A stretch of 64,000 nt of DNA, taken from the NCBI GenBank assembly GCA_009697105.1, contig SIAQ01000005.1, positions 1 through 64,000 of the forward strand, written 5' to 3'. Below the pieces are notes generated by a model, which was given only the letters and a program-made list of their open reading frames with translations, was not told the origin of the DNA and did not search any database. The stretch comes from Gemmataceae bacterium (GTDB lineage: Bacteria; Planctomycetota; Planctomycetia; Gemmatales; Gemmataceae). A program made the translations under genes and the position numbers. Shown piece after piece: positions 1 to 64,000 of the stretch (position 1 is the stretch's first letter; every line of letters starts with the position of its first letter).

Positions 1-70
1 AGCAGTCGTCAAATTCGCCGAGATAACCGGCGAGTTGAGGACCGAACGAAAGTATCTGATCGAGGGTCAT
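1..70 (-). CDS. Transposase N-terminus, cut by window edge (IS701-like?)
   Basis: Reverse-strand reading from ATG at 70 gives 23 residues beginning MTLDQILSFGPQL, continuing out of the window. This start resembles planctomycete DDE transposases of the IS701 type; the resemblance is from memory and only 23 residues are visible. An AAGGAG Shine-Dalgarno lies just upstream (about 75-80). A sequence at 142-157 matches the ends of two small elements near 56.1-56.3 kb, which supports reading this as the end of an insertion sequence. Confidence 0.5.
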   Translation of the reverse strand, partial: MTLDQILSFGPQLAGYLGEFDDC

Positions 71-72
71 CC

Positions 73-108
73 GTAACTCCTTGCAAACGTCCGTGGTTTA
101 AGGAGTTA
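73..108. repeat. Short inverted repeat over transposase ribosome-binding site
   Basis: TAACTCCTT near 73-81 is inverted as AAGGAGTTA near 100-108. One arm contains the Shine-Dalgarno of the edge transposase, so a transcript starting upstream could fold to hide it. IS elements often limit transposase translation in this way, but no promoter was mapped here. Confidence 0.3.
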
Positions 109-141
109 CAGTGTACCATAACTGACAGCTGCAATGCAAGT

Positions 142-157
142 AGCGCTGTCGTACTAA
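142..157. repeat. Probable IS terminal sequence (TAGCGCTGTCGTACTA)
   Basis: TAGCGCTGTCGTACTA lies about 75 bp upstream of the edge transposase start. The same 16-mer recurs at about 56,131 and 56,265 and inverted at about 56,148, where it bounds small palindromic elements. It is most simply read as the right tip of the IS whose body lies left of the window. Confidence 0.5.
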
Positions 158-255
158 ATCCAACTTCGGCGAATAGAATATTCTTTCTGCTGCCTTCCCG
201 TACGTGCGTTTTTCATTCGAGTAATCGGCAACGACGACGTAATTGAGGATTTTTA

Positions 256-1551
256 ATGAAAATCGCACAAGGTGAGCTCGTCATCCACAACGGCACGCTC
301 ATACTCGGCACGGGAGCATCGGCCATTCCGTGCGGCACAGTGCATCTGCGTGATGGCCGAATTGCGTACGCCGGTTCCGCCCTCGGTGCTCCGGTGCTGC
401 CGCCGGGCACGCCGAGCATTGACGCAGCTGGCGGGACGATCATGCCCGGCCTGGTCGAAGCGCATTTTCATCCGACCTATTTCAACGTCGCCGCTCTTGA
501 AGACCTCGATATCAAATATCCCGTCGAGTATGTCACGCTGCTCGCCGCGGCCAACGCCCGGCTCGCGCTCGAATGCGGCTACACGGCGGCGCGCAGCGGT
601 GGGAGCCTGTTCAATATCGACGTTTGGCTTAAGAAAGCGATCGAGAGCGACATCACCCCCGGCCCACGCTTGGCCGCCAGTGGACGCGAAATCTGCGGCG
701 TCGGCGGATTGATGGACTGGAACCCCGACTTTCGCAAGCTTGGCATGGAAGGCCTGGTGCTCCTCGTCAACGGTCCCGATGAGGCCCGCGCTGCGGTCCG
801 CAAGCTCGTCAAGGATGGCGTCGAATGGGTCAAGACCTATCCCACCGGGGACGCAGCTGCGCCCGATACGAACGACCATCACACCCTGTGCATGACCTTT
901 GAAGAGATGTACGCCTGCGTGGCGACGGCGCACAATCACGGCCTGAAGGTGACCGGTCATTGCCGAGCAACGGCGGGTATCAAAAACGCGCTCCTGGCCG
1001 GCTATGACACGCTCGAACACGCCACCTTCATCGACAACGAGACGCTCGACCTTCTGCTCGAACGCAATACCCCGGTAGTCCCCGCTCTCTATTTCGAACA
1101 AGCGAGCATCGAGCGTGGCCCAGAGTTCCGCATGCCGCAACGCATTATCGATGGTCATATCGAATGCCGAGAGGGTGGTGCCGAAAGCGCTCGCCGCATC
1201 CTCCGGGCGGGCGGCCGGCTCGGCATGGGAGGCGACTACGGCTTCGCGTGGACACCGCACGGCATCTATGCGAAAGAGCTGTCCTTCTTCGTCAAATATG
1301 TCGGTTTCTCGCCGCTCGAGACGATCACCTGCGCGACCAAAACCGGAGCCGAGATCATGGGCCGTGACGCCGAGTTTGGCACGCTCGAAGTCGGCAAGCT
1401 TGGCGATATCCTGGTTGTCGCCGGCGACGTGCTGGCCGACATCGCGATTCTTGAGGATCGCGCACGCATCCTTGCCGTGCTGCAAGGCGGTATCGTCAAG
1501 GCAGGCCAGGCGAAGAGTTCTATTGAGAGACTGAACACTGCAACTCACTAA
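256..1551 (+). CDS. Amidohydrolase family protein (imidazolonepropionase-like)
   Basis: A 431-residue metal-dependent hydrolase of the amidohydrolase superfamily. The metal-binding HxH is at H70/H72 (GLVEAHFHP), followed by a WVKTYPTGD segment that may hold the bridging lysine, GHCRA and LEHATF histidines, and a GGDYGF aspartate near residue 319. The C-terminal TLEVGKLGDILVV strand is typical of the composite beta-sandwich. It has no signal peptide, so it should act in the cytoplasm on a cyclic amide or similar C-N bond; the substrate cannot be read from sequence. The ATG at 256 follows a GAGGAT Shine-Dalgarno. It stands alone, with an IS tip upstream and a palindrome downstream. A 431-aa antisense frame is a shadow. 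Confidence 0.9.
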   Translation: MKIAQGELVIHNGTLILGTGASAIPCGTVHLRDGRIAYAGSALGAPVLPPGTPSIDAAGGTIMPGLVEAHFHPTYFNVAALEDLDIKYPVEYVTLLAAANARLALECGYTAARSGGSLFNIDVWLKKAIESDITPGPRLAASGREICGVGGLMDWNPDFRKLGMEGLVLLVNGPDEARAAVRKLVKDGVEWVKTYPTGDAAAPDTNDHHTLCMTFEEMYACVATAHNHGLKVTGHCRATAGIKNALLAGYDTLEHATFIDNETLDLLLERNTPVVPALYFEQASIERGPEFRMPQRIIDGHIECREGGAESARRILRAGGRLGMGGDYGFAWTPHGIYAKELSFFVKYVGFSPLETITCATKTGAEIMGRDAEFGTLEVGKLGDILVVAGDVLADIAILEDRARILAVLQGGIVKAGQAKSSIERLNTATH

Positions 1552-1588
1552 TCAACACGAATCGGAATAACAACAGAGTGTACGACAC

Positions 1589-1708
1589 CACTTGCAAGAA
1601 TTTAACCACAGATATCACGGAAAACACGGATAGGGAAAATGCCTGCATAGTATTTCCCATCCGTGTTATTCCTGATATCCGTGGTTGGTTTTGATTTTCT
1701 GCAAGTGC
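1589..1708. repeat. Palindrome, 'AACCACAGATATCACGG' type
   Basis: Arms read CACTTGCAAGAA / TTCTGCAAGTG on the outside and AACCACAGATATCACGG / CCGTGGTT inside, around a centre with ATTTCCCATCCGTGTT. Related to the elements at 8,805-8,900 and 36,660-36,769. It lies between the amidohydrolase and the ThuA-like gene and causes spurious ORF extensions. Confidence 0.75.
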
Positions 1709-1737
1709 TGTCTTGCACCTCTTGGGAGGAAAGGTGT

Positions 1738-2460
1738 ATGTTTCGCATCGTTCTTGCAATCGGGCTAATGGTCATCACGTCGACCGCCCAGGCCGGCGAA
1801 AAGCTACTCCGCGTGCATATCGTTGGTGTAGGCGAGTATAAGCCCGTCGAATCACTTACCGAGTTCAAAGCAGCGCTCGAAAAACTGTATCGCGTGGGCA
1901 TCACCACATCGTTCGGCAAGAGCGGCAAAACATTGCCGAGCCTCGAACAACTTAAGACGGCCGATGTCATGGTGATCTTCATCCGCCGGACCGACTTGCC
2001 GGAGGATCAACTCAAGTTCATTCGCTCGCATTGGGATGCCGGCAAAGGCATCGTCGCCCTGCGTACCGCCAGCCACGGTTTTCAGGAGGCTGACAACAAG
2101 ACGTTCAGCCAAGTCATGGGTGCCAGCTATACCGGGCCAGGCAGCTACACCGCTCCCTTCAAAGCGATTACGGCGGAGGGACAGGCCAAGCATCCCGTGT
2201 TGAATGGCGTCGGCCCGATCGCCTCGCGTGGCATCTACAACTTCACCAAACTCGCCGACACCGCCACTGCGATTCAGGTCGCCGAATCGGACCGCAAGAT
2301 CAAAGCGCCGGCGACGTGGGTGAATACTTACAAGGGTGGCCGCGTTGTTTACACTTCGATGGGCTCACCGGAAGACTTTCCGAATGCCGACTTCCGCCGA
2401 TTGTTGACGAACGCGATATTCTGGGTTGGCCAAAGTGATGGCGACAAGCTGAAGCGGTAA
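1738..2460 (+). CDS. ThuA-like domain protein, exported
   Basis: 240 residues from the ATG at 1738, which is preceded by GGGAGGA; the open frame extends upstream only into a repeat. Residues 1-18 are a signal peptide (MFRIVLAIGLMVITSTAQA). The rest resembles the ThuA-like fold, a class I glutamine-amidotransferase-like domain common in planctomycete carbohydrate loci: TADVMVIFIRRTDLP, then a GIVALRTASHGFQ strand-turn where the nucleophile elbow would lie, and a C-terminal GRVVYTSMGSPEDF. The catalytic Cys is absent at the elbow (RTASH), as usual in ThuA-like proteins. Probably periplasmic and linked to sugar or glycan metabolism; the specific role is unknown. Confidence 0.82.
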   Translation: MFRIVLAIGLMVITSTAQAGEKLLRVHIVGVGEYKPVESLTEFKAALEKLYRVGITTSFGKSGKTLPSLEQLKTADVMVIFIRRTDLPEDQLKFIRSHWDAGKGIVALRTASHGFQEADNKTFSQVMGASYTGPGSYTAPFKAITAEGQAKHPVLNGVGPIASRGIYNFTKLADTATAIQVAESDRKIKAPATWVNTYKGGRVVYTSMGSPEDFPNADFRRLLTNAIFWVGQSDGDKLKR

Positions 2461-2498
2461 ACTGGCCACGTTTCGCCCATCTCCAATCCTCTTCAATG

Positions 2499-2649
2499 TT
2501 AACCACAGAGACACAGAGACACAGAGAAAATGCGACGAATTGGAAGTTGAGGCATTACCGCTCTTCTTGATAACAAACCTACATTCATCGGGGGCAGCCA
2601 CGCATTTTTCCAATGCTTTTCTCTGTGCCTCTGTGTCTATGTGGTTAAT
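2499..2649. repeat. Palindrome, 'AACCACAGAGACACAGAG' type
   Basis: Outer arms AACCACAGAGACACAGAG and CTCTGTGTCTATGTGGTT enclose a centre with two shorter complementary segments. The same arm sequence reappears inside the composite repeats at 18.4, 25.3 and 29.4 kb. Within the 333-bp gap before bioB nothing else was recognised. Confidence 0.75.
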
Positions 2650-2793
2650 TTTGTGGTGCGGATCGGCGAGTAACGTTTTTTATCGTTCACCAATTACATT
2701 ACATTTACGCTCGCCCACGGCGGAAGGGTAAACGAGCCTGTTTTCCGTAAGATGAAGCAAGGCCCTATTATCAATATTTGACGGACACTCGCA

Positions 2794-3738
2794 ATGCAGA
2801 CGCTTGCCGATTTTCGTGCGGTTTACGACCTGCCGCTGCCGGACCTTCTCTTTCGCGCGGCTCAAGCGCATCGCCAATTCCACGATCCCGCCGACATCCA
2901 GCGCTGCGTGCTCCTCAGCGTCAAGACCGGCGGCTGCCCCGAGGATTGCGGCTACTGCGCCCAAAGCGCTCGCTTCAAATCCGGTGTCGAAGCGACGCCG
3001 TTGATGTCGCTCGACGAGGTGCGCGACAAAGCCACCCGTGCCAAGGAACTCGGCGCCACCCGATTTTGCATGGGCACGGCCTGGCGCGAAGTCAAGAACG
3101 GTCCACAGTTCGACCAGGTGCTCGACATGGTCCGCACCGTGCGCGGTCTCGACATGGAAGCCTGCGTGACCCTCGGCATGCTCTCGGGTGATCAGGCCGA
3201 GCGCCTCGCGGAAGCAGGCCTGACGGCGTACAACCACAACCTCGATACCTCGCGCGAACATTATCCCAACATCATCTCGACGCGGACCTATGACGACCGC
3301 CTGCGAACGATCAGCCAGGTCCAGAAGGCCGGCATCTCGGTTTGTTGCGGCGGCATCATCGGCATGGGCGAAACCGAAGACGACCGTTTGAAGCTGCTCG
3401 TCGAACTCGCGAATCTCGGTACGCCGCCGGAAAGCGTGCCGATCAACTGCCTCGTGCCGATCGCCGGCACGCCGCTCGAGGACGCTGTGCCCGTCGATTC
3501 CGTCGAACTCGTGCGGCTCATCGCCACCGCCCGCATCGCCTTTCCGAAAGCGCGCGTTCGCCTGAGTGCTGGCCGGGATCGCATGAGCCGCGAGTTGCAG
3601 ATCTTGGCCTTCATTGCCGGTGCGAATTCGGTCTTTTTCGGCGATAAGCTGTTGACCGCGCCGAACCCGTCGAACGAGGCCGACGCATCGCTCTTCCGCG
3701 CGATGGGCTTGCCGGAACCGTGCGTGAGTTTGACATGA
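2794..3738 (+). CDS. bioB: Biotin synthase
   Basis: 314 residues. This radical SAM enzyme inserts sulfur into dethiobiotin, the last step of biotin synthesis. The cluster motif CxxxCxxC is C48/C52/C55 in GGCPEDCGYCAQ. Other family marks are CMGTAWR, NHNLDTSREHY, GGIIGMGET and the C-terminal SAGRDRMSRELQ containing the arginine that binds the second cluster. Length fits the family. Its stop overlaps the start of bioF as ATGA at 3735-3738, so the pair should be translationally coupled. No BirA operator was recognised upstream. No bioA or bioD is in the window. Confidence 0.97.
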   Translation: MQTLADFRAVYDLPLPDLLFRAAQAHRQFHDPADIQRCVLLSVKTGGCPEDCGYCAQSARFKSGVEATPLMSLDEVRDKATRAKELGATRFCMGTAWREVKNGPQFDQVLDMVRTVRGLDMEACVTLGMLSGDQAERLAEAGLTAYNHNLDTSREHYPNIISTRTYDDRLRTISQVQKAGISVCCGGIIGMGETEDDRLKLLVELANLGTPPESVPINCLVPIAGTPLEDAVPVDSVELVRLIATARIAFPKARVRLSAGRDRMSRELQILAFIAGANSVFFGDKLLTAPNPSNEADASLFRAMGLPEPCVSLT

Positions 3739-4844
3739 GCCTGTTCGATCGCTGGCGTGTGACACTCGATCGGCTTTGTGCCGAGGGGAGGTTTCGCACG
3801 CTCGCCCAGCCGGCGGGTCTCGACTTCTCGTCGAACGATTACCTCGGCTACACCAAGTTGCAGCATAAGGATGCGATTGACCTCTCCCGCAGCGGTGCCG
3901 CGTCGCGCTTGCTTCGCGGCGAGCATCCGATTTGGAGCGAGGTCGAGACTCGGCTGGCACAATGGCACGGCGCGGAAGCCGCGCTTGTTTTGCCCAGCGG
4001 TTATGCTGCGAATGAAGGCTTGTTGGCGACGCTGCTCGAACCGGGCGATGTCGTCTTCTCCGATCAACTCAATCACGCGTCGATTATTGATGGTATTCGG
4101 CTGAGTCGAGCAGATAAGGAAGTATTCTTACATAACGATCTCGCCGATCTCGAAACGCGGTTGGTGCGTCGTCGAGCCGAACGCAAACCGGGCGAGGCGT
4201 GGTTCATCGTCACGGAATCGCTGTTCGGCATGGAAGGCGACTTTGCGCCGCTCGCTCAGCTTGCCAATCTCGCCGAACGGCACGACGCTCATCTGATCGT
4301 GGACGAAGCCCACGCCACCGGTTGCTTCGGCGAGCACGGCGGCGGCCTCGTCGATGCGGCGGGTTTGCGTGGGCGCATCCTCGCCAGCGTGCACACCGGC
4401 GGCAAAGCACTGGCGGTGCCGGGAGCGTATATCGTCGGTTTGTCGCTCTTGAAGGATTTGCTCGTCAACCGCTGTCGGCATCTGATCTTCACCACTGCTT
4501 TACCGCCCCAAATTGGCGGCTGGTGGTTGGAGATGCTCGATCGTGTGCCAGGGGATCAGCCGACGCGCGATCGGCTGCACGCCAACGTCCGCGCGTTTCG
4601 TGAGGCGGCTGAATCGGTAAAAATTCGTATCGGTGGAAACGCTTATATCGCCACCGTCCCGATCGGCGACGACGCTGATGCGATGCGAGCAGCGACACGC
4701 CTGCAATCGCTCGGCTACGACATTCGCGCCATCCGCCCGCCGACCGTGCCAATCGGCACCGCCCGCTTGCGCATCTCGATCCACGCGGATCATGAGGAAG
4801 CAACGTTGCGAGAGTTGGCGAGCGTGCTTCCCGAGAGTTTGTAG
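3735..4844 (+). CDS. bioF: 8-amino-7-oxononanoate synthase
   Basis: 369 residues from the ATG at 3735, which overlaps the bioB stop. A possible GTG 15 bp upstream is less likely. PLP-dependent alpha-oxoamine synthase joining pimeloyl thioester and alanine, the first committed step of the biotin ring pathway. Visible marks: FSSNDYLGY near residue 31, SGYAANEG, DQLNHASIIDG, D190 in VDEAHATGCFGEHG, and the PLP lysine K224 in TGGKALAVPGAY. The placement bioB-bioF suggests a minimal biotin operon, but the order is reversed relative to the pathway. A palindrome starts at the stop codon. Confidence 0.95.
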   Translation: MSLFDRWRVTLDRLCAEGRFRTLAQPAGLDFSSNDYLGYTKLQHKDAIDLSRSGAASRLLRGEHPIWSEVETRLAQWHGAEAALVLPSGYAANEGLLATLLEPGDVVFSDQLNHASIIDGIRLSRADKEVFLHNDLADLETRLVRRRAERKPGEAWFIVTESLFGMEGDFAPLAQLANLAERHDAHLIVDEAHATGCFGEHGGGLVDAAGLRGRILASVHTGGKALAVPGAYIVGLSLLKDLLVNRCRHLIFTTALPPQIGGWWLEMLDRVPGDQPTRDRLHANVRAFREAAESVKIRIGGNAYIATVPIGDDADAMRAATRLQSLGYDIRAIRPPTVPIGTARLRISIHADHEEATLRELASVLPESL

Positions 4845-4923
4845 GGTGTGTCAAGCGCCAGCGCCGACGCACCAGACGCTTATGGGCTCATGGTGCGTCG
4901 CGCTGGCGCTTGACGCACCCTAC
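4841..4923. repeat. Palindrome, 'GTAGGGTGCGTCAAGCG' type
   Basis: GTAGGGTGTGTCAAGCGCCAGCG at the 5' arm is matched by CGCTGGCGCTTGACGCACCCTAC at the 3' arm, with an inner GACGCACCA/TGGTGCGTC stem. It begins inside the bioF stop codon. A second copy is at 17,641-17,734. Confidence 0.85.
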
Positions 4924-5003
4924 ATGGCTTCGTGCGTGGCTCTGATGCGATGGCAACACCACACGCAACCCTCGAATTGACGATCAAGATAAGGATCCCG
5001 CCA

Positions 5004-5339
5004 ATGACCGCCGACGAATTCCGTGCTCTCGCACTCGAACTCCCCGAAGCCGTTGAGGATTCGCACATGGGCCATCCCGATTTTCGCGTGGGCGGCAAGA
5101 TATTCGCGACGCTCGCCCATGAAAGCGAAGGGGGCGGCAACATCAAGCTCAAGCCAGAGCAGCAGGCGTCGTACGTCGCCGATGAGCCGGAGATCTTTCG
5201 CCCAATCAACGGTGCCTGGGGCCTGCGCGGATGGACCCACGTGAATTTACCTAATGCCCAGGAATTGACGGTGCGGCAAGCATTGATCGCGGCCTGGCGC
5301 AACACGGCGCCGAAGAAGCTCGTCGCTTTGCTCGAATGA
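5004..5339 (+). CDS. MmcQ/YjbR family protein
   Basis: 111 residues from the ATG at 5004, chosen because AAGGA lies 8 bp upstream and homologous sequence starts there (MTADEFRALALELP); the open frame runs about 70 bp further upstream into repeat flank. The pattern PEAVEDSHMGHPDFRVGGKIFATL, a central strand, and GWTHVNL near the end fit the YjbR/CyaY-like fold. Members are small cytoplasmic proteins of uncertain function, often described as DNA-binding-like. Confidence 0.8.
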   Translation: MTADEFRALALELPEAVEDSHMGHPDFRVGGKIFATLAHESEGGGNIKLKPEQQASYVADEPEIFRPINGAWGLRGWTHVNLPNAQELTVRQALIAAWRNTAPKKLVALLE

Positions 5340-5341
5340 TT

Positions 5342-5409
5342 AAGCCCAGAGGTGAGGTACTCCGAACCTCTGGGAGCCCAAGGGTTCGGAGTACCTCACC
5401 CTTGGGCTT
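5342..5409. repeat. Palindrome, 'AAGCCCAGGGGTGAGGTACTCCGAA' type (simple form)
   Basis: Arms AAGCCCAGAGGTGAGGTACT and its complement ending CCCTTGGGCTT, with a short loop. This is the empty-shell form of the outer palindrome that in other places (18.4, 25.3, 29.4 kb) carries further palindromes inside. Confidence 0.85.
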
Positions 5410-5521
5410 GAAGTCTCGGTTTTCCTTGTGGTTCGTTTTCGACATTCCTTTTCAAATGCAAATGGCGAGCGAAATTCGGCGAATAACTATTACGCACCCA
5501 GCAAGGATAAGGAGTTTGAAC

Positions 5522-5806
5522 ATGCTCGATTGGCTTGAACTGCAAGGCGCCCGTGAATTGGTACCATTGGTGTCCGTTATTGGCGGGGTCATATTTCTGA
5601 CCTCCATCATCGTGGCTGGGCACTGGGAAAAGGTCCGCCGAGCGGAGACGCAAGCCCGCGTGCGTGAAGCGGAACTCGCGCTCAAACACGACCTGCTCGA
5701 ATGCGGCATGTCGGCTGACGACATCGTCCGCGTGATCGAGGCAGGGCAGAAGAAGGCCGCGAAGGATGCGGAAGACGCCAGCGAACCCTCGGCGGCGGCG
5801 AAGTGA
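5522..5806 (+). CDS. Small single-pass membrane protein
   Basis: 94 residues from the ATG at 5522, which has an AAGGAG Shine-Dalgarno 8 bp upstream; the longer open frame upstream is repeat sequence. Residues 13-34 form one membrane span (LVPLVSVIGGVIFLTSIIVAG) followed by a charged helix (WEKVRRAETQARVREAELALKHDLLECGMSADDIVRVIEAG), probably coiled coil, and an Ala/Glu/Lys-rich tail. The GMSADDIVRVIEAG stretch resembles a motif seen in several short bacterial membrane proteins. Function unknown. Confidence 0.7.
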   Translation: MLDWLELQGARELVPLVSVIGGVIFLTSIIVAGHWEKVRRAETQARVREAELALKHDLLECGMSADDIVRVIEAGQKKAAKDAEDASEPSAAAK

Positions 5807-5822
5807 TCCCAACGCATCAACG

Positions 5823-6977
5823 CTACGGTTTACGGTGTTGCCGATACAAATTCTGGACGTTTATCCAGTTAATCGCTAGATTCGCGGCGACCAGGTTAGC
5901 CGCCGCAGCTATTCCAAAGACTAGCGAGTTGAGTAGCATTGTGGGAACGGTCGTCCAATAAATTTCGACATGGTTCCCGGCATTATTCCGCAAGTCAAAG
6001 AGGTAGATGAACCTGGGCAGTATCCGAATCAGGAAACTACCAAACAGAAATAAATTGCCAAGTATCCCGGCTTTCGTCCAATAACTTGGCCGACTCCAGC
6101 CGCGCATCCCGCGCGCGAGTGTCACAAGAATTATTGTCATTCCGTCAAGTAAGAATCCGAACAGCAAACCGGATTCAATATCGGGATGCATGCCCACTCT
6201 CCACGGAATCTGGATTGCCAGGATTCCAATCGCCCCAATTGAAATGACGATGGCAACACGCATGCTCATCGCCGCACGCCGCATGGCTGACGCTGCCCTC
6301 TCACGCCCCGATGGCTGATTTGCCATTTGCGGTGAGACAGGTTCATCGAGATCAACCGCTCGGCGGTACCATCTCCAGGCATTCATCCGGTTGATCGCAG
6401 AAATCGCCAAGATCGATGCAAGTAGGCATGCCAGGGTGCCGGAACCAAAGACCAATGCGTCGAAAAGCAGCCACTGTTTGATCGGGGAAAATACGGGACC
6501 CACGAGATTTAGATTTCCTGCATTATTTAGGCGAATGAAACTGCCCAGGACCTGAAATGCGAAATCGACAGACAAGATGAAACTGCTGACAATTCCGAAA
6601 ATGATCAAGAATCGCGGCCCGACCCGAAAAAGCGCCATTGCAGCGAAAAGGGAACCGAGTATCAAGAAGCCATGAAGACTGAATGGAACTGACAATACGA
6701 GGGCGACGTTCGGGCCGTCGGCCGCTCTCGGCCACCTCACATTGCTTGCCTGAAGCCCAACGGCAACAATTGAAAGCAGGAACGCCACGAGCATCACCTT
6801 CGCCGCAAATCGCATGTCCGCCGCCGCGCTCTGCCACGTTGGAGGCGGAAGAGCAATCCGCGGATCGGCGTCGAGAGTGTCCGACGTCGCCTTCCGCCGC
6901 TTTGGGCGAGGAAGAGCAGCCTGCGGATCCGCGAAGGCTCCAGATTCAATCTCCGGTTCCTCCGAGATTGGCACCAC
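5823..6977 (-). CDS. Multi-pass membrane protein, possibly the 3' part of a frameshifted gene
   Basis: 384 residues from a GTG at 6977. An acidic and basic N-terminal stretch of about 55 residues is followed by seven or eight hydrophobic segments (e.g. VMLVAFLLSIVAVGL, FLILGSLFAAMALF, FLIIFGIVSSFILSV, LLFDALVFGSGTLACLL, VAIVISIGAIGILAI, LLFGFLLDGMTIILV, GILGNLFLFGSFLI, MLLNSLVFGIAAAANLVA). No family was recognised. It overlaps the zinc-ribbon ORF upstream by 32 bp in a different frame. A GGAGG lies 13 bp before the GTG, so separate coupled translation is possible. Planctomycete proteins with an N-terminal zinc ribbon joined to such a membrane domain are common, so one-base frameshifting of a single gene is the main alternative. 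Confidence 0.65.
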   Translation of the reverse strand: MVPISEEPEIESGAFADPQAALPRPKRRKATSDTLDADPRIALPPPTWQSAAADMRFAAKVMLVAFLLSIVAVGLQASNVRWPRAADGPNVALVLSVPFSLHGFLILGSLFAAMALFRVGPRFLIIFGIVSSFILSVDFAFQVLGSFIRLNNAGNLNLVGPVFSPIKQWLLFDALVFGSGTLACLLASILAISAINRMNAWRWYRRAVDLDEPVSPQMANQPSGRERAASAMRRAAMSMRVAIVISIGAIGILAIQIPWRVGMHPDIESGLLFGFLLDGMTIILVTLARGMRGWSRPSYWTKAGILGNLFLFGSFLIRILPRFIYLFDLRNNAGNHVEIYWTTVPTMLLNSLVFGIAAAANLVAANLAINWINVQNLYRQHRKP

Positions 6978-7143
6978 AACTTACCGGTTCCTCCAACTCA
7001 GATTCCATGACTTCGACGTCAACTTCCACTGGGGCTTCGGCGACGAACACCGTTTTGCAGCGCGGGCATCGGGCTTTTTTTTCGATGGCCTCGTCGGGAA
7101 TCTTGACCTTCGTTTTGCACTGGGGGCATTCAAGGATCATCAC
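6946..7143 (-). CDS. MJ0042-type zinc-ribbon peptide
   Basis: 65 residues: MMILECPQCKTKVKIPDEAIEKKARCPRCK, i.e. two CPxC knuckles (C6/C9 and C26/C29) of the MJ0042 zinc-finger type, then an acidic tail (VEVDVEVMESELEEP). In planctomycetes this domain is usually the N-terminus of a longer membrane or hypothetical protein. Here the frame stops within the overlap with the following membrane ORF. Confidence 0.65.
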   Translation of the reverse strand: MMILECPQCKTKVKIPDEAIEKKARCPRCKTVFVAEAPVEVDVEVMESELEEPVSCGANLGGTGD

Positions 7144-7208
7144 ACGGTCCTTATTCTCGAACGAATGTGTAGCGTCTTCTGAGCGCTAAGCCGCAAGCGG
7201 CAAATTCC

Positions 7209-8561
7209 TCACCCCAGAAGTTCGCGAATCGGCGACCCTGCATCGACGAGACGCACGGGCCGATTTTGGCGGTCGGGCAGCATCTGGCCGGGGTCGATGC
7301 CGAGATGGTGATAGATCGTCGCCAAGAGATCACCGGGGCTATATGCGTATGTCGCGGGTTCGCCGGCGTTGGAGGTCGTCGCGCCGATGGCCCGGCCCGT
7401 GCGCATCCCGCCGCCGCTGAGCAGCACGCTCATCGCCCGCGCCCAATGGCCACGCCCGGCCAGCGAATCGATGCGCGGCGCCCGGCCAAACTCACCCATC
7501 GCAACGAGCAGCACGCGATCGGCCAACCCACGCGTATGGATGTCCTCGATCAACGCCGCCAACGCCTGATCGAACGGCGGCAGTCGGCGTTGGATGTTCG
7601 CTTCGATCGTGTAATGGTCATCCCACCAGTCCACATCGGCTTCGTAGTGGTTCATCGTCACAAACGTCACGCCCGCTTCGACTAATCGCCTGGCCAACAA
7701 CGCCCCCCGACCCCACGGATTCGTGCCATATCTTTCACGCAACGCCAACGGCTCGCGGCTCAGGTCAAACGCGTCGCGGGCCGGCCGGCTGGTGATGAGA
7801 TCGAACGCACGCTGATACACCGCGTCCATCTGCTGCACGCCTGGACTCGTGGCACGACGGACGGCGTCGATGCTGCGTAGCAGTTCGCGGCGATCATCTG
7901 AGCGCGTCACCGTAATGTCCGCAGGCAGCCCGAACGATGGCACGGGCGACGTGAAGCGAAACGTCGGCTCGCCGCCGCTGTTGACCGGATCGTACTCCTT
8001 GCCCAGATGAGCCGCCAATTGAAAGAAACCTTGCCGAGCGAAATAGGCATCGGGAATGCAAACATACGGCGGCATCCCCGGCTGATTGGCGCCGCGCAAT
8101 TTGGCGACGATCGAGCCTTGCGCCGGAAAAATCTGTCCGCGAAATTGTACGTTCGGCTCGTGATACCCGGTTTGAACGAGGTGCGACGCATCAGGATGGT
8201 TCGGCTCGCGGTGCGTTATCGAACGTAGCAGCGTAAACTTGTCGGCCACCTCCGCCTGTCGCGGCAGCAGTTCGCAGATGCGCATGCCCGGAGTTCGTGT
8301 GCTGATGCTGCCGAACGGCCCGCGTACTTCCACTGGCGCGTCGGGCTTCGGGTCCCACGTCTCAAGTTGGCTAGGCCCGCCGGACATCCAATACAAGATG
8401 ACAGCGGTGTCGCGCCGCCGATTCGCCGTGGCTTCGCGTGCGTGCAGCAGCGTCGGCAACGTCAACCCGCCCAGGCCAAGCGTGCCGAGTTGGAGAAACC
8501 CGCGGCGAGTGACCGACGAACTGCAAGAGTTGAGAATGGTAAGCATGTGCGAGGGAACCAT
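7209..8561 (-). CDS. DUF1501 domain protein, Tat-exported
   Basis: 450 residues from the ATG at 8561; an internal ATG at 8546 is an equally good start and neither has a clear Shine-Dalgarno. The open frame extends upstream to 8696 without family-like sequence. The Tat signal is TRRGFLQLGTLGLGGLTLP (twin Arg at 19-20). Then come the DUF1501 marks AVILYWMSGGPSQLETWDPKPDAP, GMRICELLPRQA, and a C-terminal DRVLLVAMGEFGRAPRID...GRGHWARAMSVLLSGGG, a metalloenzyme-like alkaline-phosphatase superfamily fold. In this phylum it usually forms a pair with a PSD1/DUF1549/DUF1553 protein; the only such protein here is 39 kb away. Function unknown. Confidence 0.9.
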   Translation of the reverse strand: MVPSHMLTILNSCSSSVTRRGFLQLGTLGLGGLTLPTLLHAREATANRRRDTAVILYWMSGGPSQLETWDPKPDAPVEVRGPFGSISTRTPGMRICELLPRQAEVADKFTLLRSITHREPNHPDASHLVQTGYHEPNVQFRGQIFPAQGSIVAKLRGANQPGMPPYVCIPDAYFARQGFFQLAAHLGKEYDPVNSGGEPTFRFTSPVPSFGLPADITVTRSDDRRELLRSIDAVRRATSPGVQQMDAVYQRAFDLITSRPARDAFDLSREPLALRERYGTNPWGRGALLARRLVEAGVTFVTMNHYEADVDWWDDHYTIEANIQRRLPPFDQALAALIEDIHTRGLADRVLLVAMGEFGRAPRIDSLAGRGHWARAMSVLLSGGGMRTGRAIGATTSNAGEPATYAYSPGDLLATIYHHLGIDPGQMLPDRQNRPVRLVDAGSPIRELLG

Positions 8562-8992
8562 AGCGCGGATGGTTGGTTGATGGGTGTATCGTAGGCGATT
8601 GGCGGTCTGTCCACAAGAGAAAAATGCGATCGGAGTTAGTAGGAATTCAGTCACGGATTGCACGGCGCGGACAAGTCGCAACAAATACAGAATCACGAAA
8701 GAACGTAAAGTACGAAAACACGAAGGCTACTTTTGGGAGTTCCTCTGTCGTTTGTATTGTGAATTTGCGCAAAATGAAATCTGCGTGGCACGCAAAGTTG
8801 TTGGAGGTGGGTAGCACGAAGAACACGGATAGGGGAGAACACCTGCCTGACCTTTCATCCGTGGGATTCGTGCTCTCCGTGGTCGTATTGGTTTTCTGCA
8901 TGTTGCGGGGGCGTTTTCGTTTGGCAAGGCGATGGCTTTTGCGGTAAGATGAGCTTGGTCTGTCGAGGTCTGTCTTGTGTGGAGTATCTGGT
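8562..8992. repeat. 431-bp intergenic region with composite repeat
   Basis: Contains, in order, CACGGCGCGG, CGCAACAAATACAGAATCACGAAAG, an ACGAAAACACGAA run, TTTGCGCAAAATGAAATCTGCG, GCACGCAAAG, and the palindrome AGCACGAAGAACACGGATAGG / CATCCGTGGGATTCGTGCT at about 8,815-8,870. The same modules in the same order occupy 36,322-36,769. No gene was recognised until the small ORF at 8,993. Confidence 0.7.
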
Positions 8993-9136
8993 ATGCCGAT
9001 TTTCCTGAAGCCCGATGCCTGGGTGCCGACGCCTTTACAAACGACGTACGATCTCGCCTATCGCGGCGTGCCGAGACGCTTCCGCGAAGTATTGGAGAGG
9101 CCACGCACGATCAGCAATGGAGGAACGAAGCCATGA
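8993..9136 (+). CDS. Small 47-residue ORF coupled to the Uma2 gene
   Basis: Starts MPIFLKPDAWVPTPLQTTYD and ends ISNGGTKP; 47 residues. A GGAG lies 8 bp before its ATG. Its TGA (9134-9136) overlaps the ATG of the Uma2 gene (9133-9135) as ATGA, and the Uma2 Shine-Dalgarno GGAGG lies inside its last codons. Both features suggest a real, translationally coupled gene. It contains AYRGVPRRFREVL, a basic amphipathic stretch. No family recognised; it could instead be a translated leader for the nuclease gene. Confidence 0.5.
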   Translation: MPIFLKPDAWVPTPLQTTYDLAYRGVPRRFREVLERPRTISNGGTKP

Positions 9137-9765
9137 TCGCGACGAATCAACCCATCGGCGAATACGCTCAGAACGTACTCGACGTGATGCCAAGTCAAGG
9201 CCCGCTGTCCGACGAGGATTACCTTCGGCTTACCGATTCCACGTCGCGCTTGATTGAGTTTACCGATGGCACTCTGGAGCCTCTGCCCATGCCTACCGAT
9301 TTGCATCAGACGATTTTGGATTATCTTTTCACGCTTTTCAAGGCGTTCATCGTCCCAATCGGCGGCAAAGCACACTTCGCGGCGATCCGCCTGCGCATTC
9401 GTCCGGGCAAATTTCGCGAGCCGGACATCATTCTGGTGAAAGACGCCAAGGATCGTCGGCGTCGCAATCGTTTTTGGATCGGCGCCGACTTGGCGCTTGA
9501 GGTAGTTAGCAAGGACAATCCGCTGCGCGACATTGTCGCGAAGCGCGCTGATTATGCCGAAGCGAACATCCCCGAGTACTGGATCGTGAATCCGCAGACT
9601 GAGACGATCACCGTACTTCGGCTCGAAGGTTCCAGTTACATTGAGCACGGGGTCTTCGCGCGCGGACAGCAGGCGATCTCCGTGATCCTTGCGGGATTCA
9701 TGGTCGATGTCACGTCGGTGTTTGACGTTGATAGCCCGCCCGATGATCCGGATGACGCGGAGTGA
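9133..9765 (+). CDS. Uma2 family endonuclease (DUF820)
   Basis: 210 residues from the ATG at 9133, which has GGAGG 9 bp upstream; the longer open frame starting at 8,977 runs in frame but lacks family similarity. Uma2 is a PD-(D/E)XK-fold putative nuclease, very abundant in planctomycetes and cyanobacteria. The signs are LTDSTSRLIEFTDGTLEPLPMPTDLHQ near residues 37-65, REPDIILVKD (active-site Asp near 100), ADLALEVVSKDN (E-V-x-S strand), then DIVAKRADYAEANIPEYWIVNP. Its biological role is not established. It is flanked by a coupled small ORF upstream and a repeat protein 30 bp downstream. Confidence 0.9.
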   Translation: MIATNQPIGEYAQNVLDVMPSQGPLSDEDYLRLTDSTSRLIEFTDGTLEPLPMPTDLHQTILDYLFTLFKAFIVPIGGKAHFAAIRLRIRPGKFREPDIILVKDAKDRRRRNRFWIGADLALEVVSKDNPLRDIVAKRADYAEANIPEYWIVNPQTETITVLRLEGSSYIEHGVFARGQQAISVILAGFMVDVTSVFDVDSPPDDPDDAE

Positions 9766-9794
9766 AGCGATCCGCCCATGGAGTGGTCACAGCC

Positions 9795-11420
9795 ATGCGT
9801 ATCAGAAAAACCATCGCCGTCACGATCCTTCTCGCTCTGTTCGTCGCCGGCGGCGTGTGGTTGCGCGTCGGCAGCGGGTCGGACGATGCGCTTACCCCCG
9901 TGCCCAGCGATCCCGCGAAAATCGTGCGGCTCATCGACCTCGCGGATTTTCCGGTCGGGAAGGATGGTTACCAGTTCGGCGGACCGTCTGAGATCATGCG
10001 ATTCGCTGATATCGCCAAGCACATTCCTGAGAAGGGCTGGGCGGAGAAGATCGGCAACCAGGTCGATTTCAGAACCGAGCGATTGCTGTTCTTCCGCTGG
10101 CGGAGTTACGAAGGCGACAAGCTGCACTACCGCGTGACGAACCATTCCGTGTCAAAGAAACCGATCATCGCGTTTTGGCGAATACCGGGTAAGGCGTCCG
10201 ACGAGCCGGGTTACTTCTACCACGCTTTCGCCGTCTCCAAGGCCGCCGATTGGCAGCTGATCGACGAACCGAAAGATGACGTTCGTTCGACGGTGCGCGA
10301 TCTCGACTTGATGGAGATTTTTCACGGGATGGGCGGCCCCGATCTCATTGATCTCGATGTCGGCGGCGTCGAAAAACCGATCGTCATTCGCAGCGCCAAC
10401 GACCTTGCGAAGTTGGGCTCGAGCAACGGTCATTTCCAAATAATGGTGCAACAGCAGGTCGATTTCGCCAGAGAACACATACTGTTTTTTACATGGTCCG
10501 GCTCGGGGCAGGATCGCCTGTGGTTCGAGCTACCCAAGGCGAACGATGTCCGCGTGCGCTACTCGGCTGGTAAAACGAAGAACGATCAACAACACTACCG
10601 CATGCTCGTCATCGCCAATGAAGCAGCGTGGAAATTGGAACCAGCCGCGGGCAACGAGCATCCACCGGTGCGCGAAACCCATTCGTACGGTGGGATTATC
10701 TTCCACGAAGACAATGAGCCGTTGGTGATCGATTCGCTTGAAGTTGCGAGCAAGGCGTTTCCCAATCCGATGTGGCGCAAGAACCTCGCCGCCGAGGTCG
10801 ATTTCGCAAAACAACGGCTGCTCTACTTCTACTGGGAAGGCAGCGGCCAAGACGACATGAGCACCGTGGTAGCGATGGGGCCGAATCGAAAGTCGGTGCG
10901 ATTCAATTATCACACCGGATCGATCCTCAACCTTGCCACGCACTATCATCTGTATGTCGTGGACCGCGATGTCGAATACGCAGGCACAACGCTGTGGGCC
11001 GGCGGCCGCAGCTCGTTCACAGGCGTCGCCGAGTTGCCCATCGACGCCAGCAAATGTACGACGCCGGCGGGCGATTACGCCAAGCCGATCGTCATCACGA
11101 GCAAGGCGGACCTACTGCAAAAACTCGGCAGTAAGGAAGTCGTCGCCAAGATTAATCGCCCGGTTGCCATCGATTTCAATTGGCAACAGTTATTGCTCTT
11201 CTGCTGGGACGGCAAGGTGGGCACGGAACTGGCGTACACGGTTCACGGCTGGGAGCCGAAATCCAAGACCATCTTCTACCAGCCGCGCGTCGGCAAGGCG
11301 GCGCTCGCCAAGCGTTATCTGCACCTCTACACGATGCCCAAGGGCATGCAATGGCAAGTGCTTTCGCCGGGCGAACGGCCGTTTGGCGCGAAGGGCATTG
11401 ATGCTCCGCCCGCGAAGTAA
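9795..11420 (+). CDS. Membrane-anchored or secreted protein with four similar repeats
   Basis: 541 residues from the ATG at 9795 (GGAG about 11 bp upstream; a GTG at 9762 overlapping the Uma2 stop is the alternative). Residues 3-25 (RKTIAVTILLALFVAGGVWL) are a signal or anchor. The rest seems to hold four copies of a module of about 100-130 residues that share a PIVI-x-S-x-x-DL...VDF-x-x-x-x-LLFF-x-W-x-GSGQD pattern: near KIVRLIDLADF..VDFRTERLLFFRW, KPIVIRSANDL..VDFAREHILFFTW, EPLVIDSLEVA..VDFAKQRLLYFYW, KPIVITSKADL..IDFNWQQLLLFCW. No family recognised. A small hairpin that ends in ATTTCT follows. Confidence 0.7.
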   Translation: MRIRKTIAVTILLALFVAGGVWLRVGSGSDDALTPVPSDPAKIVRLIDLADFPVGKDGYQFGGPSEIMRFADIAKHIPEKGWAEKIGNQVDFRTERLLFFRWRSYEGDKLHYRVTNHSVSKKPIIAFWRIPGKASDEPGYFYHAFAVSKAADWQLIDEPKDDVRSTVRDLDLMEIFHGMGGPDLIDLDVGGVEKPIVIRSANDLAKLGSSNGHFQIMVQQQVDFAREHILFFTWSGSGQDRLWFELPKANDVRVRYSAGKTKNDQQHYRMLVIANEAAWKLEPAAGNEHPPVRETHSYGGIIFHEDNEPLVIDSLEVASKAFPNPMWRKNLAAEVDFAKQRLLYFYWEGSGQDDMSTVVAMGPNRKSVRFNYHTGSILNLATHYHLYVVDRDVEYAGTTLWAGGRSSFTGVAELPIDASKCTTPAGDYAKPIVITSKADLLQKLGSKEVVAKINRPVAIDFNWQQLLLFCWDGKVGTELAYTVHGWEPKSKTIFYQPRVGKAALAKRYLHLYTMPKGMQWQVLSPGERPFGAKGIDAPPAK

Positions 11421-11433
11421 CACATCCACAATG

Positions 11434-11456
11434 TAGTACGACGCTTGGCGTCGTAT
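11434..11456. terminator. Possible bidirectional terminator hairpin
   Basis: TACGACGC/GCGTCGTA stem with a short loop, followed by TTTCT, in the 38-bp gap between two convergent genes. It carries the same TACGACGC core as the longer hairpin at 47,335-47,381, so it may be a repeat copy acting as a terminator. Confidence 0.5.
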
Positions 11457-11458
11457 TT

Positions 11459-12214
11459 CTAGCGCTCAATATCTGCGAAGAAATCGTCGCCGAGACCGAG
11501 GTACGGGTCGGCCAAGTCGGCGTGGAGAACGTCGCGGTACAACCACGGCTTGATCTGGTCGGGCCGTTGGCGTTCGGCCAACGCGAGCCGCTCGTGAATT
11601 TGCCGACGGCGCTGCGTTTCGTTGACCAGTGTGTCGGCGACGAGCGGCTGCCAATTGGCCAACTCGGCGGCGGTACGAGGCCGACGGCTGGACGGGGCGG
11701 CAGGAATGACGATCCGTTCGACGGGTCTTTCGATGGTCTTCTTGCCCGGATCGAGCGGCACGAGGCCATCGCCCGGACGCGGTTGGGCGACGAGTAGCCT
11801 CTGTGCCGCGGCTCGATGATATTCTCGCAGCCGTGTCAATTGCGGCTGCACCTGCAACGCGCTCAACGCTTCTGCCAACGCGCGGGGCCGTTCCAATGCC
11901 GAGGTGTATGCGGTCGGCGTGTAAATCCCAGGCAGGATGTCCACGACTTGGCCGTCAGCGTCGCACACGTAGCTGGCGACGTTGCCGTGCAGCGTGCGCG
12001 TTGCGACCGTCCCGTTGCCGAAATCGATGCGCACGATCGGCACGGGGCGAACCATCTCCCAGGCGGGCTCGAAATGCTTGTTGACGAATGCGGCAACATC
12101 TTCGCGCGAGAACAACACGGCTCTCGCTAGACGCGCGTTCGTTCAGCAGAATTTTTCGTCGAGCCTGCCGAGCATCTGAAAGAGCAAGACCGGCTTGCCC
12201 GAACACTCCGAGGC
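11459..12214 (-). pseudogene. Thioredoxin-like protein, 3' half of an interrupted gene with an in-frame TGA
   Basis: Reading from the junction: ASECSGKPVLLFQMLGRLDE, KFC, TGA (12143-12145), TNARLARAVLFS, REDVAAFVNKHFEPAWEMVR, then VPIVRIDFGNG, VASYVCDADGQVVDILPGIYTP and a long Arg/Gln-rich tail to the stop. GKPVLLFQMLGRLDE and the PVPIVRIDFGNG/GIYTP pattern look like a thioredoxin-fold domain of planctomycete type. The frame is continuous except for the TGA, which could encode selenocysteine (C-U pair) or be a nonsense mutation. The gene lacks its own start: the matching 5' half is at 17,299-17,487, separated by a mobile element. Joined at the shared GCC the frame is restored. Confidence 0.7.
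12106..12145 (-). promoter_or_regulatory. Candidate bacterial SECIS element after in-frame TGA
   Basis: On the minus strand the TGA is followed by 15 nt, then GCGAGA, a 10-nt loop starting with G (GCCGTGTTGT), then TCTCGC. That is a perfect 6-bp stem with loop start 22 nt after the TGA. The known bacterial consensus asks for a small stem-loop with G at the start of the apical loop about 16-37 nt after UGA, so the fit is good. A competing CGCGCG/CGCGCG pairing exists and chance stems are common at this GC content. Confidence 0.35.
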
Positions 12215-12329
12215 CGTGCGCGTGGCATGAACACAGTACCTCCAGTTAGGACACGGGTAACGGGGGGGGAAACATATCACGCAATATCGGCAATTTGAGC
12301 GGGTTTGTTGATACAAGTGGATTTGGGAA

Positions 12330-13565
12330 TTACAGCAAACCGACATCAAAACCTAGTGTTCGGCAACGCTCGATGAAATTGTCCGGGTTGGACGTTGGTT
12401 TGACCAGCAGATATCCCGGCGGTGCACCGTGTTCGAGATAGCCTTTTAACTGCGGATGTTCACGAATGGCGGTCAGGGCATCCGCGGTTTCTGGTTTGAC
12501 GAGAGCGCTGCAATAACGGATGCCGATCTTGCCGCCGAGCGAAGATTCCGTTTGCAGGGCAACAACCATGGACGACGGCAACGGATCGAAATTCGCGAGT
12601 GCCGTCCGTAACTCGGCTCCAGCCGAGGGCATTTCCTTCAGACGTTTTGGATTCACCTGGAACTCGAAGAGTTGGTCGATGCGTTTGATCTTGCAGCAGC
12701 GGAAAAGTGGGATGAGCGTATCGAAGTCGAGGCCAGCGCCTGCGAAGATCGCCAGGTTCGAATCAGCCTTGAGTTCATTAACCAATGTCGGCGTGTCGGG
12801 CAACGGACCCAGGCCCAGGATGCCCAGCCCCATCGGACTCGGCATGACCCAGCCGATTTTTTGCTGCTTGCCATAGTAGGCCCATTCGGCTGTGTACAGG
12901 GCTGAGAGCAAAGCCTTCTGGCCTTTCTCATCCAACCAGTGCTTCCAGCCATGCAGGGATACGTCTTTCGTTTTTAGGCCAGCGCTCGCGCCGAGTTTTT
13001 TCAAGTCTGATTCAGGAAGTAGGCAGAGATCGTGCATCACTTGCCCGAGTTGATCCTCACGCAGTGCTCTTCCGTGGAAGCAGGTGAAGAACAGAATCAG
13101 AAACTCGATCAACGAAGCGTGGATCGCCATCGTCGGCCGCCAGGCGAGATAACCGGTGTTGTCCTCTATCATTTGCAGGACGGCGGCGCGCAAGATTTCC
13201 GTGAGTTCTTTGCGACGGTGATTCCAAAAGGAAGCATGGTTCACGCCTTCGCCGTATTGGTTGCGGCGATCGACGCCAACGACCTTGGCAGCCACGAGCA
13301 ATTTGGCGATGCGATCAAAGAAATGCTGATTGAAGTTGGCCTCTTTGCAAATGCGATTGACATCGGTCAGGTTTGGCGAGTCATTCGATTTGGCAGCGAC
13401 GCGGCCGGACCGAAGCATCGCCGCGACTGCTCGGAACCAGTAGCTGCCGTACGGCGAGAACGGAGGTTCTGCGTCAGGTTTCAAGAGGTCCGTGATGGGG
13501 ATCGTGTTCTGCTTTTTCACGAATCGTTCGATCACGCTTGGAAGTGGTTTCATGTTGATACCCAT
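12330..13565 (-). CDS. Unknown 411-residue protein, element cargo
   Basis: Starts MGINMKPLPSVIERFVKKQN; the second Met (13553) is an alternative start. Mixed alpha/beta, no signal peptide or membrane span, and no catalytic motif recognised. Notable stretches are PFSPYGSYWFRAVAAMLRSGR, EILRAAVLQMIEDNTGYLAWRP, SLIEFLILFFTCFHGRALREDQ and a C-terminal GYLLVKPTSNPDNFIERCRTLGFDV. The C-terminal third faintly recalls helicase-associated XPB-N-like segments, but this is a guess. It lies downstream of and on the same strand as the 195-residue gene (27 bp gap), suggesting co-transcription, and ends about 115 bp from the element boundary. Confidence 0.7.
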   Translation of the reverse strand: MGINMKPLPSVIERFVKKQNTIPITDLLKPDAEPPFSPYGSYWFRAVAAMLRSGRVAAKSNDSPNLTDVNRICKEANFNQHFFDRIAKLLVAAKVVGVDRRNQYGEGVNHASFWNHRRKELTEILRAAVLQMIEDNTGYLAWRPTMAIHASLIEFLILFFTCFHGRALREDQLGQVMHDLCLLPESDLKKLGASAGLKTKDVSLHGWKHWLDEKGQKALLSALYTAEWAYYGKQQKIGWVMPSPMGLGILGLGPLPDTPTLVNELKADSNLAIFAGAGLDFDTLIPLFRCCKIKRIDQLFEFQVNPKRLKEMPSAGAELRTALANFDPLPSSMVVALQTESSLGGKIGIRYCSALVKPETADALTAIREHPQLKGYLEHGAPPGYLLVKPTSNPDNFIERCRTLGFDVGLL

Positions 13566-13592
13566 TACGGCAAACGAAACATTCCCGTTGAG

Positions 13593-14180
13593 TTACCGAG
13601 TCGCGGACTGGAAGTGGTTTCGCAGCGATTGAAGTGGCTCCCGGGCGATGAATTTCACGCGGTCGCCATCGAGCATTGCCGAGCACCAGGCGATGATTTC
13701 GGTCGCAGGCAGGTCGCACTTCTCCAGTCCTTGGATGACCACGTTCAAGCACTCTTCGATGTCATCGGTCATCATCCCTTCGTCGCTCATCTCCACCTGA
13801 TGGCTTCCTTCCTTCATCAGTTCCAGCGAGAGCTGCATGGCCGGCCGCAATTGTCCCGAAGCGATCAAGCGGGCCAAGCTTCGTTTCACTTCTTCGTAAG
13901 CTTCGTAGTCGTAGTCGAAGTTGGTGTTCATGTCTCGCTCGTCGAAATCGGTCGCGTCGGCGATGGCGCGACGTGTCGCAACTATCAGTTCCTTTGGTGC
14001 TGTAACCACGCCAAACCGGGCCGCGAGCTGTCGCAGAATCTCACGGCTGGCCTGAGCCAATTCCAGCAAGACGCTCACCAGTTCCGCTTTGCCTCGGCGG
14101 TTGAGTGCCGCGCGTAGCTCGGAAGTGGCGGGTGTCCGCTTCTCTGTCGAGATTGCTTTCTTTGCCTTGCGCTTGGCCAT
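13593..14180 (-). CDS. Unknown 195-residue protein, element cargo
   Basis: Taken from the ATG at 14180 (MAKRKAKKAISTEKRTPATS), preferred over 14204 because it begins a lysine-rich tail. Mostly helical: RAALNRRGKAELVSVLLELAQ, then an acidic segment DFDERDMNTNFDYDYEAYEE, SLARLIASGQLRPAMQLSLELM, and DDIEECLNVVIQGLEKCDLP. The C-terminal half recalls regions that follow SWIM zinc fingers in some bacterial proteins, but no zinc ligands are present. Function unknown. It precedes the 411-residue gene by 27 bp. Confidence 0.65.
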   Translation of the reverse strand: MAKRKAKKAISTEKRTPATSELRAALNRRGKAELVSVLLELAQASREILRQLAARFGVVTAPKELIVATRRAIADATDFDERDMNTNFDYDYEAYEEVKRSLARLIASGQLRPAMQLSLELMKEGSHQVEMSDEGMMTDDIEECLNVVIQGLEKCDLPATEIIAWCSAMLDGDRVKFIAREPLQSLRNHFQSATR

Positions 14181-14329
14181 GGTCTTGACTCCATCTGGTG
14201 ACAACGGCGAGCTCGACGATACGACGCTTGACGGCTTCTCATTTCTCTGGCAATGTTCCGCCCTTGCCTTCCCGGCAAGGACCGTTTGAGAGCGGTCTTT
14301 ACCATCACCGATACCGAAGGAGGTTACTT

Positions 14330-14689
14330 ATGGCAACCAAAGCCAAGCGCTCAACGAGCGCGCCGCGCCACCCGGAGAAGAAGTGGGGGCCCTTTCATGG
14401 AGGAGTTGGCGTCGCAGTCTGGCTCAACGAAGTCCAGACCGACGCCGGCCCCAAATTCTTCAGGAGCATTTCCATCCAACCCAGGAGGTACCGCGACAAG
14501 AAGACGGGGGAGTGGAAGGACGCCGCGTCCCTCCGCTCCACGGACCTTCCTGCTTTGATGCTCGGATTGGAAGCCGCGATGTCGTTCATCGCGCACACGC
14601 CGTTACCTGGCCAATCTCTCGACGACGAGGACGAGATCGATATCCTCGCCGATAGAGAAGGGTCCACCGATTCCGCGACGCAGTTCTGA
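14330..14689 (+). CDS. Unknown 119-residue protein next to the serine recombinase
   Basis: ATG at 14330 preceded by an unusually strong AAGGAGGT. Begins MATKAKRSTSAPRHPEKKWG, then PFHGGVGVAVWLNEVQTDAGPKFFRSISIQPRRYRDKKTGEWKDA and STDLPALMLGLEAAMSFI, ending acidic. The order, a strand pair GVGVAVWLNEVQT..SISI and a YRDKKTGEWKDA turn, suggests a small beta-rich nucleic-acid-binding or accessory protein; similar short proteins accompany recombinases in planctomycete elements as far as I recall. It is the only gene on the plus strand of the element and ends at a strong terminator-like hairpin. Confidence 0.7.
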   Translation: MATKAKRSTSAPRHPEKKWGPFHGGVGVAVWLNEVQTDAGPKFFRSISIQPRRYRDKKTGEWKDAASLRSTDLPALMLGLEAAMSFIAHTPLPGQSLDDEDEIDILADREGSTDSATQF

Positions 14690-14716
14690 AACGTTCCACC
14701 TCGGCCGCTCTCAACA

Positions 14717-14741
14717 ACCCCCATGCTCGGTGCATGGGGGT
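14717..14741. terminator. Hairpin between convergent element genes
   Basis: ACCCCCATGC, loop TCGGT, GCATGGGGGT: a perfect 10-bp stem followed by ATTTCG, 28 bp after the 119-residue gene and just before the 3' end of the recombinase. Likely a bidirectional terminator, although the T-run is weak. Confidence 0.6.
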
Positions 14742-14752
14742 ATTTCGTGATC

Positions 14753-15931
14753 TTAGTCTTGCCGAGTCGTCTTTGCTTTCTTCTCGTGCGGTCGCGGTTT
14801 TGACGTAGTCAGTTCCTTTGGATACGATGTCGTGCTCATGCTCGGATGGGCGTTGAAAAACGCTTGCAGTTTCCGCAGCCGTTTTTGCTCATCGGCGTCG
14901 GCCCAGATGATGTAGTAGCCATGCAAAGGAGAACGCCGCCAGTGAACGCCGTTGCGGTGCATCCACCTGCGAAGATGACTGCATCCAATATCCAGGTGGC
15001 GGGCGAGATCGGCCAAGAGCCATTCGTCGGGTGCCAGTTCGATTTTTTCGATCCGTCCCGGAAGTAACTCGCTCCGCCTGAGCAATGCCAGCACCATGTG
15101 TTTGTCCCATGGCAACTCCGGATTGATATTTCGGAAGCCGGCTTGCTGCAATTGCTCGGCGATCTGCGCGGTCAACATTCCGGCGGCGTGCCCAGCGCGG
15201 ACACAGTTCATGATGGCATCGAAGTCGCGCAGTTGCTCGTATTTTTGCACGCGGCGAACGATAGCGTGCTGACTGACAAATCCTCCCTTCCAATGAATCG
15301 CCACGTCGATATGTTCTGTGGCGCCCTGAGCCGTCACCACGACTTTGTCGATGAGATGGCGCGTGATCTCCTTGCGGTCCACGGCCGTTGTCTCGGAAGC
15401 GTGCCACAAGCTCGGCAGATCGGCCGCAAGCACGCCGATCTGCTCGCGCTCTTCCGTCGTCAGCAAGCATGGCGCCTCTTGCTCGAAGCGGTGAAAGTCC
15501 TCCTCCATCTGGCGTTGCTTGTTGAGGGCTTTCTCCCACTCTTTCTCCAACGTGCCGGCTACCAGTCGGTTTTCCGGATCGACGCTGCGGTAATGGCGTT
15601 CGGCCCGCTGCGCCTCATAGCGGGCCCGCTGCATTTCTTGCTGGCGGAATTCGGCGAGCCGCGTGCGTTCCTTCTGAATGTCTTCGGCGGCACGAAGGCT
15701 CAATTCCAGGGCAGCCGGCTCCAAGGCCCGCAGAACCTGACGGCTCACGAGTTCGTCGATGCAGTAAGCTGCGATGCCTTGGCACTTTCTTTCGATGCCA
15801 TGTCGGTTCGCATGGAAGCAGTCGTAGCGGCCTTTATCGGCTTTGGAATAGATCACATTCAAATGATGCTGACAGATGCCGCATTCGATGATGCCGCCCA
15901 GCAACGCGGCACTCCCGGCGCGTCCCAGCAT
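14753..15931 (-). pseudogene. Serine recombinase, C-terminal part after frameshift
   Basis: 392 residues beginning MLGRAGSAALLGGIIECGIC. This is the zinc-ribbon plus coiled-coil part of a large serine recombinase: ECGICQHH ... CFHANRHG with C/C/C pattern and CQGIAAYCIDELVSRQVLRAL, then a long charged coiled coil (QKERTRLAEFRQQEMQRARYEAQRAE) and a C-terminal HTH-like region with LARHLDIGCSHLRRWMHRNG. It continues the N-terminal recombinase ORF in another frame; they overlap at 15,859-15,931. A single-base change near 15,925 would fuse them as NRS-MLGRAG. Confidence 0.75.
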
Positions 15932-16989
15932 GACCTGTTTTGGCGCAGGCGCTCCTGGTTCGCTTCATACTGTTCCCAGGTGATGTACGCGGGCACGCAA
16001 TCGTGGATCATGACCTTCCATTCTTCGCGCGGCACCCATTTGCGCGCCGGTTTGTTGTTCCGATTCACGCGCCGCTTGTGATCCACCGCACTCCGACCAT
16101 AGGCGTACGTCCCCGCATGCATGGGATTGTGCAGCAGGCCATAAATGGTTACGTTGCTCGGGCGCCGCCAGGTAAGCACGCCTGGATTGGGCCCATCGTG
16201 CGGTCGCACGCCGATCTTGATGTCGTTTTCGAGGAGATAGTGAAATACAGCGAATGCCGTTCCCAACTCCACGAATTTCTCGAAGATCAACTGCACCACA
16301 CCGCGTGCCTGCTCATCGGGTTCCATGACCACCTCGTGCGACGGCGACCAGGCGTAGCCGATCGGCAAGCTCATGAACAACTCGCCGCGTTCCGCCTTGT
16401 TCAACTTGCCTCGATCCAGGCGATTTCGCATGGTGTGCAACTCCACTTCGCTGATCGTGCCGCGCAGGCCTAACAGCAGACGATCATTCGGATCATTGGG
16501 ATCGTAGACGCCATCCTGGTCAGCCAGCAAGGTGCCGAAGACGGCGCACAATTCGAGCAGGTGATGCCAGTCCTTGCACGACCGCGCGAGTCGGCTCATC
16601 TCCAGGCCCATGACGACGCCCACGTGATCCATCGAGACTTCGGCCAGCAGACGCTGAAAGCCCGGGCGACCGTCGGCAGATCGTCCGCTCTTGCCCAGGT
16701 CCTCATCGATCGTCAAAATCCGGTCGCTCGACCAGCCGAGCGCCAGAGCGTAATCGGTCAACGCATACTGTCGGTCAAGTGACTCGCGATGTTCAATCAT
16801 CTGCTGCGGCGTCGATTGCCGCACATAGACGATCGCCAGGCGCGACACATGCCGTTCATACACCTTGGTGGAACTCAATCGGCCTGGTCGTGGGGCCGTA
16901 CGCTTGGCTTCGGCCGGTTTTGCCGCTTCCAGCTTCTGCTCGGCGGAAACGCGAGGTTCCAGCGTGGCACCCGAATCATGAATCTTCAT
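15859..16989 (-). CDS. Large serine recombinase, N-terminal part
   Basis: 376 residues from the ATG at 16989, which has AAGGAGGT upstream and overlaps the previous small ORF. Resolvase domain at about 50-195 with the catalytic Ser59 in YVRQSTPQQM, then EDLGKSGRSADGRPGFQRLL, GLEMSRLARSCKDWHHLLELC and LRGTISEVELHTMRNRL, followed by the recombinase domain with GLLHNPMHAGTYAYGR. The expected downstream zinc ribbon is out of frame, so as sequenced the product ends in 25 unrelated residues. It would integrate or excise the surrounding element. Frameshift or sequencing error cannot be told apart here. Confidence 0.85.
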   Translation of the reverse strand: MKIHDSGATLEPRVSAEQKLEAAKPAEAKRTAPRPGRLSSTKVYERHVSRLAIVYVRQSTPQQMIEHRESLDRQYALTDYALALGWSSDRILTIDEDLGKSGRSADGRPGFQRLLAEVSMDHVGVVMGLEMSRLARSCKDWHHLLELCAVFGTLLADQDGVYDPNDPNDRLLLGLRGTISEVELHTMRNRLDRGKLNKAERGELFMSLPIGYAWSPSHEVVMEPDEQARGVVQLIFEKFVELGTAFAVFHYLLENDIKIGVRPHDGPNPGVLTWRRPSNVTIYGLLHNPMHAGTYAYGRSAVDHKRRVNRNNKPARKWVPREEWKVMIHDCVPAYITWEQYEANQERLRQNRSCWDAPGVPRCWAASSNAASVSII

Positions 16990-17176
16990 GCGCCACCTCC
17001 TTGTTTGCCGGAGGTGCGTGGAGCTTTCGCAGAAGAATTTGGCCGAACACGCGGAGAACCTGGCGCTGATCCTGGCCAGGAATCTTCTCCCAGAGGGAGG
17101 TCAGCGGCAGACTCGTTTCGATCGGATTTTGGCGCGGGGGGGAGCAACTCGGTCTTCGTGGTTGAACACGCTTCAC
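16976..17176 (-). CDS. Small ORF overlapping the recombinase start
   Basis: 66 residues; the informative part is PIETSLPLTSLWEKIPGQDQRQVLRVFGQILLRKLHAPPANKEVAHEDS. It overlaps the recombinase start by 14 bp, so the recombinase is probably translationally coupled to it. A short predicted helical protein of the PLTSLWEKIP..QRQVLRVF..LL type is, as I recall, usual upstream of planctomycete recombinases. The start is unclear: GTG at 17176 lies directly on the AAGGAGG, and a 7-G run nearby could hide a frameshift. A proline-rich 113-aa frame overlaps it and is less likely real. Confidence 0.45.
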   Translation of the reverse strand: MKRVQPRRPSCSPPRQNPIETSLPLTSLWEKIPGQDQRQVLRVFGQILLRKLHAPPANKEVAHEDS

Positions 17177-17298
17177 CTCCTTGTGTATCTTGCCGACGTT
17201 GGCGAATCCACTTCGCCAGGTTCAAGAGGGCTGAAGTGGCGATTGTAGGCAATCCGCCGCTCGCCGGGCGAGGGATCTTACGAGGGGTCTTCTGTTTG

Positions 17299-17487
17299 GG
17301 CTTTGCAGGCGGCGGCGAAATCGTCATGCCAGCGCACCCGCCCAGGCGTTACACTCGGATTGCCGTCCGCAAACCGTGCGGATGTCGCCTGATTGTTCCC
17401 GTTCGATGAAACGACACCCACAGTCAACCCGGCTCCTGCTGCCACGGAAGCCTGCAAGAATTGCCGGCGATTGTTTTGATTCAACAT
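17299..17487 (-). pseudogene. Thioredoxin-like protein, 5' half with Tat signal
   Basis: From ATG at 17487: MLNQNNRRQFLQASVAAGAG is a twin-arginine signal (RRQFLQ), then a short linker and TPGRVRWHDDFAAACKA, which looks like the start of a thioredoxin-fold domain; the frame then runs six residues into element sequence (QTEDPS, stop at 17278). The homologous continuation, SECSGKPVLLFQMLGRLDE, is found in frame at 12,214 on the same strand after the 5.1-kb element. The intact ancestor would be an exported Tat substrate of about 320 residues. Confidence 0.68.
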
Positions 17488-17640
17488 GGCACGCCCTCGG
17501 TGGATGGTTTAAACAACAACACTCACCGAAATAGACGGGGCAGAATGGCAATTGGTTTGCCGAGGTTTGAAATGTCTTGGCGTTTGTGCCTTCTGCTTGC
17601 GGCTTAGGCCGTTGAAAGAAATTGACTGGTCCAGACGTTT

Positions 17641-17734
17641 GCCGTAGGGTGCGTCAAGCGTACTCGCGCCGACGCACCAGGCGTTCGCAAGGGACCGGTG
17701 CGTCGGCGCGAGTACGCTTGACGCACCCTACGGC
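17641..17734. repeat. Palindrome, 'GTAGGGTGCGTCAAGCG' type
   Basis: GCCGTAGGGTGCGTCAAGCG to CGCTTGACGCACCCTACGGC, with inner GTACTCGCGCCGACGCACC / GGTGCGTCGGCGCGAGTAC; arms pair almost perfectly over about 40 bp. Second copy of the family seen after bioF. A single arm of the 'CTTGCGGCTTAG' family lies upstream at about 17,592-17,610. Confidence 0.88.
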
Positions 17735-17758
17735 ACTGGGATGATCCCACGCCAATGC

Positions 17759-18391
17759 TCACTCGCGCACCCGCACGCGCAGCACGTTGATCCATTCATG
17801 CGCATCGATTGTGCGTCGGCCTACGCTGTTCGGTTTAATCGATTGCAGCGCCAGGCCGAGCATGAACTGGCGTTTGTCGATCTGCACCCTGCCCGCGATC
17901 AGTACCCAACGTGTCTGCTCGCCTTCATCGCCGCCGGTCTGCATGCGGGCGTGGAAGAAACTCGCGAAACCCTTATAGCTCGTCTGTTTCGGCCAAACTT
18001 TGACGCGCGGTTTGTCATATTCAAAGATCTCGCCGAGGCCGGTGAGGAGCTTCTCAAACAGTTCGGGCAACTCATCAACCTCGGCTTCCGACGCGCCGGC
18101 TGGCGCGATGACGACGAGGCGAAGCCGAACCGGCGTGCCCTCGGCGCGGAGTTGGCGGTCGCCGCTCGTTTTCTTGAGATCGGGATATTCGGTGAGGTCT
18201 TCATCCAGGTTCGGCATTTTCCCTTTACCCTTGCGACCGCCGAACAGGAATTTCACGGTGGTTAGCAAGAACAACAGCAGGAAGAATACTATGATGCATG
18301 CTGAGCCTGCCAGGATGTAGGAGGCATACGCCTTCAAATTTGCCGGCAGGAGATCGGTGAACATCTTTGGCGCGAAATCGAATTCTGGCAT
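17759..18391 (-). CDS. Single-span membrane protein of unknown function
   Basis: 210 residues from ATG 18391 with GAGG 6 bp upstream. Membrane segment at about 24-45 (ASYILAGSACIIVFFLLLFLL), a basic loop (GGRKGKGK), then a soluble domain with RLRLVVIAPAGASEAEVDELPELFEKLLTGLGEIFEYDKPRVKVWPKQ, HARMQTGG, TRWVLIAGRVQIDKRQFMLGLAL and HEWINVLRVRVRE. The pattern (R-V-x-IDKRQFMLGLAL) hints at a conserved planctomycete family. Function unknown. Next upstream on the same strand is recN, about 350 bp away across repeats. Confidence 0.75.
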   Translation of the reverse strand: MPEFDFAPKMFTDLLPANLKAYASYILAGSACIIVFFLLLFLLTTVKFLFGGRKGKGKMPNLDEDLTEYPDLKKTSGDRQLRAEGTPVRLRLVVIAPAGASEAEVDELPELFEKLLTGLGEIFEYDKPRVKVWPKQTSYKGFASFFHARMQTGGDEGEQTRWVLIAGRVQIDKRQFMLGLALQSIKPNSVGRRTIDAHEWINVLRVRVRE

Positions 18392-18420
18392 GGGAACCTC
18401 GAAAAAGGGATGAAAAGAAC

Positions 18421-18737
18421 AAGCCCCGTGGGTGAGGCACTCCGAACGCCTGGGATAAACCGCATCATCCCAGAGGTTCGGAGTACCTCACCCCATAGGC
18501 ACCAACTATAAGGAACTCGCATCGGAAAAAAATAATTGAACCACAGAGGCACAGAGGACACAGAGAAAATGCAAAGAATGGGAGAAGAGCAAGGCACGCA
18601 GAATCGTGAGATTTTCAATTAGCTATTCCGCGTATTTTCTCTGTGTCCTCTGAGTCTCTGTGGTTCAAATTTGATTGCCTGGCCTGAGTTCCTTAAGTTG
18701 GTGCCAATGGGGTTCGGAGTACCTCACCCCTGGGCTT
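18421..18737. repeat. Composite nested palindrome (shell plus CACAGAGG insert)
   Basis: Outer arms AAGCCCCGTGGGTGAGGCACTCCGAA and TTCGGAGTACCTCACCCCTGGGCTT; next GGCACCAACTATAAGGAACTC / GAGTTCCTTAAGTTGGTGCC; inside, TTGAACCACAGAGGCACAGAGG / CCTCTGAGTCTCTGTGGTTCAA. Same order as at 25.3 and 29.4 kb. This fills the whole 355-bp gap between recN and the membrane protein gene. Confidence 0.85.
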
Positions 18738-18746
18738 GGATTGACT

Positions 18747-20450
18747 CTAAACGCCCGTCGCTTTGCGGGCGGCGGCGAGCATCGCTTGGGCTTCCTTGTG
18801 CGTTGTCTCCTCGCGTGAGGAGCCGCGCAGCATGCTCGATAATTCGTCGATGCGGGCGGTGCCGTTGAGTTGCGTGATAACGGTGGCGGTGCGTTTGCCT
18901 TTACGTTCCTTGCGGATCGTCCATTGATGGCGGGCGAAGGCAGCAACCTGCGGAAGATGTGTGACGCAAATGATCTGGTGCGTCTGGCCGAGCGCCGCCA
19001 ATTTCGCGCCGAGTACATCGCCGAGTCGGCCGCCGACGTTGGCGTCGATTTCGTCGAAGATGAGAGTACTGATTTGGTCATGGCTGGCGAGGACGCTTTT
19101 GAGCGCGAGCATGGTGCGCGAGAGTTCGCCGCCGCTGGCGACTTTGCGCAACGGCCTGGCTGGCTCACCGCGGTTGGCGGCGAGCATCAGGTCGAGTTGC
19201 TCGAAGCCGTCGCCCAGCACTTCCGCGGAAAATGGATCGTCGCCGAGTGGGATTGATTGCATGTGCGATTCGAGCCTCGCGTCGGGCATTCCCAGCTGGC
19301 CGAGATGTTTCTCGATGTCGGCCACCATCTTCTTGGCGGCCTTTTGGCGTTTCTTGCTCAACTCCGCGCCGATCTTTCGCAATTCGTTCCACACGACGCG
19401 AAGTTCGGATTCGAGCGTGGCGCGTTGGTCTTCCTGACTTGCGAGATCACGATCCTGACTATCAAGCGATTGCCGATAGGCGATCAAGTCCTCGACAGGT
19501 CGCCCGTATTTGGTTTCGAGCCGGCGCAATAATTGGAGCCGCGTTTCGACTTCATCGAGCCGAGCGGGGTCGGCGTTCATGCGATTGATCCACGGACGCA
19601 ATGCTTGCACGAGGTCTTGCGAATCGCCGGCGAGGCGTTCGAGTCGACTGGCGATGTCGGCAAGATTTGGATCGATCTTGGCCCAGTGTTCGCCGTCGCG
19701 CTGGAGTTTGCCAAGCGTCTCGAAAAACGAACCGTCCTGATCGTAAAGCCGTTCGCAGGTCTGCGTCGCGAAGTCGTTGAGCGATTGGGCATGGACGAGA
19801 ATTTCGCGTTCACGGGCGAGGTCGGCAAACGTGCCGGGGGTGATCGCGGCCTGGTCAAGTTCGTCCTTTTCGTAGCGGACCAAGGCCAACTCGCGCAGGC
19901 GTTTTTGCCGATCGGCATCGAGATCGGCGATACGCCTTCGCAAACCGCGAACACGCTCAGCCTTGTCGTGATACTGACCACGCAATCCCTCGAGGTCGGC
20001 GTAGGCGTCGAGTAAGTACAGCTGGTACGACGGTTGCAAAAGTGAATGACTTTCGCGTTGGCCATGGATGTCCACGAGCATCTCGCCGAGCAAATTCAAC
20101 GTTGCCAAAGTTACTGGCCGATCATTGGCGTAGGCGAAACTTCGGCCAGCGCGGTTGAGGCGGCGCATCAGGATAAGGTTCGCATCGTCGAGCGGTTCTT
20201 GAAGTGTGGTTTCGATGGCCTGGCGCAAGCTCGGCTTGGTAAGTTCAAACTGCCCGACGATGCGGAGTTCCGATGCCTCGGCACGGATCAGTTCGCTCGA
20301 CCCGCGTTCGCCGAGGAGCAGACCGAGCGCGGCGAGGAGGAGCGTTTTGCCCGCGCCGGTTTCGCCGGTCCAGGCGCAGAATCCAGGCTGGAGTTCGACG
20401 CGAACGTCTTCGATGAGAGCCATGTTTTGCACGGAAAGTTCACGCAGCAT
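18747..20450 (-). CDS. recN: DNA repair protein RecN
   Basis: 567 residues, normal length. SMC-like ATPase of double-strand break repair: Walker A GETGAGKT at 29-36, central coiled coil with DADRQKRLRELALVRYEKDELD and RATLESELRVVWNELRKIG, ABC signature VASGGELSRTMLALK, Walker B TLIFDEIDANVGGRLGD, and HLPQVAAFARHQ H-loop. The two ATPase halves are at the ends as expected. The start MLRELSVQNMALIEDV is the family start. It stands alone with a palindrome upstream. Confidence 0.96.
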   Translation of the reverse strand: MLRELSVQNMALIEDVRVELQPGFCAWTGETGAGKTLLLAALGLLLGERGSSELIRAEASELRIVGQFELTKPSLRQAIETTLQEPLDDANLILMRRLNRAGRSFAYANDRPVTLATLNLLGEMLVDIHGQRESHSLLQPSYQLYLLDAYADLEGLRGQYHDKAERVRGLRRRIADLDADRQKRLRELALVRYEKDELDQAAITPGTFADLAREREILVHAQSLNDFATQTCERLYDQDGSFFETLGKLQRDGEHWAKIDPNLADIASRLERLAGDSQDLVQALRPWINRMNADPARLDEVETRLQLLRRLETKYGRPVEDLIAYRQSLDSQDRDLASQEDQRATLESELRVVWNELRKIGAELSKKRQKAAKKMVADIEKHLGQLGMPDARLESHMQSIPLGDDPFSAEVLGDGFEQLDLMLAANRGEPARPLRKVASGGELSRTMLALKSVLASHDQISTLIFDEIDANVGGRLGDVLGAKLAALGQTHQIICVTHLPQVAAFARHQWTIRKERKGKRTATVITQLNGTARIDELSSMLRGSSREETTHKEAQAMLAAARKATGV

Positions 20451-20492
20451 GAAAGCAATTTATTGCCGCGAGACGCTGGGTGCAAGTCGCAT

Positions 20493-20570
20493 TGTTTAGC
20501 TGTTCGCCTTTGGCGAGCGCGGATTGAATTACGTCAACGAGCGTGCTCGCCAGAGTCGAGCGGCTAAACG
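20493..20570. repeat. Palindrome, 'GTTTAGCCGCTCGCC' type
   Basis: GTTTAGCTGTTCGCCTTTGGCGAGCGCG and its inverse CGAGCGTGCTCGCC..GAGCGGCTAAAC. Further copies at 38,621-38,714 and 45,893-45,961. Lies upstream of recN, between it and the divergent PilM-like gene. The rest of that gap shows nothing clear. Confidence 0.85.
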
Positions 20571-20732
20571 AACCGGCAAAATCGTGCAAATGGTTATTGA
20601 CAAGCCTTCTCCTGAGGTGTTAATGTAGATAGAGTGAAGTGGTATCTTCCGCGCCCCGGTTCCATATCCCACGAACGATTGGCCGATCGGCCTGCCCGTG
20701 CGACAGTTTGTCGATACTCGGAGTGACGCGAC

Positions 20733-23138
20733 ATGGCGGCAAATATTCCCGCGGTTTGGGGCATTGACCTTGGTATGTGCGCTCTCAAGGCGGTCAAGCT
20801 CGAAGTGAAGGACGGCCAGGTCGTCGCCACGGCGTTCGAGTATATCGAGCACCCAAAGATCCTCAGTCAACCCGATGCCGACCCGGATGAACTGGTGCGC
20901 GAAGCGCTGGGCCAGTTTCTCGAACGCAATCAAATTCGGGGCGACTTTATCGCCATCGGCGTGCCGGGACAAAGCGGCCTGGCGCGATTCGTCAAACTGC
21001 CGCCGGTCGCCGAGACGAAGATCGCCGACATCGTCAAATTTGAAGCGAAACAACAGATTCCGTTTCCGCTCGATGAAGTCATCTGGGACTTTCAACGATT
21101 GAATAAGGGCGAGATCATTGATGGGCTTGCCCTGGAAACGGAGATCGGCCTGTTCGCGATGAAAAAAGACATGGTCTATCGCGCTCTTCAGCAGTTCAAA
21201 CAGGTTGACATCGAAGTTCATCTGGTGCAAATGGCCCCGCTGGCGATCTGCAACTTCATCGCCTACGACCTGCTCCAGAAAGGCGTGGACAGCGTCAGCG
21301 ACGACGAAGAGACCAACGAGTGCATCATCGGCTTGGAGATTGGCACCGACAACTCCAACCTCGTCATTACCAACGGCGGGCGCATCATGTGGCAACGCCC
21401 GATTTCAATCGGGGGCAACCACTTCACCCGCGCCTTGACCAAGGAAATGAAGCTGACGTTCGCCAAGGCGGAACACCTGAAAAAGAACGCTGCTAAATCA
21501 CCGGATCTCAAGAAGATTCTGTCGTCGCTTAAGCAGGTGCTCAACGAATTCGTCGGCGAAGTGCAGCGTTCGGTGGGCTATTTCACGAACACGCATCGCC
21601 ATGCCGAGATTCAGTACATGGTCGGCATGGGCAACGCGTTTCGGCTGCCGGGCTTGCAGAAATTCCTGCAGGACAAATTGCAGATCGAAGTGCGGAAATT
21701 CCAATCGTTTGAACGCACCGAAGGCGATGCCGTGACGACGGCACCGACGTTTGCGGAAAACATCTCGAGTTTCGCGGTGGCCTACGGACTGGCGCTGCAA
21801 GGGCTGAAACAGACGCGTCTACAGACCAACCTGTTGCCCTACGACGTGAAACTCGAGCGTGTTATCCGTGGCAAGAAACCGTGGGCGGTGGCGGCGGCGG
21901 CGGCACTCCTGTTCGGCGTCATCCTGCTCAACTTCGGACGCGGTATGGAGAAAAACGCCGTCGATAATCCAAACGTCATCGACGCTGTCAACAAAGTCAA
22001 TCAGGCCGTTGCACGGGCGGGCGACCTTTCCAAGAAATATCAGGACGAACGCGGAAAAGTCGTAAAGACCTTGCGTGAGCTTGATATGATCGGTGCCGGC
22101 ATCAGCGAAAGACTTAACTGGCTGGATCTGCACCAGTACATCAACATGTCCGCGCCGCAACCCAATGGCGAACGCCTTGCGGAGCAAAATCCTCGCAATT
22201 CCGTCAATGCCAAAGATGTGTACTGGGTCAAAGATGCCGATGCCCGCAAAGCCTATGACATGTATGAGATCAAAAAACTCGGCGCTCAAAAGAACGACGA
22301 TCCGACCGCCCTGGCCCGCGATGAACTCTACCTCAAGAACAACCTCATTCAGGTGAATATCGTCGGCATCAACCAGCTTTTTTCCGACGACCTCGGCCCT
22401 TACTACAAAAAACTGTTTGCCGACGGCGATCAATTGCTGGGGATGGACAACGAGGAAAAGGATCATATCCGAAATTTCGTGCAACCGAGGGAGAAGCAGA
22501 GGCCCGAAATTCAACCTCCACCGATGGTAGGGTGGGTCGTGGAAATTCGCGCATACTCTTATCACAAACAAAAACAGCAGTTTGTTGAGGACACGTTCCT
22601 GCAGAATCTGGGCAAGCCGAGTTCGCTGAAAGAGATGTCCGTGGAATTGGCCAAGCGTGTGGAAAGAAATGTCTCGCATCTGAGCATGTACAAAGTCGAA
22701 ACACTCAAAGACCCGCCGCCGGGGCAGTATAAGGTCATCAACAAAAGCTATCTCAAGTCGCTGATCGCCGGCGAAGGGCAGGGTGGCCCGGGCGTTCGGG
22801 ATGTTGATCGGGTCGGGCAGCCGCCGCCAAAGGTCGAGGCCCTAATTATGCCGCCGCCCGCATTCGGCGATGCGCTGGTGATGCCAACGCTTCCCCGCGA
22901 ACAATGGAAACCGATCGGCCGCACGGCGTCACAGCTATTCGCCGACGGTGGCGGCTTTGGCATGGTCCCGGGCGGTGGGAATCCGTTCCCGCCCGGGGGC
23001 AAAGGAATCGTCGAGCCAGGCAAAATCGATACCAAGGCGGGCCAGGTGTTCCGCACCGAGTTCATTATCCTTTTCACCTGGCGGGAATCGATTCTGAATC
23101 AGCAATCGATCGATCTCGGCGACACCAAGAAGAACTAA
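20733..23138 (+). CDS. PilM-like protein with fused membrane/C-terminal region
   Basis: 801 residues; GGAG lies before the ATG at 20733. N-terminal 370 residues match the actin/SHS2-type PilM domain of type IV pilus and type II secretion assembly: WGIDLGMCALKAVKLEV, FIAIGVPGQSGLARFVKLPPV, VKFEAKQQIPFPLDEVIWDF, IGLEIGTDNSNLVITNGG, and a second subdomain with RSVGYFTNTHR and GMGNAFRLPGLQKFL. Then a membrane span (AVAAAAALLFGVILLNFGRG) and about 420 residues with a long helical and periplasmic part, resembling a PilN-type extension. Normal PilM is about 350 residues, so this seems a PilM-PilN fusion. The next two genes also have one N-terminal span, suggesting one assembly platform. Confidence 0.85.
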   Translation: MAANIPAVWGIDLGMCALKAVKLEVKDGQVVATAFEYIEHPKILSQPDADPDELVREALGQFLERNQIRGDFIAIGVPGQSGLARFVKLPPVAETKIADIVKFEAKQQIPFPLDEVIWDFQRLNKGEIIDGLALETEIGLFAMKKDMVYRALQQFKQVDIEVHLVQMAPLAICNFIAYDLLQKGVDSVSDDEETNECIIGLEIGTDNSNLVITNGGRIMWQRPISIGGNHFTRALTKEMKLTFAKAEHLKKNAAKSPDLKKILSSLKQVLNEFVGEVQRSVGYFTNTHRHAEIQYMVGMGNAFRLPGLQKFLQDKLQIEVRKFQSFERTEGDAVTTAPTFAENISSFAVAYGLALQGLKQTRLQTNLLPYDVKLERVIRGKKPWAVAAAAALLFGVILLNFGRGMEKNAVDNPNVIDAVNKVNQAVARAGDLSKKYQDERGKVVKTLRELDMIGAGISERLNWLDLHQYINMSAPQPNGERLAEQNPRNSVNAKDVYWVKDADARKAYDMYEIKKLGAQKNDDPTALARDELYLKNNLIQVNIVGINQLFSDDLGPYYKKLFADGDQLLGMDNEEKDHIRNFVQPREKQRPEIQPPPMVGWVVEIRAYSYHKQKQQFVEDTFLQNLGKPSSLKEMSVELAKRVERNVSHLSMYKVETLKDPPPGQYKVINKSYLKSLIAGEGQGGPGVRDVDRVGQPPPKVEALIMPPPAFGDALVMPTLPREQWKPIGRTASQLFADGGGFGMVPGGGNPFPPGGKGIVEPGKIDTKAGQVFRTEFIILFTWRESILNQQSIDLGDTKKN

Positions 23139-23200
23139 GTTTAGTGTTTGTCCGAGCCTGAGCGCCAGCGAAGGGCACAAGTGGTGCGAAAACGTAGAGT

Positions 23201-23266
23201 CGACAGGTTCCTGGGGGCCAGGATTTTCACAGGCTGGCCAGGCTGGAAAGCCTGGCCCCACCTGTC
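23201..23266. repeat. Palindrome with GGGGCCAGG/CCTGGCCCC core
   Basis: GACAGGTTCCTGGGGGCCAGG and CCTGGCCCCACCTGTC, with inner CAGGCTGGCCAGGCTGGAAAGCCTG. Resembles the 'GGCTTTCCAGCCTGA' palindrome at 56.0 kb. Sits between the PilM-like gene and the next membrane protein. Confidence 0.7.
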
Positions 23267-23371
23267 AAATCAAGCTGGTCGGACCACTAGGCTTTCCTTC
23301 TTTGGCGATCAGGCTCAGACCAATCGATAATTCTGCGAGCACAGGTATTCCTCTACCTTCATGGGTGCGAT

Positions 23372-25237
23372 ATGGCTTTGAAGTTCAACAAAGCAACCAT
23401 CATCAAAAATAAATTCTGGATTCTCCTCGTTCTATCCGGAACCCTGGCGTTCATCGGCATGATGTTTCTCTATGTCGAGGAACCGTCGGCGAAACATATC
23501 GAGACGCTCAAGTTGACGCGCCAAAAGTCGAAAAACGTCCGCGGCGAGTACAACGACCCCGTCATCGCAACGCAGGCGGAACGAGCCGTGGACGCGGAGA
23601 AACTGAAGTTGAAAGTCTGGTCCGCCGCCTACAACGCTCAAGAATCGCTTCTTCACTGGGCCAAGAAAGTCGAGGAAGACTTCGCTTTTCAGATCGGCAA
23701 GTTCATCGTCCAGATCAAGATCGACAAGAATCCTCCCGCGGACAAGAAAGCCTGGCCGGAAGATACGTCGACCTTGGTGCATGGCCTCCTTACCGAATAC
23801 AACCGCGACTTCATCAAACTGACCGATCGGGCCGGCAAGGAAGTCCGTTTCTATCCAATGGTCGCCATGGACCTGATCAACCCGGAGGACGGCAAGAAAA
23901 TGGTCTGGGACAATCGGTTGTCCAACTACCGCGGCAAGCTTTTTGCGGTTACCTTTCAAACCGGCAAGTATTTCGCCGATGACCTGACCTCGCGCGAAGC
24001 GAGCGTCTTCGCCGACACCTATACTTCGCAAGTCCACGACATCCTCCAACTCGTCGATCCAATGAACATCAAAGGCGAAGGCGTCGTGCTGCTCAAAGAT
24101 TGGCTCTACGATCCGGAGAAACTGCCCAATGACGATGGGAAAGGCAAGGACCTCAAGTTCATCCGTTACGTCTCCGAGCCGTGGAAAATCAACACCGACA
24201 TCACGAAGGAAGCCTGGATGGCCCAGGAGGATCTCTGGGTCCAATCCGAGGTCTACCGAATTATCCGATCCGTCAACGATTCGATCAGCAAATTCAAGGG
24301 CAAGGGCGGCGAAAAACGCGCCACCGCTTATAAGTTCCAAAACGATACCTTCGACTTGGACCTCACGCTGCAAGCCGACAGCAGCTTGACATTCAAGGTC
24401 AAAAATCGCCTCAAGAAACGTCAACGACTCGACCTCAGCTTTCGCGTGGCCATGAGCAAGTCCCAGTCGCCGGAAATCCTGAAGGTCAGCGGTCTGCCAC
24501 TGATGCCGATGGGAGACAAAGACGGCAAAGACACCTATATGCAAACCTTCACGCCCAACAAAGACCTGCCCGCTCGTCAGGGAATCTACGCGGTCGAACA
24601 GGTTCTGACGATGGATTCCGCCGCCGTCAAACGCATCGACCACGTCAGCATCGGGTCGAACGGCGCCGACGATTTCTCGCATTCCCATCGCACGTTTCCG
24701 ACCAATCTAAGACCGTTCGACCGTCGTGGCCTACCACCTCCCGATCCGGGTGTTGGTGTTGGTGTTGGTATCGGAATTGGTATTGGTGGGGTGGGAAGAG
24801 GCGTTGTGGGCGGAGTGCCGATGAACGTGCTATTTTTCCCGGGTCACGGCCTTTGGCCGAATCGCTATGTCGGGGTAACTGACCAATCGCGGCGAATCCC
24901 GATTTCGTTGGTGTTGATCGTCGATCAAGACCACGTCGATCGCGTTATGAGCACGTTCAACAACTCGCGGTTGCGATTCCTTGAAACGCAGGTGCTGCTG
25001 AACCATTACACCGAGCAGATTCAGCCGCCGCCATTGCCGATTGAAGTGAAGGGCGATGGTGGCATCGGCGTGCTGCCGAAATTCGGGTTCGGCGGTGGCC
25101 GTGAGCCGCCCGGCGGCCCCGGGTTTGGGGCCGGCGCGTCCACGTCCGAAGAATCAAATATGGAACTCGTCATTTATGGTATCATGACGTTGTACCAGCG
25201 CTATCATCCGCGACCGCTGAACGTTGAGAGGAAGTAG
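23372..25237 (+). CDS. Single-span protein in the pilus-like cluster (PilN/PilO-like position)
   Basis: 621 residues. Membrane span at about 14-34 (FWILLVLSGTLAFIGMMFLYV), then a large soluble domain with helical starts (ETLKLTRQKSKNVRGEYNDP) and a mixed region (DDLTSREASVFADTYTSQVHDILQLVDP, FKFQNDTFDLDLTLQADSSLTFKV..). A Gly/Val/Ile repeat (GVGVGVGIGIGIGGVGRG) around 24,750-24,800 is low complexity, followed by SLVLIVDQDHVDRVMSTFNNSRLRFLETQVLLNHY, which resembles a dimerisation ridge in pilus assembly proteins. The Cys-poor, extracytoplasmic look and position after PilM point to a secretion/pilus platform role. No family assigned. Confidence 0.7.
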   Translation: MALKFNKATIIKNKFWILLVLSGTLAFIGMMFLYVEEPSAKHIETLKLTRQKSKNVRGEYNDPVIATQAERAVDAEKLKLKVWSAAYNAQESLLHWAKKVEEDFAFQIGKFIVQIKIDKNPPADKKAWPEDTSTLVHGLLTEYNRDFIKLTDRAGKEVRFYPMVAMDLINPEDGKKMVWDNRLSNYRGKLFAVTFQTGKYFADDLTSREASVFADTYTSQVHDILQLVDPMNIKGEGVVLLKDWLYDPEKLPNDDGKGKDLKFIRYVSEPWKINTDITKEAWMAQEDLWVQSEVYRIIRSVNDSISKFKGKGGEKRATAYKFQNDTFDLDLTLQADSSLTFKVKNRLKKRQRLDLSFRVAMSKSQSPEILKVSGLPLMPMGDKDGKDTYMQTFTPNKDLPARQGIYAVEQVLTMDSAAVKRIDHVSIGSNGADDFSHSHRTFPTNLRPFDRRGLPPPDPGVGVGVGIGIGIGGVGRGVVGGVPMNVLFFPGHGLWPNRYVGVTDQSRRIPISLVLIVDQDHVDRVMSTFNNSRLRFLETQVLLNHYTEQIQPPPLPIEVKGDGGIGVLPKFGFGGGREPPGGPGFGAGASTSEESNMELVIYGIMTLYQRYHPRPLNVERK

Positions 25238-25258
25238 CGCAACGATCTTGAGCAAATT

Positions 25259-25531
25259 CAAGCCCAGAGGGTGAGGTACTCCGAACCCCATTGACACCGA
25301 CTTAAGGAACTCAGGCCAGGCAATCAAATTTGAACCACAGAGGCACAGAGGACACAGAGAAAATACGCGGAATAGTTAATTGGAATTCTCACGATTCTGC
25401 GTGCCTTGTTCTTCTCCCCTTCTTTGTATTTTCTCTGTGTCCTCTGTGCCTCTGTGGTTCAATTGCGTTTTTCCGATGCGAGTTCCTTAAGTTGGTGTCA
25501 ATGGGGTTCGGAGTATCTCTTCCCTAGGCTT
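25259..25531. repeat. Composite nested palindrome
   Basis: Outer AAGCCCAGAGGGTGAGGTACTCCGAA ... TTCGGAGTATCTCTTCCC; inner CACCGACTTAAGGAACTC / GAGTTCCTTAAGTTGGTG and TTGAACCACAGAGGCACAGAGG / CCTCTGTGCCTCTGTGGTTCAA. Sits inside the pilus-like operon between its second and third genes. This fills nearly the whole 332-bp gap; the third gene's GGAGG follows. Confidence 0.85.
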
Positions 25532-25569
25532 GCGTTCCCTGCTTGATGCCCAAACCGGAGGATTGGCAG

Positions 25570-27873
25570 ATGAAGAAACCCGACCTGTCCAAAGTGAAAG
25601 ACCTGTTCTTCGCCCATGGCGAAAAAATCGCTCTGGGCATCTGCGCATTCCTTGCGCTGACGTTCGGCGCGCTGAGTCTGCTCAAGGCAATGAGCGTGAG
25701 TCGAGCGGAGAACTCCCAGAAAACTTGGGAGCAGGAGCTGCGCGACACCCACGCCAAAATCCACGGCGAGATCGATCGCGCGACCATTAGCGATCTACCC
25801 GAATTTACGAAAAAAATGTTCAAGTCGGACCATTATGAATGGCAACCGTTGAGAGGGGATTTCAAGCCGGGCCCCTACCTGGCGATTCCCGATTCGGGGA
25901 GTTCGACCAAGCGAGTCAATCCCGTGCCGCTGTCGATTCGCACCGGTGACAAGAACATTCAAATCGAATACATCCGCGCGTTGGCCTTGACGTACGATAT
26001 TGAGCCGCGCGGCGGCGCTTTTCGGGCGTTCAATCCTGGTAACGCGGTCGTACCGGTGCCCATCGGCAAAGGCGTTCAAGTAGTCGTTCCCGTGGCCGAC
26101 CCCGTGCGCTTAGCCGTGCCCGTCCGCATGGTGCGCGTCACCGCGGCATTTCCGATGAAGCAGCAGATCGAAGAGTTTCGCCGGGCGCTCCGCATCACAA
26201 GCCAGAAAGAAATGCTCGATAAACAGGAAGACTTGCCGCGTTTCCTGGGCCTCAACGTGGTTCGCTATCAGCTCAATGAGAAGGGCGAACCGATCGGCAA
26301 AGAAGTCGAGATCATCAAGCTATCGCAGCGCTCCAAGGCTCTCGATGATTTAATGCGCGTTGCGATTTACGACCGCGTTCAACCGGAGGTTATGAAAAAA
26401 TATCTCTACAACGGTTTGTTCACGCCGTTGCCGACGCTCGCCAATGCGAAGTATCGGAAGGTAGAGCTTGAAGGATTTGAACTCGACTATCCGCCGGAAG
26501 CCGACTTGGTGATGGTGGGAGAACTTCCAAAAGAAGGTGTGAAACCACCTTTTAAGCTGCCCGTGCTGCCCGGTGGCGGCAAGCGACCGCTATTCCCAAT
26601 GATGGAACAGCCTAACCCGAATCTCATGGGCGGTGTGGAACGTAAGATCGATGAGTTTCGTCGGGTCGATCTCAAGAAGACCGACGAGTCTCTCGAGAAG
26701 CGATTGTTCGGTGAATCAGGGACGGAACGCTACAAGGCTAATGATTACAACATCACGCATGCCCTTGGCCTGTTCCCGCCGCAAAATCTTGACGCGAAGG
26801 GCGGCGCATTCCCAGGTCAATTCCTCGACATGAACCCGGCAGGTGAGAATCTCTATTTCTCCGCTTGGCAGGTTGAACCAGCGATGCCGGGCGTGGGTGT
26901 CGTTCCCAATATGCCGCCGCGATTCCAGCCGATGCCCGGTGTAGGCCAGCCGACGCAGCAGTTCCCCGATTGGGATCGCGATGCCCTGGTGAGCTTCATA
27001 GATCCCGACGTCGTTCCGGGTGAAACCTACAGGTACAGTATCCAAGTGCGGATAGCGAACCCCAATTACAAGTATCCAAAAATCGACGATCTCGCCTACG
27101 CCGCATTGACGAGCCAGCCCGAACTGATCCTCGGCAACAGCCATCCGAAATGGGAGAATACACCGACGATCACCATTCCGCACGAATACAGTCTTTACGC
27201 CGCCGACCAGCAGATGATCGACGAAGGGGCCGGGCAAATGCCGAAAAAAGGCCAGGCAACTGTCGATCCCAAAACGCGCGATATGACGGCATTTCAAATC
27301 CACCTCTGGGCGAAGAGGGAACGTGACTTCACCAAAGGCCAAGACCACGATATCGGCGACGTCGTCATCGCCGAACGCATCCTGGTTCGCCGCGGCGACC
27401 AGATCGGCGTCGGCGCGTACGTCAAGATCGCCTCATGGAACCGCGTGAAGAATTCGCTCGACATTCCTTCATACAACGAACTGTTCCCGAAGGATAAAAA
27501 GAATCCCGCCAAGATCCACGGCGCGTTTCTCAACATGCAGCCGACGGTGGCAGGTATCGAGGAAGGTGTTCGCAAAGAAGTGAAGCTGCCGCCGCCGGTC
27601 TTGGTCGATTTCTTCGGCGGCAAGCGAACGAAGCCCGGCAGCAACGTGGTCGAGGAGGAGACCGCCGTCGAATCGCTGATCATGACGCCCGACGGACAGC
27701 TCTTCGTACGCAACTCGCGCATCGACACCGATACCGCTACGCCGCTGGGCCGTGAACGCGAGGAGCGGGTTCAGGAAAATCGCCGGCATTTCAACGAACT
27801 CCTCCGCAGCGTCATCGGCACTTCCGCCGTCATACCGGGCGGGGGCATCAATCTGCCGGGAGTCAAGAACTAG
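25570..27873 (+). CDS. Single-span protein, third gene of the pilus-like cluster
   Basis: 767 residues from ATG 25570 with GGAGG 7 bp upstream; a start at 25543 lies in-frame but has no Shine-Dalgarno. One span near residue 15-35 (IALGICAFLALTFGALSLLKAM), then helical SRAENSQKTWEQELRDTHAKI and a large, proline-rich soluble domain with MPGVGVVPNMPPRFQPMPGVGQP. A motif REEHxxH-like zinc site is absent. Size and topology resemble the preceding gene, so the three may assemble as a membrane platform. Function inferred from context only. Confidence 0.68.
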   Translation: MKKPDLSKVKDLFFAHGEKIALGICAFLALTFGALSLLKAMSVSRAENSQKTWEQELRDTHAKIHGEIDRATISDLPEFTKKMFKSDHYEWQPLRGDFKPGPYLAIPDSGSSTKRVNPVPLSIRTGDKNIQIEYIRALALTYDIEPRGGAFRAFNPGNAVVPVPIGKGVQVVVPVADPVRLAVPVRMVRVTAAFPMKQQIEEFRRALRITSQKEMLDKQEDLPRFLGLNVVRYQLNEKGEPIGKEVEIIKLSQRSKALDDLMRVAIYDRVQPEVMKKYLYNGLFTPLPTLANAKYRKVELEGFELDYPPEADLVMVGELPKEGVKPPFKLPVLPGGGKRPLFPMMEQPNPNLMGGVERKIDEFRRVDLKKTDESLEKRLFGESGTERYKANDYNITHALGLFPPQNLDAKGGAFPGQFLDMNPAGENLYFSAWQVEPAMPGVGVVPNMPPRFQPMPGVGQPTQQFPDWDRDALVSFIDPDVVPGETYRYSIQVRIANPNYKYPKIDDLAYAALTSQPELILGNSHPKWENTPTITIPHEYSLYAADQQMIDEGAGQMPKKGQATVDPKTRDMTAFQIHLWAKRERDFTKGQDHDIGDVVIAERILVRRGDQIGVGAYVKIASWNRVKNSLDIPSYNELFPKDKKNPAKIHGAFLNMQPTVAGIEEGVRKEVKLPPPVLVDFFGGKRTKPGSNVVEEETAVESLIMTPDGQLFVRNSRIDTDTATPLGREREERVQENRRHFNELLRSVIGTSAVIPGGGINLPGVKN

Positions 27874-27898
27874 GCGGCAGAAGAAAACTCGATCCATT

Positions 27899-27988
27899 CA
27901 AGCCCAGGGGTGAGGTGCTCCGAACCTCTGGGATCAATTGTCGATATGCGTCTATCCCAGGGGTTCGGAGTACCTTACCCCTGGGCTT
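27899..27988. repeat. Palindrome, 'AAGCCCAGGGGTGAGG' shell
   Basis: AAGCCCAGGGGTGAGGTGCTCCGAACCTCTGGGAT, short centre, then ATCCCAGGGGTTCGGAGTACCTTACCCCTGGGCTT. Empty shell: no nested element inside. It separates the pilus-like cluster from the convergent aminotransferase. Confidence 0.88.
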
Positions 27989-28005
27989 ACGTTTCCTTCA
28001 AATTC

Positions 28006-29316
28006 CTACAAGTCAAATACCGCCAGCGCCTTGTCCAAGCGTGCGAGCACTTCGTTCGTATCGGCAATCGACATCGCGGCACAGAAGCCGTGATGGCATG
28101 CCGCGCCGCCGTAGTCGTGGAAGTAGACGCCGTGCTCGATGGCGATCTTGATGAATCGCAACATTTGGTTGCGTTGGTGGTGGACGACGTCGCGGTAATT
28201 ACGTGGCTCGCGGTCGATGCCGAAGTACACGCCGAAGCGGGCGCCGAGTCCCTGCACTCGAGCGTTGATGCCGTGCTTGGCGAAGAGCGTCGTCAAGCCG
28301 GCAAAGAGCAGCTCAGCGACGGCGTGAATGTGATCGTAAAATCCTGGCTCGCGGTAGGCGCGGATCGCCGCTAGCGCTGCGGCAACGACGACGGGATGGC
28401 CGTTGTACGTGCCCGAATGCTGGCAGTCGCCGATCGGCATCAAGCGATCCATGATGTCGCGCCGCCCGCCGAAGACGCTGAGCGGATACCCGCCGCCGAC
28501 GGCTTTGCCCAGCGTGCAAAGATCAGGCGTCACGCCCAGATAGCCCTGAGCGCCGCTGATACCCATGCGAAAGGCGCTGAGCACTTCGTCAAAAATAAGC
28601 AGCACGCCGTATCGGCGCGTCAACTCTCGAAGCGCCGTCATAAACTCCGGGTTGGGCAATATGCATCCCGCGTTGTAGTAGATCGGCTCGCCGATGACCG
28701 CAGCCAGTTCATGCCCATGTTGCTGAAAGGCACGCTCGAGCAGATCGACATGATTGTACGGCACGACGATGATCTGCTCCTGCAAACCGGGTGTCATGCC
28801 GGTGGAGCCAGGATAGGCGGTCGGTTGTTCTTCGCTGCCGAGTTGATCGGCGGGCGTGCCGATGGCGAACATGACTTGGTCGTGATAGCCATGAAAGTTG
28901 CCCTCGAACTTCAGCAGTTTGCCTCGCCCGGTAAAGGCGCGGGCCAGGCGGATGCAGTGCATCGTTGCTTCGGTCCCCGACCCGGTGAAACGGACGCGTT
29001 CCAGACATGGTATCACCTCGCAGAGCAGTTCCGCGAGTTCGGCAGTTTGCTCGTTCTCGTAGGAGCACGCCGCTCCGCGAGCGAGAGCCGCCTCGACCGC
29101 CCGACGTACGCGGGCATCGCCGTGGCCAAGGAGCGTGGCGCCATGGCTGCAACAGAGATCGATGTACTCGCGGCTGTCCAAGTCCTCCAACCGACAGCCG
29201 TCGGCACGATCGAAGTACATCGCGTGCCCAACCGCGCGATTCAGTCGAGTCGATGAACTGACCCCGCCGGCCAAGGATTGACATGCACGTTGATATTGCT
29301 CGGTCACACGGCTCAT
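28006..29316 (-). CDS. Class III aminotransferase, HemL (glutamate-1-semialdehyde aminomutase)-like
   Basis: 436 residues from ATG 29316 (MSRVTEQYQRACQSLAGGVS); the open frame runs on upstream only through the repeat at 29.4 kb. PLP-fold-type I enzyme: GCRLEDLDSREYIDLCCSHGATLLGHG, RFTGSGTEATMHCIRLARAFTGR, KFEGNFHGYHD, LIFDEVLSAFRMG, and the PLP lysine in TLGKAVGGGYPLSVFGG. Close in pattern to HemL, but the loop SSSTRLNRAVG at the N-terminus differs from canonical HemL (which reads PGGVNSPVRA-like). It could be a specialised transaminase in secondary or wall metabolism. Which reaction is unclear. Confidence 0.85.
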   Translation of the reverse strand: MSRVTEQYQRACQSLAGGVSSSTRLNRAVGHAMYFDRADGCRLEDLDSREYIDLCCSHGATLLGHGDARVRRAVEAALARGAACSYENEQTAELAELLCEVIPCLERVRFTGSGTEATMHCIRLARAFTGRGKLLKFEGNFHGYHDQVMFAIGTPADQLGSEEQPTAYPGSTGMTPGLQEQIIVVPYNHVDLLERAFQQHGHELAAVIGEPIYYNAGCILPNPEFMTALRELTRRYGVLLIFDEVLSAFRMGISGAQGYLGVTPDLCTLGKAVGGGYPLSVFGGRRDIMDRLMPIGDCQHSGTYNGHPVVVAAALAAIRAYREPGFYDHIHAVAELLFAGLTTLFAKHGINARVQGLGARFGVYFGIDREPRNYRDVVHHQRNQMLRFIKIAIEHGVYFHDYGGAACHHGFCAAMSIADTNEVLARLDKALAVFDL

Positions 29317-29366
29317 GGCTGGCCCCCCGGTTCGTTGGTGGTAGTGATGATGGAGATAATGTATCC

Positions 29367-29797
29367 AAGCCCAGTGGTGAGGTACTCCGAACCTCTGAGA
29401 ACTGCCGAACGCGCGGCTTCGCCCTAGAGGTTCGGAGTATCTCACCGCCATTGGCACCAACTTAAGGAACGCGCATTGAAGAAACACAATTGAACCACAG
29501 AGGCACAGAGGACACAGAGAAAACACGAAGAATGGGAGAAGAATGACGCCACCGACAAAAGTACGAGCCGGAAGCGTAAGCGACGGATTTCTCCAGTCCG
29601 TCGCTTACGCTTCCGGCTCGTAAAGCGACTTTTGTCGGTCGCGTCAAGAATAATGCACGCAGAATCGTGAGAATTCCAGGTCACTATTCCGTGCATTTTC
29701 TCTGTGTCCCCTGTGTCTCTGTGGTTAGTCTGCGTTTTTTGACACAGATTCCTTAAGTTGGTGCCAATGGTTTCGGAGTACCTCACCACTGGGCTTG
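29367..29797. repeat. Four-layer nested palindrome
   Basis: Outermost AAGCCCAGTGGTGAGGTACTC.../...GAGTACCTCACCACTGGGCTT. Inside, CCATTGGCACCAACTTAAGGAA / TTCCTTAAGTTGGTGCCAATGG. Inside that, AACCACAGAGGCACAGAGG / its inverse. Innermost, at 29,544-29,646, a TGACGCC...GCGTCA element with TACGAGCCGGAAGCGTAAGCGACGG arms. This and the true gene start fill the 590-bp gap. Confidence 0.9.
29544..29646. mobile_element. Putative MITE-like element, TGACGCC/GCGTCA ends
   Basis: TGACGCCACCGACAAAAGTACGAGCCGGAAGCGTAAGCG / CTTACGCTTCCGGCTCGTAAAGCGACTTTTGTCGGTCGCGTCA. Sits within a repeat whose other copies (18.6, 25.4 kb) lack it: GGGAGAAGAGCAAGGCACGC there versus GGGAGAAGAAT-[element]-AGAATAATGCACGC here. 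That is direct evidence of insertion. Confidence 0.7.
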
Positions 29798-29905
29798 CCT
29801 AACTATTTCCACAACAAATGGTTGAATTCAAATTCTCCGCCCCACCATGTCGCGCATCGAAAACTCGTCTTGACACTTTTGCTCGCTTGCGTTACTTCGC
29901 GGAGT

Positions 29906-30814
29906 ATGGCGAACTTTTTCTCTTACAAACTGAAGCAATCCGATTTGCAGGCGATCTTCGGTCCGGCGAGCGTGGAGCAACCAGAGCTACGCAGTTCGCC
30001 GCATTTGCAGGGGCCGCATCATCCCTTTGATTTCGCGCAGAGGCTCTATTCGCTGGAATCGCTTCAGCCTTCCGGGTTTCGGGTGCCACGTGTCGATCTG
30101 TTGGAACCCTATTCGCTGCAATGGTTTCTGGATATCGAGAATCAGCGCCATAGCAAGCATGGCAAATGGATTCCGAAACTGTTGGAATTTTCCAAGCATT
30201 CGGGCGAGACACTCTTGGGTTTGGGGCATGGCCTAGGCACGGATTGGGTCCAATATGCCCAGCATGGCGCGTCGGTGATGGTGTGCAGCCAGGCATTGCC
30301 GCAGCTGGAATTGGTGCAACGGAACTTCGATCTAAGGGGCTTGTCGGGGCGGTTCATCGATGCCAATCCGACGCGCCTGCCGTTGCCCGCCAACAGCATT
30401 GATGTGGCGTGCATCAGCAGTCTGCATCATGGCATCGACGATCCGGAAAAGCTGATTCCCGAAGTCTACCGCGTTCTCAAGCCGGGCGGCAAGGTTTTGG
30501 CAGTCGCGCCGGCCTATTTCGATGTCGATTATTGGGTGCGAAACATGTTCTTCTGGAACCGCTGGCTGAAGCCCAATTGCGGCAAGAATCCGCTGCGCTG
30601 CAAATTACGGCTGTCAGCAGGCCAGTTCCACGGTCTGTTCCACCAGTTCATTGACGTTCGCATTCGCAAACGCCAGCTTCGCAGGGTCGAAGTCCCCGTG
30701 GTTTGGCAATGGATTCCCCTGCCAATCCTGGCGCGATTGATGGGACGAGTGTTAGTGCTGAAGGCTTTCAAACCGTTGAACGCGAATCTGACGACGGTTG
30801 AATTGAAGAAATGA
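29906..30814 (+). CDS. SAM-dependent methyltransferase (class I)
   Basis: 302 residues from ATG 29906 (MANFFSYKLKQSDLQAIFGP); the open frame starts upstream in the repeat. Motif I is LLGLGHGLGTDWVQYAQHG (a glycine-rich G-x-G-x-G variant), then the acidic loop, PLPANSIDVACISSLHHGIDDP (motif IV), and EVYRVLKPGGKVLAVAPAYF, a typical methyltransferase_11 tail. C-terminal KLRLSAGQFHGLFHQF and a hydrophobic PVVWQWIPLPILARLMGRVLVLK suggest a membrane-near C-terminus. Substrate unknown. Confidence 0.85.
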   Translation: MANFFSYKLKQSDLQAIFGPASVEQPELRSSPHLQGPHHPFDFAQRLYSLESLQPSGFRVPRVDLLEPYSLQWFLDIENQRHSKHGKWIPKLLEFSKHSGETLLGLGHGLGTDWVQYAQHGASVMVCSQALPQLELVQRNFDLRGLSGRFIDANPTRLPLPANSIDVACISSLHHGIDDPEKLIPEVYRVLKPGGKVLAVAPAYFDVDYWVRNMFFWNRWLKPNCGKNPLRCKLRLSAGQFHGLFHQFIDVRIRKRQLRRVEVPVVWQWIPLPILARLMGRVLVLKAFKPLNANLTTVELKK

Positions 30815-30831
30815 ACAGAAAAAAAAGAAAA

Positions 30832-30898
30832 ATCGAGGTAGTGACTCCCAGCGCGAGACGGTAACCCAACGCGAGTACCATCCAGTCACTACCTCGAT
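30832..30898. repeat. Palindrome, 'ATCGAGGTAGTGACT' type
   Basis: ATCGAGGTAGTGACTCCCAGCGCGAGACGG and ...CGCGAGTACCATCCAGTCACTACCTCGAT pair with internal mismatches. Single copy in the window. The remaining gap to trpA also holds the element at 31,107-31,217; otherwise nothing was recognised. Confidence 0.7.
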
Positions 30899-31106
30899 AG
30901 CGTTGTGAGGTTGCCCTCACTACGTAGTAAATATTGCCCACTTTGACTAAAACGCAAATCTTACCATGAGTCTTTCTGCTCATAATTTGGAGATTCAGCG
31001 TCAGTTTTTCTGTTTGTATCGATTGCATCGATTGGGTTGAATATTCGGCCATTTTTTAACGGCTCCATTTCCGTGACCTATAGTTCCCGCAAGTTGCATG
31101 CAATCA

Positions 31107-31217
31107 TGACGCCGCCGACAAAACTGAATTTCCGAGGCTGAAGCGTAAGCGAGGCAGCCTGAATGCCTCACTTACGCTTCAGCCGCGGACGGAATTTCAC
31201 TTTGGTCGGGCGCGTCA
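31107..31217. mobile_element. TGACGCC/GCGTCA-ended element copy
   Basis: TGACGCCGCCGACAAAACTG at the left, GGTCGGGCGCGTCA at the right, and inner GGCTGAAGCGTAAGCGAGGCA / TGCCTCACTTACGCTTCAGCC. Same ends as at 29,544 and 46,601, but a different internal stem. Confidence 0.65.
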
Positions 31218-31408
31218 AGGACACGGAAGTTTTGAACCTCCCCAATTGGCACGATCGAATGTGCAGTATCTTCGGTGCGAAGTTTCATGCCAAAAACACC
31301 AAATGGGAAAGTTAATAAATCGCGTGTCCTAAACGTAAACCTGGCTTTTCGTGGTCCGTGTATTGTTTGCCTCTTCGTTTCCTAATCCATTTCGGATAAG
31401 ATCACCGC

Positions 31409-32224
31409 ATGGATCCGATCGACGAACTATTCATCCGTTTGAAGACCGCTGGCCGAAAGGCGTTTATTCCGTTCCTCACCGCGGGCGATCCCGATCTGGC
31501 GGGGACGGCGCATCTGTTACGTGAGTCGGCGCGACGCGGCGCTTCCTTGATCGAGATCGGCTTCCCCTACAGCGACCCGATCGCGGACGGCAGCGTCATT
31601 CAGGCCTCCTACACCCGCGCACTGAACAAGGGCGTTACCGTCGATGCGATTTTCGCGATGATCAAAGACTACCGCGACAAGGCACGCCAGCTGAAGGAAA
31701 ACGACGTGCCGCTTGTCGCGATGGTCTCCTATTCCATCGTGCATTATCGCGGCATCGAGCGATTCATTCTCGACGCAAAATCAGCGGGATTCAGCGGCGC
31801 GATCGTGCCCGATCTGCCCGTGGACGAGGCCGACGAATTGGCGCGACTCGCCGGCCAGCACGACTTCAAGCTCATCATGCTTGTCACGCCGACGACGCCG
31901 CGCGAACGAGCGATGCGCATTGCCCGACTTTCGACGGGATTTCTGTACTGCGTGAGCGTCGTGGGCATCACGGGCGAGCGCAGCCAGCTGCCGCCGGACT
32001 TGCTCGAATCGCTCGCCTGGCTTCGAACGCAGACGGCATTGCCGATGTGCGTCGGTTTTGGCATCAGCACGCCGGACCACGTGCGGGTGCTGCGTGATTC
32101 AGCGGATGGCGTGATCGTCGGCAGTGCGATCGTACGCAAGCTTGGCGCCGCCAAACCGATCGATGAGATTGCCAAGGACGTCGGCGATCTAGTTACGCAA
32201 CTTATGGACGCGCTGACTCAATAA
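31409..32224 (+). CDS. trpA: Tryptophan synthase alpha chain
   Basis: 271 residues. Cleaves indole-3-glycerol phosphate to indole, which passes to TrpB. Catalytic E49 and D60 are in LIEIGFPYSDPIADG; phosphate-binding GITGERSQL..GFGISTPDHV, and GVIVGSAIVRKL at the C-terminus. Length is normal. There is no trpB next to it, so trp genes are dispersed here. The ATG at 31409 has a weak Shine-Dalgarno. Confidence 0.96.
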   Translation: MDPIDELFIRLKTAGRKAFIPFLTAGDPDLAGTAHLLRESARRGASLIEIGFPYSDPIADGSVIQASYTRALNKGVTVDAIFAMIKDYRDKARQLKENDVPLVAMVSYSIVHYRGIERFILDAKSAGFSGAIVPDLPVDEADELARLAGQHDFKLIMLVTPTTPRERAMRIARLSTGFLYCVSVVGITGERSQLPPDLLESLAWLRTQTALPMCVGFGISTPDHVRVLRDSADGVIVGSAIVRKLGAAKPIDEIAKDVGDLVTQLMDALTQ

Positions 32225-32245
32225 AAGCATTCGCCCATTCGTGGT

Positions 32246-32303
32246 TTCCGCTTGCGGCTTAGCGCTCGGAAAACCCCACCCGAGCGCTAAGCCGCAAGCG
32301 GAA
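32246..32303. repeat. Palindrome, 'TTCCGCTTGCGGCTTAGCGCTC' type
   Basis: TTCCGCTTGCGGCTTAGCGCTCG and CGAGCGCTAAGCCGCAAGCGGAA are perfect inverse copies. Further copies at 44,313-44,370 and 57,458-57,508, and single arms at 7,184-7,203 and 17,592. Confidence 0.92.
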
Positions 32304-32338
32304 TACGACAAAGCTACGATTCAAGGAGATTCTTCAAG

Positions 32339-33376
32339 ATGTTAGTCAATAGTTTGACGATTTGTGCCGCCTTGTTCGCTGTCGGGCAGCCGAACGATGA
32401 CTGGCAGAAACTCGAATCCACGCACATCAAAAACATCCGCCAGGTGACGCGCGATTTCATTCGCGCGGGCGAAGGTTATTTCTCGCCCGATGGCACGAAG
32501 GTCATCTTCCAGGCCGAGGAGAAGGGCGAGAATCCGTTCTACCAGATGTTTGTCATGGACCTGAAATCCGGAGCCGTGCGACGCGTCAGTCCCGGTGCGG
32601 GCAAGACGACGTGTGGCTACTTCCATCCGAAAGCGGACAGGATTCTCTTCGCCAGCACGCATCTCGACCCGGACGCCAAGAAGCACTACGCCGGCGAATT
32701 CAAGTTGCGCGACGAGGAAAAGCTGACGAAAAAACGCCGACGTTACGTTTGGGACTTCGATCCGTACATGCAAATCTTCGAGGGCAACTCGGATGGCTCT
32801 GGCTTGAAGCAGCTCACAAGCTCCAAGGGTTACAATGCTGAGGGGTCGTATTCCGCCGATGGGAAGAAGATCGTTTTCTGCTCGAACCGATCAAACGAGA
32901 AGAACCTCGAACTCTATACGATGGACGCGGACGGCTCGAATGTTCGCCAGCTGACGAACGCGCCAGGCTGCTACAACGGCGGGCCATTCTTCTCGCCGGA
33001 CGCCACGAAAGTTATCTTCCGCAGCGATCGCAAAAAGAAGGACCATCTGCAACTCTTCGTCATCAACGTCGATGGCACCGGGGAGAAAGCGCTCACCGAT
33101 GATGAGAACTGGGTTTTCTGGGCGCCGTATTGGCATAAAGACGGCAAGCACATCATCTACACGGCTGCGGATCATTCCAATCCGCTGATGCGTCCGAATT
33201 ACGATTTGTACTGGATGAATATCGAGTCGGGCAAAAAGACGCGCCTAACCTTCGCCCCCGGCGCCGACGTGCTGCCGGTATTCAGTCCGGATCAGACAAA
33301 GATCATGTGGACCTCGAACCGCGATGGCCGTTCGCCGACGCAACTCTACATCGGCGACTTCACGCCGCCGAACTGA
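32339..33376 (+). CDS. Exported TolB-like beta-propeller (PD40 repeats)
   Basis: 345 residues. Signal peptide MLVNSLTICAALFAVGQP. Contains at least six PD40/WD-like repeats of the form YFSPDGTKVIFQAE..ADGSNVRQLTNAPGCYNGGPFFSPDATKVIFRSDR..GTGEKALTDDENW, DVLPVFSPDQTKIMWTSNRDGR. Likely periplasmic, with a scaffold or binding role. There is no TolB C-terminal or peptidase domain, so no enzymatic activity can be inferred. Ends two codons before a palindrome. Confidence 0.85.
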   Translation: MLVNSLTICAALFAVGQPNDDWQKLESTHIKNIRQVTRDFIRAGEGYFSPDGTKVIFQAEEKGENPFYQMFVMDLKSGAVRRVSPGAGKTTCGYFHPKADRILFASTHLDPDAKKHYAGEFKLRDEEKLTKKRRRYVWDFDPYMQIFEGNSDGSGLKQLTSSKGYNAEGSYSADGKKIVFCSNRSNEKNLELYTMDADGSNVRQLTNAPGCYNGGPFFSPDATKVIFRSDRKKKDHLQLFVINVDGTGEKALTDDENWVFWAPYWHKDGKHIIYTAADHSNPLMRPNYDLYWMNIESGKKTRLTFAPGADVLPVFSPDQTKIMWTSNRDGRSPTQLYIGDFTPPN

Positions 33377-33382
33377 AAGAAA

Positions 33383-33443
33383 GACGAGCCGGAAGCGTCA
33401 GCGACGGTTTCCACCTATCCGTCGCTGACGCTTCCGGCTCGTT
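33383..33443. repeat. Palindrome, 'GACGAGCCGGAAGCGTCAGCGACGG' type, no TIR
   Basis: GACGAGCCGGAAGCGTCAGCGACGG and CCGTCGCTGACGCTTCCGGCTCGTT. Same core as the MITE-like family but without TGACGCC/GCGTCA ends. It lies between convergent genes. Confidence 0.88.
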
Positions 33444-33459
33444 TGGTGCGGCCGTGATG

Positions 33460-33978
33460 TTACGCACGCCCCGGCAGGCGTTCCCATTCTTTACGTACTT
33501 GGGTCAGGCCATAGGCGCACAACTCGTAGCGTTCGCTCAGGCGGCGCAGCACGATCGATTGCTCGTGGTGTGCTTCGTCGTCCAGCGTGCTCGCGATGTA
33601 GTACGAGCGTTTTCCCTGTTGCTGATAGTCGATGAAATGATCCTTATGCTGAACGGACCGAAATTTCCGCAGCATCTCCGGATAAACGCCGGTCCAGAAC
33701 AGCGTGAAGTCACCGATATGCCGGTGCATCTCTCGGCTCGTACGGCCTTCGGGCGGCATCGATTCGGCTTCCATGATCATATCGGCCACTTCCTCAAGTC
33801 GGCGTCCGGTGCTGGAACGTAGCCGAAAGATCGTGTCGAGATGCACAAACCGTGATAACAGCCCCGAAAGATAATCAACCAACGGCGGGTCAGCCACGCC
33901 CAGGTCTGCGATGAAGGTGTGTTCGGTCAACCCGCAGAAATAGTGCTGCAGGGGCTGTTCGGTCTTGGTGTACAACAT
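33460..33978 (-). CDS. Unknown 172-residue protein
   Basis: From ATG 33978, with GGAGG 7 bp upstream; the frame is open 84 bp further upstream. MLYTKTEQPLQHYFCGLTEHTF, then LVDYLSGLLSRFVHLDTIFRL, GRRLEEVADMIMEAESMPPEGRTSREMHRHIGDFTLFWTGVYPEML, HFIDYQQQGKRSYYIASTL and ELCAYGLTQVRKEWERLPGRA. Helical and soluble, with no motif I can name. The spacing of Glu/His residues in HRHIGDFTLFW may bind a metal; this is speculative. Confidence 0.65.
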   Translation of the reverse strand: MLYTKTEQPLQHYFCGLTEHTFIADLGVADPPLVDYLSGLLSRFVHLDTIFRLRSSTGRRLEEVADMIMEAESMPPEGRTSREMHRHIGDFTLFWTGVYPEMLRKFRSVQHKDHFIDYQQQGKRSYYIASTLDDEAHHEQSIVLRRLSERYELCAYGLTQVRKEWERLPGRA

Positions 33979-34346
33979 CGTGGGCCTCCTCGCCCTCGGT
34001 ATGAGGGCCTGTTTGAATTGTAGCGCACGTTTTGCGAACTTGCAAATGACATGCACGGACATTTCTGCCGAATAGCGAACGCGGCCAGGCCCGGAAAATT
34101 GCGCTGTCCAATTTGGAAATCGCCCCGGCGCGGGAGAGGATTAGGTAGGCGATTGACTCTTCAGCAATCTTCGGACGCCGACCCCGTTCGACTTGCGTGA
34201 TTATTATCAGATCGTGAAAAGATGCAACTTCAATGTGGTGCGATGCTTCACGTCGTCGGCTTTGTCACGTGGAGCGAGTTCGCCTTTTTGTGGCGATTTT
34301 TTTTGATCCGGACCAGATTTGCTCAGGCACATGGATCACAAATACA
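33979..34346. other. 368-bp gap without a recognised feature
   Basis: Upstream region of the unknown 172-residue gene and downstream of prmC (tail to head). No coding potential on either strand beyond short frames, no clear palindrome longer than about 10 bp. A small CCTCCTCGCCCTCGGTATGAGGG structure is near the 172-residue gene start. Confidence 0.5.
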
Positions 34347-35225
34347 TCACGATTTCACGGCATGCAGTACGCGCGGGTGGCCGGCAGAGTCGATGATGGT
34401 CGGCGCCAGCGTTAGCGTCGCGATCGCGGCGAGACGTACACGCGCGGGCGCTTCTTGCGGCGAGCCGATCTCGACGATCAGGTGGTCGCCGTGTTGCAAG
34501 CGTGCGGACGCTTCGGCGATGATGCGGTCGAACACCGCGAAGCCATCGGCGCCAGCGGCCAGCGCGGTTGTCGGTTCGTAGTTGCGCACGCCGATCGGCA
34601 GGTTTGGGATGTCACCGTCGGGAATGTACGGCGGATTGCTGATGATGCAGTGAAACGTCTCGTTGGCGCCGAGCGGCGAAAACACGTCACCCTTGAGAAA
34701 ACGGATACGCTCAGCGACGCCGTGCTTGGCGGCGTTTTCGCGAGCAACTGCCAGGGCATCGGGGCTTTTGTCGATGGCGGTTACCTGCGAGGTCGGGAGA
34801 TGTTTCGCGATGCTGACTGCGAGGTTGCCCGAACCGACTCCAAGGTCCAAGATGCGCGGTTCTTTCATCGCCTTCATCACCTTCAAGCATTCCACGACGA
34901 CATGTTCGCTATCGGGCCTGGGGATCAGCACGGCCCGCGTGACCTTGAACTCCAATCCGTAAAATTCCTTACGCCCGACGAGGTAGGCGACCGGGCAGCC
35001 TTCGAGCCGTTGGCGGATCAAGTCGCGGTATGCATGGCGTATCTCCGGCGAGGCGACCTCGGCGAAGCGCATGCCGTACAGATCGATACGTTTGCAGCCG
35101 GCGACATGCGCGAGCAGCACCTCGGCGTCAAGTCGTGCGGATTCAACGTTTTTGGCCGCGAGATGCTTTGCCGTCCAGTCAAGGAGCGAGCCCAAAGTCC
35201 AGACCTGTTCCGTGGCGGGAGGCAT
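34347..35225 (-). CDS. prmC: Release factor glutamine methyltransferase
   Basis: 292 residues from ATG 35225 (MPPATEQVWTLGSLLDWTA); the open frame upstream is repeat sequence. Methylates the GGQ glutamine of RF1/RF2. Helical N-terminus with LDAEVLLAHVAGCKRIDLY, then SAM-binding ILDLGVGSGNLAVSIAKHLP, and the catalytic NPPYIPD. GFAVFDRIIAEA and VEIGSPQ complete the family pattern. prfA is not adjacent in this window. Confidence 0.93.
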   Translation of the reverse strand: MPPATEQVWTLGSLLDWTAKHLAAKNVESARLDAEVLLAHVAGCKRIDLYGMRFAEVASPEIRHAYRDLIRQRLEGCPVAYLVGRKEFYGLEFKVTRAVLIPRPDSEHVVVECLKVMKAMKEPRILDLGVGSGNLAVSIAKHLPTSQVTAIDKSPDALAVARENAAKHGVAERIRFLKGDVFSPLGANETFHCIISNPPYIPDGDIPNLPIGVRNYEPTTALAAGADGFAVFDRIIAEASARLQHGDHLIVEIGSPQEAPARVRLAAIATLTLAPTIIDSAGHPRVLHAVKS

Positions 35226-35294
35226 GTTATTTCCTTGGCTTCTTGCGGAATCGAATTGTTGACGTTGATGGTTATGATACAAATTATCCAACCG

Positions 35295-35380
35295 CAAGCC
35301 CCAGGATGAGCGGAGCGATTCCTGGGGGTAAATGGGCGGTTGTGTCACCCCCAGGAATCGCTCCGCTCATTCTGGGGCTT
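35295..35380. repeat. Palindrome, 'AAGCCCCAGGATGAGCGGAGCGATTCC' type
   Basis: AAGCCCCAGGATGAGCGGAGCGATTCCTGGGGG and CCCCCAGGAATCGCTCCGCTCATTCTGGGGCTT. The centre carries its own short palindrome (CCTGGGGG/CCCCCAGG). Second copy at 42,251-42,336. Confidence 0.92.
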
Positions 35381-35388
35381 GGTGGGCA

Positions 35389-36288
35389 TCACTCCGGCTT
35401 CGGCGTGACGTTTGAGCATAACGCGCCGTGTTGCCAGCAGGTGTAGCATGCGGTATTGCTGAGCGGGGCAGGGCGGAGCGAATCGGCGAGCGTCGCACCC
35501 AATCGCGAAGCGGGCGACTCGATCAGGATCGGGCACGTGAATACGCCGCGATCGGTGACGGTTCGGCTATTGCTGCACACGAGCAGGTTCGTGTCGAAAT
35601 CGGCGAGCATCTCGTCGGTCACGCGCTCATCGCCGTTGTAGCCGCGCTGCCGAGAGGCTTCGGCGCCGAGGCGCAATGTTGGCAGAATCTTGACGCGCGG
35701 TCGAGTGTAGCCGATGGCTTTGAGCATCGCGACGAACTCGCTGAACAGCTCGGCGTCGTCCTGATCGTCGCGAGTTTTGGTCACGGTGAGGATCGGCAGA
35801 AAGCCGAAGTCGAGCAGCCGTTTCACGCCGGCGAGGATGCGTGCGAACGTGCCTTCGCCGCGAATTGGGTCGTTGTCGCTAGCGCATGCGCCGTCGAGCG
35901 AGACGCGGAATTCGAGGCTGTAGATCGAGGCGTCCGATGCCGCGCGAAGGCGGTGCAGCCAATCGTCGCGCAGCACCGTGCCGTTGGTCAAGGCGGTTGC
36001 GGGACCGACGGCGAGCGTGCGTTCGAGAATCGCGACCATGTCGGGGTTGAGGAACGGTTCGCCGCCGGTGAAGTAGTATTCCTTGACGCCGAGCGGGATC
36101 GATTCCGCGAGATGGCATTCCACGGTGGCCAAATCGAGGAAGCCGAAGCTGTGATTGTGCGGGCTGCACGAAATGAAGCAATGGCTGCACGTGAGGTTGC
36201 AGCGAGTGCCGGCGACCTGGAACCAGAGCGCATCGAGATGCCGAATCGGCACGCTCGGCGAATCGATAATGTCCAACGAAAGTGGCAT
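35389..36288 (-). CDS. Radical SAM protein with C-terminal Cys cluster
   Basis: 299 residues from ATG 36288 (MPLSLDIIDSPSVPIRHLDA); the upstream frame is repeat. The cluster motif is C30/C34/C37 (RCNLTCSHC), then EYYFTGGEPFLNP and ALTNGTVL. The C-terminus has several Cys (LLVCSNSRTV..GVFTCPILIES, ACYTCWQHGALCSN), like a SPASM/Twitch auxiliary [4Fe-4S] site. Such proteins modify peptides or small molecules. No peptide substrate gene was seen beside it. The exact reaction is unknown. Confidence 0.88.
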   Translation of the reverse strand: MPLSLDIIDSPSVPIRHLDALWFQVAGTRCNLTCSHCFISCSPHNHSFGFLDLATVECHLAESIPLGVKEYYFTGGEPFLNPDMVAILERTLAVGPATALTNGTVLRDDWLHRLRAASDASIYSLEFRVSLDGACASDNDPIRGEGTFARILAGVKRLLDFGFLPILTVTKTRDDQDDAELFSEFVAMLKAIGYTRPRVKILPTLRLGAEASRQRGYNGDERVTDEMLADFDTNLLVCSNSRTVTDRGVFTCPILIESPASRLGATLADSLRPAPLSNTACYTCWQHGALCSNVTPKPE

Positions 36289-36321
36289 AATGAATTCACC
36301 GCCAGCCACAAAGTAAGCAAA

Positions 36322-36769
36322 TTTAGCCACGGAAGATACACGGCGCGGCCAAGCCGCAACAAATACAGAATCACGAAAGTACGAAAGAACGAAAACACGA
36401 AAGGAAGGCAAAACCATTCACGACGAGTCACAAGCCAAAGCAAATCTCGATAAGGAAAGCAGGAAGGCAGGAAAAAAGGGCTGATTCAATTCTTGCTTTC
36501 CTGCCTTCCTTGTCGTCCTTGCATTTTTCGATAATGCGGTGTACGGTTGGGAAAATCGCTTGGGTTAGGTTTCTATTTCGTGTTTTCGTACTTTCGGGCT
36601 TTCGTGATTCGCGTTCTGGATTTGCGCAAAATGAATTCTGCGAGGCTCGCAAAGATTTTGGATGTAGGTAACACGGAAAGGACACGGAAGAAAACCAGAG
36701 AATGTAATACCTGACTCTCTCTCTCTGCATTTCTTCCGTGTCCTTTCCGTGTTTCTTCCGTGGCTAATT
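36322..36769. repeat. Composite nested repeat, 448 bp
   Basis: Outer TTAGCCACGGAAGATACACGG / CCGTGTTTCTTCCGTGGCTAA. Inner modules: CGCAACAAATACAGAATCACGAAAG, ACGAAAACACGAAA / TTTCGTGTTTTCGTACTTTCG; AAGGAAAGCAGGAAGGCAGG / CTTTCCTGCCTTCCTT; GGATTTGCGCAAAATGAATTCTGCG; AACACGGAAAGGACACGGAAG / CTTCCGTGTCCTTTCCGTGTT. The same order of modules as at 8,655-8,905. It fills most of the gap before the apbE-like gene. Confidence 0.85.
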
Positions 36770-36893
36770 GTGTTTGACTGACCGTTGCGGCTCGGCCTCG
36801 TTGGGCTATCCATGGTGTAACTCTTGTAAGCCATCCTATTTTACAAATCGTCGGCGATGCGATACATTGAAGTTGCATTTTCGGAGGACAGAC

Positions 36894-37940
36894 GTGAAAC
36901 GCCGGGAGTTTTTGCATCCGCGCCATGCGGCGAAGGTGGCTGGTCCGGTGCTTGGCATCGTTGGCGAGATCGCGCGCGACGTGAGTGTGCCGACCGACCC
37001 GGTGCTGTTGCGCTTTTCCCGGCGTGCGATGGCGACGACGTTTGAGGTCATCCTGCCTTATGGCTCCGACAGCGCTAACGATGTCGCCGTTGCCGGGCTT
37101 GATGAAATCGATCGACTCGAAGCCCAGCTCACGGTCTACCGCGATACGAGCGAAGTCAGCCGGCTCAATTCGACGGCGGGACATCGGGCGATGCGTGTGG
37201 AGCCGAATCTGTTCGAGTTGCTGGTGCTGGCCGAGCGTTTGTATCGCGACACGGATGGTGCGTTCGACATCGCCGTCGGGGCGCTCATTAAGACCTGGGG
37301 TTTCTTCCGTAGACAAGGCCGCATGCCCGCACCGTACGAACACGCCAATGCCCGCGAGCGTAGCGGCTGGGCGAACGTGATGCTCGATGGAGAACGCCAG
37401 ACCGTGGCGTTTCGCCAGCCGGGCGTGGCGCTCAACCTGGGTAGCATCGGCAAAGGCTATGCGCTCGATTGTGCCCTCGTCGCCGGTCGCACGCGGGGAA
37501 ACGTTGCCAACATCCTGTTGCACGGCGGCCATAGCAGTCTGCTCGCCAAGGGCCGCGCTGCACCGGATCGACGTGGCTGGACCGTCGGCCTGACCGATCC
37601 GCGCAATCCCACGATTCGCCGGGCTTATCTTCATCTCTGCGATCGTGCGATGGCGACCTCAGCGGCGACGCAGCAGCACTTCGTTCACGAAGGCCGAACG
37701 CTCGGGCATCTGCTCGATCCGCGCACCGGTTGGCCCGCGGAAGGCATGCTGAGCGTGACTGCCACCGCGCCGACCGCCGCCGAGGCCGATGCCCTGGCAA
37801 CGGCGTTCTTCATCCTCGGCCTCGAAAAGACACGGGCATACTGTGAGACGCATCCCGAAATCGGAGCTGTGCTCATCGCGGCTGATGTACCTCAGCGATT
37901 GGAGGTGCTCGGTCGCGCCAAGGATGAGGTCGAGCGCTAA
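36894..37940 (+). CDS. apbE: ApbE-like FAD:protein FMN transferase
   Basis: 348 residues from GTG 36894, which has GGAGG 6 bp upstream; the frame is open from 36,768 but that part is repeat-derived. Possible Tat or lipoprotein-like N-terminus KRREFLHPRHAAK. Family marks: RRAMATTFEVILPYGSDSA, DEIDRLEAQLTVYRDTSEVSRLN, VALNLGSIGKGYALD, LLHGGHSSLLAKG, and LGHLLDPRTGWPAEG with the metal site near the C-terminus. Attaches FMN to Thr/Ser of periplasmic redox proteins such as Rnf/Nqr subunits; none of these is in the window. Confidence 0.92.
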   Translation: MKRREFLHPRHAAKVAGPVLGIVGEIARDVSVPTDPVLLRFSRRAMATTFEVILPYGSDSANDVAVAGLDEIDRLEAQLTVYRDTSEVSRLNSTAGHRAMRVEPNLFELLVLAERLYRDTDGAFDIAVGALIKTWGFFRRQGRMPAPYEHANARERSGWANVMLDGERQTVAFRQPGVALNLGSIGKGYALDCALVAGRTRGNVANILLHGGHSSLLAKGRAAPDRRGWTVGLTDPRNPTIRRAYLHLCDRAMATSAATQQHFVHEGRTLGHLLDPRTGWPAEGMLSVTATAPTAAEADALATAFFILGLEKTRAYCETHPEIGAVLIAADVPQRLEVLGRAKDEVER

Positions 37941-37987
37941 TTTCGTTTAGCGCCCGCATGGTGCCACGCGAACGCTGAACGAGGAGC

Positions 37988-38566
37988 TTACGCCTCGCCC
38001 GTCAGTTTCGCCCGGCCAAGGATGGTGTAGGTCGGCCCGTCGCGCGTCATTTCGCTGCTCATTACCAAGACTTCGCGCACATTCGCTTCGCCGCCGGCCC
38101 ATTCCTGCTGCTTCGCCAACGCTTGCACCAATGCGTCATGCGGGCCTTCGCCTTTGATTCGGCCAAGCGTAACGTGCGGTTTATAGACACGCATTTCGGG
38201 ACGATACAAACCCAATTCCTCGAGCTTCGCTTCCAACTCGTGATGCAATTTGACAAGGTCGTCGGCGCCTTCACTCACGCCCATCCACACGACGCGCGGC
38301 CGACGTGTATTCGGAAAGCACCCGACGCCTTCCATTGTCACTTGGAATGTCGGCAGGGACGATGTGACTTTCTGCGCGGCGCGGCAAACAGTGATCGATT
38401 CGCGTTCGTCGATATCGCCAAGGAAGAGCAGGGTGATGTGCATGTTCTCACCTTCGACCCAATTGACATCGGGAGCGTCGTTGGATAGCTCCTTTTGCAA
38501 GGATGCCAGACGTTTGCGGATCGCGGGACCGAGATCGATTGCGAGAAAGGTACGAATGCGTGCCAT
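37988..38566 (-). CDS. thpR: RNA 2',3'-cyclic phosphodiesterase (ThpR)
   Basis: 192 residues from ATG 38566 (MARIRTFLAIDLGPAIRKRL). 2H phosphoesterase: first HITLLFLG with H43, second KPHVTLGRIKG about 90 residues later. It opens cyclic phosphates on RNA or tRNA ends. The start has no Shine-Dalgarno: the six T's before it belong to a hairpin (38,572-38,600) that looks like a terminator read on the minus strand, so leaderless initiation or an internal promoter may apply. Confidence 0.9.
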   Translation of the reverse strand: MARIRTFLAIDLGPAIRKRLASLQKELSNDAPDVNWVEGENMHITLLFLGDIDERESITVCRAAQKVTSSLPTFQVTMEGVGCFPNTRRPRVVWMGVSEGADDLVKLHHELEAKLEELGLYRPEMRVYKPHVTLGRIKGEGPHDALVQALAKQQEWAGGEANVREVLVMSSEMTRDGPTYTILGRAKLTGEA

Positions 38567-38571
38567 GAAAA

Positions 38572-38600
38572 AATCCCCAGAACATGATGTTCGGGGGATT
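38572..38600 (-). terminator. Terminator-like hairpin abutting the thpR start
   Basis: Minus-strand AATCCCC C GAACATCATGTTC T GGGGATT is followed by TTTTTTC and then ATG. The stem is strong (7 bp plus inner pairs) with a T-run, as expected for an intrinsic terminator of the upstream glycine-zipper gene. Alternatively it is a 5' UTR structure controlling thpR. Confidence 0.55.
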
Positions 38601-38620
38601 GTATGAATTGGCGCGATTCC

Positions 38621-38714
38621 GTTTAGCCGCTCGTTTTTGGCGAGCGCGGACATAGCGTACAACCAAATCAGGCGAAACGCCCTTCCGCACTCGCCAAAGG
38701 TGAGCGGCTAAAAA
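38621..38714. repeat. Palindrome, 'GTTTAGCCGCTCG' type
   Basis: CGTTTAGCCGCTCGTTTTTGGCGAGCGCGGA ... CGCACTCGCCAAAGGTGAGCGGCTAAA. Third family member; see 20,493 and 45,893. It sits between the thpR and glycine-zipper genes. Confidence 0.85.
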
Positions 38715-38715
38715 A

Positions 38716-39273
38716 TCACCTGCGGATTATTACGCCAACGCCGATCGGCGGCGGTTCATGGATATATACCGGCCGCGGATGCACGATGACCGGCACAGGG
38801 TCGGCCACGACGACGCGCGGTGAACGGCGTGATTGCATGAAGCCGATGACGCTTGAGCTTACGCGGTTGTCTTGAAGATAGAAGATGTCGTCGTTTGTGA
38901 GATGGAATATCGAATTCGTCTGATCGATTTGGCGAATGATGATATCGTCGGGCGTTTGGCGTTGAGCCAACTGCACGACATCGTCGAGCCGCATTTGGTT
39001 GCGGGCTGCGGTGTTGGCGGCGGCGATGGCGCGGGCGTGCTGGCGATCCTCGACGCGATCGCGGTCATTACCCACCGCCGTACCGAGGCCCGTGCCGACG
39101 AGTCCGCCGATCAGAGCGCCCGCGCCGGCGTTGCGCGTCGCGCCGCCGACGATCGCACCCAGGCCCGCGCCGAGCAACCCGCCGGACACCGCGCCTTGCT
39201 GTGTGTTATTCATGCCCGTGCAGCCGCACTGCAAGAGGAGGAGCGAGCCGATCAGCCACAGTCTATGATTCAT
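38716..39273 (-). CDS. Glycine-zipper lipoprotein
   Basis: 185 residues from ATG 39273 with GGAGG just upstream. Lipoprotein-like signal MNHRLWLIGSLLLLQCGC with the acylated Cys near residue 18, then a glycine-zipper 2TM domain (GLLGAGLGAIVGGATRNAGAGALIGGLVGTGLGTAVG, residues 33-69). Downstream NDDIFYLQDNRVSS.. and a proline-rich tail PVPVIVHPRPVYIHEPPPIGVG. Glycine-zipper domains insert into or pack against membranes, as in 17-kDa surface antigens. Expected at the outer membrane. Its stop is just before a palindrome. Confidence 0.82.
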   Translation of the reverse strand: MNHRLWLIGSLLLLQCGCTGMNNTQQGAVSGGLLGAGLGAIVGGATRNAGAGALIGGLVGTGLGTAVGNDRDRVEDRQHARAIAAANTAARNQMRLDDVVQLAQRQTPDDIIIRQIDQTNSIFHLTNDDIFYLQDNRVSSSVIGFMQSRRSPRVVVADPVPVIVHPRPVYIHEPPPIGVGVIIRR

Positions 39274-39485
39274 GAAAAGCCTCCAGGCCTTGAATCCGAA
39301 TTCTCCGCTTGCGACTTTCCGCTTGGAAAATCCCACGCGATTGCCGAACGTATGCGGCCGTATATGCCAATTTCTCGGCATTTCGTCAAGCGATTCTCGT
39401 TTCGGTTATCCGCGAATCGGCATGCGCCCTACAATGCATCAATCGGGCACAATATACCACGTATCGGCACGCAGGAGATCATGGA

Positions 39486-42245
39486 ATGAATCTGTTCGCA
39501 AGACCTGTGCGTTTCTTCACCATCGCGGTCGCACTCCTAGGCTTCCTGGCTTTCGGCGGACATTCGCAGGCCCAGCCAAACGACGCACTTTACGAAAAAA
39601 CCGTCTCCATCGAAGGTATCACAGAGTATCGCTTCAAGAACGGGTTGCGTTTCCTTTCCTATCCCGATAAGGCCTCGCCCACTGTCACCGTCAACATGAC
39701 CGTCCTCGTTGGCTCTCGGCACGAAGGCTACGGCGAGACCGGCATGGCGCACCTGCTCGAACACATGCTTTTCAAGGGCAGCAAGCTCTACCCATCCTCC
39801 GCCGCTCTCGACAAGGCAATCCAGGGGCATGGGGCGGTTGATTACAACGGTACAACCTGGACTGACCGCACGAACTATTACGAAACGCTGCCCGCCAACG
39901 AAAAGAACCTCGAATTCGCCATCCAGATGGAAGCCGACCGCCTCGTCAACTGCTTCGTCAAACGCGAAGACCTTGTGGCCGAGATGACCGTCGTTCGCAA
40001 CGAATTCGAGATCGGCGAGAACAACTCCGCGGGCGTCCTCAATCAGCGTATGATGGCCGCGGCTTACGAATGGCATAACTACGGCAAGTCCACGATCGGC
40101 AATCGCACCGACATCGAACGCGTGCCGATCGACCGGTTGCAGGCCTTCTATAAGAAGTTTTACCAAGTCGATAACACCGTTCTGATCGTCGCTGGCAAGT
40201 TCGATGAAAAGAAGGCGCTGGCCGTCGTGAGCAAATATTTCGGCACGCTCAAGGCCCCGGATCGTGTGCTGGACAAAACCTACACCGAGGAGCCGGCCCA
40301 GGACGGCGAACGCGTTGTCACTCTGCGTCGCGTCGGCAAGGTTCCCGTCGTCGGCCTGATGTACCACATCCCGGCGGCATCGCACGAAGATCACCCGGCC
40401 TGCGAAATCCTGAGCATGGTCCTGGGTGCCACGCCATCGGGCAGGTTGTACAAATCGCTGGTAGTGACGAAAAAAGCAACGAACGTCGGCTATGACGCCA
40501 CCACCTGGTTCGATCCGGGCGTGCTGGAGATGTCGGCCAGTGTCAACGACAAAGTCGCACCGGAGGAAGTTCGCGACATCATGATCGCCGACGCGGAGAA
40601 GTTCGCCAATCAGCCGGCGACGCAAGAAGAAATCACGCGCGCGACCCGGAAGTATCTCGCCATTCGCGAAAAGCGTTTGACGAAGAGCACGTCAACCGCC
40701 GTCGAGCTGAGCGAATGGGTCGGCGCGGGCGATTGGCGTTTGTTGTTCATCCATCGCGACCGCATCAAGAAGGTCACGCCCGAGGATGTCACGCGCGTCG
40801 CCAAGAAGTATCTCAAGCAGAGCAATCGCACGGTCGGCATGTTCTTTCCGACCAAGGAATCCGAACGCACGCCGATTCCGCAATCGCCCGATATCGCCAA
40901 ACTTGTCAAGGATTTCAAAGGCGGCAAAGGCATCTCCGAAGGCGAAGTCTTCGACCCGACGCCCGACAATATCGAGAAGCGCGTCCAACGCTTCACGCTT
41001 TCCAATGGCCTGAAGGTCGCCTACTTCCCCAAGAAAACTCGCGGCGAAACCGTCACGGGCCGACTGACGTTTCGCTTCGGTAGCGAGGAATCGTTGCTCG
41101 GAAAAACCACTGCCGCCAGCTATGTCGGCTCGATGCTCACCCGTGGCACGAAGAACAAGAATCGCACCGAAATCCAGGACGAACTCGATATTCTCAAATC
41201 CTCGCTCGGTGTCAGCACCGGCGCGGGGTCGCTCAGCGTGTCGTGGGAAAGCAAACGCGAACTCCATGGCGATTTCCTCAAACTGCTGAACGAAGTGTTA
41301 CGCGAGCCGACCTTCCCCGACGCGGAACTCGCGATCATTCGCCAAAACAGCAAGCAGAGTATCGAACAGTCCATGGTGGATCCGCAGGGCATTGCGTTTC
41401 GCACGTTGACCCGCAATCTCGATCCGCATCCGAAGACGAGCATCCATTACACGCCGACGTTCGAGGAATCGCTAGAACGCAATGCCAAGGTGACGCGCGA
41501 CTCCGTCATCGAAATTTATTCGCAGATCGGCGGCGCTATCGGCGAACTGGTGATCGTGGGCGATTTCGATCCCGAGGCGACGACCAAGCAGTTTGAATCG
41601 ATCCTGACCGGCTGGAAGACCACGACCGCGCACAAGCGGATCCCCGCGGTGTTGGTCGAAGGTGTCAAGGCGTCGCGCGATACGATTAACACGCCGGACA
41701 AGGAGAACGCCGTTTACGCCGCTGCCGTCAAGTTTAGGATGGACGACAGCTCGCCCGATTTCGCCGCGCTGGAACTGGGCAACTTCGTGCTCGGCAGCGG
41801 TTTTTCATCTCGCCTGATGGATCGCTTGCGTGTGCGCGAAGGCTGGTCGTATGGCACCGGTTCGCAGCTTGGCGTTGGCGCGAAGGACCCTGTTGCCCGG
41901 TTTCTCGTCTACGCTTTTTGCAATCCCGATGTCATCGACAAGGTTGACAAAGGCGCGATCGAAGAGCTTGATAAGTTGTTCAAGACAGGCATTACTGAAG
42001 AGGAACTGAAACTCGCCCGCGTCTCTTTTCTCGACGACATGCGTGTCGAGCGTGGCAAGGACAGTGGCCTGGTAAGCATCCTGGCGAGCGGGCTATTTCT
42101 TGGCCGAACTGCTGCCTGGCAGGCCGACATGGAGAAGAAAATCGCCGCCGTCACTGTAAAAGACGTGAACCGCGCGCTGGCGATGCACATCTCTACTGGC
42201 AGATTGGTTATCGTGCGTGCGGGTGATTTCTCGAAGAAGAAATAA
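39486..42245 (+). CDS. M16 family zinc peptidase (two-domain)
   Basis: 919 residues from ATG 39486. Signal peptide residues 1-30 (FFTIAVALLGFLAFGGHSQAQ). The first domain has the inverted zinc motif HLLEH (H89/E92/H93) and the third Glu in RNEFEIGENN; it is followed by M16C-like ADVTRVAKKYL. The second half repeats the fold (FRFGSEESLLGKTTAASYVGSML) without a HxxEH and is likely the inactive partner domain. Typical of periplasmic proteases that trim peptides. Length fits two-domain M16B proteins. Confidence 0.9.
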   Translation: MNLFARPVRFFTIAVALLGFLAFGGHSQAQPNDALYEKTVSIEGITEYRFKNGLRFLSYPDKASPTVTVNMTVLVGSRHEGYGETGMAHLLEHMLFKGSKLYPSSAALDKAIQGHGAVDYNGTTWTDRTNYYETLPANEKNLEFAIQMEADRLVNCFVKREDLVAEMTVVRNEFEIGENNSAGVLNQRMMAAAYEWHNYGKSTIGNRTDIERVPIDRLQAFYKKFYQVDNTVLIVAGKFDEKKALAVVSKYFGTLKAPDRVLDKTYTEEPAQDGERVVTLRRVGKVPVVGLMYHIPAASHEDHPACEILSMVLGATPSGRLYKSLVVTKKATNVGYDATTWFDPGVLEMSASVNDKVAPEEVRDIMIADAEKFANQPATQEEITRATRKYLAIREKRLTKSTSTAVELSEWVGAGDWRLLFIHRDRIKKVTPEDVTRVAKKYLKQSNRTVGMFFPTKESERTPIPQSPDIAKLVKDFKGGKGISEGEVFDPTPDNIEKRVQRFTLSNGLKVAYFPKKTRGETVTGRLTFRFGSEESLLGKTTAASYVGSMLTRGTKNKNRTEIQDELDILKSSLGVSTGAGSLSVSWESKRELHGDFLKLLNEVLREPTFPDAELAIIRQNSKQSIEQSMVDPQGIAFRTLTRNLDPHPKTSIHYTPTFEESLERNAKVTRDSVIEIYSQIGGAIGELVIVGDFDPEATTKQFESILTGWKTTTAHKRIPAVLVEGVKASRDTINTPDKENAVYAAAVKFRMDDSSPDFAALELGNFVLGSGFSSRLMDRLRVREGWSYGTGSQLGVGAKDPVARFLVYAFCNPDVIDKVDKGAIEELDKLFKTGITEEELKLARVSFLDDMRVERGKDSGLVSILASGLFLGRTAAWQADMEKKIAAVTVKDVNRALAMHISTGRLVIVRAGDFSKKK

Positions 42246-42250
42246 CTTCC

Positions 42251-42336
42251 AAGCCCTCAGGATGAGCGCAGCGATTCCTGGGTGTGACTATCCGTTCACT
42301 CCACCCCCAGGAATCGCTGCGCTCATCCTGGGGCTT
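42251..42336. terminator. Palindrome, 'AAGCCC..GATGAGCGCAGCGATTCCTGGG' with T-run
   Basis: AAGCCCTCAGGATGAGCGCAGCGATTCCTGGG / CCCAGGAATCGCTGCGCTCATCCTGGGGCTT, then TTTCGTTTT. Repeat of the family at 35,295, placed 6 bp after the M16 stop; it may double as its terminator. Confidence 0.75.
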
Positions 42337-42356
42337 TTTCGTTTTCATCGAGTCCC

Positions 42357-43196
42357 ATGCTGGAAAATGCCCCCATCCTGTCCTACAAACACGCCGGGTT
42401 GACCGTTGAGGGTTACTCGCGCGCGGCTGTGCAGACCTACTGGCGCGTGCCGGAGTTGAAGGTCTGCTTCGACCTCGGCGCTCACCCGTGGGACTTTATG
42501 AGCACGCCAAACTGCTTCATCTCGCACACGCACCTGGATCATGTGGCTGCCTTGCCTGCCTATGTTGCACGCCGGCGCATGATGAAAATGGAGCCGCCGA
42601 CGGTTTACATCCCCGAATATGCGTTGGATGACGTACGACGACTCCTGCTTATCATGCAGCGGCTCGATCGCGGTCGGCAGACGTGCAATCTCGTTGGCGT
42701 GACGGCAGGCCAGGAGATCGAATTGTCGCGCGAGCATGTTGTTACCGTATTCGAGGCGACGCACACGATTCCCGCAGTTGGATACGTAGTTTGGGAGAGG
42801 CGCAACAAGCTCAAGGAAGAATATCACGGCCTGCCCGGCGACAAAATCCGCGACCTGCGGCTGTCGGGCGTGGCCGTCACGCACGAAATCCGCACGCCGA
42901 TCGTCGCCTACACCGGCGACACCAGCCCGGCGGGACTTGACAATTACCCGCCAGCGTTCGAGGCGAAGATACTTATTACTGAGATGAGCTTCGTTCGTGC
43001 CAAGCATCGGCGGGAGAAGATCCACAAGTTCGGGCATATGCACCTCGACGACTTCATCGAGCGAGCGGACCGCTTCAAGAACGAACTGATCATTTGTGGA
43101 CATTTCAGCACGCGCTATGGCACGGAGGAGATTCGGCGTGTCGTGGAACGCAAGCTTCCTGAGAATCTGCGTAGTCGAGTGAAACTTTGGCTATAG
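42357..43196 (+). CDS. MBL-fold hydrolase, RNase Z-like
   Basis: 279 residues. The metallo-beta-lactamase motif is [11 protein letters not shown] (H57, H59, D61, H62), followed by [26 protein letters not shown] and CGHFSTRYG. The overall pattern ([24 protein letters not shown]) matches the tRNase Z/ArsA-like branch of the MBL superfamily. It may process tRNA 3' ends, but a distinct substrate is possible. Stands alone between two palindromes. Confidence 0.87.
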
Positions 43197-43289
43197 CGAC
43201 GATCGTGTTTCCGGTGCCAATTGCATCAATCAGTAAACTTCGTGCACATTTCCGTCCGATGCAAGTGGTAACGCCATCGTATGCGTCTT

Positions 43290-43366
43290 TTTTGGCGAGC
43301 CTAGCTGCGTAAGCAGCAGGTTGAATTACCCGCAAACCTGCTGCTTACGCAGCTAGGTTCGCCAAA
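43290..43366. repeat. Palindrome, 'TTGGCGAGCCTAGCTGCGTAAGCAGCAGG' type
   Basis: TTTGGCGAGCCTAGCTGCGTAAGCAGCAGGTTG and AACCTGCTGCTTACGCAGCTAGGTTCGCCAAA. Second copy at 45,358-45,438. Confidence 0.92.
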
Positions 43367-43418
43367 CTGCACAGTTGGTCACGATGGCCCCCTCTCCCCG
43401 GACGGAGGAAATGGTCGC

Positions 43419-44306
43419 ATGGATTTGCAACGATTTGGGCTGAAGCGTCGTCCGTTTCCGTCGTCGCCAGACTCGATGGCTTACTATCCCGCCTCAAGCC
43501 ACGAATCCGCTCTGACGCTCCTGGTTCACGGTCTCGCCGAGGATGAAACGTTTGTCCTCCTCACCGGCGAGCCTGGCACGGGCAAGACGCTGCTGGCGTA
43601 CCTGTTACTCGAACGGCTCGGCGATAGCGTCGAAAACGCCTACCTCGCCAACAGTCATTTCGCCGACCGCTGCGCTCTGTTGCAGGCGATCCTCTACGAC
43701 CTCAAGTTGCCTTACGACGACGTCAGCGAGCAGCGTTTGCGATTGCGGATCACAGATCACCTGCTGCAAGCGGTAGCGGATGGCAAGCGCACGGTGTTCG
43801 TGATCGACGAAGCGCACCTTCTTGGCACCGACGTTCTCGAAGAACTGCGTATGTTGGCGAATCTGCAAACGGGCGGCGGTAAGGCGCTGCAGATCGTGCT
43901 GATCGCCCAACCCACGCTGCTCACGACGCTTGCCTATCCGGGTCTCGAATCGCTTCGCCAACGCATCGCCGTCCGCGCGACGCTTGCCGCGATGCCTGCG
44001 GAAGAAGCATACGACTATCTCGCGCATCATCTGCGAGCGGCTGGCGGGAAGCCGGAGAAGATATTCGATGACACCGCTCTCGAGGTACTCGCTCGCGGCA
44101 CTCACGGCGTGCCGCGTTATCTAAATCAGGCTGCGTCCCAGGCGCTGGCTCTTGCCGAGAATGGTGAACTGACGACGGTCGATGCCGAGGCGGCGCTCGA
44201 AGCTCTCGCCATGCTTGGCCTGTCCGTGGACGAAGCCGATGAGAAGCCCGACAACGATGGCGAACCGACGCATCCGAATATCCAGAAATTCTTTCGTACC
44301 GCGTAA
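43419..44306 (+). CDS. ExeA-like AAA+ ATPase
   Basis: 295 residues. ExeA/GspA-type: DLQRFGLKRRPFPSSPDSMAYYP, Walker A GEPGTGKT (50-57), Walker B TVFVIDEAHLL, sensor region LQIVLIAQPTL, and an Arg-rich LRQRIAVRATLAAM. No C-terminal peptidoglycan-binding domain (usual ExeA is longer), so this is a short form. Similar ATPases sit by exopolysaccharide and secretion genes in planctomycetes. The next gene, a CpsD-like ATPase 90 bp on, supports a link to exopolysaccharide control. Confidence 0.85.
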   Translation: MDLQRFGLKRRPFPSSPDSMAYYPASSHESALTLLVHGLAEDETFVLLTGEPGTGKTLLAYLLLERLGDSVENAYLANSHFADRCALLQAILYDLKLPYDDVSEQRLRLRITDHLLQAVADGKRTVFVIDEAHLLGTDVLEELRMLANLQTGGGKALQIVLIAQPTLLTTLAYPGLESLRQRIAVRATLAAMPAEEAYDYLAHHLRAAGGKPEKIFDDTALEVLARGTHGVPRYLNQAASQALALAENGELTTVDAEAALEALAMLGLSVDEADEKPDNDGEPTHPNIQKFFRTA

Positions 44307-44312
44307 TCGATT

Positions 44313-44370
44313 CTCCGCTTGCGGCTTAGCGCTCGCCAAAGATACTGCGAGCGCTAAGCCGCAAGCGGCA
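44313..44370. repeat. Palindrome, 'TTCCGCTTGCGGCTTAGCGCTC' type
   Basis: CTCCGCTTGCGGCTTAGCGCTCG and CGAGCGCTAAGCCGCAAGCGGCA. Near-identical to 32,246-32,303. Confidence 0.92.
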
Positions 44371-44396
44371 AATGCATGACAAAAGGGTACCGGTCA

Positions 44397-45356
44397 ATGG
44401 GCAGGATGCTTGACAGTTTGAAAGCCAATGGCGGCACGCGCGTTGCTCCCCCGGCGTTGGCCAAACCTGGCGCCGAAACGCCCGCGCCAGATGGCGTCGT
44501 CGATTGGGAAATCGCCGAGGATGTTCCGTTCATCGAGGTCGGCGGCCCCAACAAGAAAGTCGAACTTTCGCCCGGCTTGCTCAAACACCCGGCCCAGAGA
44601 ACGCCGCAACCGCCGCACCTACAGATCGAAAAGATTGGTCTCGCTCTGACGCCGACGCAAGTCGTGCAACTGGCGCCGACAAAGCCGATGGGCGTTGTCT
44701 TCGAGCCTTGGCCAGGCGCCGCGACCACAAGCATCCATGCCGAAATCATCGCCTACCACCAACCCGATCATCCGACAGCCAAGCAGTACGCCGCCCTTTT
44801 CGACGCGATGACCGCCAGCATCAACATCACGACGAGCAAGACCGTACTGATGCTTGGCTTGAAAGCCAACGTCGGTACGACGACGGTGCTCGCCAACCTT
44901 GGCGTGATCGCATCGCTGCAGCGCTCGCTGCGCGTCGTGCTGATCGACGCCAACACACGGCGCCCCGGCATCGCGCAGAAGTTCGGGCTGAGCGACGCCG
45001 TCGGCCTAGCGGAAGTCGCCGACGGGGCTTTGGCGATCGAGCAGGCGCTGGTGCCGACGTGTGCCGTCAATTTGCACCTGCTGCCTGCGGGGATTTCGAC
45101 GAAATCGCGCCCCACCGCTCGCAACGAAGCGATGCAGTGGGTTATGGCTTGGTTGCGCGAGCGGTTCGACCTGCTCCTGATCGACGGCCTCGCATTGGAC
45201 GATGCCGCGGAACTCACGATCCCGCTCGCCCTCGCCGACGGCGCCTATCTTGTGCTACCGCACGGCGAATCGAGTGCCAGCAAAGGCGCGGCGCAGGCCG
45301 TGCATCGTCTAGGCGGCCGGCTCAGCGGTTTGGTGCACACCTCGTTCGACCAATAG
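44397..45356 (+). CDS. CpsD/CapB-like P-loop protein with altered Walker A
   Basis: 319 residues from ATG 44397; MTKGYRSMG upstream is an alternative start. A proline-rich N-terminal segment (about 110 residues) is followed by the BY-kinase/MinD-type fold: TASINITTSKTVLMLGLKANVGTTTVLANLG, then RVVLIDANTRRPGIAQKF (Walker A') and FDLLLIDGLALDDAAEL. The deviant Walker A KxxxGK[ST] reads KANVGTT: the second Lys is replaced by Thr. A tyrosine-rich C-tail is missing. It may therefore be catalytically weak and act as a regulator of polysaccharide export. Shares its operon context with the ExeA-like gene. Confidence 0.8.
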   Translation: MGRMLDSLKANGGTRVAPPALAKPGAETPAPDGVVDWEIAEDVPFIEVGGPNKKVELSPGLLKHPAQRTPQPPHLQIEKIGLALTPTQVVQLAPTKPMGVVFEPWPGAATTSIHAEIIAYHQPDHPTAKQYAALFDAMTASINITTSKTVLMLGLKANVGTTTVLANLGVIASLQRSLRVVLIDANTRRPGIAQKFGLSDAVGLAEVADGALAIEQALVPTCAVNLHLLPAGISTKSRPTARNEAMQWVMAWLRERFDLLLIDGLALDDAAELTIPLALADGAYLVLPHGESSASKGAAQAVHRLGGRLSGLVHTSFDQ

Positions 45357-45357
45357 T

Positions 45358-45438
45358 TGGTCGAGCCTGGTCGCGTAAGTAGCAGGTTGATTCTGCAACG
45401 GTGTATTCAACCGGCCGCTTACGCGGCTAGGCTCGCCG
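45358..45438. repeat. Palindrome, 'GGCGAGCCTAGCTGCGTAAG' type
   Basis: TCGAGCCTGGTCGCGTAAGTAGCAGGTTGA and TCAACCGGCCGCTTACGCGGCTAGGCTCGCCGA. More diverged copy of 43,290. Confidence 0.82.
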
Positions 45439-45491
45439 AAATTTGTGCGTAGAATGTTTGCATGATCCGCATCAATCTCCGAGGTGCCGGC

Positions 45492-45884
45492 ATGCATTCC
45501 CGTTCCATTTTTCGTCTTTTTCTCATCATCGTGTTAGCCGGTTGCTTCTTCGCGTCGGCCCATGGGCAGACGCCTCGCAAACCGAACCTCATTTTCGTGC
45601 TCGTCGATGACATGGGCTACGCGGACCTCGGCTGCATGGGCGGCAAGGACGCGAAGACGCCGAACATCGATCGGCTTGCAACCGAAGGCGTGACGTTCTC
45701 GCAATTCTATAGCAACGCTCCGGTCTGCACTCCGACACGATATGATTTCGACCTGCCCAACGACGTCGAGCAACGGCGCAACCTCGCCTATCGTCAGCCG
45801 GAGACCGTGTTGCGTTTGCGCCGATTGCTCGAAACATGGGAGGCGGAAATGGACAAGAGTGAGCGCGAGTATTGGATAAAGTGA
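45492..45884 (+). pseudogene. Sulfatase with large internal in-frame deletion
   Basis: 130 residues from ATG 45492 (GAGG 8 bp upstream; 45462 alternative). Signal peptide, then KPNLIFVLVDDMGYADLGCMGG with metal-binding D39/D40 and the formylglycine site C79 in APVCTPTR. Directly after TPTR the sequence reads YDFDLPNDVEQRRNLAYRQPETVLRLRRLLETWEAEMDK, which resembles the extreme C-terminus of sulfatases. The middle, normally 300 or more residues, is missing, while the reading frame is preserved. The remnant keeps the active Cys but lacks substrate and second metal residues. It cannot be a working sulfatase by itself. Confidence 0.82.
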
Positions 45885-45892
45885 GGGCATCT

Positions 45893-45961
45893 CGTTTAGC
45901 CGCTCGCCTTTGACGAGCGCGAGTTCAAATACTGCGCTCGCCAAAGACGAGCGGCTAAACG
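45893..45961. repeat. Palindrome, 'CGTTTAGCCGCTCGCC' type
   Basis: CGTTTAGCCGCTCGCCTTTGACGAGCGCGAG and CTGCGCTCGCCAAAGACGAGCGGCTAAACG. Confidence 0.9.
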
Positions 45962-45984
45962 CCAACCATTCGGTGAAACCGCGC

Positions 45985-46524
45985 ATGAACGACAACACGC
46001 TTTTCACCGTCGGCCATTCCAATTACGACATGGTCACGTTCATCGCGCTGCTCAAACAGCACGCCATCGACGTGCTCACCGATGTGCGCTCGTCGCCTTA
46101 CTCCAAGTATGTGCCACATTTCAACAAAGCCAATCTCGAACGGGAAATTCGCGCGGCCGGCATGCAGTACCTATATCTCGGCCAGCATCTGGGCGGTATG
46201 CCCGACAACGACGCGTATTACGACGACGACGGCCGAGTGCTCTATTATCGCGTTGCGAAGGACGCCGGCTTTTTGCACGCCATCAGCCGACTCGAGCAGG
46301 GCATCAAGAAATACGTTGTCGCCATCATGTGCGGCGAGGAGAACCCATCGGGCTGCCATAGGCATCTGCTCGTGAGCCGCGTCATGAGCGAACGCGGCAC
46401 GCACGTGTTGCACCTCCGTGGCGACGGCAGCGTGCAGACCGACGTCGAGCTGCACGGCTCGATCTGCGAACAGCCGTTTCTCTTCGATCTTCCTGACGAG
46501 GACATCACCTGGAAGTCGATGTGA
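45985..46524 (+). CDS. DUF488 family protein
   Basis: 179 residues from ATG 45985 (MNDNTLFTVGHSNYDMVTFI). DUF488 pattern: TVGHSNY, VLTDVRSSPYSKYVPHFNKANLE, YLYLGQHLGGMP, and VAIMCGEENPSGCHRHLLVSRVM with CGE..P..CHR, the conserved core. The frame is open upstream into a palindrome. Function not established; CxE..CHR suggests a metal or thiol-active site. Stands alone. Confidence 0.88.
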   Translation: MNDNTLFTVGHSNYDMVTFIALLKQHAIDVLTDVRSSPYSKYVPHFNKANLEREIRAAGMQYLYLGQHLGGMPDNDAYYDDDGRVLYYRVAKDAGFLHAISRLEQGIKKYVVAIMCGEENPSGCHRHLLVSRVMSERGTHVLHLRGDGSVQTDVELHGSICEQPFLFDLPDEDITWKSM

Positions 46525-46600
46525 TCGGTGCCAAAATGAGGCACTCCGCTATTGCTGTTGAAGAAAAAGCCTCACGTCCCGACGCAGTGGCGCAAAGAAT

Positions 46601-46792
46601 GACGTCGCCGACAAAGGTCCGATTCCGTTTTCGTTCCCAAACTTCTGTTTGGGAACAGGCATGGCGGAAACTCTGTTTCGCCTCATAGAAGACGCGCCCG
46701 ACAAAACTACGAGCCGGAAGCGTAAGCGACGGATTTCTCCAGTCCGTCGCTTACGCTTCCGGCTCGTAGGGCGACTTTTTTCGGCGGCGTCA
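46601..46792. mobile_element. TGACG/GCGTCA-ended element, composite
   Basis: TGACGTCGCCGACAAAGGTCCG at the left; a second start GACGCGCCCGACAAAACTACGAGCCGGAAGCG near 46,692; right end CGACTTTTTTCGGCGGCGTCA. A TTCCCAAACTTCTGTTTGGGAA hairpin is in the left half. It seems to hold one copy inside or beside another. The rest of the 390-bp gap shows nothing clear. Confidence 0.7.
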
Positions 46793-46914
46793 ACTTTGGC
46801 TTTGTTGAAGATATTCCTCGCTTCATCTTCGCTTAAGCTTCGTTGTGGTAATCTCCATCATGTGGTCGGGAAAATACATCCGGCAAGCTGCCGTAGAAAA
46901 CGAGGGTTTACGTC

Positions 46915-47307
46915 ATGAGGCCTCTGCTCTTCACTTTCGCTCTCAGTGTCTGTTTGTCGTTGGCGGTTCCAGGTGCCGTTCAGGCCCAGCTACCCGTCGG
47001 GAACTATTACAACACGTCGCGGTACGTCGCCAGCAACAATGCGGCTTATCGCAATGCGATGTCGCGCACGCCGCGCCCCAGCATTCAGGCCATCCGCTAC
47101 AACGGCTACCCCACCAACTACGGGCTAGGCACACTAACGACCGGCGTCAATGCCCTGATGATGATGAACGGCATGATTCCCGGCGCGAGCGCCTATTCCA
47201 ACCAAGGCTATAACAACGCAAATATGAATCAGGGCTACAACCCGTACATGTACCAGGAATATAACCCGTATATGACGAACCCGTATAACTATGGGTCGTA
47301 TCCGTGA
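46915..47307 (+). CDS. Secreted Asn/Tyr-rich low-complexity protein
   Basis: 130 residues. Signal peptide MRPLLFTFALSVCLSLAVPGAVQA with cleavage near AQA-QL, then a basic/neutral middle (NYYNTSRYVASNNAAYRNAM) and a C-terminal Asn/Tyr/Gly repeat (NQGYNNANMNQGYNPYMYQEYNPY). Such sequences may form fibrous or adhesive extracellular material, but no family was recognised. A hairpin with T-run follows about 30 bp downstream. Confidence 0.7.
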   Translation: MRPLLFTFALSVCLSLAVPGAVQAQLPVGNYYNTSRYVASNNAAYRNAMSRTPRPSIQAIRYNGYPTNYGLGTLTTGVNALMMMNGMIPGASAYSNQGYNNANMNQGYNPYMYQEYNPYMTNPYNYGSYP

Positions 47308-47334
47308 TACCGCAAAATGCCCCTGCGGCGACCT

Positions 47335-47388
47335 ACGACGCGGAGCGTCGTGCTACACTGTAGTACGACGCTCCGCGTCGTGTTTTTT
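47335..47388 (+). terminator. Terminator hairpin, 'ACGACGCGGAGCGTCGT' type
   Basis: ACGACGCGGAGCGTCGTGCTACA / TGTAGTACGACGCTCCGCGTCGT followed by G and TTTTTT, just after the Asn/Tyr-rich gene. Both an intrinsic terminator and a repeat related to 11,434. Confidence 0.75.
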
Positions 47389-47499
47389 GTAGAAATCACT
47401 TCACCCTATTCGCACTTTTTGAGTAAAATAACATTCTTCCTCACGCGCTCTGCTGCGCGTCGCGGCTAAACGGTTCCACCTTGCGTCGAGACTGTCACC

Positions 47500-50079
47500 A
47501 TGAAATCACTGAAAATAACGCCGTTGTTTATCCTTACCGCCATCAGCCTAGCGACGCTTCCCGGTTTGGCGTTCGCACAAAGCAGCGTCGAATTCAATCG
47601 TGACATTCGACCAATTCTGACCGATGCCTGTTTCAAATGCCACGGCCCAGCGGCGAAGAAAGGCGGTTTCCGTCTCGACCTGCGCGAGGACGCCCTGAAG
47701 CCCGCCAAGAGCGGCGCCAGGCCGATTGTCGAGGGCAAGCCTGGCGAGAGCGAGATCGTCAAGCGTATCTTCAGCAAGGAACCGAGCGATGTCATGCCGC
47801 CGCCGAGCGCGCATCGTACATTGAAGCCCGAGCAGAAGGAAATGATCAAACGTTGGATCGCCGAGGGCGCGAAGTATCAGAAGCACTGGTCATTCGAGGC
47901 CGTTGCGCGTGCCGCCGTGCCGAAGGTTGAGGCGAAGAATCCGATCGATGCGTTCATCATCGACCGGTTGCAGCGCGAGGGGCTGAAGGCATCGCCGGAG
48001 GCCGACCGCGCGACGCTGATTCGGCGTGTGTCGTTCGCGCTCACCGGGCTGCCGCCGACGATCGCCGAGGTCGAAGCGTTTGCGGAGGACAAGTCCGCGG
48101 ACGCTTATGAGCGCATGGTGGATCGCTATCTCGCCTCGCCTCGATATGGCGAGGAGATGTCACGCTATTGGCTCGACCTTGCCCGCTATGCCGACACGCA
48201 CGGGTTGCACCTGGATAACGAACGCCAAATGTGGCTGTACCGTGATTGGGTCGTGCGTGCGTTCAACGACAACATGCGTTTCGACCGCTTCGCCATCGAA
48301 CAACTCGCCGGCGATCTGTTGCCGAAAGCGACGAGCGATCAGATCGTCGCCACGGGGTTCAATCGCTGCAACGTGTCGACGAGCGAAGGCGGGTCGATCG
48401 ATGCGGAGTGGGTTTTCCGCAATGCCGTCGATCGCACGACAACGATGACCGAAGTGTTTCTCGGCTTGACGGGCGGCTGCGCGGTTTGCCATGACCACAA
48501 ATTCGACCCGATCACCGCGAAGGATTTTTATTCGCTGTACGCCTTCTTCTATTCGATCGACGGTCCGGCGATGGACGGCAACGCCCTGCTCACCGCGCCG
48601 ACTTTCAAGACACCTACGCAAACCCAAGAAAAGCGATTGGGCGAAGTGACCACGCTCATCGGCAAGATCCAGAGCGACCTATCGCAGCAAAGCAAGAACG
48701 TGAAGTACACCGATCCCGCCGACCTGCCGCCGGAATCGACGAAGTTCGTCGGCGATGCATCGCGTTCGTTCAAGGCCTGGCGTGCGAAAGTCGTGAAGGA
48801 CAGCAAGGGTTTGCCGAAAGATATCGTCGCCCTCATCAAACAGCCCAAGCTCGACGCGCCGGGGCAGGCAAAACTGCTCGAACATTATCTGCAATTTGTC
48901 TGCGCCGACACCCGGCCAGTGTTCGACGCGCTGACCAAACAACTCACGGCGTTGACAAAGGAACGCGATGGTCTCAATGGAGCAATCCCGGGCACGTTTA
49001 TCTTCAAGGACATGGCGAACCCGCGCGATAGCTTTGTCATGATGCGAGGCCAATACACCAAGCCGGGCGACAAAGTCGATCCGGACACGCCGAGTTTCCT
49101 GCCGCCGCTCGCCAAGGCCGGGCCGCGAGCCAACCGCCTCGATCTCGCCAAATGGCTCGTGTCGCCGGAGCAACCGATGACGGCGCGCGTCACCGTCAAT
49201 CGCTTTTGGCAGCAGTTCCTCGGCACGGGCATCGTCAAATCGAGCGGCGATTTTGGCGTGCAGGGAGATTTACCTACGCACCCGGAATTGCTCGATTTCC
49301 TCGCATCCGAATTCGCAAAATCGTGGGACGTGAAAGCGTTGGTTCGCATGATGCTGACGTCGCAAACGTTCCGCCAGTCGGCGCGCGTCACGCCGGACCT
49401 GTTCAAGCGCGACCCGGAAAATCGCCTCTACGCCCGTGGCCCGCGCTTCCGCCTCGACGCCGAGCAGGTCCGCGATAACGCTCTGTTTGTCAGCGGGCTG
49501 ATGGTTCACGACATGGGCGGCCGCGGCGTCAGGCCGTACCAGCCGCCGCGCATCTGGGAGCCGGTCGCGTTCTCCGGTTCCAGCACGGGCACGTACGTGC
49601 AGGACAAAGGCGCCGGCCTCTATCGCCGCAGCATCTACACGTTCCTCAAACGCACGGCCCCGCATCCGTTCATGGCCAACTTCGACGCACCGAATCGCGA
49701 ATCGTCGTGCAGCCGGCGCGAACGCAGCAACACGCCCTTGCAAGCATTGCAGCTCATGAACGACGTGCAACACTTCGAAGCGGCACGCAAACTCGCCGAA
49801 CGGATCGTCACCGAAGGCGGCAAATCGCCGGCGGAACGCATCCGCTTTACCTATCGCACGCTGTTGGCACGCGATCCCGAAGCCTTTGAAGCTGACCTTG
49901 TCGCCAAGACGTTGACCCAGTTTCTCGACCGTTACCAAAAAGACCCCGCGTCGGCCGCAAAGGCATTGCGCGTCGGCGAATCGCCAATCCGCCCCGGCCT
50001 CGCCGAACCGGAACTGGCGGCGTATGCGCTGATCGCGAACCTGTTACTCAACCTCGACGAAACGATTACGCGGAACTGA
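47500..50079 (+). CDS. PSD1/DUF1549-DUF1553 cytochrome c-like protein
   Basis: 859 residues. Signal peptide to about 26. A PSCyt1 haem-like motif CFKCHG (C44/C47/H48) in VEFNRDIRPILTDACFKCHGPAAKKGGFRLDLR, then MPPPSAHRTLKPEQ, DUF1549 (NPIDAFIIDRLQREGLKASPEADRATLIRRVSFALTGLPPT; SPRYGEEMSRYWLDLARYADTHG) and DUF1553 (PANRLDLAKWLVSPEQPMTARVTVNRFWQQFLGTGIVKSSGDFG; SSCSRRERSNTPLQALQLMND). Typical of planctomycetes, where it is paired with DUF1501; here the partner is 39 kb away. Function unproven. Confidence 0.93.
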   Translation: MKSLKITPLFILTAISLATLPGLAFAQSSVEFNRDIRPILTDACFKCHGPAAKKGGFRLDLREDALKPAKSGARPIVEGKPGESEIVKRIFSKEPSDVMPPPSAHRTLKPEQKEMIKRWIAEGAKYQKHWSFEAVARAAVPKVEAKNPIDAFIIDRLQREGLKASPEADRATLIRRVSFALTGLPPTIAEVEAFAEDKSADAYERMVDRYLASPRYGEEMSRYWLDLARYADTHGLHLDNERQMWLYRDWVVRAFNDNMRFDRFAIEQLAGDLLPKATSDQIVATGFNRCNVSTSEGGSIDAEWVFRNAVDRTTTMTEVFLGLTGGCAVCHDHKFDPITAKDFYSLYAFFYSIDGPAMDGNALLTAPTFKTPTQTQEKRLGEVTTLIGKIQSDLSQQSKNVKYTDPADLPPESTKFVGDASRSFKAWRAKVVKDSKGLPKDIVALIKQPKLDAPGQAKLLEHYLQFVCADTRPVFDALTKQLTALTKERDGLNGAIPGTFIFKDMANPRDSFVMMRGQYTKPGDKVDPDTPSFLPPLAKAGPRANRLDLAKWLVSPEQPMTARVTVNRFWQQFLGTGIVKSSGDFGVQGDLPTHPELLDFLASEFAKSWDVKALVRMMLTSQTFRQSARVTPDLFKRDPENRLYARGPRFRLDAEQVRDNALFVSGLMVHDMGGRGVRPYQPPRIWEPVAFSGSSTGTYVQDKGAGLYRRSIYTFLKRTAPHPFMANFDAPNRESSCSRRERSNTPLQALQLMNDVQHFEAARKLAERIVTEGGKSPAERIRFTYRTLLARDPEAFEADLVAKTLTQFLDRYQKDPASAAKALRVGESPIRPGLAEPELAAYALIANLLLNLDETITRN

Positions 50080-50092
50080 ACGACAGCGGGCA

Positions 50093-50160
50093 AGAGCCGC
50101 GCACACAGTAATCGGGCCGTATTTGCGGTGCGCGAAGACGGCTTACTGCGTGCGCGGCTC
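50093..50160. repeat. Palindrome, 'AGAGCCGCGCACACAGTAA' type
   Basis: AGAGCCGCGCACACAGTAA / TTACTGCGTGCGCGGCTCT with a GGTGCGCGAAG middle; followed by GAAAAAATC. One copy in the window, between the PSD1 and DUF1573 genes. Confidence 0.8.
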
Positions 50161-50265
50161 TGAAAAAATCAAATAGCTTCATTTTCTCGTAAAGAAAACC
50201 ACCAACTCCAGTCGATACTGAAGGGATGCCCCGTCGCCCGGACCTTTTCACGGAGTGCCCGTGCC

Positions 50266-51366
50266 ATGATTCGCGTTGCCTTCATCCTTCTCACGGCGTC
50301 GGCGTTTGCCGTACCGGTTTATGCGAATGACAAAGTTGAGGACGAAGAACGCCGCATGTTTCCCGACGGCATGTCGCACGACTTCGGGAAGGTTGCGCGC
50401 GGGACCGTGCATGGATGTACGTTTCGCATTGTCAACACATCAAGCCATGAATTGGAAATAACGAATGTTCGCGTCAGTATGAGTATCGACCTTTCAGCCT
50501 GGACCGTGAAAAATCGCCTGAAGCCAGGCGAAACTGGAACGATCAATGTGAGGCAGGACACCGGAATGTTTTTCGGCTCAAAGACGACTAGATTTTTTGT
50601 AACCTACACCATCGGCGGAAGGTTTCGTGAAGCGCGATTCTGGGTCCAATGCGATTCCGACAAATCGATGCTGCCGTCCGATAACTGGCGTAACTTGGGC
50701 GAGGTTCGCCAGGGTGCCGTCCTCAAGCACTCGTTTCAGATCGTGAACACCTACAAACAGCCGATGCGGATTGTCGGACTTCGTCCCGATCACGGTGATG
50801 GGCTGGCCATGCGATCGGACAAACAAACCCTTCAACCGAACGAGTCGGCGACAATCGAGATGCAACTCGATTCCTCGAAATTCACGGGAAGAACGCAGCG
50901 AACGCCAACAGTCATCGTCGAAGTTGACGGCAAACGGCATAACATCGCGTTCACTCTCTGGGCTACTTCGGTCGAACCGCTAACATTCGACCACCAGCGC
51001 ATGTTCCCCGACGGGACCAATTACAGCTTCGCGTTTGACGATACGACGCCTGCGTACAAGCGATCCTTTCGTATCGTCAACGAGGGCCGGGCGGCGATCA
51101 AGATCGTGGATGTGCAGGGAAAGCCGGGGCCGCTCGCGGTCGTGTTCAGCGCGAAAGCCATCGAGCCAGGCCAAACCGGCACGTTCGAGCTAACGGTGGC
51201 GAATTCGCGGTTGACCGATGCGCAAACCTACACGTGCACCGTGACGCTCGAAATCGTCGACGAACGCCGCGTCGTCGATCTGACGGCGACGGCGGTGCGC
51301 ACACCGATGTCGCCGCAACCAGTGCTGCCAGCGCCGCGACCGGGAACCTCGCGCGATCCGTTCTGA
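50266..51366 (+). CDS. Secreted DUF1573 repeat protein
   Basis: 366 residues. Signal peptide MIRVAFILLTASAFAVPVYA. Three DUF1573-type beta-sandwich repeats, each starting with a D-F-G-x-V-x-x-G-x-V-H/K-x-x-F-x-I-V-N-x pattern: SHDFGKVARGTVHGCTFRIVNTS, RNLGEVRQGAVLKHSFQIVNTY, YSFAFDDTTPAYKRSFRIVNEG. These Ig-like domains are common on planctomycete surfaces. Probably periplasmic or surface-bound; no enzymatic site seen. The next feature is an IS200-type element 27 bp on. Confidence 0.88.
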   Translation: MIRVAFILLTASAFAVPVYANDKVEDEERRMFPDGMSHDFGKVARGTVHGCTFRIVNTSSHELEITNVRVSMSIDLSAWTVKNRLKPGETGTINVRQDTGMFFGSKTTRFFVTYTIGGRFREARFWVQCDSDKSMLPSDNWRNLGEVRQGAVLKHSFQIVNTYKQPMRIVGLRPDHGDGLAMRSDKQTLQPNESATIEMQLDSSKFTGRTQRTPTVIVEVDGKRHNIAFTLWATSVEPLTFDHQRMFPDGTNYSFAFDDTTPAYKRSFRIVNEGRAAIKIVDVQGKPGPLAVVFSAKAIEPGQTGTFELTVANSRLTDAQTYTCTVTLEIVDERRVVDLTATAVRTPMSPQPVLPAPRPGTSRDPF

Positions 51367-51392
51367 GCACATATGCTCCGCGCAGTCCGCCA

Positions 51393-52113
51393 ACCCCGAA
51401 GGTGTTGCGTATCACAGCCCAGGGTTGCGTACTCGCTACCCTGGGTAGACAAATCCCTCCTCACTACATCTCCAACATTCCGATCAACCCCGATGGGGTT
51501 GCGTCAACGATCACCCTTCTTCGCATTCGGTGTCGCCATGCCGCAATCGCTTACACAGGTCTATCTGCATATCGTGTTTTCCACCAAGGATCGCCGGCCA
51601 TTTATGCACGATGCCACTCTCTGCGGCGAATTGCATGCCTATCTCGGCGAGACCGCCAATCGGCTCAGTTCACGGGTGATCTGCGTCGGCGGTGTAGCGG
51701 ATCACGTTCACGTGCTGTGCCGGCTTGGCCGAACGATCACGATTGCCGACCTTGTCAAGGAACTTAAACGCGTCTCATCGGCATGGATAAAATCCAAGGC
51801 CGACACGTTAGTAGATTTTCAATGGCAAAGCGGATATGGTGCGTTCTCGATCAGCCCCGGTCATGTTGAGGTGATCCGAGGATACATCGGGAATCAAGAA
51901 GAACACCACAAGAGAATTTCGTTCAAAGACGAGTTTCGCAAATTGCTCACGAAATACGGCGTCGAATGGGATGAACGCTATGTGTGGGATTGAGCCGACG
52001 CAACTCCTTCGGAGTTGAACGGGTTGTAATGTGTCCCGGTTAGGATGGAATCGGCTACCCAGGGTACGCTGCGCGAACCCTGGGCTTTGATATGCAACGC
52101 CGTTGGCGTTGTC
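51393..52113. mobile_element. Compact IS200/IS605-like element with long imperfect inverted ends
   Basis: Left end CCGAAGGTGTTGCGTATCACAGCCCAGGGTTGCGTACTCGCTACCCTGGGTAGAC (with a short gap) is inverted at the right end from about 52,052 to 52,113 (GGCTACCCAGGGTACGCTGCGCGAACCCTGGGCTTTGATATGCAACG). Inside lie AACCCCGATGGGGTT and CAACTCCTTCGGAGTTG hairpins on either side of the Y1 transposase gene. This matches the hairpin-bounded organisation of IS200/IS605 and REP-associated elements. About 0.72 kb. Confidence 0.75.
51538..51993 (+). CDS. Y1 (IS200-like) transposase
   Basis: 151 residues from ATG 51538. HUH single-strand transposase: HVH at 56-58 in VADHVHVLCRLG, catalytic Tyr100 in WQSGYGAFSIS. 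Length and pattern (VYLHIVFSTKDRRPF, YIGNQEEHHKRISFKDEFRKLLTKYGVEWDERYVWD) fit the short Y1 family abundant in planctomycetes and close to REP-associated transposases. No TnpB gene is present, so it is an IS200-like solo. It recognises hairpins at the element ends, which are visible here. Confidence 0.9.
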   Translation: MPQSLTQVYLHIVFSTKDRRPFMHDATLCGELHAYLGETANRLSSRVICVGGVADHVHVLCRLGRTITIADLVKELKRVSSAWIKSKADTLVDFQWQSGYGAFSISPGHVEVIRGYIGNQEEHHKRISFKDEFRKLLTKYGVEWDERYVWD

Positions 52114-52251
52114 GGTGACTACGCTGGGAATGGACACCGCGTCTTGGTTTGCATCATACCGGCTTGCCGAAGAACAAGCATCGCCGCTTCCCCGCTTCCT
52201 CGCTATACTTCCTTCAATTGTTAAGCTAATTCTCAAATTCAGGAAACGAAA

Positions 52252-54894
52252 ATGTCGAAGCATGTGTATTCGTTCGGCGGTAGGTCTGCGGATGGCGATG
52301 GGAAGATGAAAGAACTCCTCGGCGGCAAAGGCGCAAATCTTGCTGAGATGTGCAAAATCGGCATCCCCGTCCCGCCGGGCTTCACCATCACTACCGAAGT
52401 CTGTGCGGCCTATTACGACCAGGGCAAGAAGATCCCCGAAGCCGCCATTCCCGAAATCAACGACGCTCTCATCAAAATGGAAGGCGTCGCCGGCAAGAAG
52501 TTCGGCGATCCGATCGATCCGCTGCTCGTCTCCGTCCGATCTGGCGCCGCGCTGTCGATGCCGGGCATGATGAACACCATTCTCAACCTCGGCCTCACCG
52601 ATGCCAGTGTCGAAGGTTTGGCGAAAAAGACCGGCAACGCCCGCTTCGCATATGACAGCTATCGCCGAGTCATCGACATGTTCGGCTCGACCGCGATGGG
52701 TTGCGAGCACGAAGAATTCGAGCACGAAATCTCCAAGCTCAAAGCCGAGAAGAAAGTCAATCTCGACACCGATCTGACGGTGGACGACCTCAAGGAACTC
52801 GTCAAACGCTACAAAACCGTCTACAAGAACCACGTCAAAGCCGACTTCCCGCAAGACCCGCGCAAGCAACTGATGCTCGCCATCGATGCCGTGTTCAATT
52901 CTTGGATGGGCAACAAGGCGATCGAATATCGCCGCATCGAACGCATCACCACGCTCAAGGGCACGGCCGTCAACGTGCAGGCGATGGTGTTCGGCAACAT
53001 GGGAGATAGCTCGGGCACGGGCGTCGCTTTCACGCGTGATCCGAACACCGGCGAGAACGTCTTCTACGGCGATTACCTCATCAACGCCCAGGGCGAGGAT
53101 GTCGTCGCCGGCATCCGCACGCCGGAACCGATCGCCAAGCTCAACGAGCAGATGCCGAAGGTGTATACCCAACTGATGGAGATTCGCCAGACGTTGGAGA
53201 AGCACTACAAGGACATGCAGGACATCGAGTTCACCGTGCAAGAAGGCACGCTGTACATGTTGCAAACCCGCGGCGGGAAGCGCACGGGCACGGCGGCGGT
53301 GCGCATCGCCGTCGAGCTGGTCGGCGAGAAGCTGATCGACGAGCAGACAGCGATCAAGCGCGTCAGCCCCGACAGCCTCAATCACCTGCTGTTGCCACAA
53401 CTCGATCCAAAAGCGAACGTCAAAGTGGTCGCCAACGGTATCGCCGCCAGCCCCGGCGCTGCATCGGGCAAGGTCATCCTGTCGGCAGAAGCCGCAGTCG
53501 AACATTTCGAAAAGTTCCCGAACGAGCCGATCCTGTTGGTTCGCAAAGAAACCAGCCCCGAAGACGTTGCCGGCATGCACCTGGCGAAAGGCATCCTCAC
53601 CTGCACGGGCGGTAAAGCGAGCCATGCAGCCGTCGTCGCCCGCGGCTGGGGCAAGCCGTGCGTTGTCGGTTGCGAAGCGGTCAAGATCAACGAAGCCGCT
53701 GGCTGGATCACCATTGGCGGGCAGACGGTCAAGGTCGGCGAATTCGTCACGATCAACGGCACGACCGGCGACGTGATGATCGGCAAAGTGCCGACCGTCG
53801 CGCCGACGATGACGGGTGATTTCTCGACGCTCATGGGCTGGGCGGACAAGGTACGCAAGCTGAAGATTCGCACCAACGCCGACGCCCCCGCCGACGCCGT
53901 CAAGGCCCGTGAATTCGGTGCCGAAGGCATCGGCCTGTGCCGCACCGAGCATATGTTCTTCGGTGAAGGCCGAATCGTGGCGATGCGCGAAATGATTTTG
54001 GCCTCCGATGAAGATGGCCGGAAAAAGGCGTTGGCGAAGATCGAACCGTTCCAGAAGGCGGACTTCGTCGGCATCTTCGAGGCGATGGACGGCTATCCCG
54101 TGACGATCCGCCTGCTCGATCCGCCGTTGCACGAGTTCCTGCCGCACGATGCCGCCGGGCAGCAAGAAGTCGCGTCGAGCCTGGGTCTTTCGGTCGCCAA
54201 GGTCAAAGAGCGTGTCGATGAACTGCACGAGTACAACCCGATGATGGGCTTCCGCGGCTGCCGACTGCCGCTCGTCTTCCCCGAGATCGGGGACATGCAA
54301 GTGCGGGCGATCATCGAGGCGGCGATCGAAGTGCAGAAGAAGGGCAAGAAGGTTCTGCCCGAAATCATGATTCCGCTCGTCGGCGTGGTCGAAGAGCTTA
54401 TCATCCTCAAGAAGCGTGCGATCCAGATCGCCGAGGAGTGCATGAAGCAGGCCGGCGTGAAGGTCGAATACCAGATTGGCACGATGATCGAGTTGCCGCG
54501 CGCTTGCATGGCGGCCGACAAGATCGCCGAGGAGGCTGAGTTCTTCAGCTTCGGCACGAACGACCTGACGCAGATGACGTTCGGCTTTAGCCGTGATGAC
54601 ATCAAAGGCTTCATGCCGAGGTACCTCGCCGACAAGATTCTGCCGATCGATCCGTTCCAGACGATCGACTTCTCGGGCGTCGGCGAGCTGATGAAGCTGG
54701 GCATTCAAAAGGGCCGCGACAGCCGAAAGGCGAAACACGGCCAGCACCTGAAGATCGGCATCTGCGGCGAGCACGGCGGCGACCCGGAGAGCGTGGTCTT
54801 CTGCCACAAGATCGGCATGGACTACGTGAGTTGCAGCCCGTTCCGCGTGCCGATTGCACGATTGGCGGCGGCCCAGGCGGCGCTGGGGAAGTAG
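52252..54894 (+). CDS. ppdK: Pyruvate, phosphate dikinase
   Basis: 880 residues. Interconverts pyruvate and PEP with ATP/AMP. Domains: ATP-grasp N-terminus (ELLGGKGANLAEMCKIGIPVPPGFTIT), phosphohistidine domain with H458 in TGGKASHAAVVARGWGKPCVVG, and C-terminal TIM barrel (EGIGLCRTEHMFFG; FFSFGTNDLTQMTFGFSRDD; CGEHGGDPESVVF with the PEP-site Cys near 839). Length is typical. It suggests gluconeogenic or PEP-carboxylation metabolism. Monocistronic; a large antisense frame across it is a shadow. Confidence 0.97.
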   Translation: MSKHVYSFGGRSADGDGKMKELLGGKGANLAEMCKIGIPVPPGFTITTEVCAAYYDQGKKIPEAAIPEINDALIKMEGVAGKKFGDPIDPLLVSVRSGAALSMPGMMNTILNLGLTDASVEGLAKKTGNARFAYDSYRRVIDMFGSTAMGCEHEEFEHEISKLKAEKKVNLDTDLTVDDLKELVKRYKTVYKNHVKADFPQDPRKQLMLAIDAVFNSWMGNKAIEYRRIERITTLKGTAVNVQAMVFGNMGDSSGTGVAFTRDPNTGENVFYGDYLINAQGEDVVAGIRTPEPIAKLNEQMPKVYTQLMEIRQTLEKHYKDMQDIEFTVQEGTLYMLQTRGGKRTGTAAVRIAVELVGEKLIDEQTAIKRVSPDSLNHLLLPQLDPKANVKVVANGIAASPGAASGKVILSAEAAVEHFEKFPNEPILLVRKETSPEDVAGMHLAKGILTCTGGKASHAAVVARGWGKPCVVGCEAVKINEAAGWITIGGQTVKVGEFVTINGTTGDVMIGKVPTVAPTMTGDFSTLMGWADKVRKLKIRTNADAPADAVKAREFGAEGIGLCRTEHMFFGEGRIVAMREMILASDEDGRKKALAKIEPFQKADFVGIFEAMDGYPVTIRLLDPPLHEFLPHDAAGQQEVASSLGLSVAKVKERVDELHEYNPMMGFRGCRLPLVFPEIGDMQVRAIIEAAIEVQKKGKKVLPEIMIPLVGVVEELIILKKRAIQIAEECMKQAGVKVEYQIGTMIELPRACMAADKIAEEAEFFSFGTNDLTQMTFGFSRDDIKGFMPRYLADKILPIDPFQTIDFSGVGELMKLGIQKGRDSRKAKHGQHLKIGICGEHGGDPESVVFCHKIGMDYVSCSPFRVPIARLAAAQAALGK

Positions 54895-54896
54895 AA

Positions 54897-54955
54897 AGTC
54901 AGGAGTCGGGAGTCAGAATCAAGCCATCTTGTTCTGACCCCTGGTCCCTGACTCC
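54897..54955. repeat. Palindrome, 'AGTCAGGAGTCGGGAGTCAG' type
   Basis: AGTCAGGAGTCGGGAGTCAGAA pairs with TTCTGACCCCTGGTCCCTGACT, imperfect. A related sequence lies at 58,905-58,985 (CCCGACTCCTTAGTCCGTGGTC...GACCACG). Confidence 0.65.
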
Positions 54956-55068
54956 CGCGGGCGCTAAACGGGATCATCGACCACGTTCAACATGGCCAAG
55001 ATGGTCATCCAAAAGGTATGACCGCCTTGACCTCATCCCGGGAATCAAGCATCACAGCAGAGGACGTC

Positions 55069-55718
55069 ATGAGCCAAGCGAGAGAGGGACCCGACGAGAA
55101 GACGGAAACGGGCCGTTCGCGCACTCGGCGTATACGGTTCGCCGGAAGGTCTTCAAGCTCTTCGGTGCAGCTTTCTACATTTTCGACGAGCACGGAGGCG
55201 TCATCGGCTATTGCAGTCAGAAAGCCTTCAAGTTAAAGGAGGACATCCGCATCTACACCGACGACTCGATGACGGAGGAGTTGCTGGTCATCAAGGCACG
55301 CAGCATTATCGATTTCGGCGCTACCTACGACGTTACAGACCCCGCCGAGGACGATGAGACAATCGGCTCGTATCGGCGCAAAGGATGGACGAGCCTGTTG
55401 CGCGACGAATGGCTGATCTTCGACTCGGATGGGCATGAGGCCGGGAGGATTCAGGAGGACAGCGCTGGCCTGGCCATCGTTCGCCGCCTCATCGGCGGCG
55501 TGGCTCTAATGATCGCACCGCAGGTTTATCACCTGGAGATCGACGGCACGAACGCAGCCAAAATGGTCACCAGCCGCAACCCATTCATCTACAAACTGTT
55601 CGTCACCATCGACCCCGACGTGGACTGCGCCGACCCGAGACTGATCCTGGCGGGGGCCATCCTGTTGGCGGCTATCGAAGGGAAACAAGGTGGAGGCGGT
55701 CTGGACATCGGCGGGTAA
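55069..55718 (+). CDS. LURP-one/scramblase-like (tubby-C2) protein, frameshift near the start
   Basis: Core: YTVRRKVFKLFGAAFYIFDEHGGVIGYCSQKAFKLKEDIRIYTDDSMTEELLVIKARSIIDFGATYDVTD...GSYRRKGWTSLLRDEWLIFD and a hydrophobic end. This is the LURP-one-related/tubby-like barrel widespread in planctomycetes. The best start is ATG 55069 with AGAGGA upstream, but it reads MSQAREGPDEKTETGRSRTRR in another frame; a one-base shift near 55,110-55,125 joins it to the core. Within the core frame no start codon is near. Annotated as one gene with a probable frameshift. Confidence 0.65.
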
Positions 55719-56029
55719 CACCGAGTGCGTCTTCCGGAATCGCAATCGATCTGTTATGGCCACAACCAGCGCTACAAGGCGTTCAAGGCGCTCATGCCAA
55801 ATTGGATGAACGCCTTGAACGCCTTCCATCTCAAGCCTTGACGCGAATCGGCCACGAAACAAATCCGAATATTTCGCACAACTGACTTTGCTTACCACCC
55901 TCGACCGATGTTAGGATGCCCCCAGCGCGGTCTCCGCAGTTCTTCCTTATTATTTAAGGTAGATCGATGGGCACGCGTAGACATGACGCCTGCGCCTTAT
56001 TTTCAAACATCCCCTGGAGAGAAAAACAT

Positions 56030-56147
56030 CTACTTGGACAACGCTAGTTCGTAGGTTAGGCTTTCCAGCCTGACGTATATGATTGATAATGGGTAAGCCA
56101 CGTCAGGCCGGATAGCCTGACCTACGTAACTAGCGCTGTCGTACTAA
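56030..56147. mobile_element. Small element with GTAGGTTAGGCTTTCCAGCCTGAC palindrome
   Basis: Left end near CTTGGACAACGCTAGTT, right end AACTAGCGCTGTCGTACTAA, with inner CGTAGGTTAGGCTTTCCAGCCTGACG / CGTCAGGCCGGATAGCCTGACCTACG. The right end equals the IS tip seen at 142-157. Confidence 0.6.
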
Positions 56148-56281
56148 TACGACAGCGCTAGATCGAGAATTTGGCCCGCATTGTAGCCGAATTCGTGAGA
56201 ATTCGGACGACTTGGGCAAACGAGGGAAGGCCGAATTCTCACGAATTCAGCTACAGGATACGATGTAGCGCTGTCGTACTA
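56147..56281. mobile_element. Small MITE-like element with 16-bp inverted ends
   Basis: Left TAATACGACAGCGCTA and right TAGCGCTGTCGTACTA are inverted; inner palindrome TAGCCGAATTCGTGAGAATTCGG / CCGAATTCTCACGAATTCAGCTA. About 135 bp, no ORF. It abuts the previous element head to tail and shares its ends with the transposase remnant at the left edge. Confidence 0.65.
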
Positions 56282-56302
56282 ATTGAAAAAGGGTGCCAGT
56301 TC

Positions 56303-56599
56303 ATGAGGAAAACAGATTATCGACAAAGCCTGCTGGCTTTTGTCACGGAAATAGAGGCCCTGCAAAGCCTCGCTTTCGTGAAACCTGATCAATGGTTTCT
56401 TTCGACAGAGATATTGAACGCTGTGCTAATAGGGTACGAAATCAAGTCATTCGCTGATCGGAAGAGGCTCCATGAGGTGGGGCGGAAGCATGGGCTTATT
56501 CCCGTTTGTCCGAGTGATGTCGTCGATATAGATACAATAAACGGCTCAATGGTGACTGTGGTAAGGACGCCCCGTGGATTGTTGCAAATAGCTCCGTAG
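56303..56599 (+). CDS. Hypothetical protein, 98 residues
   Basis: From ATG 56303: MRKTDYRQSLLAFVTEIEAL..VKPDQWFLSTEILNAVLIGYEIKSFADRKRLHEVGRKHGLIPVCPSDVVDIDTINGSMV..RTPRGLLQIAP. It has AAAAAGGG about 10 bp upstream. No recognised family. Base use is less GC-rich than the neighbours by eye, which, with the adjacent mobile elements, suggests it came by transfer. Confidence 0.5.
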   Translation: MRKTDYRQSLLAFVTEIEALQSLAFVKPDQWFLSTEILNAVLIGYEIKSFADRKRLHEVGRKHGLIPVCPSDVVDIDTINGSMVTVVRTPRGLLQIAP

Positions 56600-56733
56600 C
56601 CCTGAAAACGGCGACATTCAGGGTCTATTTCCGAACAAGTGGCCTGCTGTTGACTTTGCTGCCATTTCGGTTATTCGGGTAATAACCGTTCCCTGACGGC
56701 CAGGCAGATCCGAAGAACCGAAGGGAGTTTTCG

Positions 56734-57129
56734 ATGGCAAAAGTAACCGGGATCGGCGGCGTGTTCTTCAAGAGCAAAGGCGACCCCGCCGCACAGGCTG
56801 CGTGGTATCAGAAGCACCTGGGGATGCCGCTGGCGGACTTCGGCGGGGCCGTGCTGAGGTGGCCCGACGACCGCGCCGAAGACAAGGGCCTCACCGTCTG
56901 GCACGTCGCGGGCCAAGACAGCCAGTGGTTTAACGCACCCTTAATGATCAACTACCGGGTTGACAACCTTGGCGAGTTGATCGCGCAGCTTCGTGCGGAC
57001 GGAGTCGAAGTCATCGGCGGTCCCGAATCCCACGAGAACGGCAAGTTCGCATGGATCATGGACCTAGACGGGAACAAAGTGGAGCTGTGGGAGCCGAAGA
57101 TCTGGGACGAGAAGAACAAGGGTACCTGA
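56734..57129 (+). CDS. VOC (glyoxalase/dioxygenase-fold) family protein
   Basis: 131 residues with GGGAG upstream. One VOC unit: GIGGVFFKSKGDPAAQAAWYQKHLGMPL (betaalpha start), YRVDNLGELIAQLRADGVEV and GKFAWIMDLDGNKVELWEPK (last metal Glu). Only a single betaalphabetabetabeta pair set of two modules is visible. Substrate unknown, could be a glyoxalase-like or an antibiotic-binding protein. Confidence 0.85.
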   Translation: MAKVTGIGGVFFKSKGDPAAQAAWYQKHLGMPLADFGGAVLRWPDDRAEDKGLTVWHVAGQDSQWFNAPLMINYRVDNLGELIAQLRADGVEVIGGPESHENGKFAWIMDLDGNKVELWEPKIWDEKNKGT

Positions 57130-57191
57130 TAGCCGAGCCGTCGAATCGTTCTATGCTCCTTGGAGTTTGAGCTATACCACACGCGGGCAAG

Positions 57192-57263
57192 ATTGTCGTG
57201 GCCACAAGCTGCTAGCTTGTGAGTTTCCAAGTCTACAAGCTGGCCGCTTGTGGCCACGACAAT
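57192..57263. repeat. Palindrome, 'TTGTCGTGGCCACAAGC' type
   Basis: ATTGTCGTGGCCACAAGCTGCTAGCTTGTG / CTACAAGCTGGCCGCTTGTGGCCACGACAAT. Inner ACAAGCTGCTAGCTTGT is itself palindromic. The remaining gap to the MFS gene holds the next palindrome only. Confidence 0.88.
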
Positions 57264-57457
57264 GGGTCAATCTGGCCCACGCGAGGTATGCGTTCCTTTT
57301 CTCCTCTTTCCTTCCTGGGGGATTGAGAAACGTCGCGTCCCAGAAACCTTTCCGTGCCACGGGCAGCCCACATCTCGCTCACCCCTTTCGCATGAGCAAT
57401 ATCCACCACCACGCTCATGCAACGAGGGATGATCGCCTTGCGCATGTTCCAAGAATC

Positions 57458-57508
57458 CAGCGGCTTGGCGCTCGCATGGGATGATCCGAGCGCTAAGCCG
57501 CAAGCGGC
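57458..57508. repeat. Palindrome, 'AGCGGCTTGGCGCTCG' type
   Basis: CCAGCGGCTTGGCGCTCGCATGGG / CGAGCGCTAAGCCGCAAGCGG. Third member of the family at 32,246 and 44,313, more diverged on its left arm. Confidence 0.75.
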
Positions 57509-57590
57509 AAAAGCGTTCCCGCGGTGCTCTGAGCTTCCTTGCGCCGTATAAAGAGAATGTCGCCAAAGATCCGTATGCGCGAGGAACCCC

Positions 57591-58898
57591 ATGTCCGCAA
57601 TTTCGCAAGGAAGCGATGTCTCTGCCGGCGAACGAGCGCGTTGGTTGACAGTTCGCATGTCGCTGTTGATCTTCCTGGCGTTCACGATCCTCGGCTCATG
57701 GGTGCCGGTGTTCTCTCGCTATTTGGGGCAGCTTCACTTTTCGCCGCGGGCGACGGCGTGGGCGTCGTCGGCGAATGCCATTGGAGCGGTTATCGCGCCT
57801 TTGTTCTGGGGGCAGGTTGCCGACCGCTGGTTGGCGTCGGAGCGCTGCATCGCACTGTGCGCGTCGATTTCCGGCGTGCTGCTGCTTGTGCTCGGATCAT
57901 TGCGCGATGAGCTTGCCGTGATCGGCGTTGCCGTGGCACTGTGGTTCTTCCTGATCCCAGTGCTGACGCTGACCGGCGCGTACATCTTCCGCATGATCGA
58001 TCATCCCGAATCGGAGTATGGCAAGATTCGCGTATGGGGCACAGTTGGCTGGATGGCCGCCAGCTGGGGGCTTGGGCTGTGGCTGATGTCGCAGGCCGGG
58101 CAAGCGACACCGGGGGAGGCGGACGAGAGCGACCTATCGCTCAGCATCACGCTCGCTGCCTGGTCAGCGTTCGTGACGGCGGCCTACGCGCTGACATTGC
58201 CACACGCGCCGCCGGGGAAGGCATCGGAGGCGGCCAGTCGCACTTGGCTGGGCAAGTTGGCCGACGCTCCTCTAAGCGCCATGGTGCTGTTTCGCGTCCG
58301 ATCGTTCGCCGTTTATTGCGCGAGCATGTTCGGGCTGTATCTTACGCTGCCGTTCACCATTCAACTCAATCCGTTGTTGCTCAAAGATCTCGGTGTGTCC
58401 GATTGCTGGTTGCCCGCGTGTCTCACCGCCGCGCAATCGACGGAGATCATGTCGCTCCTGATGATGCCCTATCTGCTCGCGCGAATCGGCATGAAGCCGA
58501 CGATGATGCTTGGCGGTATCGCGTGGACCGTTGGGCTTGCAGCCCTGGCAATTGGGTCGTCGATTTGGCTGGTGCTGTCGGCTTTCCTCACCCACGGGGT
58601 GTTCATATGCTGCTTCGTCATCGCCGGCCAGGTATATGTCAATCGCCAGGCCAGCGCGGATGTGCGTGCGAGTGCTCAGGGCATCTTGGTTCTCGTCAAT
58701 GGGCTGGGCCTGTTCTTCGGCCACCTGCTCGTCGGCTGGCTGCGAAATGCGTCCGGCGATAGTCATGCCGTGGCGTATGGCGTGGCGGCGGGAATCGCGG
58801 GGATCGTCGTTATTCTTTTCATAATGGGATTTACGCCGACGCCGGAGTTGGCGATTTCCGATGAAGATTCGCTTGCCCAACGCCAAGAAATAGCTTAG
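57591..58898 (+). CDS. MFS transporter, nucleoside:H+ symporter-like
   Basis: 435 residues with about 12 membrane segments. NHS/MFS_1-like pattern: MSLLIFLAFTILGSWVPVFSRYLG, SSANAIGAVIAPLFWGQVADRWLASE (motif A region), YIFRMIDHPESEYGKIRVWGTVGWMAASWGLGLWL, ending in VGWLRNASGDSH..WGVAAGIAGIVVILFIMGF. The KIRVWGTVGW element is characteristic of the nucleoside-proton symporter group. Probable inner-membrane importer; exact substrate unproven. Next is a histidine kinase 98 bp on. Confidence 0.85.
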   Translation: MSAISQGSDVSAGERARWLTVRMSLLIFLAFTILGSWVPVFSRYLGQLHFSPRATAWASSANAIGAVIAPLFWGQVADRWLASERCIALCASISGVLLLVLGSLRDELAVIGVAVALWFFLIPVLTLTGAYIFRMIDHPESEYGKIRVWGTVGWMAASWGLGLWLMSQAGQATPGEADESDLSLSITLAAWSAFVTAAYALTLPHAPPGKASEAASRTWLGKLADAPLSAMVLFRVRSFAVYCASMFGLYLTLPFTIQLNPLLLKDLGVSDCWLPACLTAAQSTEIMSLLMMPYLLARIGMKPTMMLGGIAWTVGLAALAIGSSIWLVLSAFLTHGVFICCFVIAGQVYVNRQASADVRASAQGILVLVNGLGLFFGHLLVGWLRNASGDSHAVAYGVAAGIAGIVVILFIMGFTPTPELAISDEDSLAQRQEIA

Positions 58899-58904
58899 AC
58901 TTAA

Positions 58905-58985
58905 TCCCGACTCCTTAGTCCGTGGTCCTTGGCAAAACACCATCAAACATATTGGTACGAACTACGGACCACGCCTTATCAACAG
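58905..58985. repeat. Imperfect palindrome, 'TAGTCCGTGGTCC' type
   Basis: CTTAGTCCGTGGTCCTTGGCA ... ACGAACTACGGACCACG pairs over about 15 bp with a central CATCAAACATATTGG. Related loosely to 54,897. Confidence 0.55.
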
Positions 58986-58995
58986 GTCCGCTCCC

Positions 58996-61900
58996 GTGCC
59001 GAAGAACGCCTTGTTGAACGAATCGGACGAACGAACCGCCACCCCGATCGGAATGTGGGTGCTGGCCATCGTTGGCGTCGCCACGTTCCACTGCTGTTGG
59101 CTGTGGCAGGGAGACTCGCGCGGCCTGTGGCTGCCGGGGTTGGGCGTTGGCGTTGTTCTCGTTTCCTGGTTCGGCTGGCGGATACTACCGGTTCTACTTG
59201 TTGACCTCCTGTTGGCACGCTGGCCATTTGACCTTTCTGCGAACGCTGGATTGATCGCAACCGAAATACTGTGCCAAGGGACGCTCATTGGATCGTCGTG
59301 GTGGCTGTACCATCATTTGGCCCATGGATCACGCTGGCTGGATGATCCGCGTTCGGCGATGATATTTCTGATCCTCATTCCGGGCGGGCTTTGTGTTGCC
59401 GTCGCTGGGATTGAGGCCGGCGTGTGGTGCCTGATAGGCGATTCGCCGAGGCCGTTCGTTCTCCTGACGGCTGAGCTTTGGTTGACGCAGATTGTCGGCA
59501 TCGTTGCAACGGTGCCGATCCTCATTGCGACGGCAACGCTCCTGCTGCTGCGCCGCGGACTGATCGTCGGCGAACTTTCGGATGCGATACCCAACCTGCC
59601 TGAAGCCGGACTTTCGCGAATCGGCGAGAGCATCGAATTGATCGGCTTGACGGCGGCAGTCGTCGGGCTGTCGCTGCTCCACCTCTGGACGACGGCACAA
59701 GCGAGCTCGGCGAGTTGGCTTCTATGGGCGAGCGGGGTGATTTTGCTGGTATGGATTTGCATCCGTCAGGGGCTGTTTGGCGGCACGTTCGCAGCCGGCG
59801 TAACCGCGATCGTGAGCGCCGGCACATTCCATTTCCTATCAGATGAAACCCGCCCGCTTCTTCAGAGCGATTTTCAGGGGCGATTGCTGGCCCTCTGCGC
59901 CACCGCGATGCTGGTCGGCGTCTCGGCAAGCTGGATTCGCGCCAACGAAACACGCTTCAGTCAGATCGTCAGCAGAATCCCCTTCGTCGTCTACAGCGTC
60001 CGGCTGCCCTACGGCATTCCGACCCTGTTCGGCCCTGATAACGAAGGCCCGCCGCGCGATAGTAAATTCGACATGAAGCTCGGCCCAGCAATCCGTAAGC
60101 TGGCGAATGTCGTTCTCGTCAGCCCTGCCTGCGAGTCGGTTCTTGGCGCCAAGGCCGAGTCGCTCGTTGGTCCATTCTCACGGTGGATGGATCATATCCT
60201 ACCAGAAGACCATGTGATTGTCGTCGCCGCCCTGGCTCAGCTTTGCTTGCAAAAGAAGCCTGTGAAATGCGAGTATCGGTTGGTCATGGAAATGCCGTCG
60301 CCGAAAGCCGCGGCAACGGCTCTGCCGATCCAGGCGCCGTTACCGCCCGCTCCGACCTGGGTGCGCGACACGCTGACGCCTCACTACGACGAAGCGGGCA
60401 TGATCGACGGTTGGGAGGGCCTGGTCGAGGATATCACCGAGCAACGCGCATTATCGCAAGATATTCGCAGGATGACGACGATGCTTCAGGTAATCATCGC
60501 CAATCTGCCGACGGGGGTCTATTTCGTGCAGGCGCCGCGAGGCCTGCCGATCCTCGTCAATGCCCGGGCACGAGTCTTGCTTGGTCAACGCGAGGATCTC
60601 GCAGCGGGGTTGAGCCATCTGCCTCGCGTCTATCGGCTCCACAAACCCGATGGCACGGCATATCCCTGGGAAGGACTTCCCGTGGCGCGAGCGCTCCAAA
60701 GCGGTGTTACGTGCAAAGCCAACGATATCGTCGTGCATCGCCCGGACGGCCGCAAGATCCCGCTCATCACCTGGGCGGCGCCGGTGGATCTGTATGGCCG
60801 GGGCAAGCCGGATGCCGCCGTGTGGGTGCTCGAAGATTGGAGCGCAATACAACAGGCTGAGACGGCTATGCGTGAATCCGAGATGCGCCTGCGAGCCATT
60901 ATCGAAACCATGGCCGAGGGTGTCATCCTTCAAGATGCCACCGGCATCATCGTCGATTGCAACCCCGCCGCTTGCGCAATTCTTGGCGCGGCGTGCGAAC
61001 TGTTGATGACCCGCACCAGTCTCGCGCCGGACGATGGTTGTGTGCAGGAAAACGGCGAACCGCTGCCAGCGGATCAACATCCCGATCGGCTCGCATTGCG
61101 AACCGAAAAGCCGGTTCGCGAAGCCGTGATCGGCATGCCCGCGATCGGCGTCGAGCCGAGGCGTTGGCTGCTCGTGAATTCGCTGCCGATCATTGACAAG
61201 GCGAGGAAAGGCCCCGGTAAGACGCGCGTTATCTCCACGTTCGCCGACATCACCACGCAGGTGCGGATGCGCGATTCGCTGCGCCAGGCGCGCGACAAAT
61301 ACCAAAACCTCATCGAATCGCTGCCCGTCGTGGTAATGCAGCGTGATCGCGCTTTCAACATTACTTTTGTCAATCCGTTCACGGAAACGCTGACCGGCTA
61401 CACGGTTGCCGAGATGCTCCAGCCTGGGTCAAGTCGGGATATCATTTACCCGGAAGACCTACCGGATTTTTTGGCCTCCGCCGACCTTATTCTTGCAGGC
61501 CAGCCGGTCCGCAAAGAAATACGGATGCACGCCCGAGACGGATCGACCAAGACGGTACTCGTTTTTATTCACCCGATCGTGGAAGGGGCCGAAATCGTCG
61601 GTTCCACAAGCCTCATGCTCGACTTAACCGTTCAACGCCGACTGGAGAAAGAGCTCGAAAGCTCCCGCCAGCTCGAACTCGTCGGTCGATTGGCGAGCGG
61701 CACGGTACACGATTTCAACAATCTGTTGGCCGTCATTATCGGCATGGCGGGTTTGGTGAAGATGAATCTGCCCGAAAATACCGCCAGTCGGGAATATCTC
61801 ACGCGCATCGAAGAAGTCGGCGAGCAGGCCTCGCATCTCGCCGGGCAACTCCTCACGTTCAGTAAGCAAACTCCCCGGGAAGCGCATCCGGTTGATTTGA

Positions 61901-62358
61901 ACGCAGTCATTCTGCAAACCATGAAGCTCGCCAAGTCGATCTGCCCCGCCAGCATTCGCCTAACGCAGAAATTGACCGACTCCCTGCCTGCCGTTCACGG
62001 CGAGGAAGGCAAGCTCAAGCAAGTAATTCTGAACCTATGTCTCAATGCCCGCGACGCCATGAAACAGGTCGGCGGCACACTCACGATCCGCACCGATCTG
62101 ACTCCGCCCTCAATCGTCATCGGCGAAACAACGCGCTGGGTCCACTTCGCCATCGAGGACACAGGCCATGGCATGGACGAAACGGTGCGCCGACGAATCT
62201 TCGAGCCGTTCTTCTCCACCAAGGAGCATGGCACCGGCCTCGGCCTGGCCGTGGTGCATCGCATTATTCACGATTTCGGCGGCAGAATCGACGTCCAGAG
62301 CCAAATCGGCGTCGGCACGCGCTTCGACATCTGGCTCGCCCAAGCCGACGTGCGCTAG
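58996..62358 (+). CDS. PAS sensor histidine kinase with MASE1-like membrane part
   Basis: 1,120 residues. Residues 1-330 hold about 8 membrane segments of MASE1 type (GRRILPVLLVDLLLARWPFDLSANAG; SRPFVLLTAELWLTQIVGIVATVPILI). Then PAS-like domains near 330-480, 490-620, 630-760 and 770-890 (SRIPFVVYSVRLPYGIPTL; LQVIIANLPTGVYFVQAPRG; MRLRAIIETMAEGVILQDATGIIVDCNPAACAILG; KYQNLIESLPVVVMQRDRAFNITFVNPFTETLTGYT). HisKA box with His905 in SGTVHDFNNLLAVI, N-box Asn1017 (LNLCLNARDAM), and GTGLGLAVVHRI. There is no receiver domain or adjacent response regulator, so the partner is elsewhere. Confidence 0.9.
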   Translation: MPKNALLNESDERTATPIGMWVLAIVGVATFHCCWLWQGDSRGLWLPGLGVGVVLVSWFGWRILPVLLVDLLLARWPFDLSANAGLIATEILCQGTLIGSSWWLYHHLAHGSRWLDDPRSAMIFLILIPGGLCVAVAGIEAGVWCLIGDSPRPFVLLTAELWLTQIVGIVATVPILIATATLLLLRRGLIVGELSDAIPNLPEAGLSRIGESIELIGLTAAVVGLSLLHLWTTAQASSASWLLWASGVILLVWICIRQGLFGGTFAAGVTAIVSAGTFHFLSDETRPLLQSDFQGRLLALCATAMLVGVSASWIRANETRFSQIVSRIPFVVYSVRLPYGIPTLFGPDNEGPPRDSKFDMKLGPAIRKLANVVLVSPACESVLGAKAESLVGPFSRWMDHILPEDHVIVVAALAQLCLQKKPVKCEYRLVMEMPSPKAAATALPIQAPLPPAPTWVRDTLTPHYDEAGMIDGWEGLVEDITEQRALSQDIRRMTTMLQVIIANLPTGVYFVQAPRGLPILVNARARVLLGQREDLAAGLSHLPRVYRLHKPDGTAYPWEGLPVARALQSGVTCKANDIVVHRPDGRKIPLITWAAPVDLYGRGKPDAAVWVLEDWSAIQQAETAMRESEMRLRAIIETMAEGVILQDATGIIVDCNPAACAILGAACELLMTRTSLAPDDGCVQENGEPLPADQHPDRLALRTEKPVREAVIGMPAIGVEPRRWLLVNSLPIIDKARKGPGKTRVISTFADITTQVRMRDSLRQARDKYQNLIESLPVVVMQRDRAFNITFVNPFTETLTGYTVAEMLQPGSSRDIIYPEDLPDFLASADLILAGQPVRKEIRMHARDGSTKTVLVFIHPIVEGAEIVGSTSLMLDLTVQRRLEKELESSRQLELVGRLASGTVHDFNNLLAVIIGMAGLVKMNLPENTASREYLTRIEEVGEQASHLAGQLLTFSKQTPREAHPVDLNAVILQTMKLAKSICPASIRLTQKLTDSLPAVHGEEGKLKQVILNLCLNARDAMKQVGGTLTIRTDLTPPSIVIGETTRWVHFAIEDTGHGMDETVRRRIFEPFFSTKEHGTGLGLAVVHRIIHDFGGRIDVQSQIGVGTRFDIWLAQADVR

Positions 62359-62402
62359 TTTACGGCTTTCCGTTAATATTCCACGCGGTCGAAAGTGAGA
62401 AT

Positions 62403-62459
62403 TAGCCCGCAGCGCAAGTGAGGCAACGCGTTTCGTGCCTCGCTTACGCTGCGGGTTAG
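62403..62459. repeat. Palindrome, 'TAGCCCGCAGCGCAAGTGAGGCA' type
   Basis: TAGCCCGCAGCGCAAGTGAGGCA / TGCCTCGCTTACGCTGCGGGTTA. A partner arm (GCGCTGCGGGCTAAC) recurs at 62,545-62,560, outside the next palindrome. Confidence 0.82.
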
Positions 62460-62474
62460 TGTCAAACTTCCCTT

Positions 62475-62534
62475 TACGAGCCGGAAGCGTAAGCGACGGT
62501 GGTTTTCGTCCGTCGCTTACGCTTCCGGTTCGTG
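62475..62534. repeat. Palindrome, 'TACGAGCCGGAAGCGTAAGCGACGG' type
   Basis: TTACGAGCCGGAAGCGTAAGCGACGG / CCGTCGCTTACGCTTCCGGTTCGTGA, without GACGCC ends. It sits between the two TAGCCCGCAG arm copies, again a nesting pattern. Confidence 0.88.
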
Positions 62535-62556
62535 AGCGACGAACTCGCGCTGCGGG

Positions 62557-64000
62557 CTAACCAATCATCCCCATAAACCGCCGGTACGGCTCGGTCCAGC
62601 GTTCCGGTTCGCGCGGTTCGTAGGTCTGCACCTCGAACGAGCGGCGCACGACCGCGCGGCCCTCCGCCAGCGAATTAAGCAGGCCCAGGCCGATGGCTTG
62701 CACGAGCACGTTGCCGATGGCGGTCGCTTCAACGGGGCCGGCGACGACCTGGCGGTTACACGCATCAGCGGTGAGCTGGCATAGCAGCGTGTTTTGGCAG
62801 CCACCGCCGACGATGTGGATCGTGTCGAGCCGTTTGCCCACCAGTTCCTCCAGGCGTTCGAGCACCCAGCGATAGCGTAACGCGAGGCTTTCCAGCGCAC
62901 ATCGCACGACATCGCCTGGCTCGCTCGGCACGGGTTGACTGGTCTTTTTGCAATAATTGCCGATGGCACGCGGCATATCGTCGGGCAGTATGAACGACGT
63001 ATCATCGGGATCAACCAGGCTCGCGAACGGCGTCGCCGACTCGGCCAATTTCATTAGCTTGGCGTAGTCGTAGGTCACGCCCGCGCGTTCCCAGGCACGT
63101 CGGCATTCTTGCACGAGCCAAAGGCCCATGATGTTTTTCAACAGCCGAATCGTCCCGCCGACGCCGCCTTCGTTCGTGAAGTTGACGCGCAGCGTGTTCT
63201 CGTCGGTCTTTGGTGTTTTCGTTTCGACACCCATCAACGACCATGTGCCCGAACTGATGTAGGCCCACGACTCGCCTGTAGCGGGCACGGCGGCGACGGC
63301 AGCGGCGGTGTCGTGCGTCGCCGGCGCGATCACCGGAATCGACGATACGCCCGCTCCCGTCGCCACGCTCGGACGCAATGGCCCCAGCACCGTGCCCGGC
63401 TGCACCAGTGTGCCGAGGATTTTCTCCGGGATGCCAAAGGCCCGCACAAGCTCGCGCGCCCAGGTGCGTTCGCCGGGATGGATCATTTGGCTCGTCGAGG
63501 CATCGGTGTACTCGTTGACCTTGATGCCGGTCATCCAGTAGTGGAATAGGTCGGGGATGAACAGCAACGTCTCGGCCATTTCGAGTAACGGTGAGCGATC
63601 ACGCATCAAGGCGAGGATTTGATAAAGCGAATTGAATCGCATGAACTGGATGCCGGTCTGGCGGAAAATCTCGGCCCGCGGGACGTTCGCAAACGCGGCA
63701 TCCATGATCGATTCGGTATGCGGATCGCGATAGTGGCGCGGATTGCCCAGCAGCGTGCCGTGTTTGCCGAGCAGCGCGAAATCGACGCCCCAGGTATCGA
63801 CGCCGACTGATTCAAGGCGGCCGTGCTCCGCTTCGGCTTTGCGAAGTCCGGTGAGGATTTCACGCCACAAGCCGAGCACGTCCCAGTGGAGCGTGTCAAG
63901 CGTGGCCACGCTGCCGGTCGGGAAGCGATGGACGACTTCGAGGCCAAGCCATTCGCCGTCGAACGAACCGATCAAAGCTCGGCCGCTCTCGGCACCGAGG
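62557..64000 (-). CDS. Rhamnulokinase-like FGGY kinase, 5' end outside window
   Basis: About 480 residues visible; the frame is open through the right edge as LGAESGRALIGSFDGEWLGLEVVHRF. FGGY sugar kinase: GVDTWGVDFALLGKHGTLLGNPRHYRDPHTE, IFRQTGIQFMRFNSLYQILAL, GTVLGPLRPSVATG, VIAPATHDTAAAVAAVP, SYISSGTWSLMGVE, and GGGCQNTLLCQLTADACNRQVVAGPVEATAIGNVLVQAIG. The TWGVDF, NSLYQILA and GGGCQN pattern favours rhamnulokinase (RhaB) over xylulo- or glycerol kinase. Likely phosphorylates rhamnulose; no rhaA/D in the window. Confidence 0.88.
   Translation of the reverse strand, partial: LGAESGRALIGSFDGEWLGLEVVHRFPTGSVATLDTLHWDVLGLWREILTGLRKAEAEHGRLESVGVDTWGVDFALLGKHGTLLGNPRHYRDPHTESIMDAAFANVPRAEIFRQTGIQFMRFNSLYQILALMRDRSPLLEMAETLLFIPDLFHYWMTGIKVNEYTDASTSQMIHPGERTWARELVRAFGIPEKILGTLVQPGTVLGPLRPSVATGAGVSSIPVIAPATHDTAAAVAAVPATGESWAYISSGTWSLMGVETKTPKTDENTLRVNFTNEGGVGGTIRLLKNIMGLWLVQECRRAWERAGVTYDYAKLMKLAESATPFASLVDPDDTSFILPDDMPRAIGNYCKKTSQPVPSEPGDVVRCALESLALRYRWVLERLEELVGKRLDTIHIVGGGCQNTLLCQLTADACNRQVVAGPVEATAIGNVLVQAIGLGLLNSLAEGRAVVRRSFEVQTYEPREPERWTEPYRRFMGMIG

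Follow-up and report, generated by a model that had tools for sequence, protein, structure and literature searches.

The window analyzed here is a stretch of 64,000 nucleotides from a Gemmataceae bacterium (contig SIAQ01000005.1), and between its positions 11,459 and 17,487 a host gene lies on the minus strand in two separate parts. The 5′ part (17307..17487) comprises a Tat signal, scored above cut-off by the Pfam model TAT_signal, and the start of a thioredoxin-like domain, up to a GCA core; the 3′ part is found at 11459..12216. Both were delimited by alignment to the intact gene of G004, a metagenome-assembled genome of Singulisphaera sp. GP187 isolate MaH-04nov19-250 (contig CAMAUE010000056.1). 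The DNA between the parts is an integrated element of 5,087 bp (12220..17306, minus strand), which is absent at the same place in G003 and G004 in DNA alignments. An earlier note on this DNA, made from the letters alone, had described two minus-strand halves held apart by 5.1 kb with a serine recombinase and unknown genes; the halves and their coordinates, the gene content, and the size were all borne out.

When the rejoined protein was searched against 59 related genomes, as the earlier note had advised, uninterrupted genes were found in four genomes of the same genus (G003, G004, G005, and G006). These homologues run across the join, and the G004 protein spans it with 88% identity over residues 1–313. 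By alignment, then, the gene is split by a mobile element; the insertion itself is ordinary.

The alignments to the G004 and G003 empty sites yielded, independently of each other, identical breakpoints with a 3-nt overlap, GCA, on both sides. The left copy of this core, the presumptive crossover point, lies at 17304..17306 and the right copy at 12217..12219 (both minus strand). The two element ends read TGCAAAGCC and CGCACGGCC, and GCC is also common to both in register, which is why the earlier note had chosen GCC as the joint. Because G004 reads TGCACGGCC, the exchange is placed at GCA, 5 nt from GCC. The claim that the ends could be located almost to the base was thus close, and its core was wrong. 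The empty site predicted from GCC, which would carry a Lys codon (AAA) at the join, also failed: G004 has Thr (ACG) there, within GCCGCCTGCACGGCCTCG (A A C T A S). A search for long terminal repeats returned none, leaving only the short core.

Two kinds of repeat were observed in the surrounding DNA. Short palindromic repeats of the GTAGTACGACGC..GCGTCGTA type are present at 11426–11455, 47334–47385, and 56030–56153, and also adjoin the gene in G004; Rfam gave only a sub-threshold CRISPR-repeat match, at 11426–11455, outside the element. A repeat of ∼200 bp occurs in both orientations at 18526–18738, 25259–25532, and 29449–29797, and is likewise found in G004.

Recombinase and cargo of the element

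A large serine recombinase gene occupies 14753..16989 on the minus strand. Its product has Resolvase (PF00239, E = 2.7e-24), Recombinase (PF07508, E = 7e-11), and zinc-ribbon (PF13408, E = 1.4e-6) domains, all above cut-off, with YVRQS at the position expected for the catalytic serine of the Resolvase N-terminal domain. The gene consists of two overlapping frames, 16989–15859 and 15931–14753, and is broken near 15905, where ∼13 nt are missing between GVP(R) and ALLGG; nine homologues are intact there. The recombinase is probably dead, judging from this break, and the element would then be immobile on its own. The recombinase is single-copy in this genome, and a search of the genome, following the advice of the earlier note to look for further copies, found no second one of the recombinase. 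Identity with known recombinases was rejected for XisF of the fdxN element (NCBIfam score, 72.7 of 375 bits) and for the staphylococcal-cassette (SCC) recombinases CcrA, CcrB, and CcrC, which scored lower still; all fell below the curated cut-offs.

Three cargo ORFs accompany the recombinase. The first (14330..14689, plus strand; 119 amino acids) starts with an ATG behind GGAGG and belongs to no known family, and a longer form of this ORF had no Pfam match. The second (13593..14204, minus strand; 203 amino acids) bears a weak similarity to parts of larger proteins, of 600–800 amino acids, encoded elsewhere in the planctomycete phylum. The third (12330..13565, minus strand; 411 amino acids) is an orphan, unmatched across 94 further family genomes, plasmids, and Pfam. 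A role of the cargo in defence found no support, and a promoter and terminator scan gave nothing above chance.

Related elements and their targets

Related recombinases were detected at E below 1e-40 in 39 of 298 genomes of the class, and relatives also reside on plasmids of cyanobacteria and proteobacteria; viral contigs contributed a single, distant recombinase only. Three genomes carry near-identical copies with different flanks, four in G225, five in G180, and six in G061, and these copies define the element borders. The multi-copy elements measure ∼2.5–2.8 kb and are essentially a leader plus the recombinase. The relatives insert at many different sites.

In the flanks of the multi-copy relatives (L108–L123), we observed a GAG core; in many cases this triplet encodes the glutamate of a Y(2)R(3)E-like motif within the gene at the insertion site. 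The target genes resemble DDE transposases (IS5, IS4, IS701, and ISAs1), motif and family being judged by eye. This glutamate-codon target recalls that of ISEc21, an IS110 element whose target includes a catalytic Asp codon of IS3-family transposases (PMC11187229).

A probable gene with its start and its body at opposite ends of the element

The left end of the element (16986..17306, minus strand) contains the body of a small reading frame, gene 1, which has no start codon of its own and includes a motif, ALLxLAxW, that is conserved in relatives. At the right end, a Shine-Dalgarno sequence (GGAGG, 12239–12243) and an ATG (12226–12228) point outward (12226..12243, minus strand), a layout also seen in relatives. 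When the two ends are joined, the right end (GGAGG...ATG CCA CGC GCA) continues into the left end (AAG CCC AAA CAG...) as an open frame, which closes in the ATGA of the recombinase start and so overlaps the recombinase gene. The earlier note had correctly named the element type, but it had noticed neither that the recombinase is broken nor that the ends can rejoin to give the element a small gene.

The same arrangement was recovered in several independent elements. With the borders given by the multi-copy genomes, the G180 ends join as MAGTSRRAKQTAPQ..., with the same internal ALLxLAxW motif, and hand translation gave in-frame joins for G225 (MAGKRRCPTRTTPQ...) and, starting at the second GTG of an overlapping pair, for G061 (MTGQSRTPSQTTGE...). 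An automatic junction search based on the longest shared sequence returned mostly noise for short cores, and only those cases sharing at least 7 nt between their ends were kept: L130 (8 nt), L134 (7 nt), and L144 (14 nt), all of which join in frame. Altogether, seven of seven usable cases join in frame, where chance would give about one in three each, a statistic that the shared ancestry of the relatives inflates. Of 26 relatives, 13 have an outward Shine-Dalgarno sequence and start codon no more than 130 nt from the recombinase stop, versus 5.2% of random segments; among the other half, some contain cargo and some are cut off by the edge of a contig. A Met precedes the motif in only 1 of the 19 gene 1 bodies.

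The main alternative is a plain insertion, in which the right-end start signals and the left-end similarity are recombinase-binding sites, the attP half-sites, and no gene exists. A serine integrase attP is ∼50 bp long and straddles the core. Conserved ends are expected of such a site, and the right-end ATG of the window and the host gene are in different frames; the host gene is consequently not restarted, and the ATG does nothing obvious there. Conservation, however, tracks one frame (frame A) for ∼40 residues past the end, through ALLxLAxW and with few stops, and in L124–L127 the differences among the right ends (M/V-SATS) fall mainly on the start codon and on wobble positions. Together with the in-frame joins, these data make a plain insertion improbable in our judgment, at perhaps the level of a minority view.

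We infer instead that in this element family attP lies inside a coding sequence and that gene 1 would be complete only in an excised, circular form of the element. No circle junction was found in the two multi-copy genomes tested, as expected for assembled chromosomes. A gene of this circle-only kind appears to be new. Gene 1 matched no known family, and a search of largely open-access literature turned up no account of an element in which the start codon sits at the far end from its gene.

A conserved C-run in the leader

The leader also contains a run of seven C (17136..17142, minus strand), conserved in relatives, which we propose as a frameshift or slippage site. A C-run of at least six lies upstream of the recombinase in 27 of 28 relatives examined, two cyanobacteria included. 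The conserved frame is A before the run and B, with the signature LWxxLPxxxR...KEVxHE, after it. In most relatives, a Shine-Dalgarno sequence and a start codon stand a few codons before the run in the third frame. In the window, this second reading, gene 2 (16976..17169, minus strand), starts with a GTG behind GGAGG, passes the C-run, and then follows the LWxxLP...KEVxHE frame; because its start lies in the third frame, the ribosome would have to change frame at the run to make the gene 2 product. No known family matched gene 2.

Frame A itself remains open past the run, with 1 stop in the related sequences versus 22.6 expected by codon shuffling, a count likewise subject to the shared ancestry of the relatives. 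This suggests dual coding after the C-run, and the run is presumably the site at which the reading frame changes in the leader.

The interrupted host gene

The evidence at the locus is one metagenome-assembled allele, from a genome in 187 contigs, and an assembly chimera, two unrelated contigs having been merged with no inserted element, might be imagined. We consider this very unlikely, as both flanks are collinear with G004, the borders share the core, and the insert matches a known group of mobile elements in its ends and in the order of its genes.

The earlier note had called the host gene Tat-exported and thioredoxin-like, and both parts of the call held, the first by the TAT_signal match and the second by structural modeling. 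The core of the AlphaFold model computed for the intact protein of G004 is confident, and the PDB entries that the model matched best (E = 9e-4 to 1e-3) were thioredoxin folds of DsbH and DsbD-like proteins, indicating that the host protein is predicted to adopt a thioredoxin fold. No Pfam or NCBIfam model matched the thioredoxin-like domain above cut-off; Thioredoxin_7 appeared below cut-off only, and the nearest NCBIfam model, VPGUxxT, reached 13.6 of 275 bits, far under its cut-off.

The second half is not an open frame: the earlier note had overlooked an in-frame TGA at 12143..12145 (minus strand). In the homologous loci L003, L005, L006, L007, L008, and L009, the sole internal stop is this same TGA, within a C-U-T-N-A-R motif; L010 appears damaged, with several stops. 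A scan of 84,980 species, one genome per species, gave 80 loci from taxa that include Planctomycetota, Cyanobacteria, Acidobacteria, Verrucomicrobia, and Myxococcales. The corresponding column is conserved, with TGA in 16 loci, TGC or TGT in 63, and TAA or TAG in none. TGA is kept by the close homologues, and the 63 Cys genes are more distant.

A SECIS-like hairpin, GCGAGAGCCGTGTTGTTCTCGC, lies at 12106..12127 (minus strand). It is present 3′ of the UGA in 16 of 16 UGA genes and in 0 of 63 Cys genes, and its bases are near-invariant across 15 sequences. The arginine codon within it is AGA or AGG in all 16 UGA genes versus 6 of the 63 Cys genes. Folded free-standing, the hairpin reached z = −2.1 in G004 and only −0.2 in the window; because the fold is significant in the former and not in the latter, the argument for the hairpin rests on its conservation.

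SelA and SelB are present in the genome of the window. A tRNA-Sec was found in the sister genome G004 and not in the assembly of the window's genome; the G004 tRNA-Sec region corresponds to a gap between contigs there, so that the absence is explained by a contig that ends before the sister's tRNA-Sec position. A loss of tRNA-Sec from the genome is unsupported for the same reason. A general recoding of TGA is also unsupported, because related genes in the set, such as that of L006, terminate with TGA themselves. Least probable of all is the reading that the element struck a pseudogene already killed by a nonsense TGA: the gene is interrupted and its assembly is without tRNA-Sec, but the same codon is TGA in the intact sister and in distant genes, with Cys elsewhere and the hairpin conserved, which contradicts a nonsense mutation, and identity to G004 stays at 88% after the join. 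On this conservation, the in-frame TGA is a predicted selenocysteine codon.

Like VPGUxxT and other thioredoxin-like selenoproteins, the host protein would combine a thioredoxin fold with selenocysteine; it differs from VPGUxxT in the motif of its family, (C/T)-U-T-N-A-R. We did not find this motif in a review of prokaryotic selenoproteins from 2026 (PMC13188914), and the selenoprotein family appears to be new and uncatalogued.

Separately, many planctomycete genomes encode more distant homologues that have (F/L)T-U-N-N-A as their motif and in which an in-frame TGA is likewise conserved (loci L013, L015–L023, L026, L027, and L029–L032). Two members of this group were tested, and neither matched a Pfam or NCBIfam family above cut-off.

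Discussion

Taken as a whole, the locus is probably best explained by an element that inserted at GCA in the gene of a Tat-exported selenoprotein with a thioredoxin fold and has since been disabled, and whose gene 1 would be restored by circle formation. The recombinase would have crossed attP, which lies in gene 1, with the GCA of the host, splitting both genes at once. On the host side, the signal peptide and the active site with its UGA would have been parted by the insertion, most likely leaving the gene inactive. The ∼13 nt of the recombinase would have been lost after integration.

On the element side, integration would remove the start of gene 1, leaving it silent, and excision to a circle would restore it. 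In the circle, translated gene 1 may raise translation of the recombinase via the ATGA overlap or direct the enzyme to integration. Gene 1 could accordingly be a circle-only product that biases the recombinase between integration and excision, or one that couples recombinase translation to the circular state. For the wider group, we lean toward the view that widespread small elements gate a leader gene at translation initiation, yielding a circle-only protein that could set the direction of recombination, and that the C-run implies a programmed frameshift.

The element is comparable with several known systems. The Resolvase, Recombinase, and zinc-ribbon domains, the very short core, and the many sites used by the relatives are shared with the large serine recombinase transposons (TnpX of Tn4451, TndX, and CTn elements) and with multi-targeting large serine recombinases, which have been described (PMC10083194). 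TnpX uses a 2-bp target (PMC3158075), and assignment to a Tn4451/TnpX type with a 2-bp GA core was rejected, as the core here is GCA; GAG does serve as the core in relatives. Unlike the Tn4451 type, the relatives are 2.5–2.8 kb units of leader and recombinase, with the leader start codon at the opposite end and a C-run in the leader.

In mycobacteriophage BPs, attP also lies within a coding sequence and integration alters the gene product (PMC4557955); there the repressor loses its 3′ end and the short form is active, whereas here the leader gene would lose its start codon and ribosome-binding site. In IS1111 and IS110, the circle junction creates a promoter (PMC11187229). The joining of ends in a circle would likewise create an expression signal for element genes here, but by bringing a Shine-Dalgarno sequence and start codon to a reading frame, and with a recombinase of a different class. 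Finally, the DUF5372/DUF6788 recombinase operon (Cupriavidus plasmid; rhizobial Y4bD-type) also has two small genes before a distantly related serine recombinase; those small genes belong to different families and lie whole inside the element, and the recombinase there is not preceded by a C-run.

The locus offers an insertion defined to the base by two empty sites that are independent of each other, and it leads to a selenoprotein family that no curated model was found to cover. It also exposes what would be a control device common to many serine-recombinase elements, whose range extends from planctomycetes to the plasmids of cyanobacteria. Should gene 1 determine which way recombination runs, these elements would contain a natural self-resetting switch for serine integrases.
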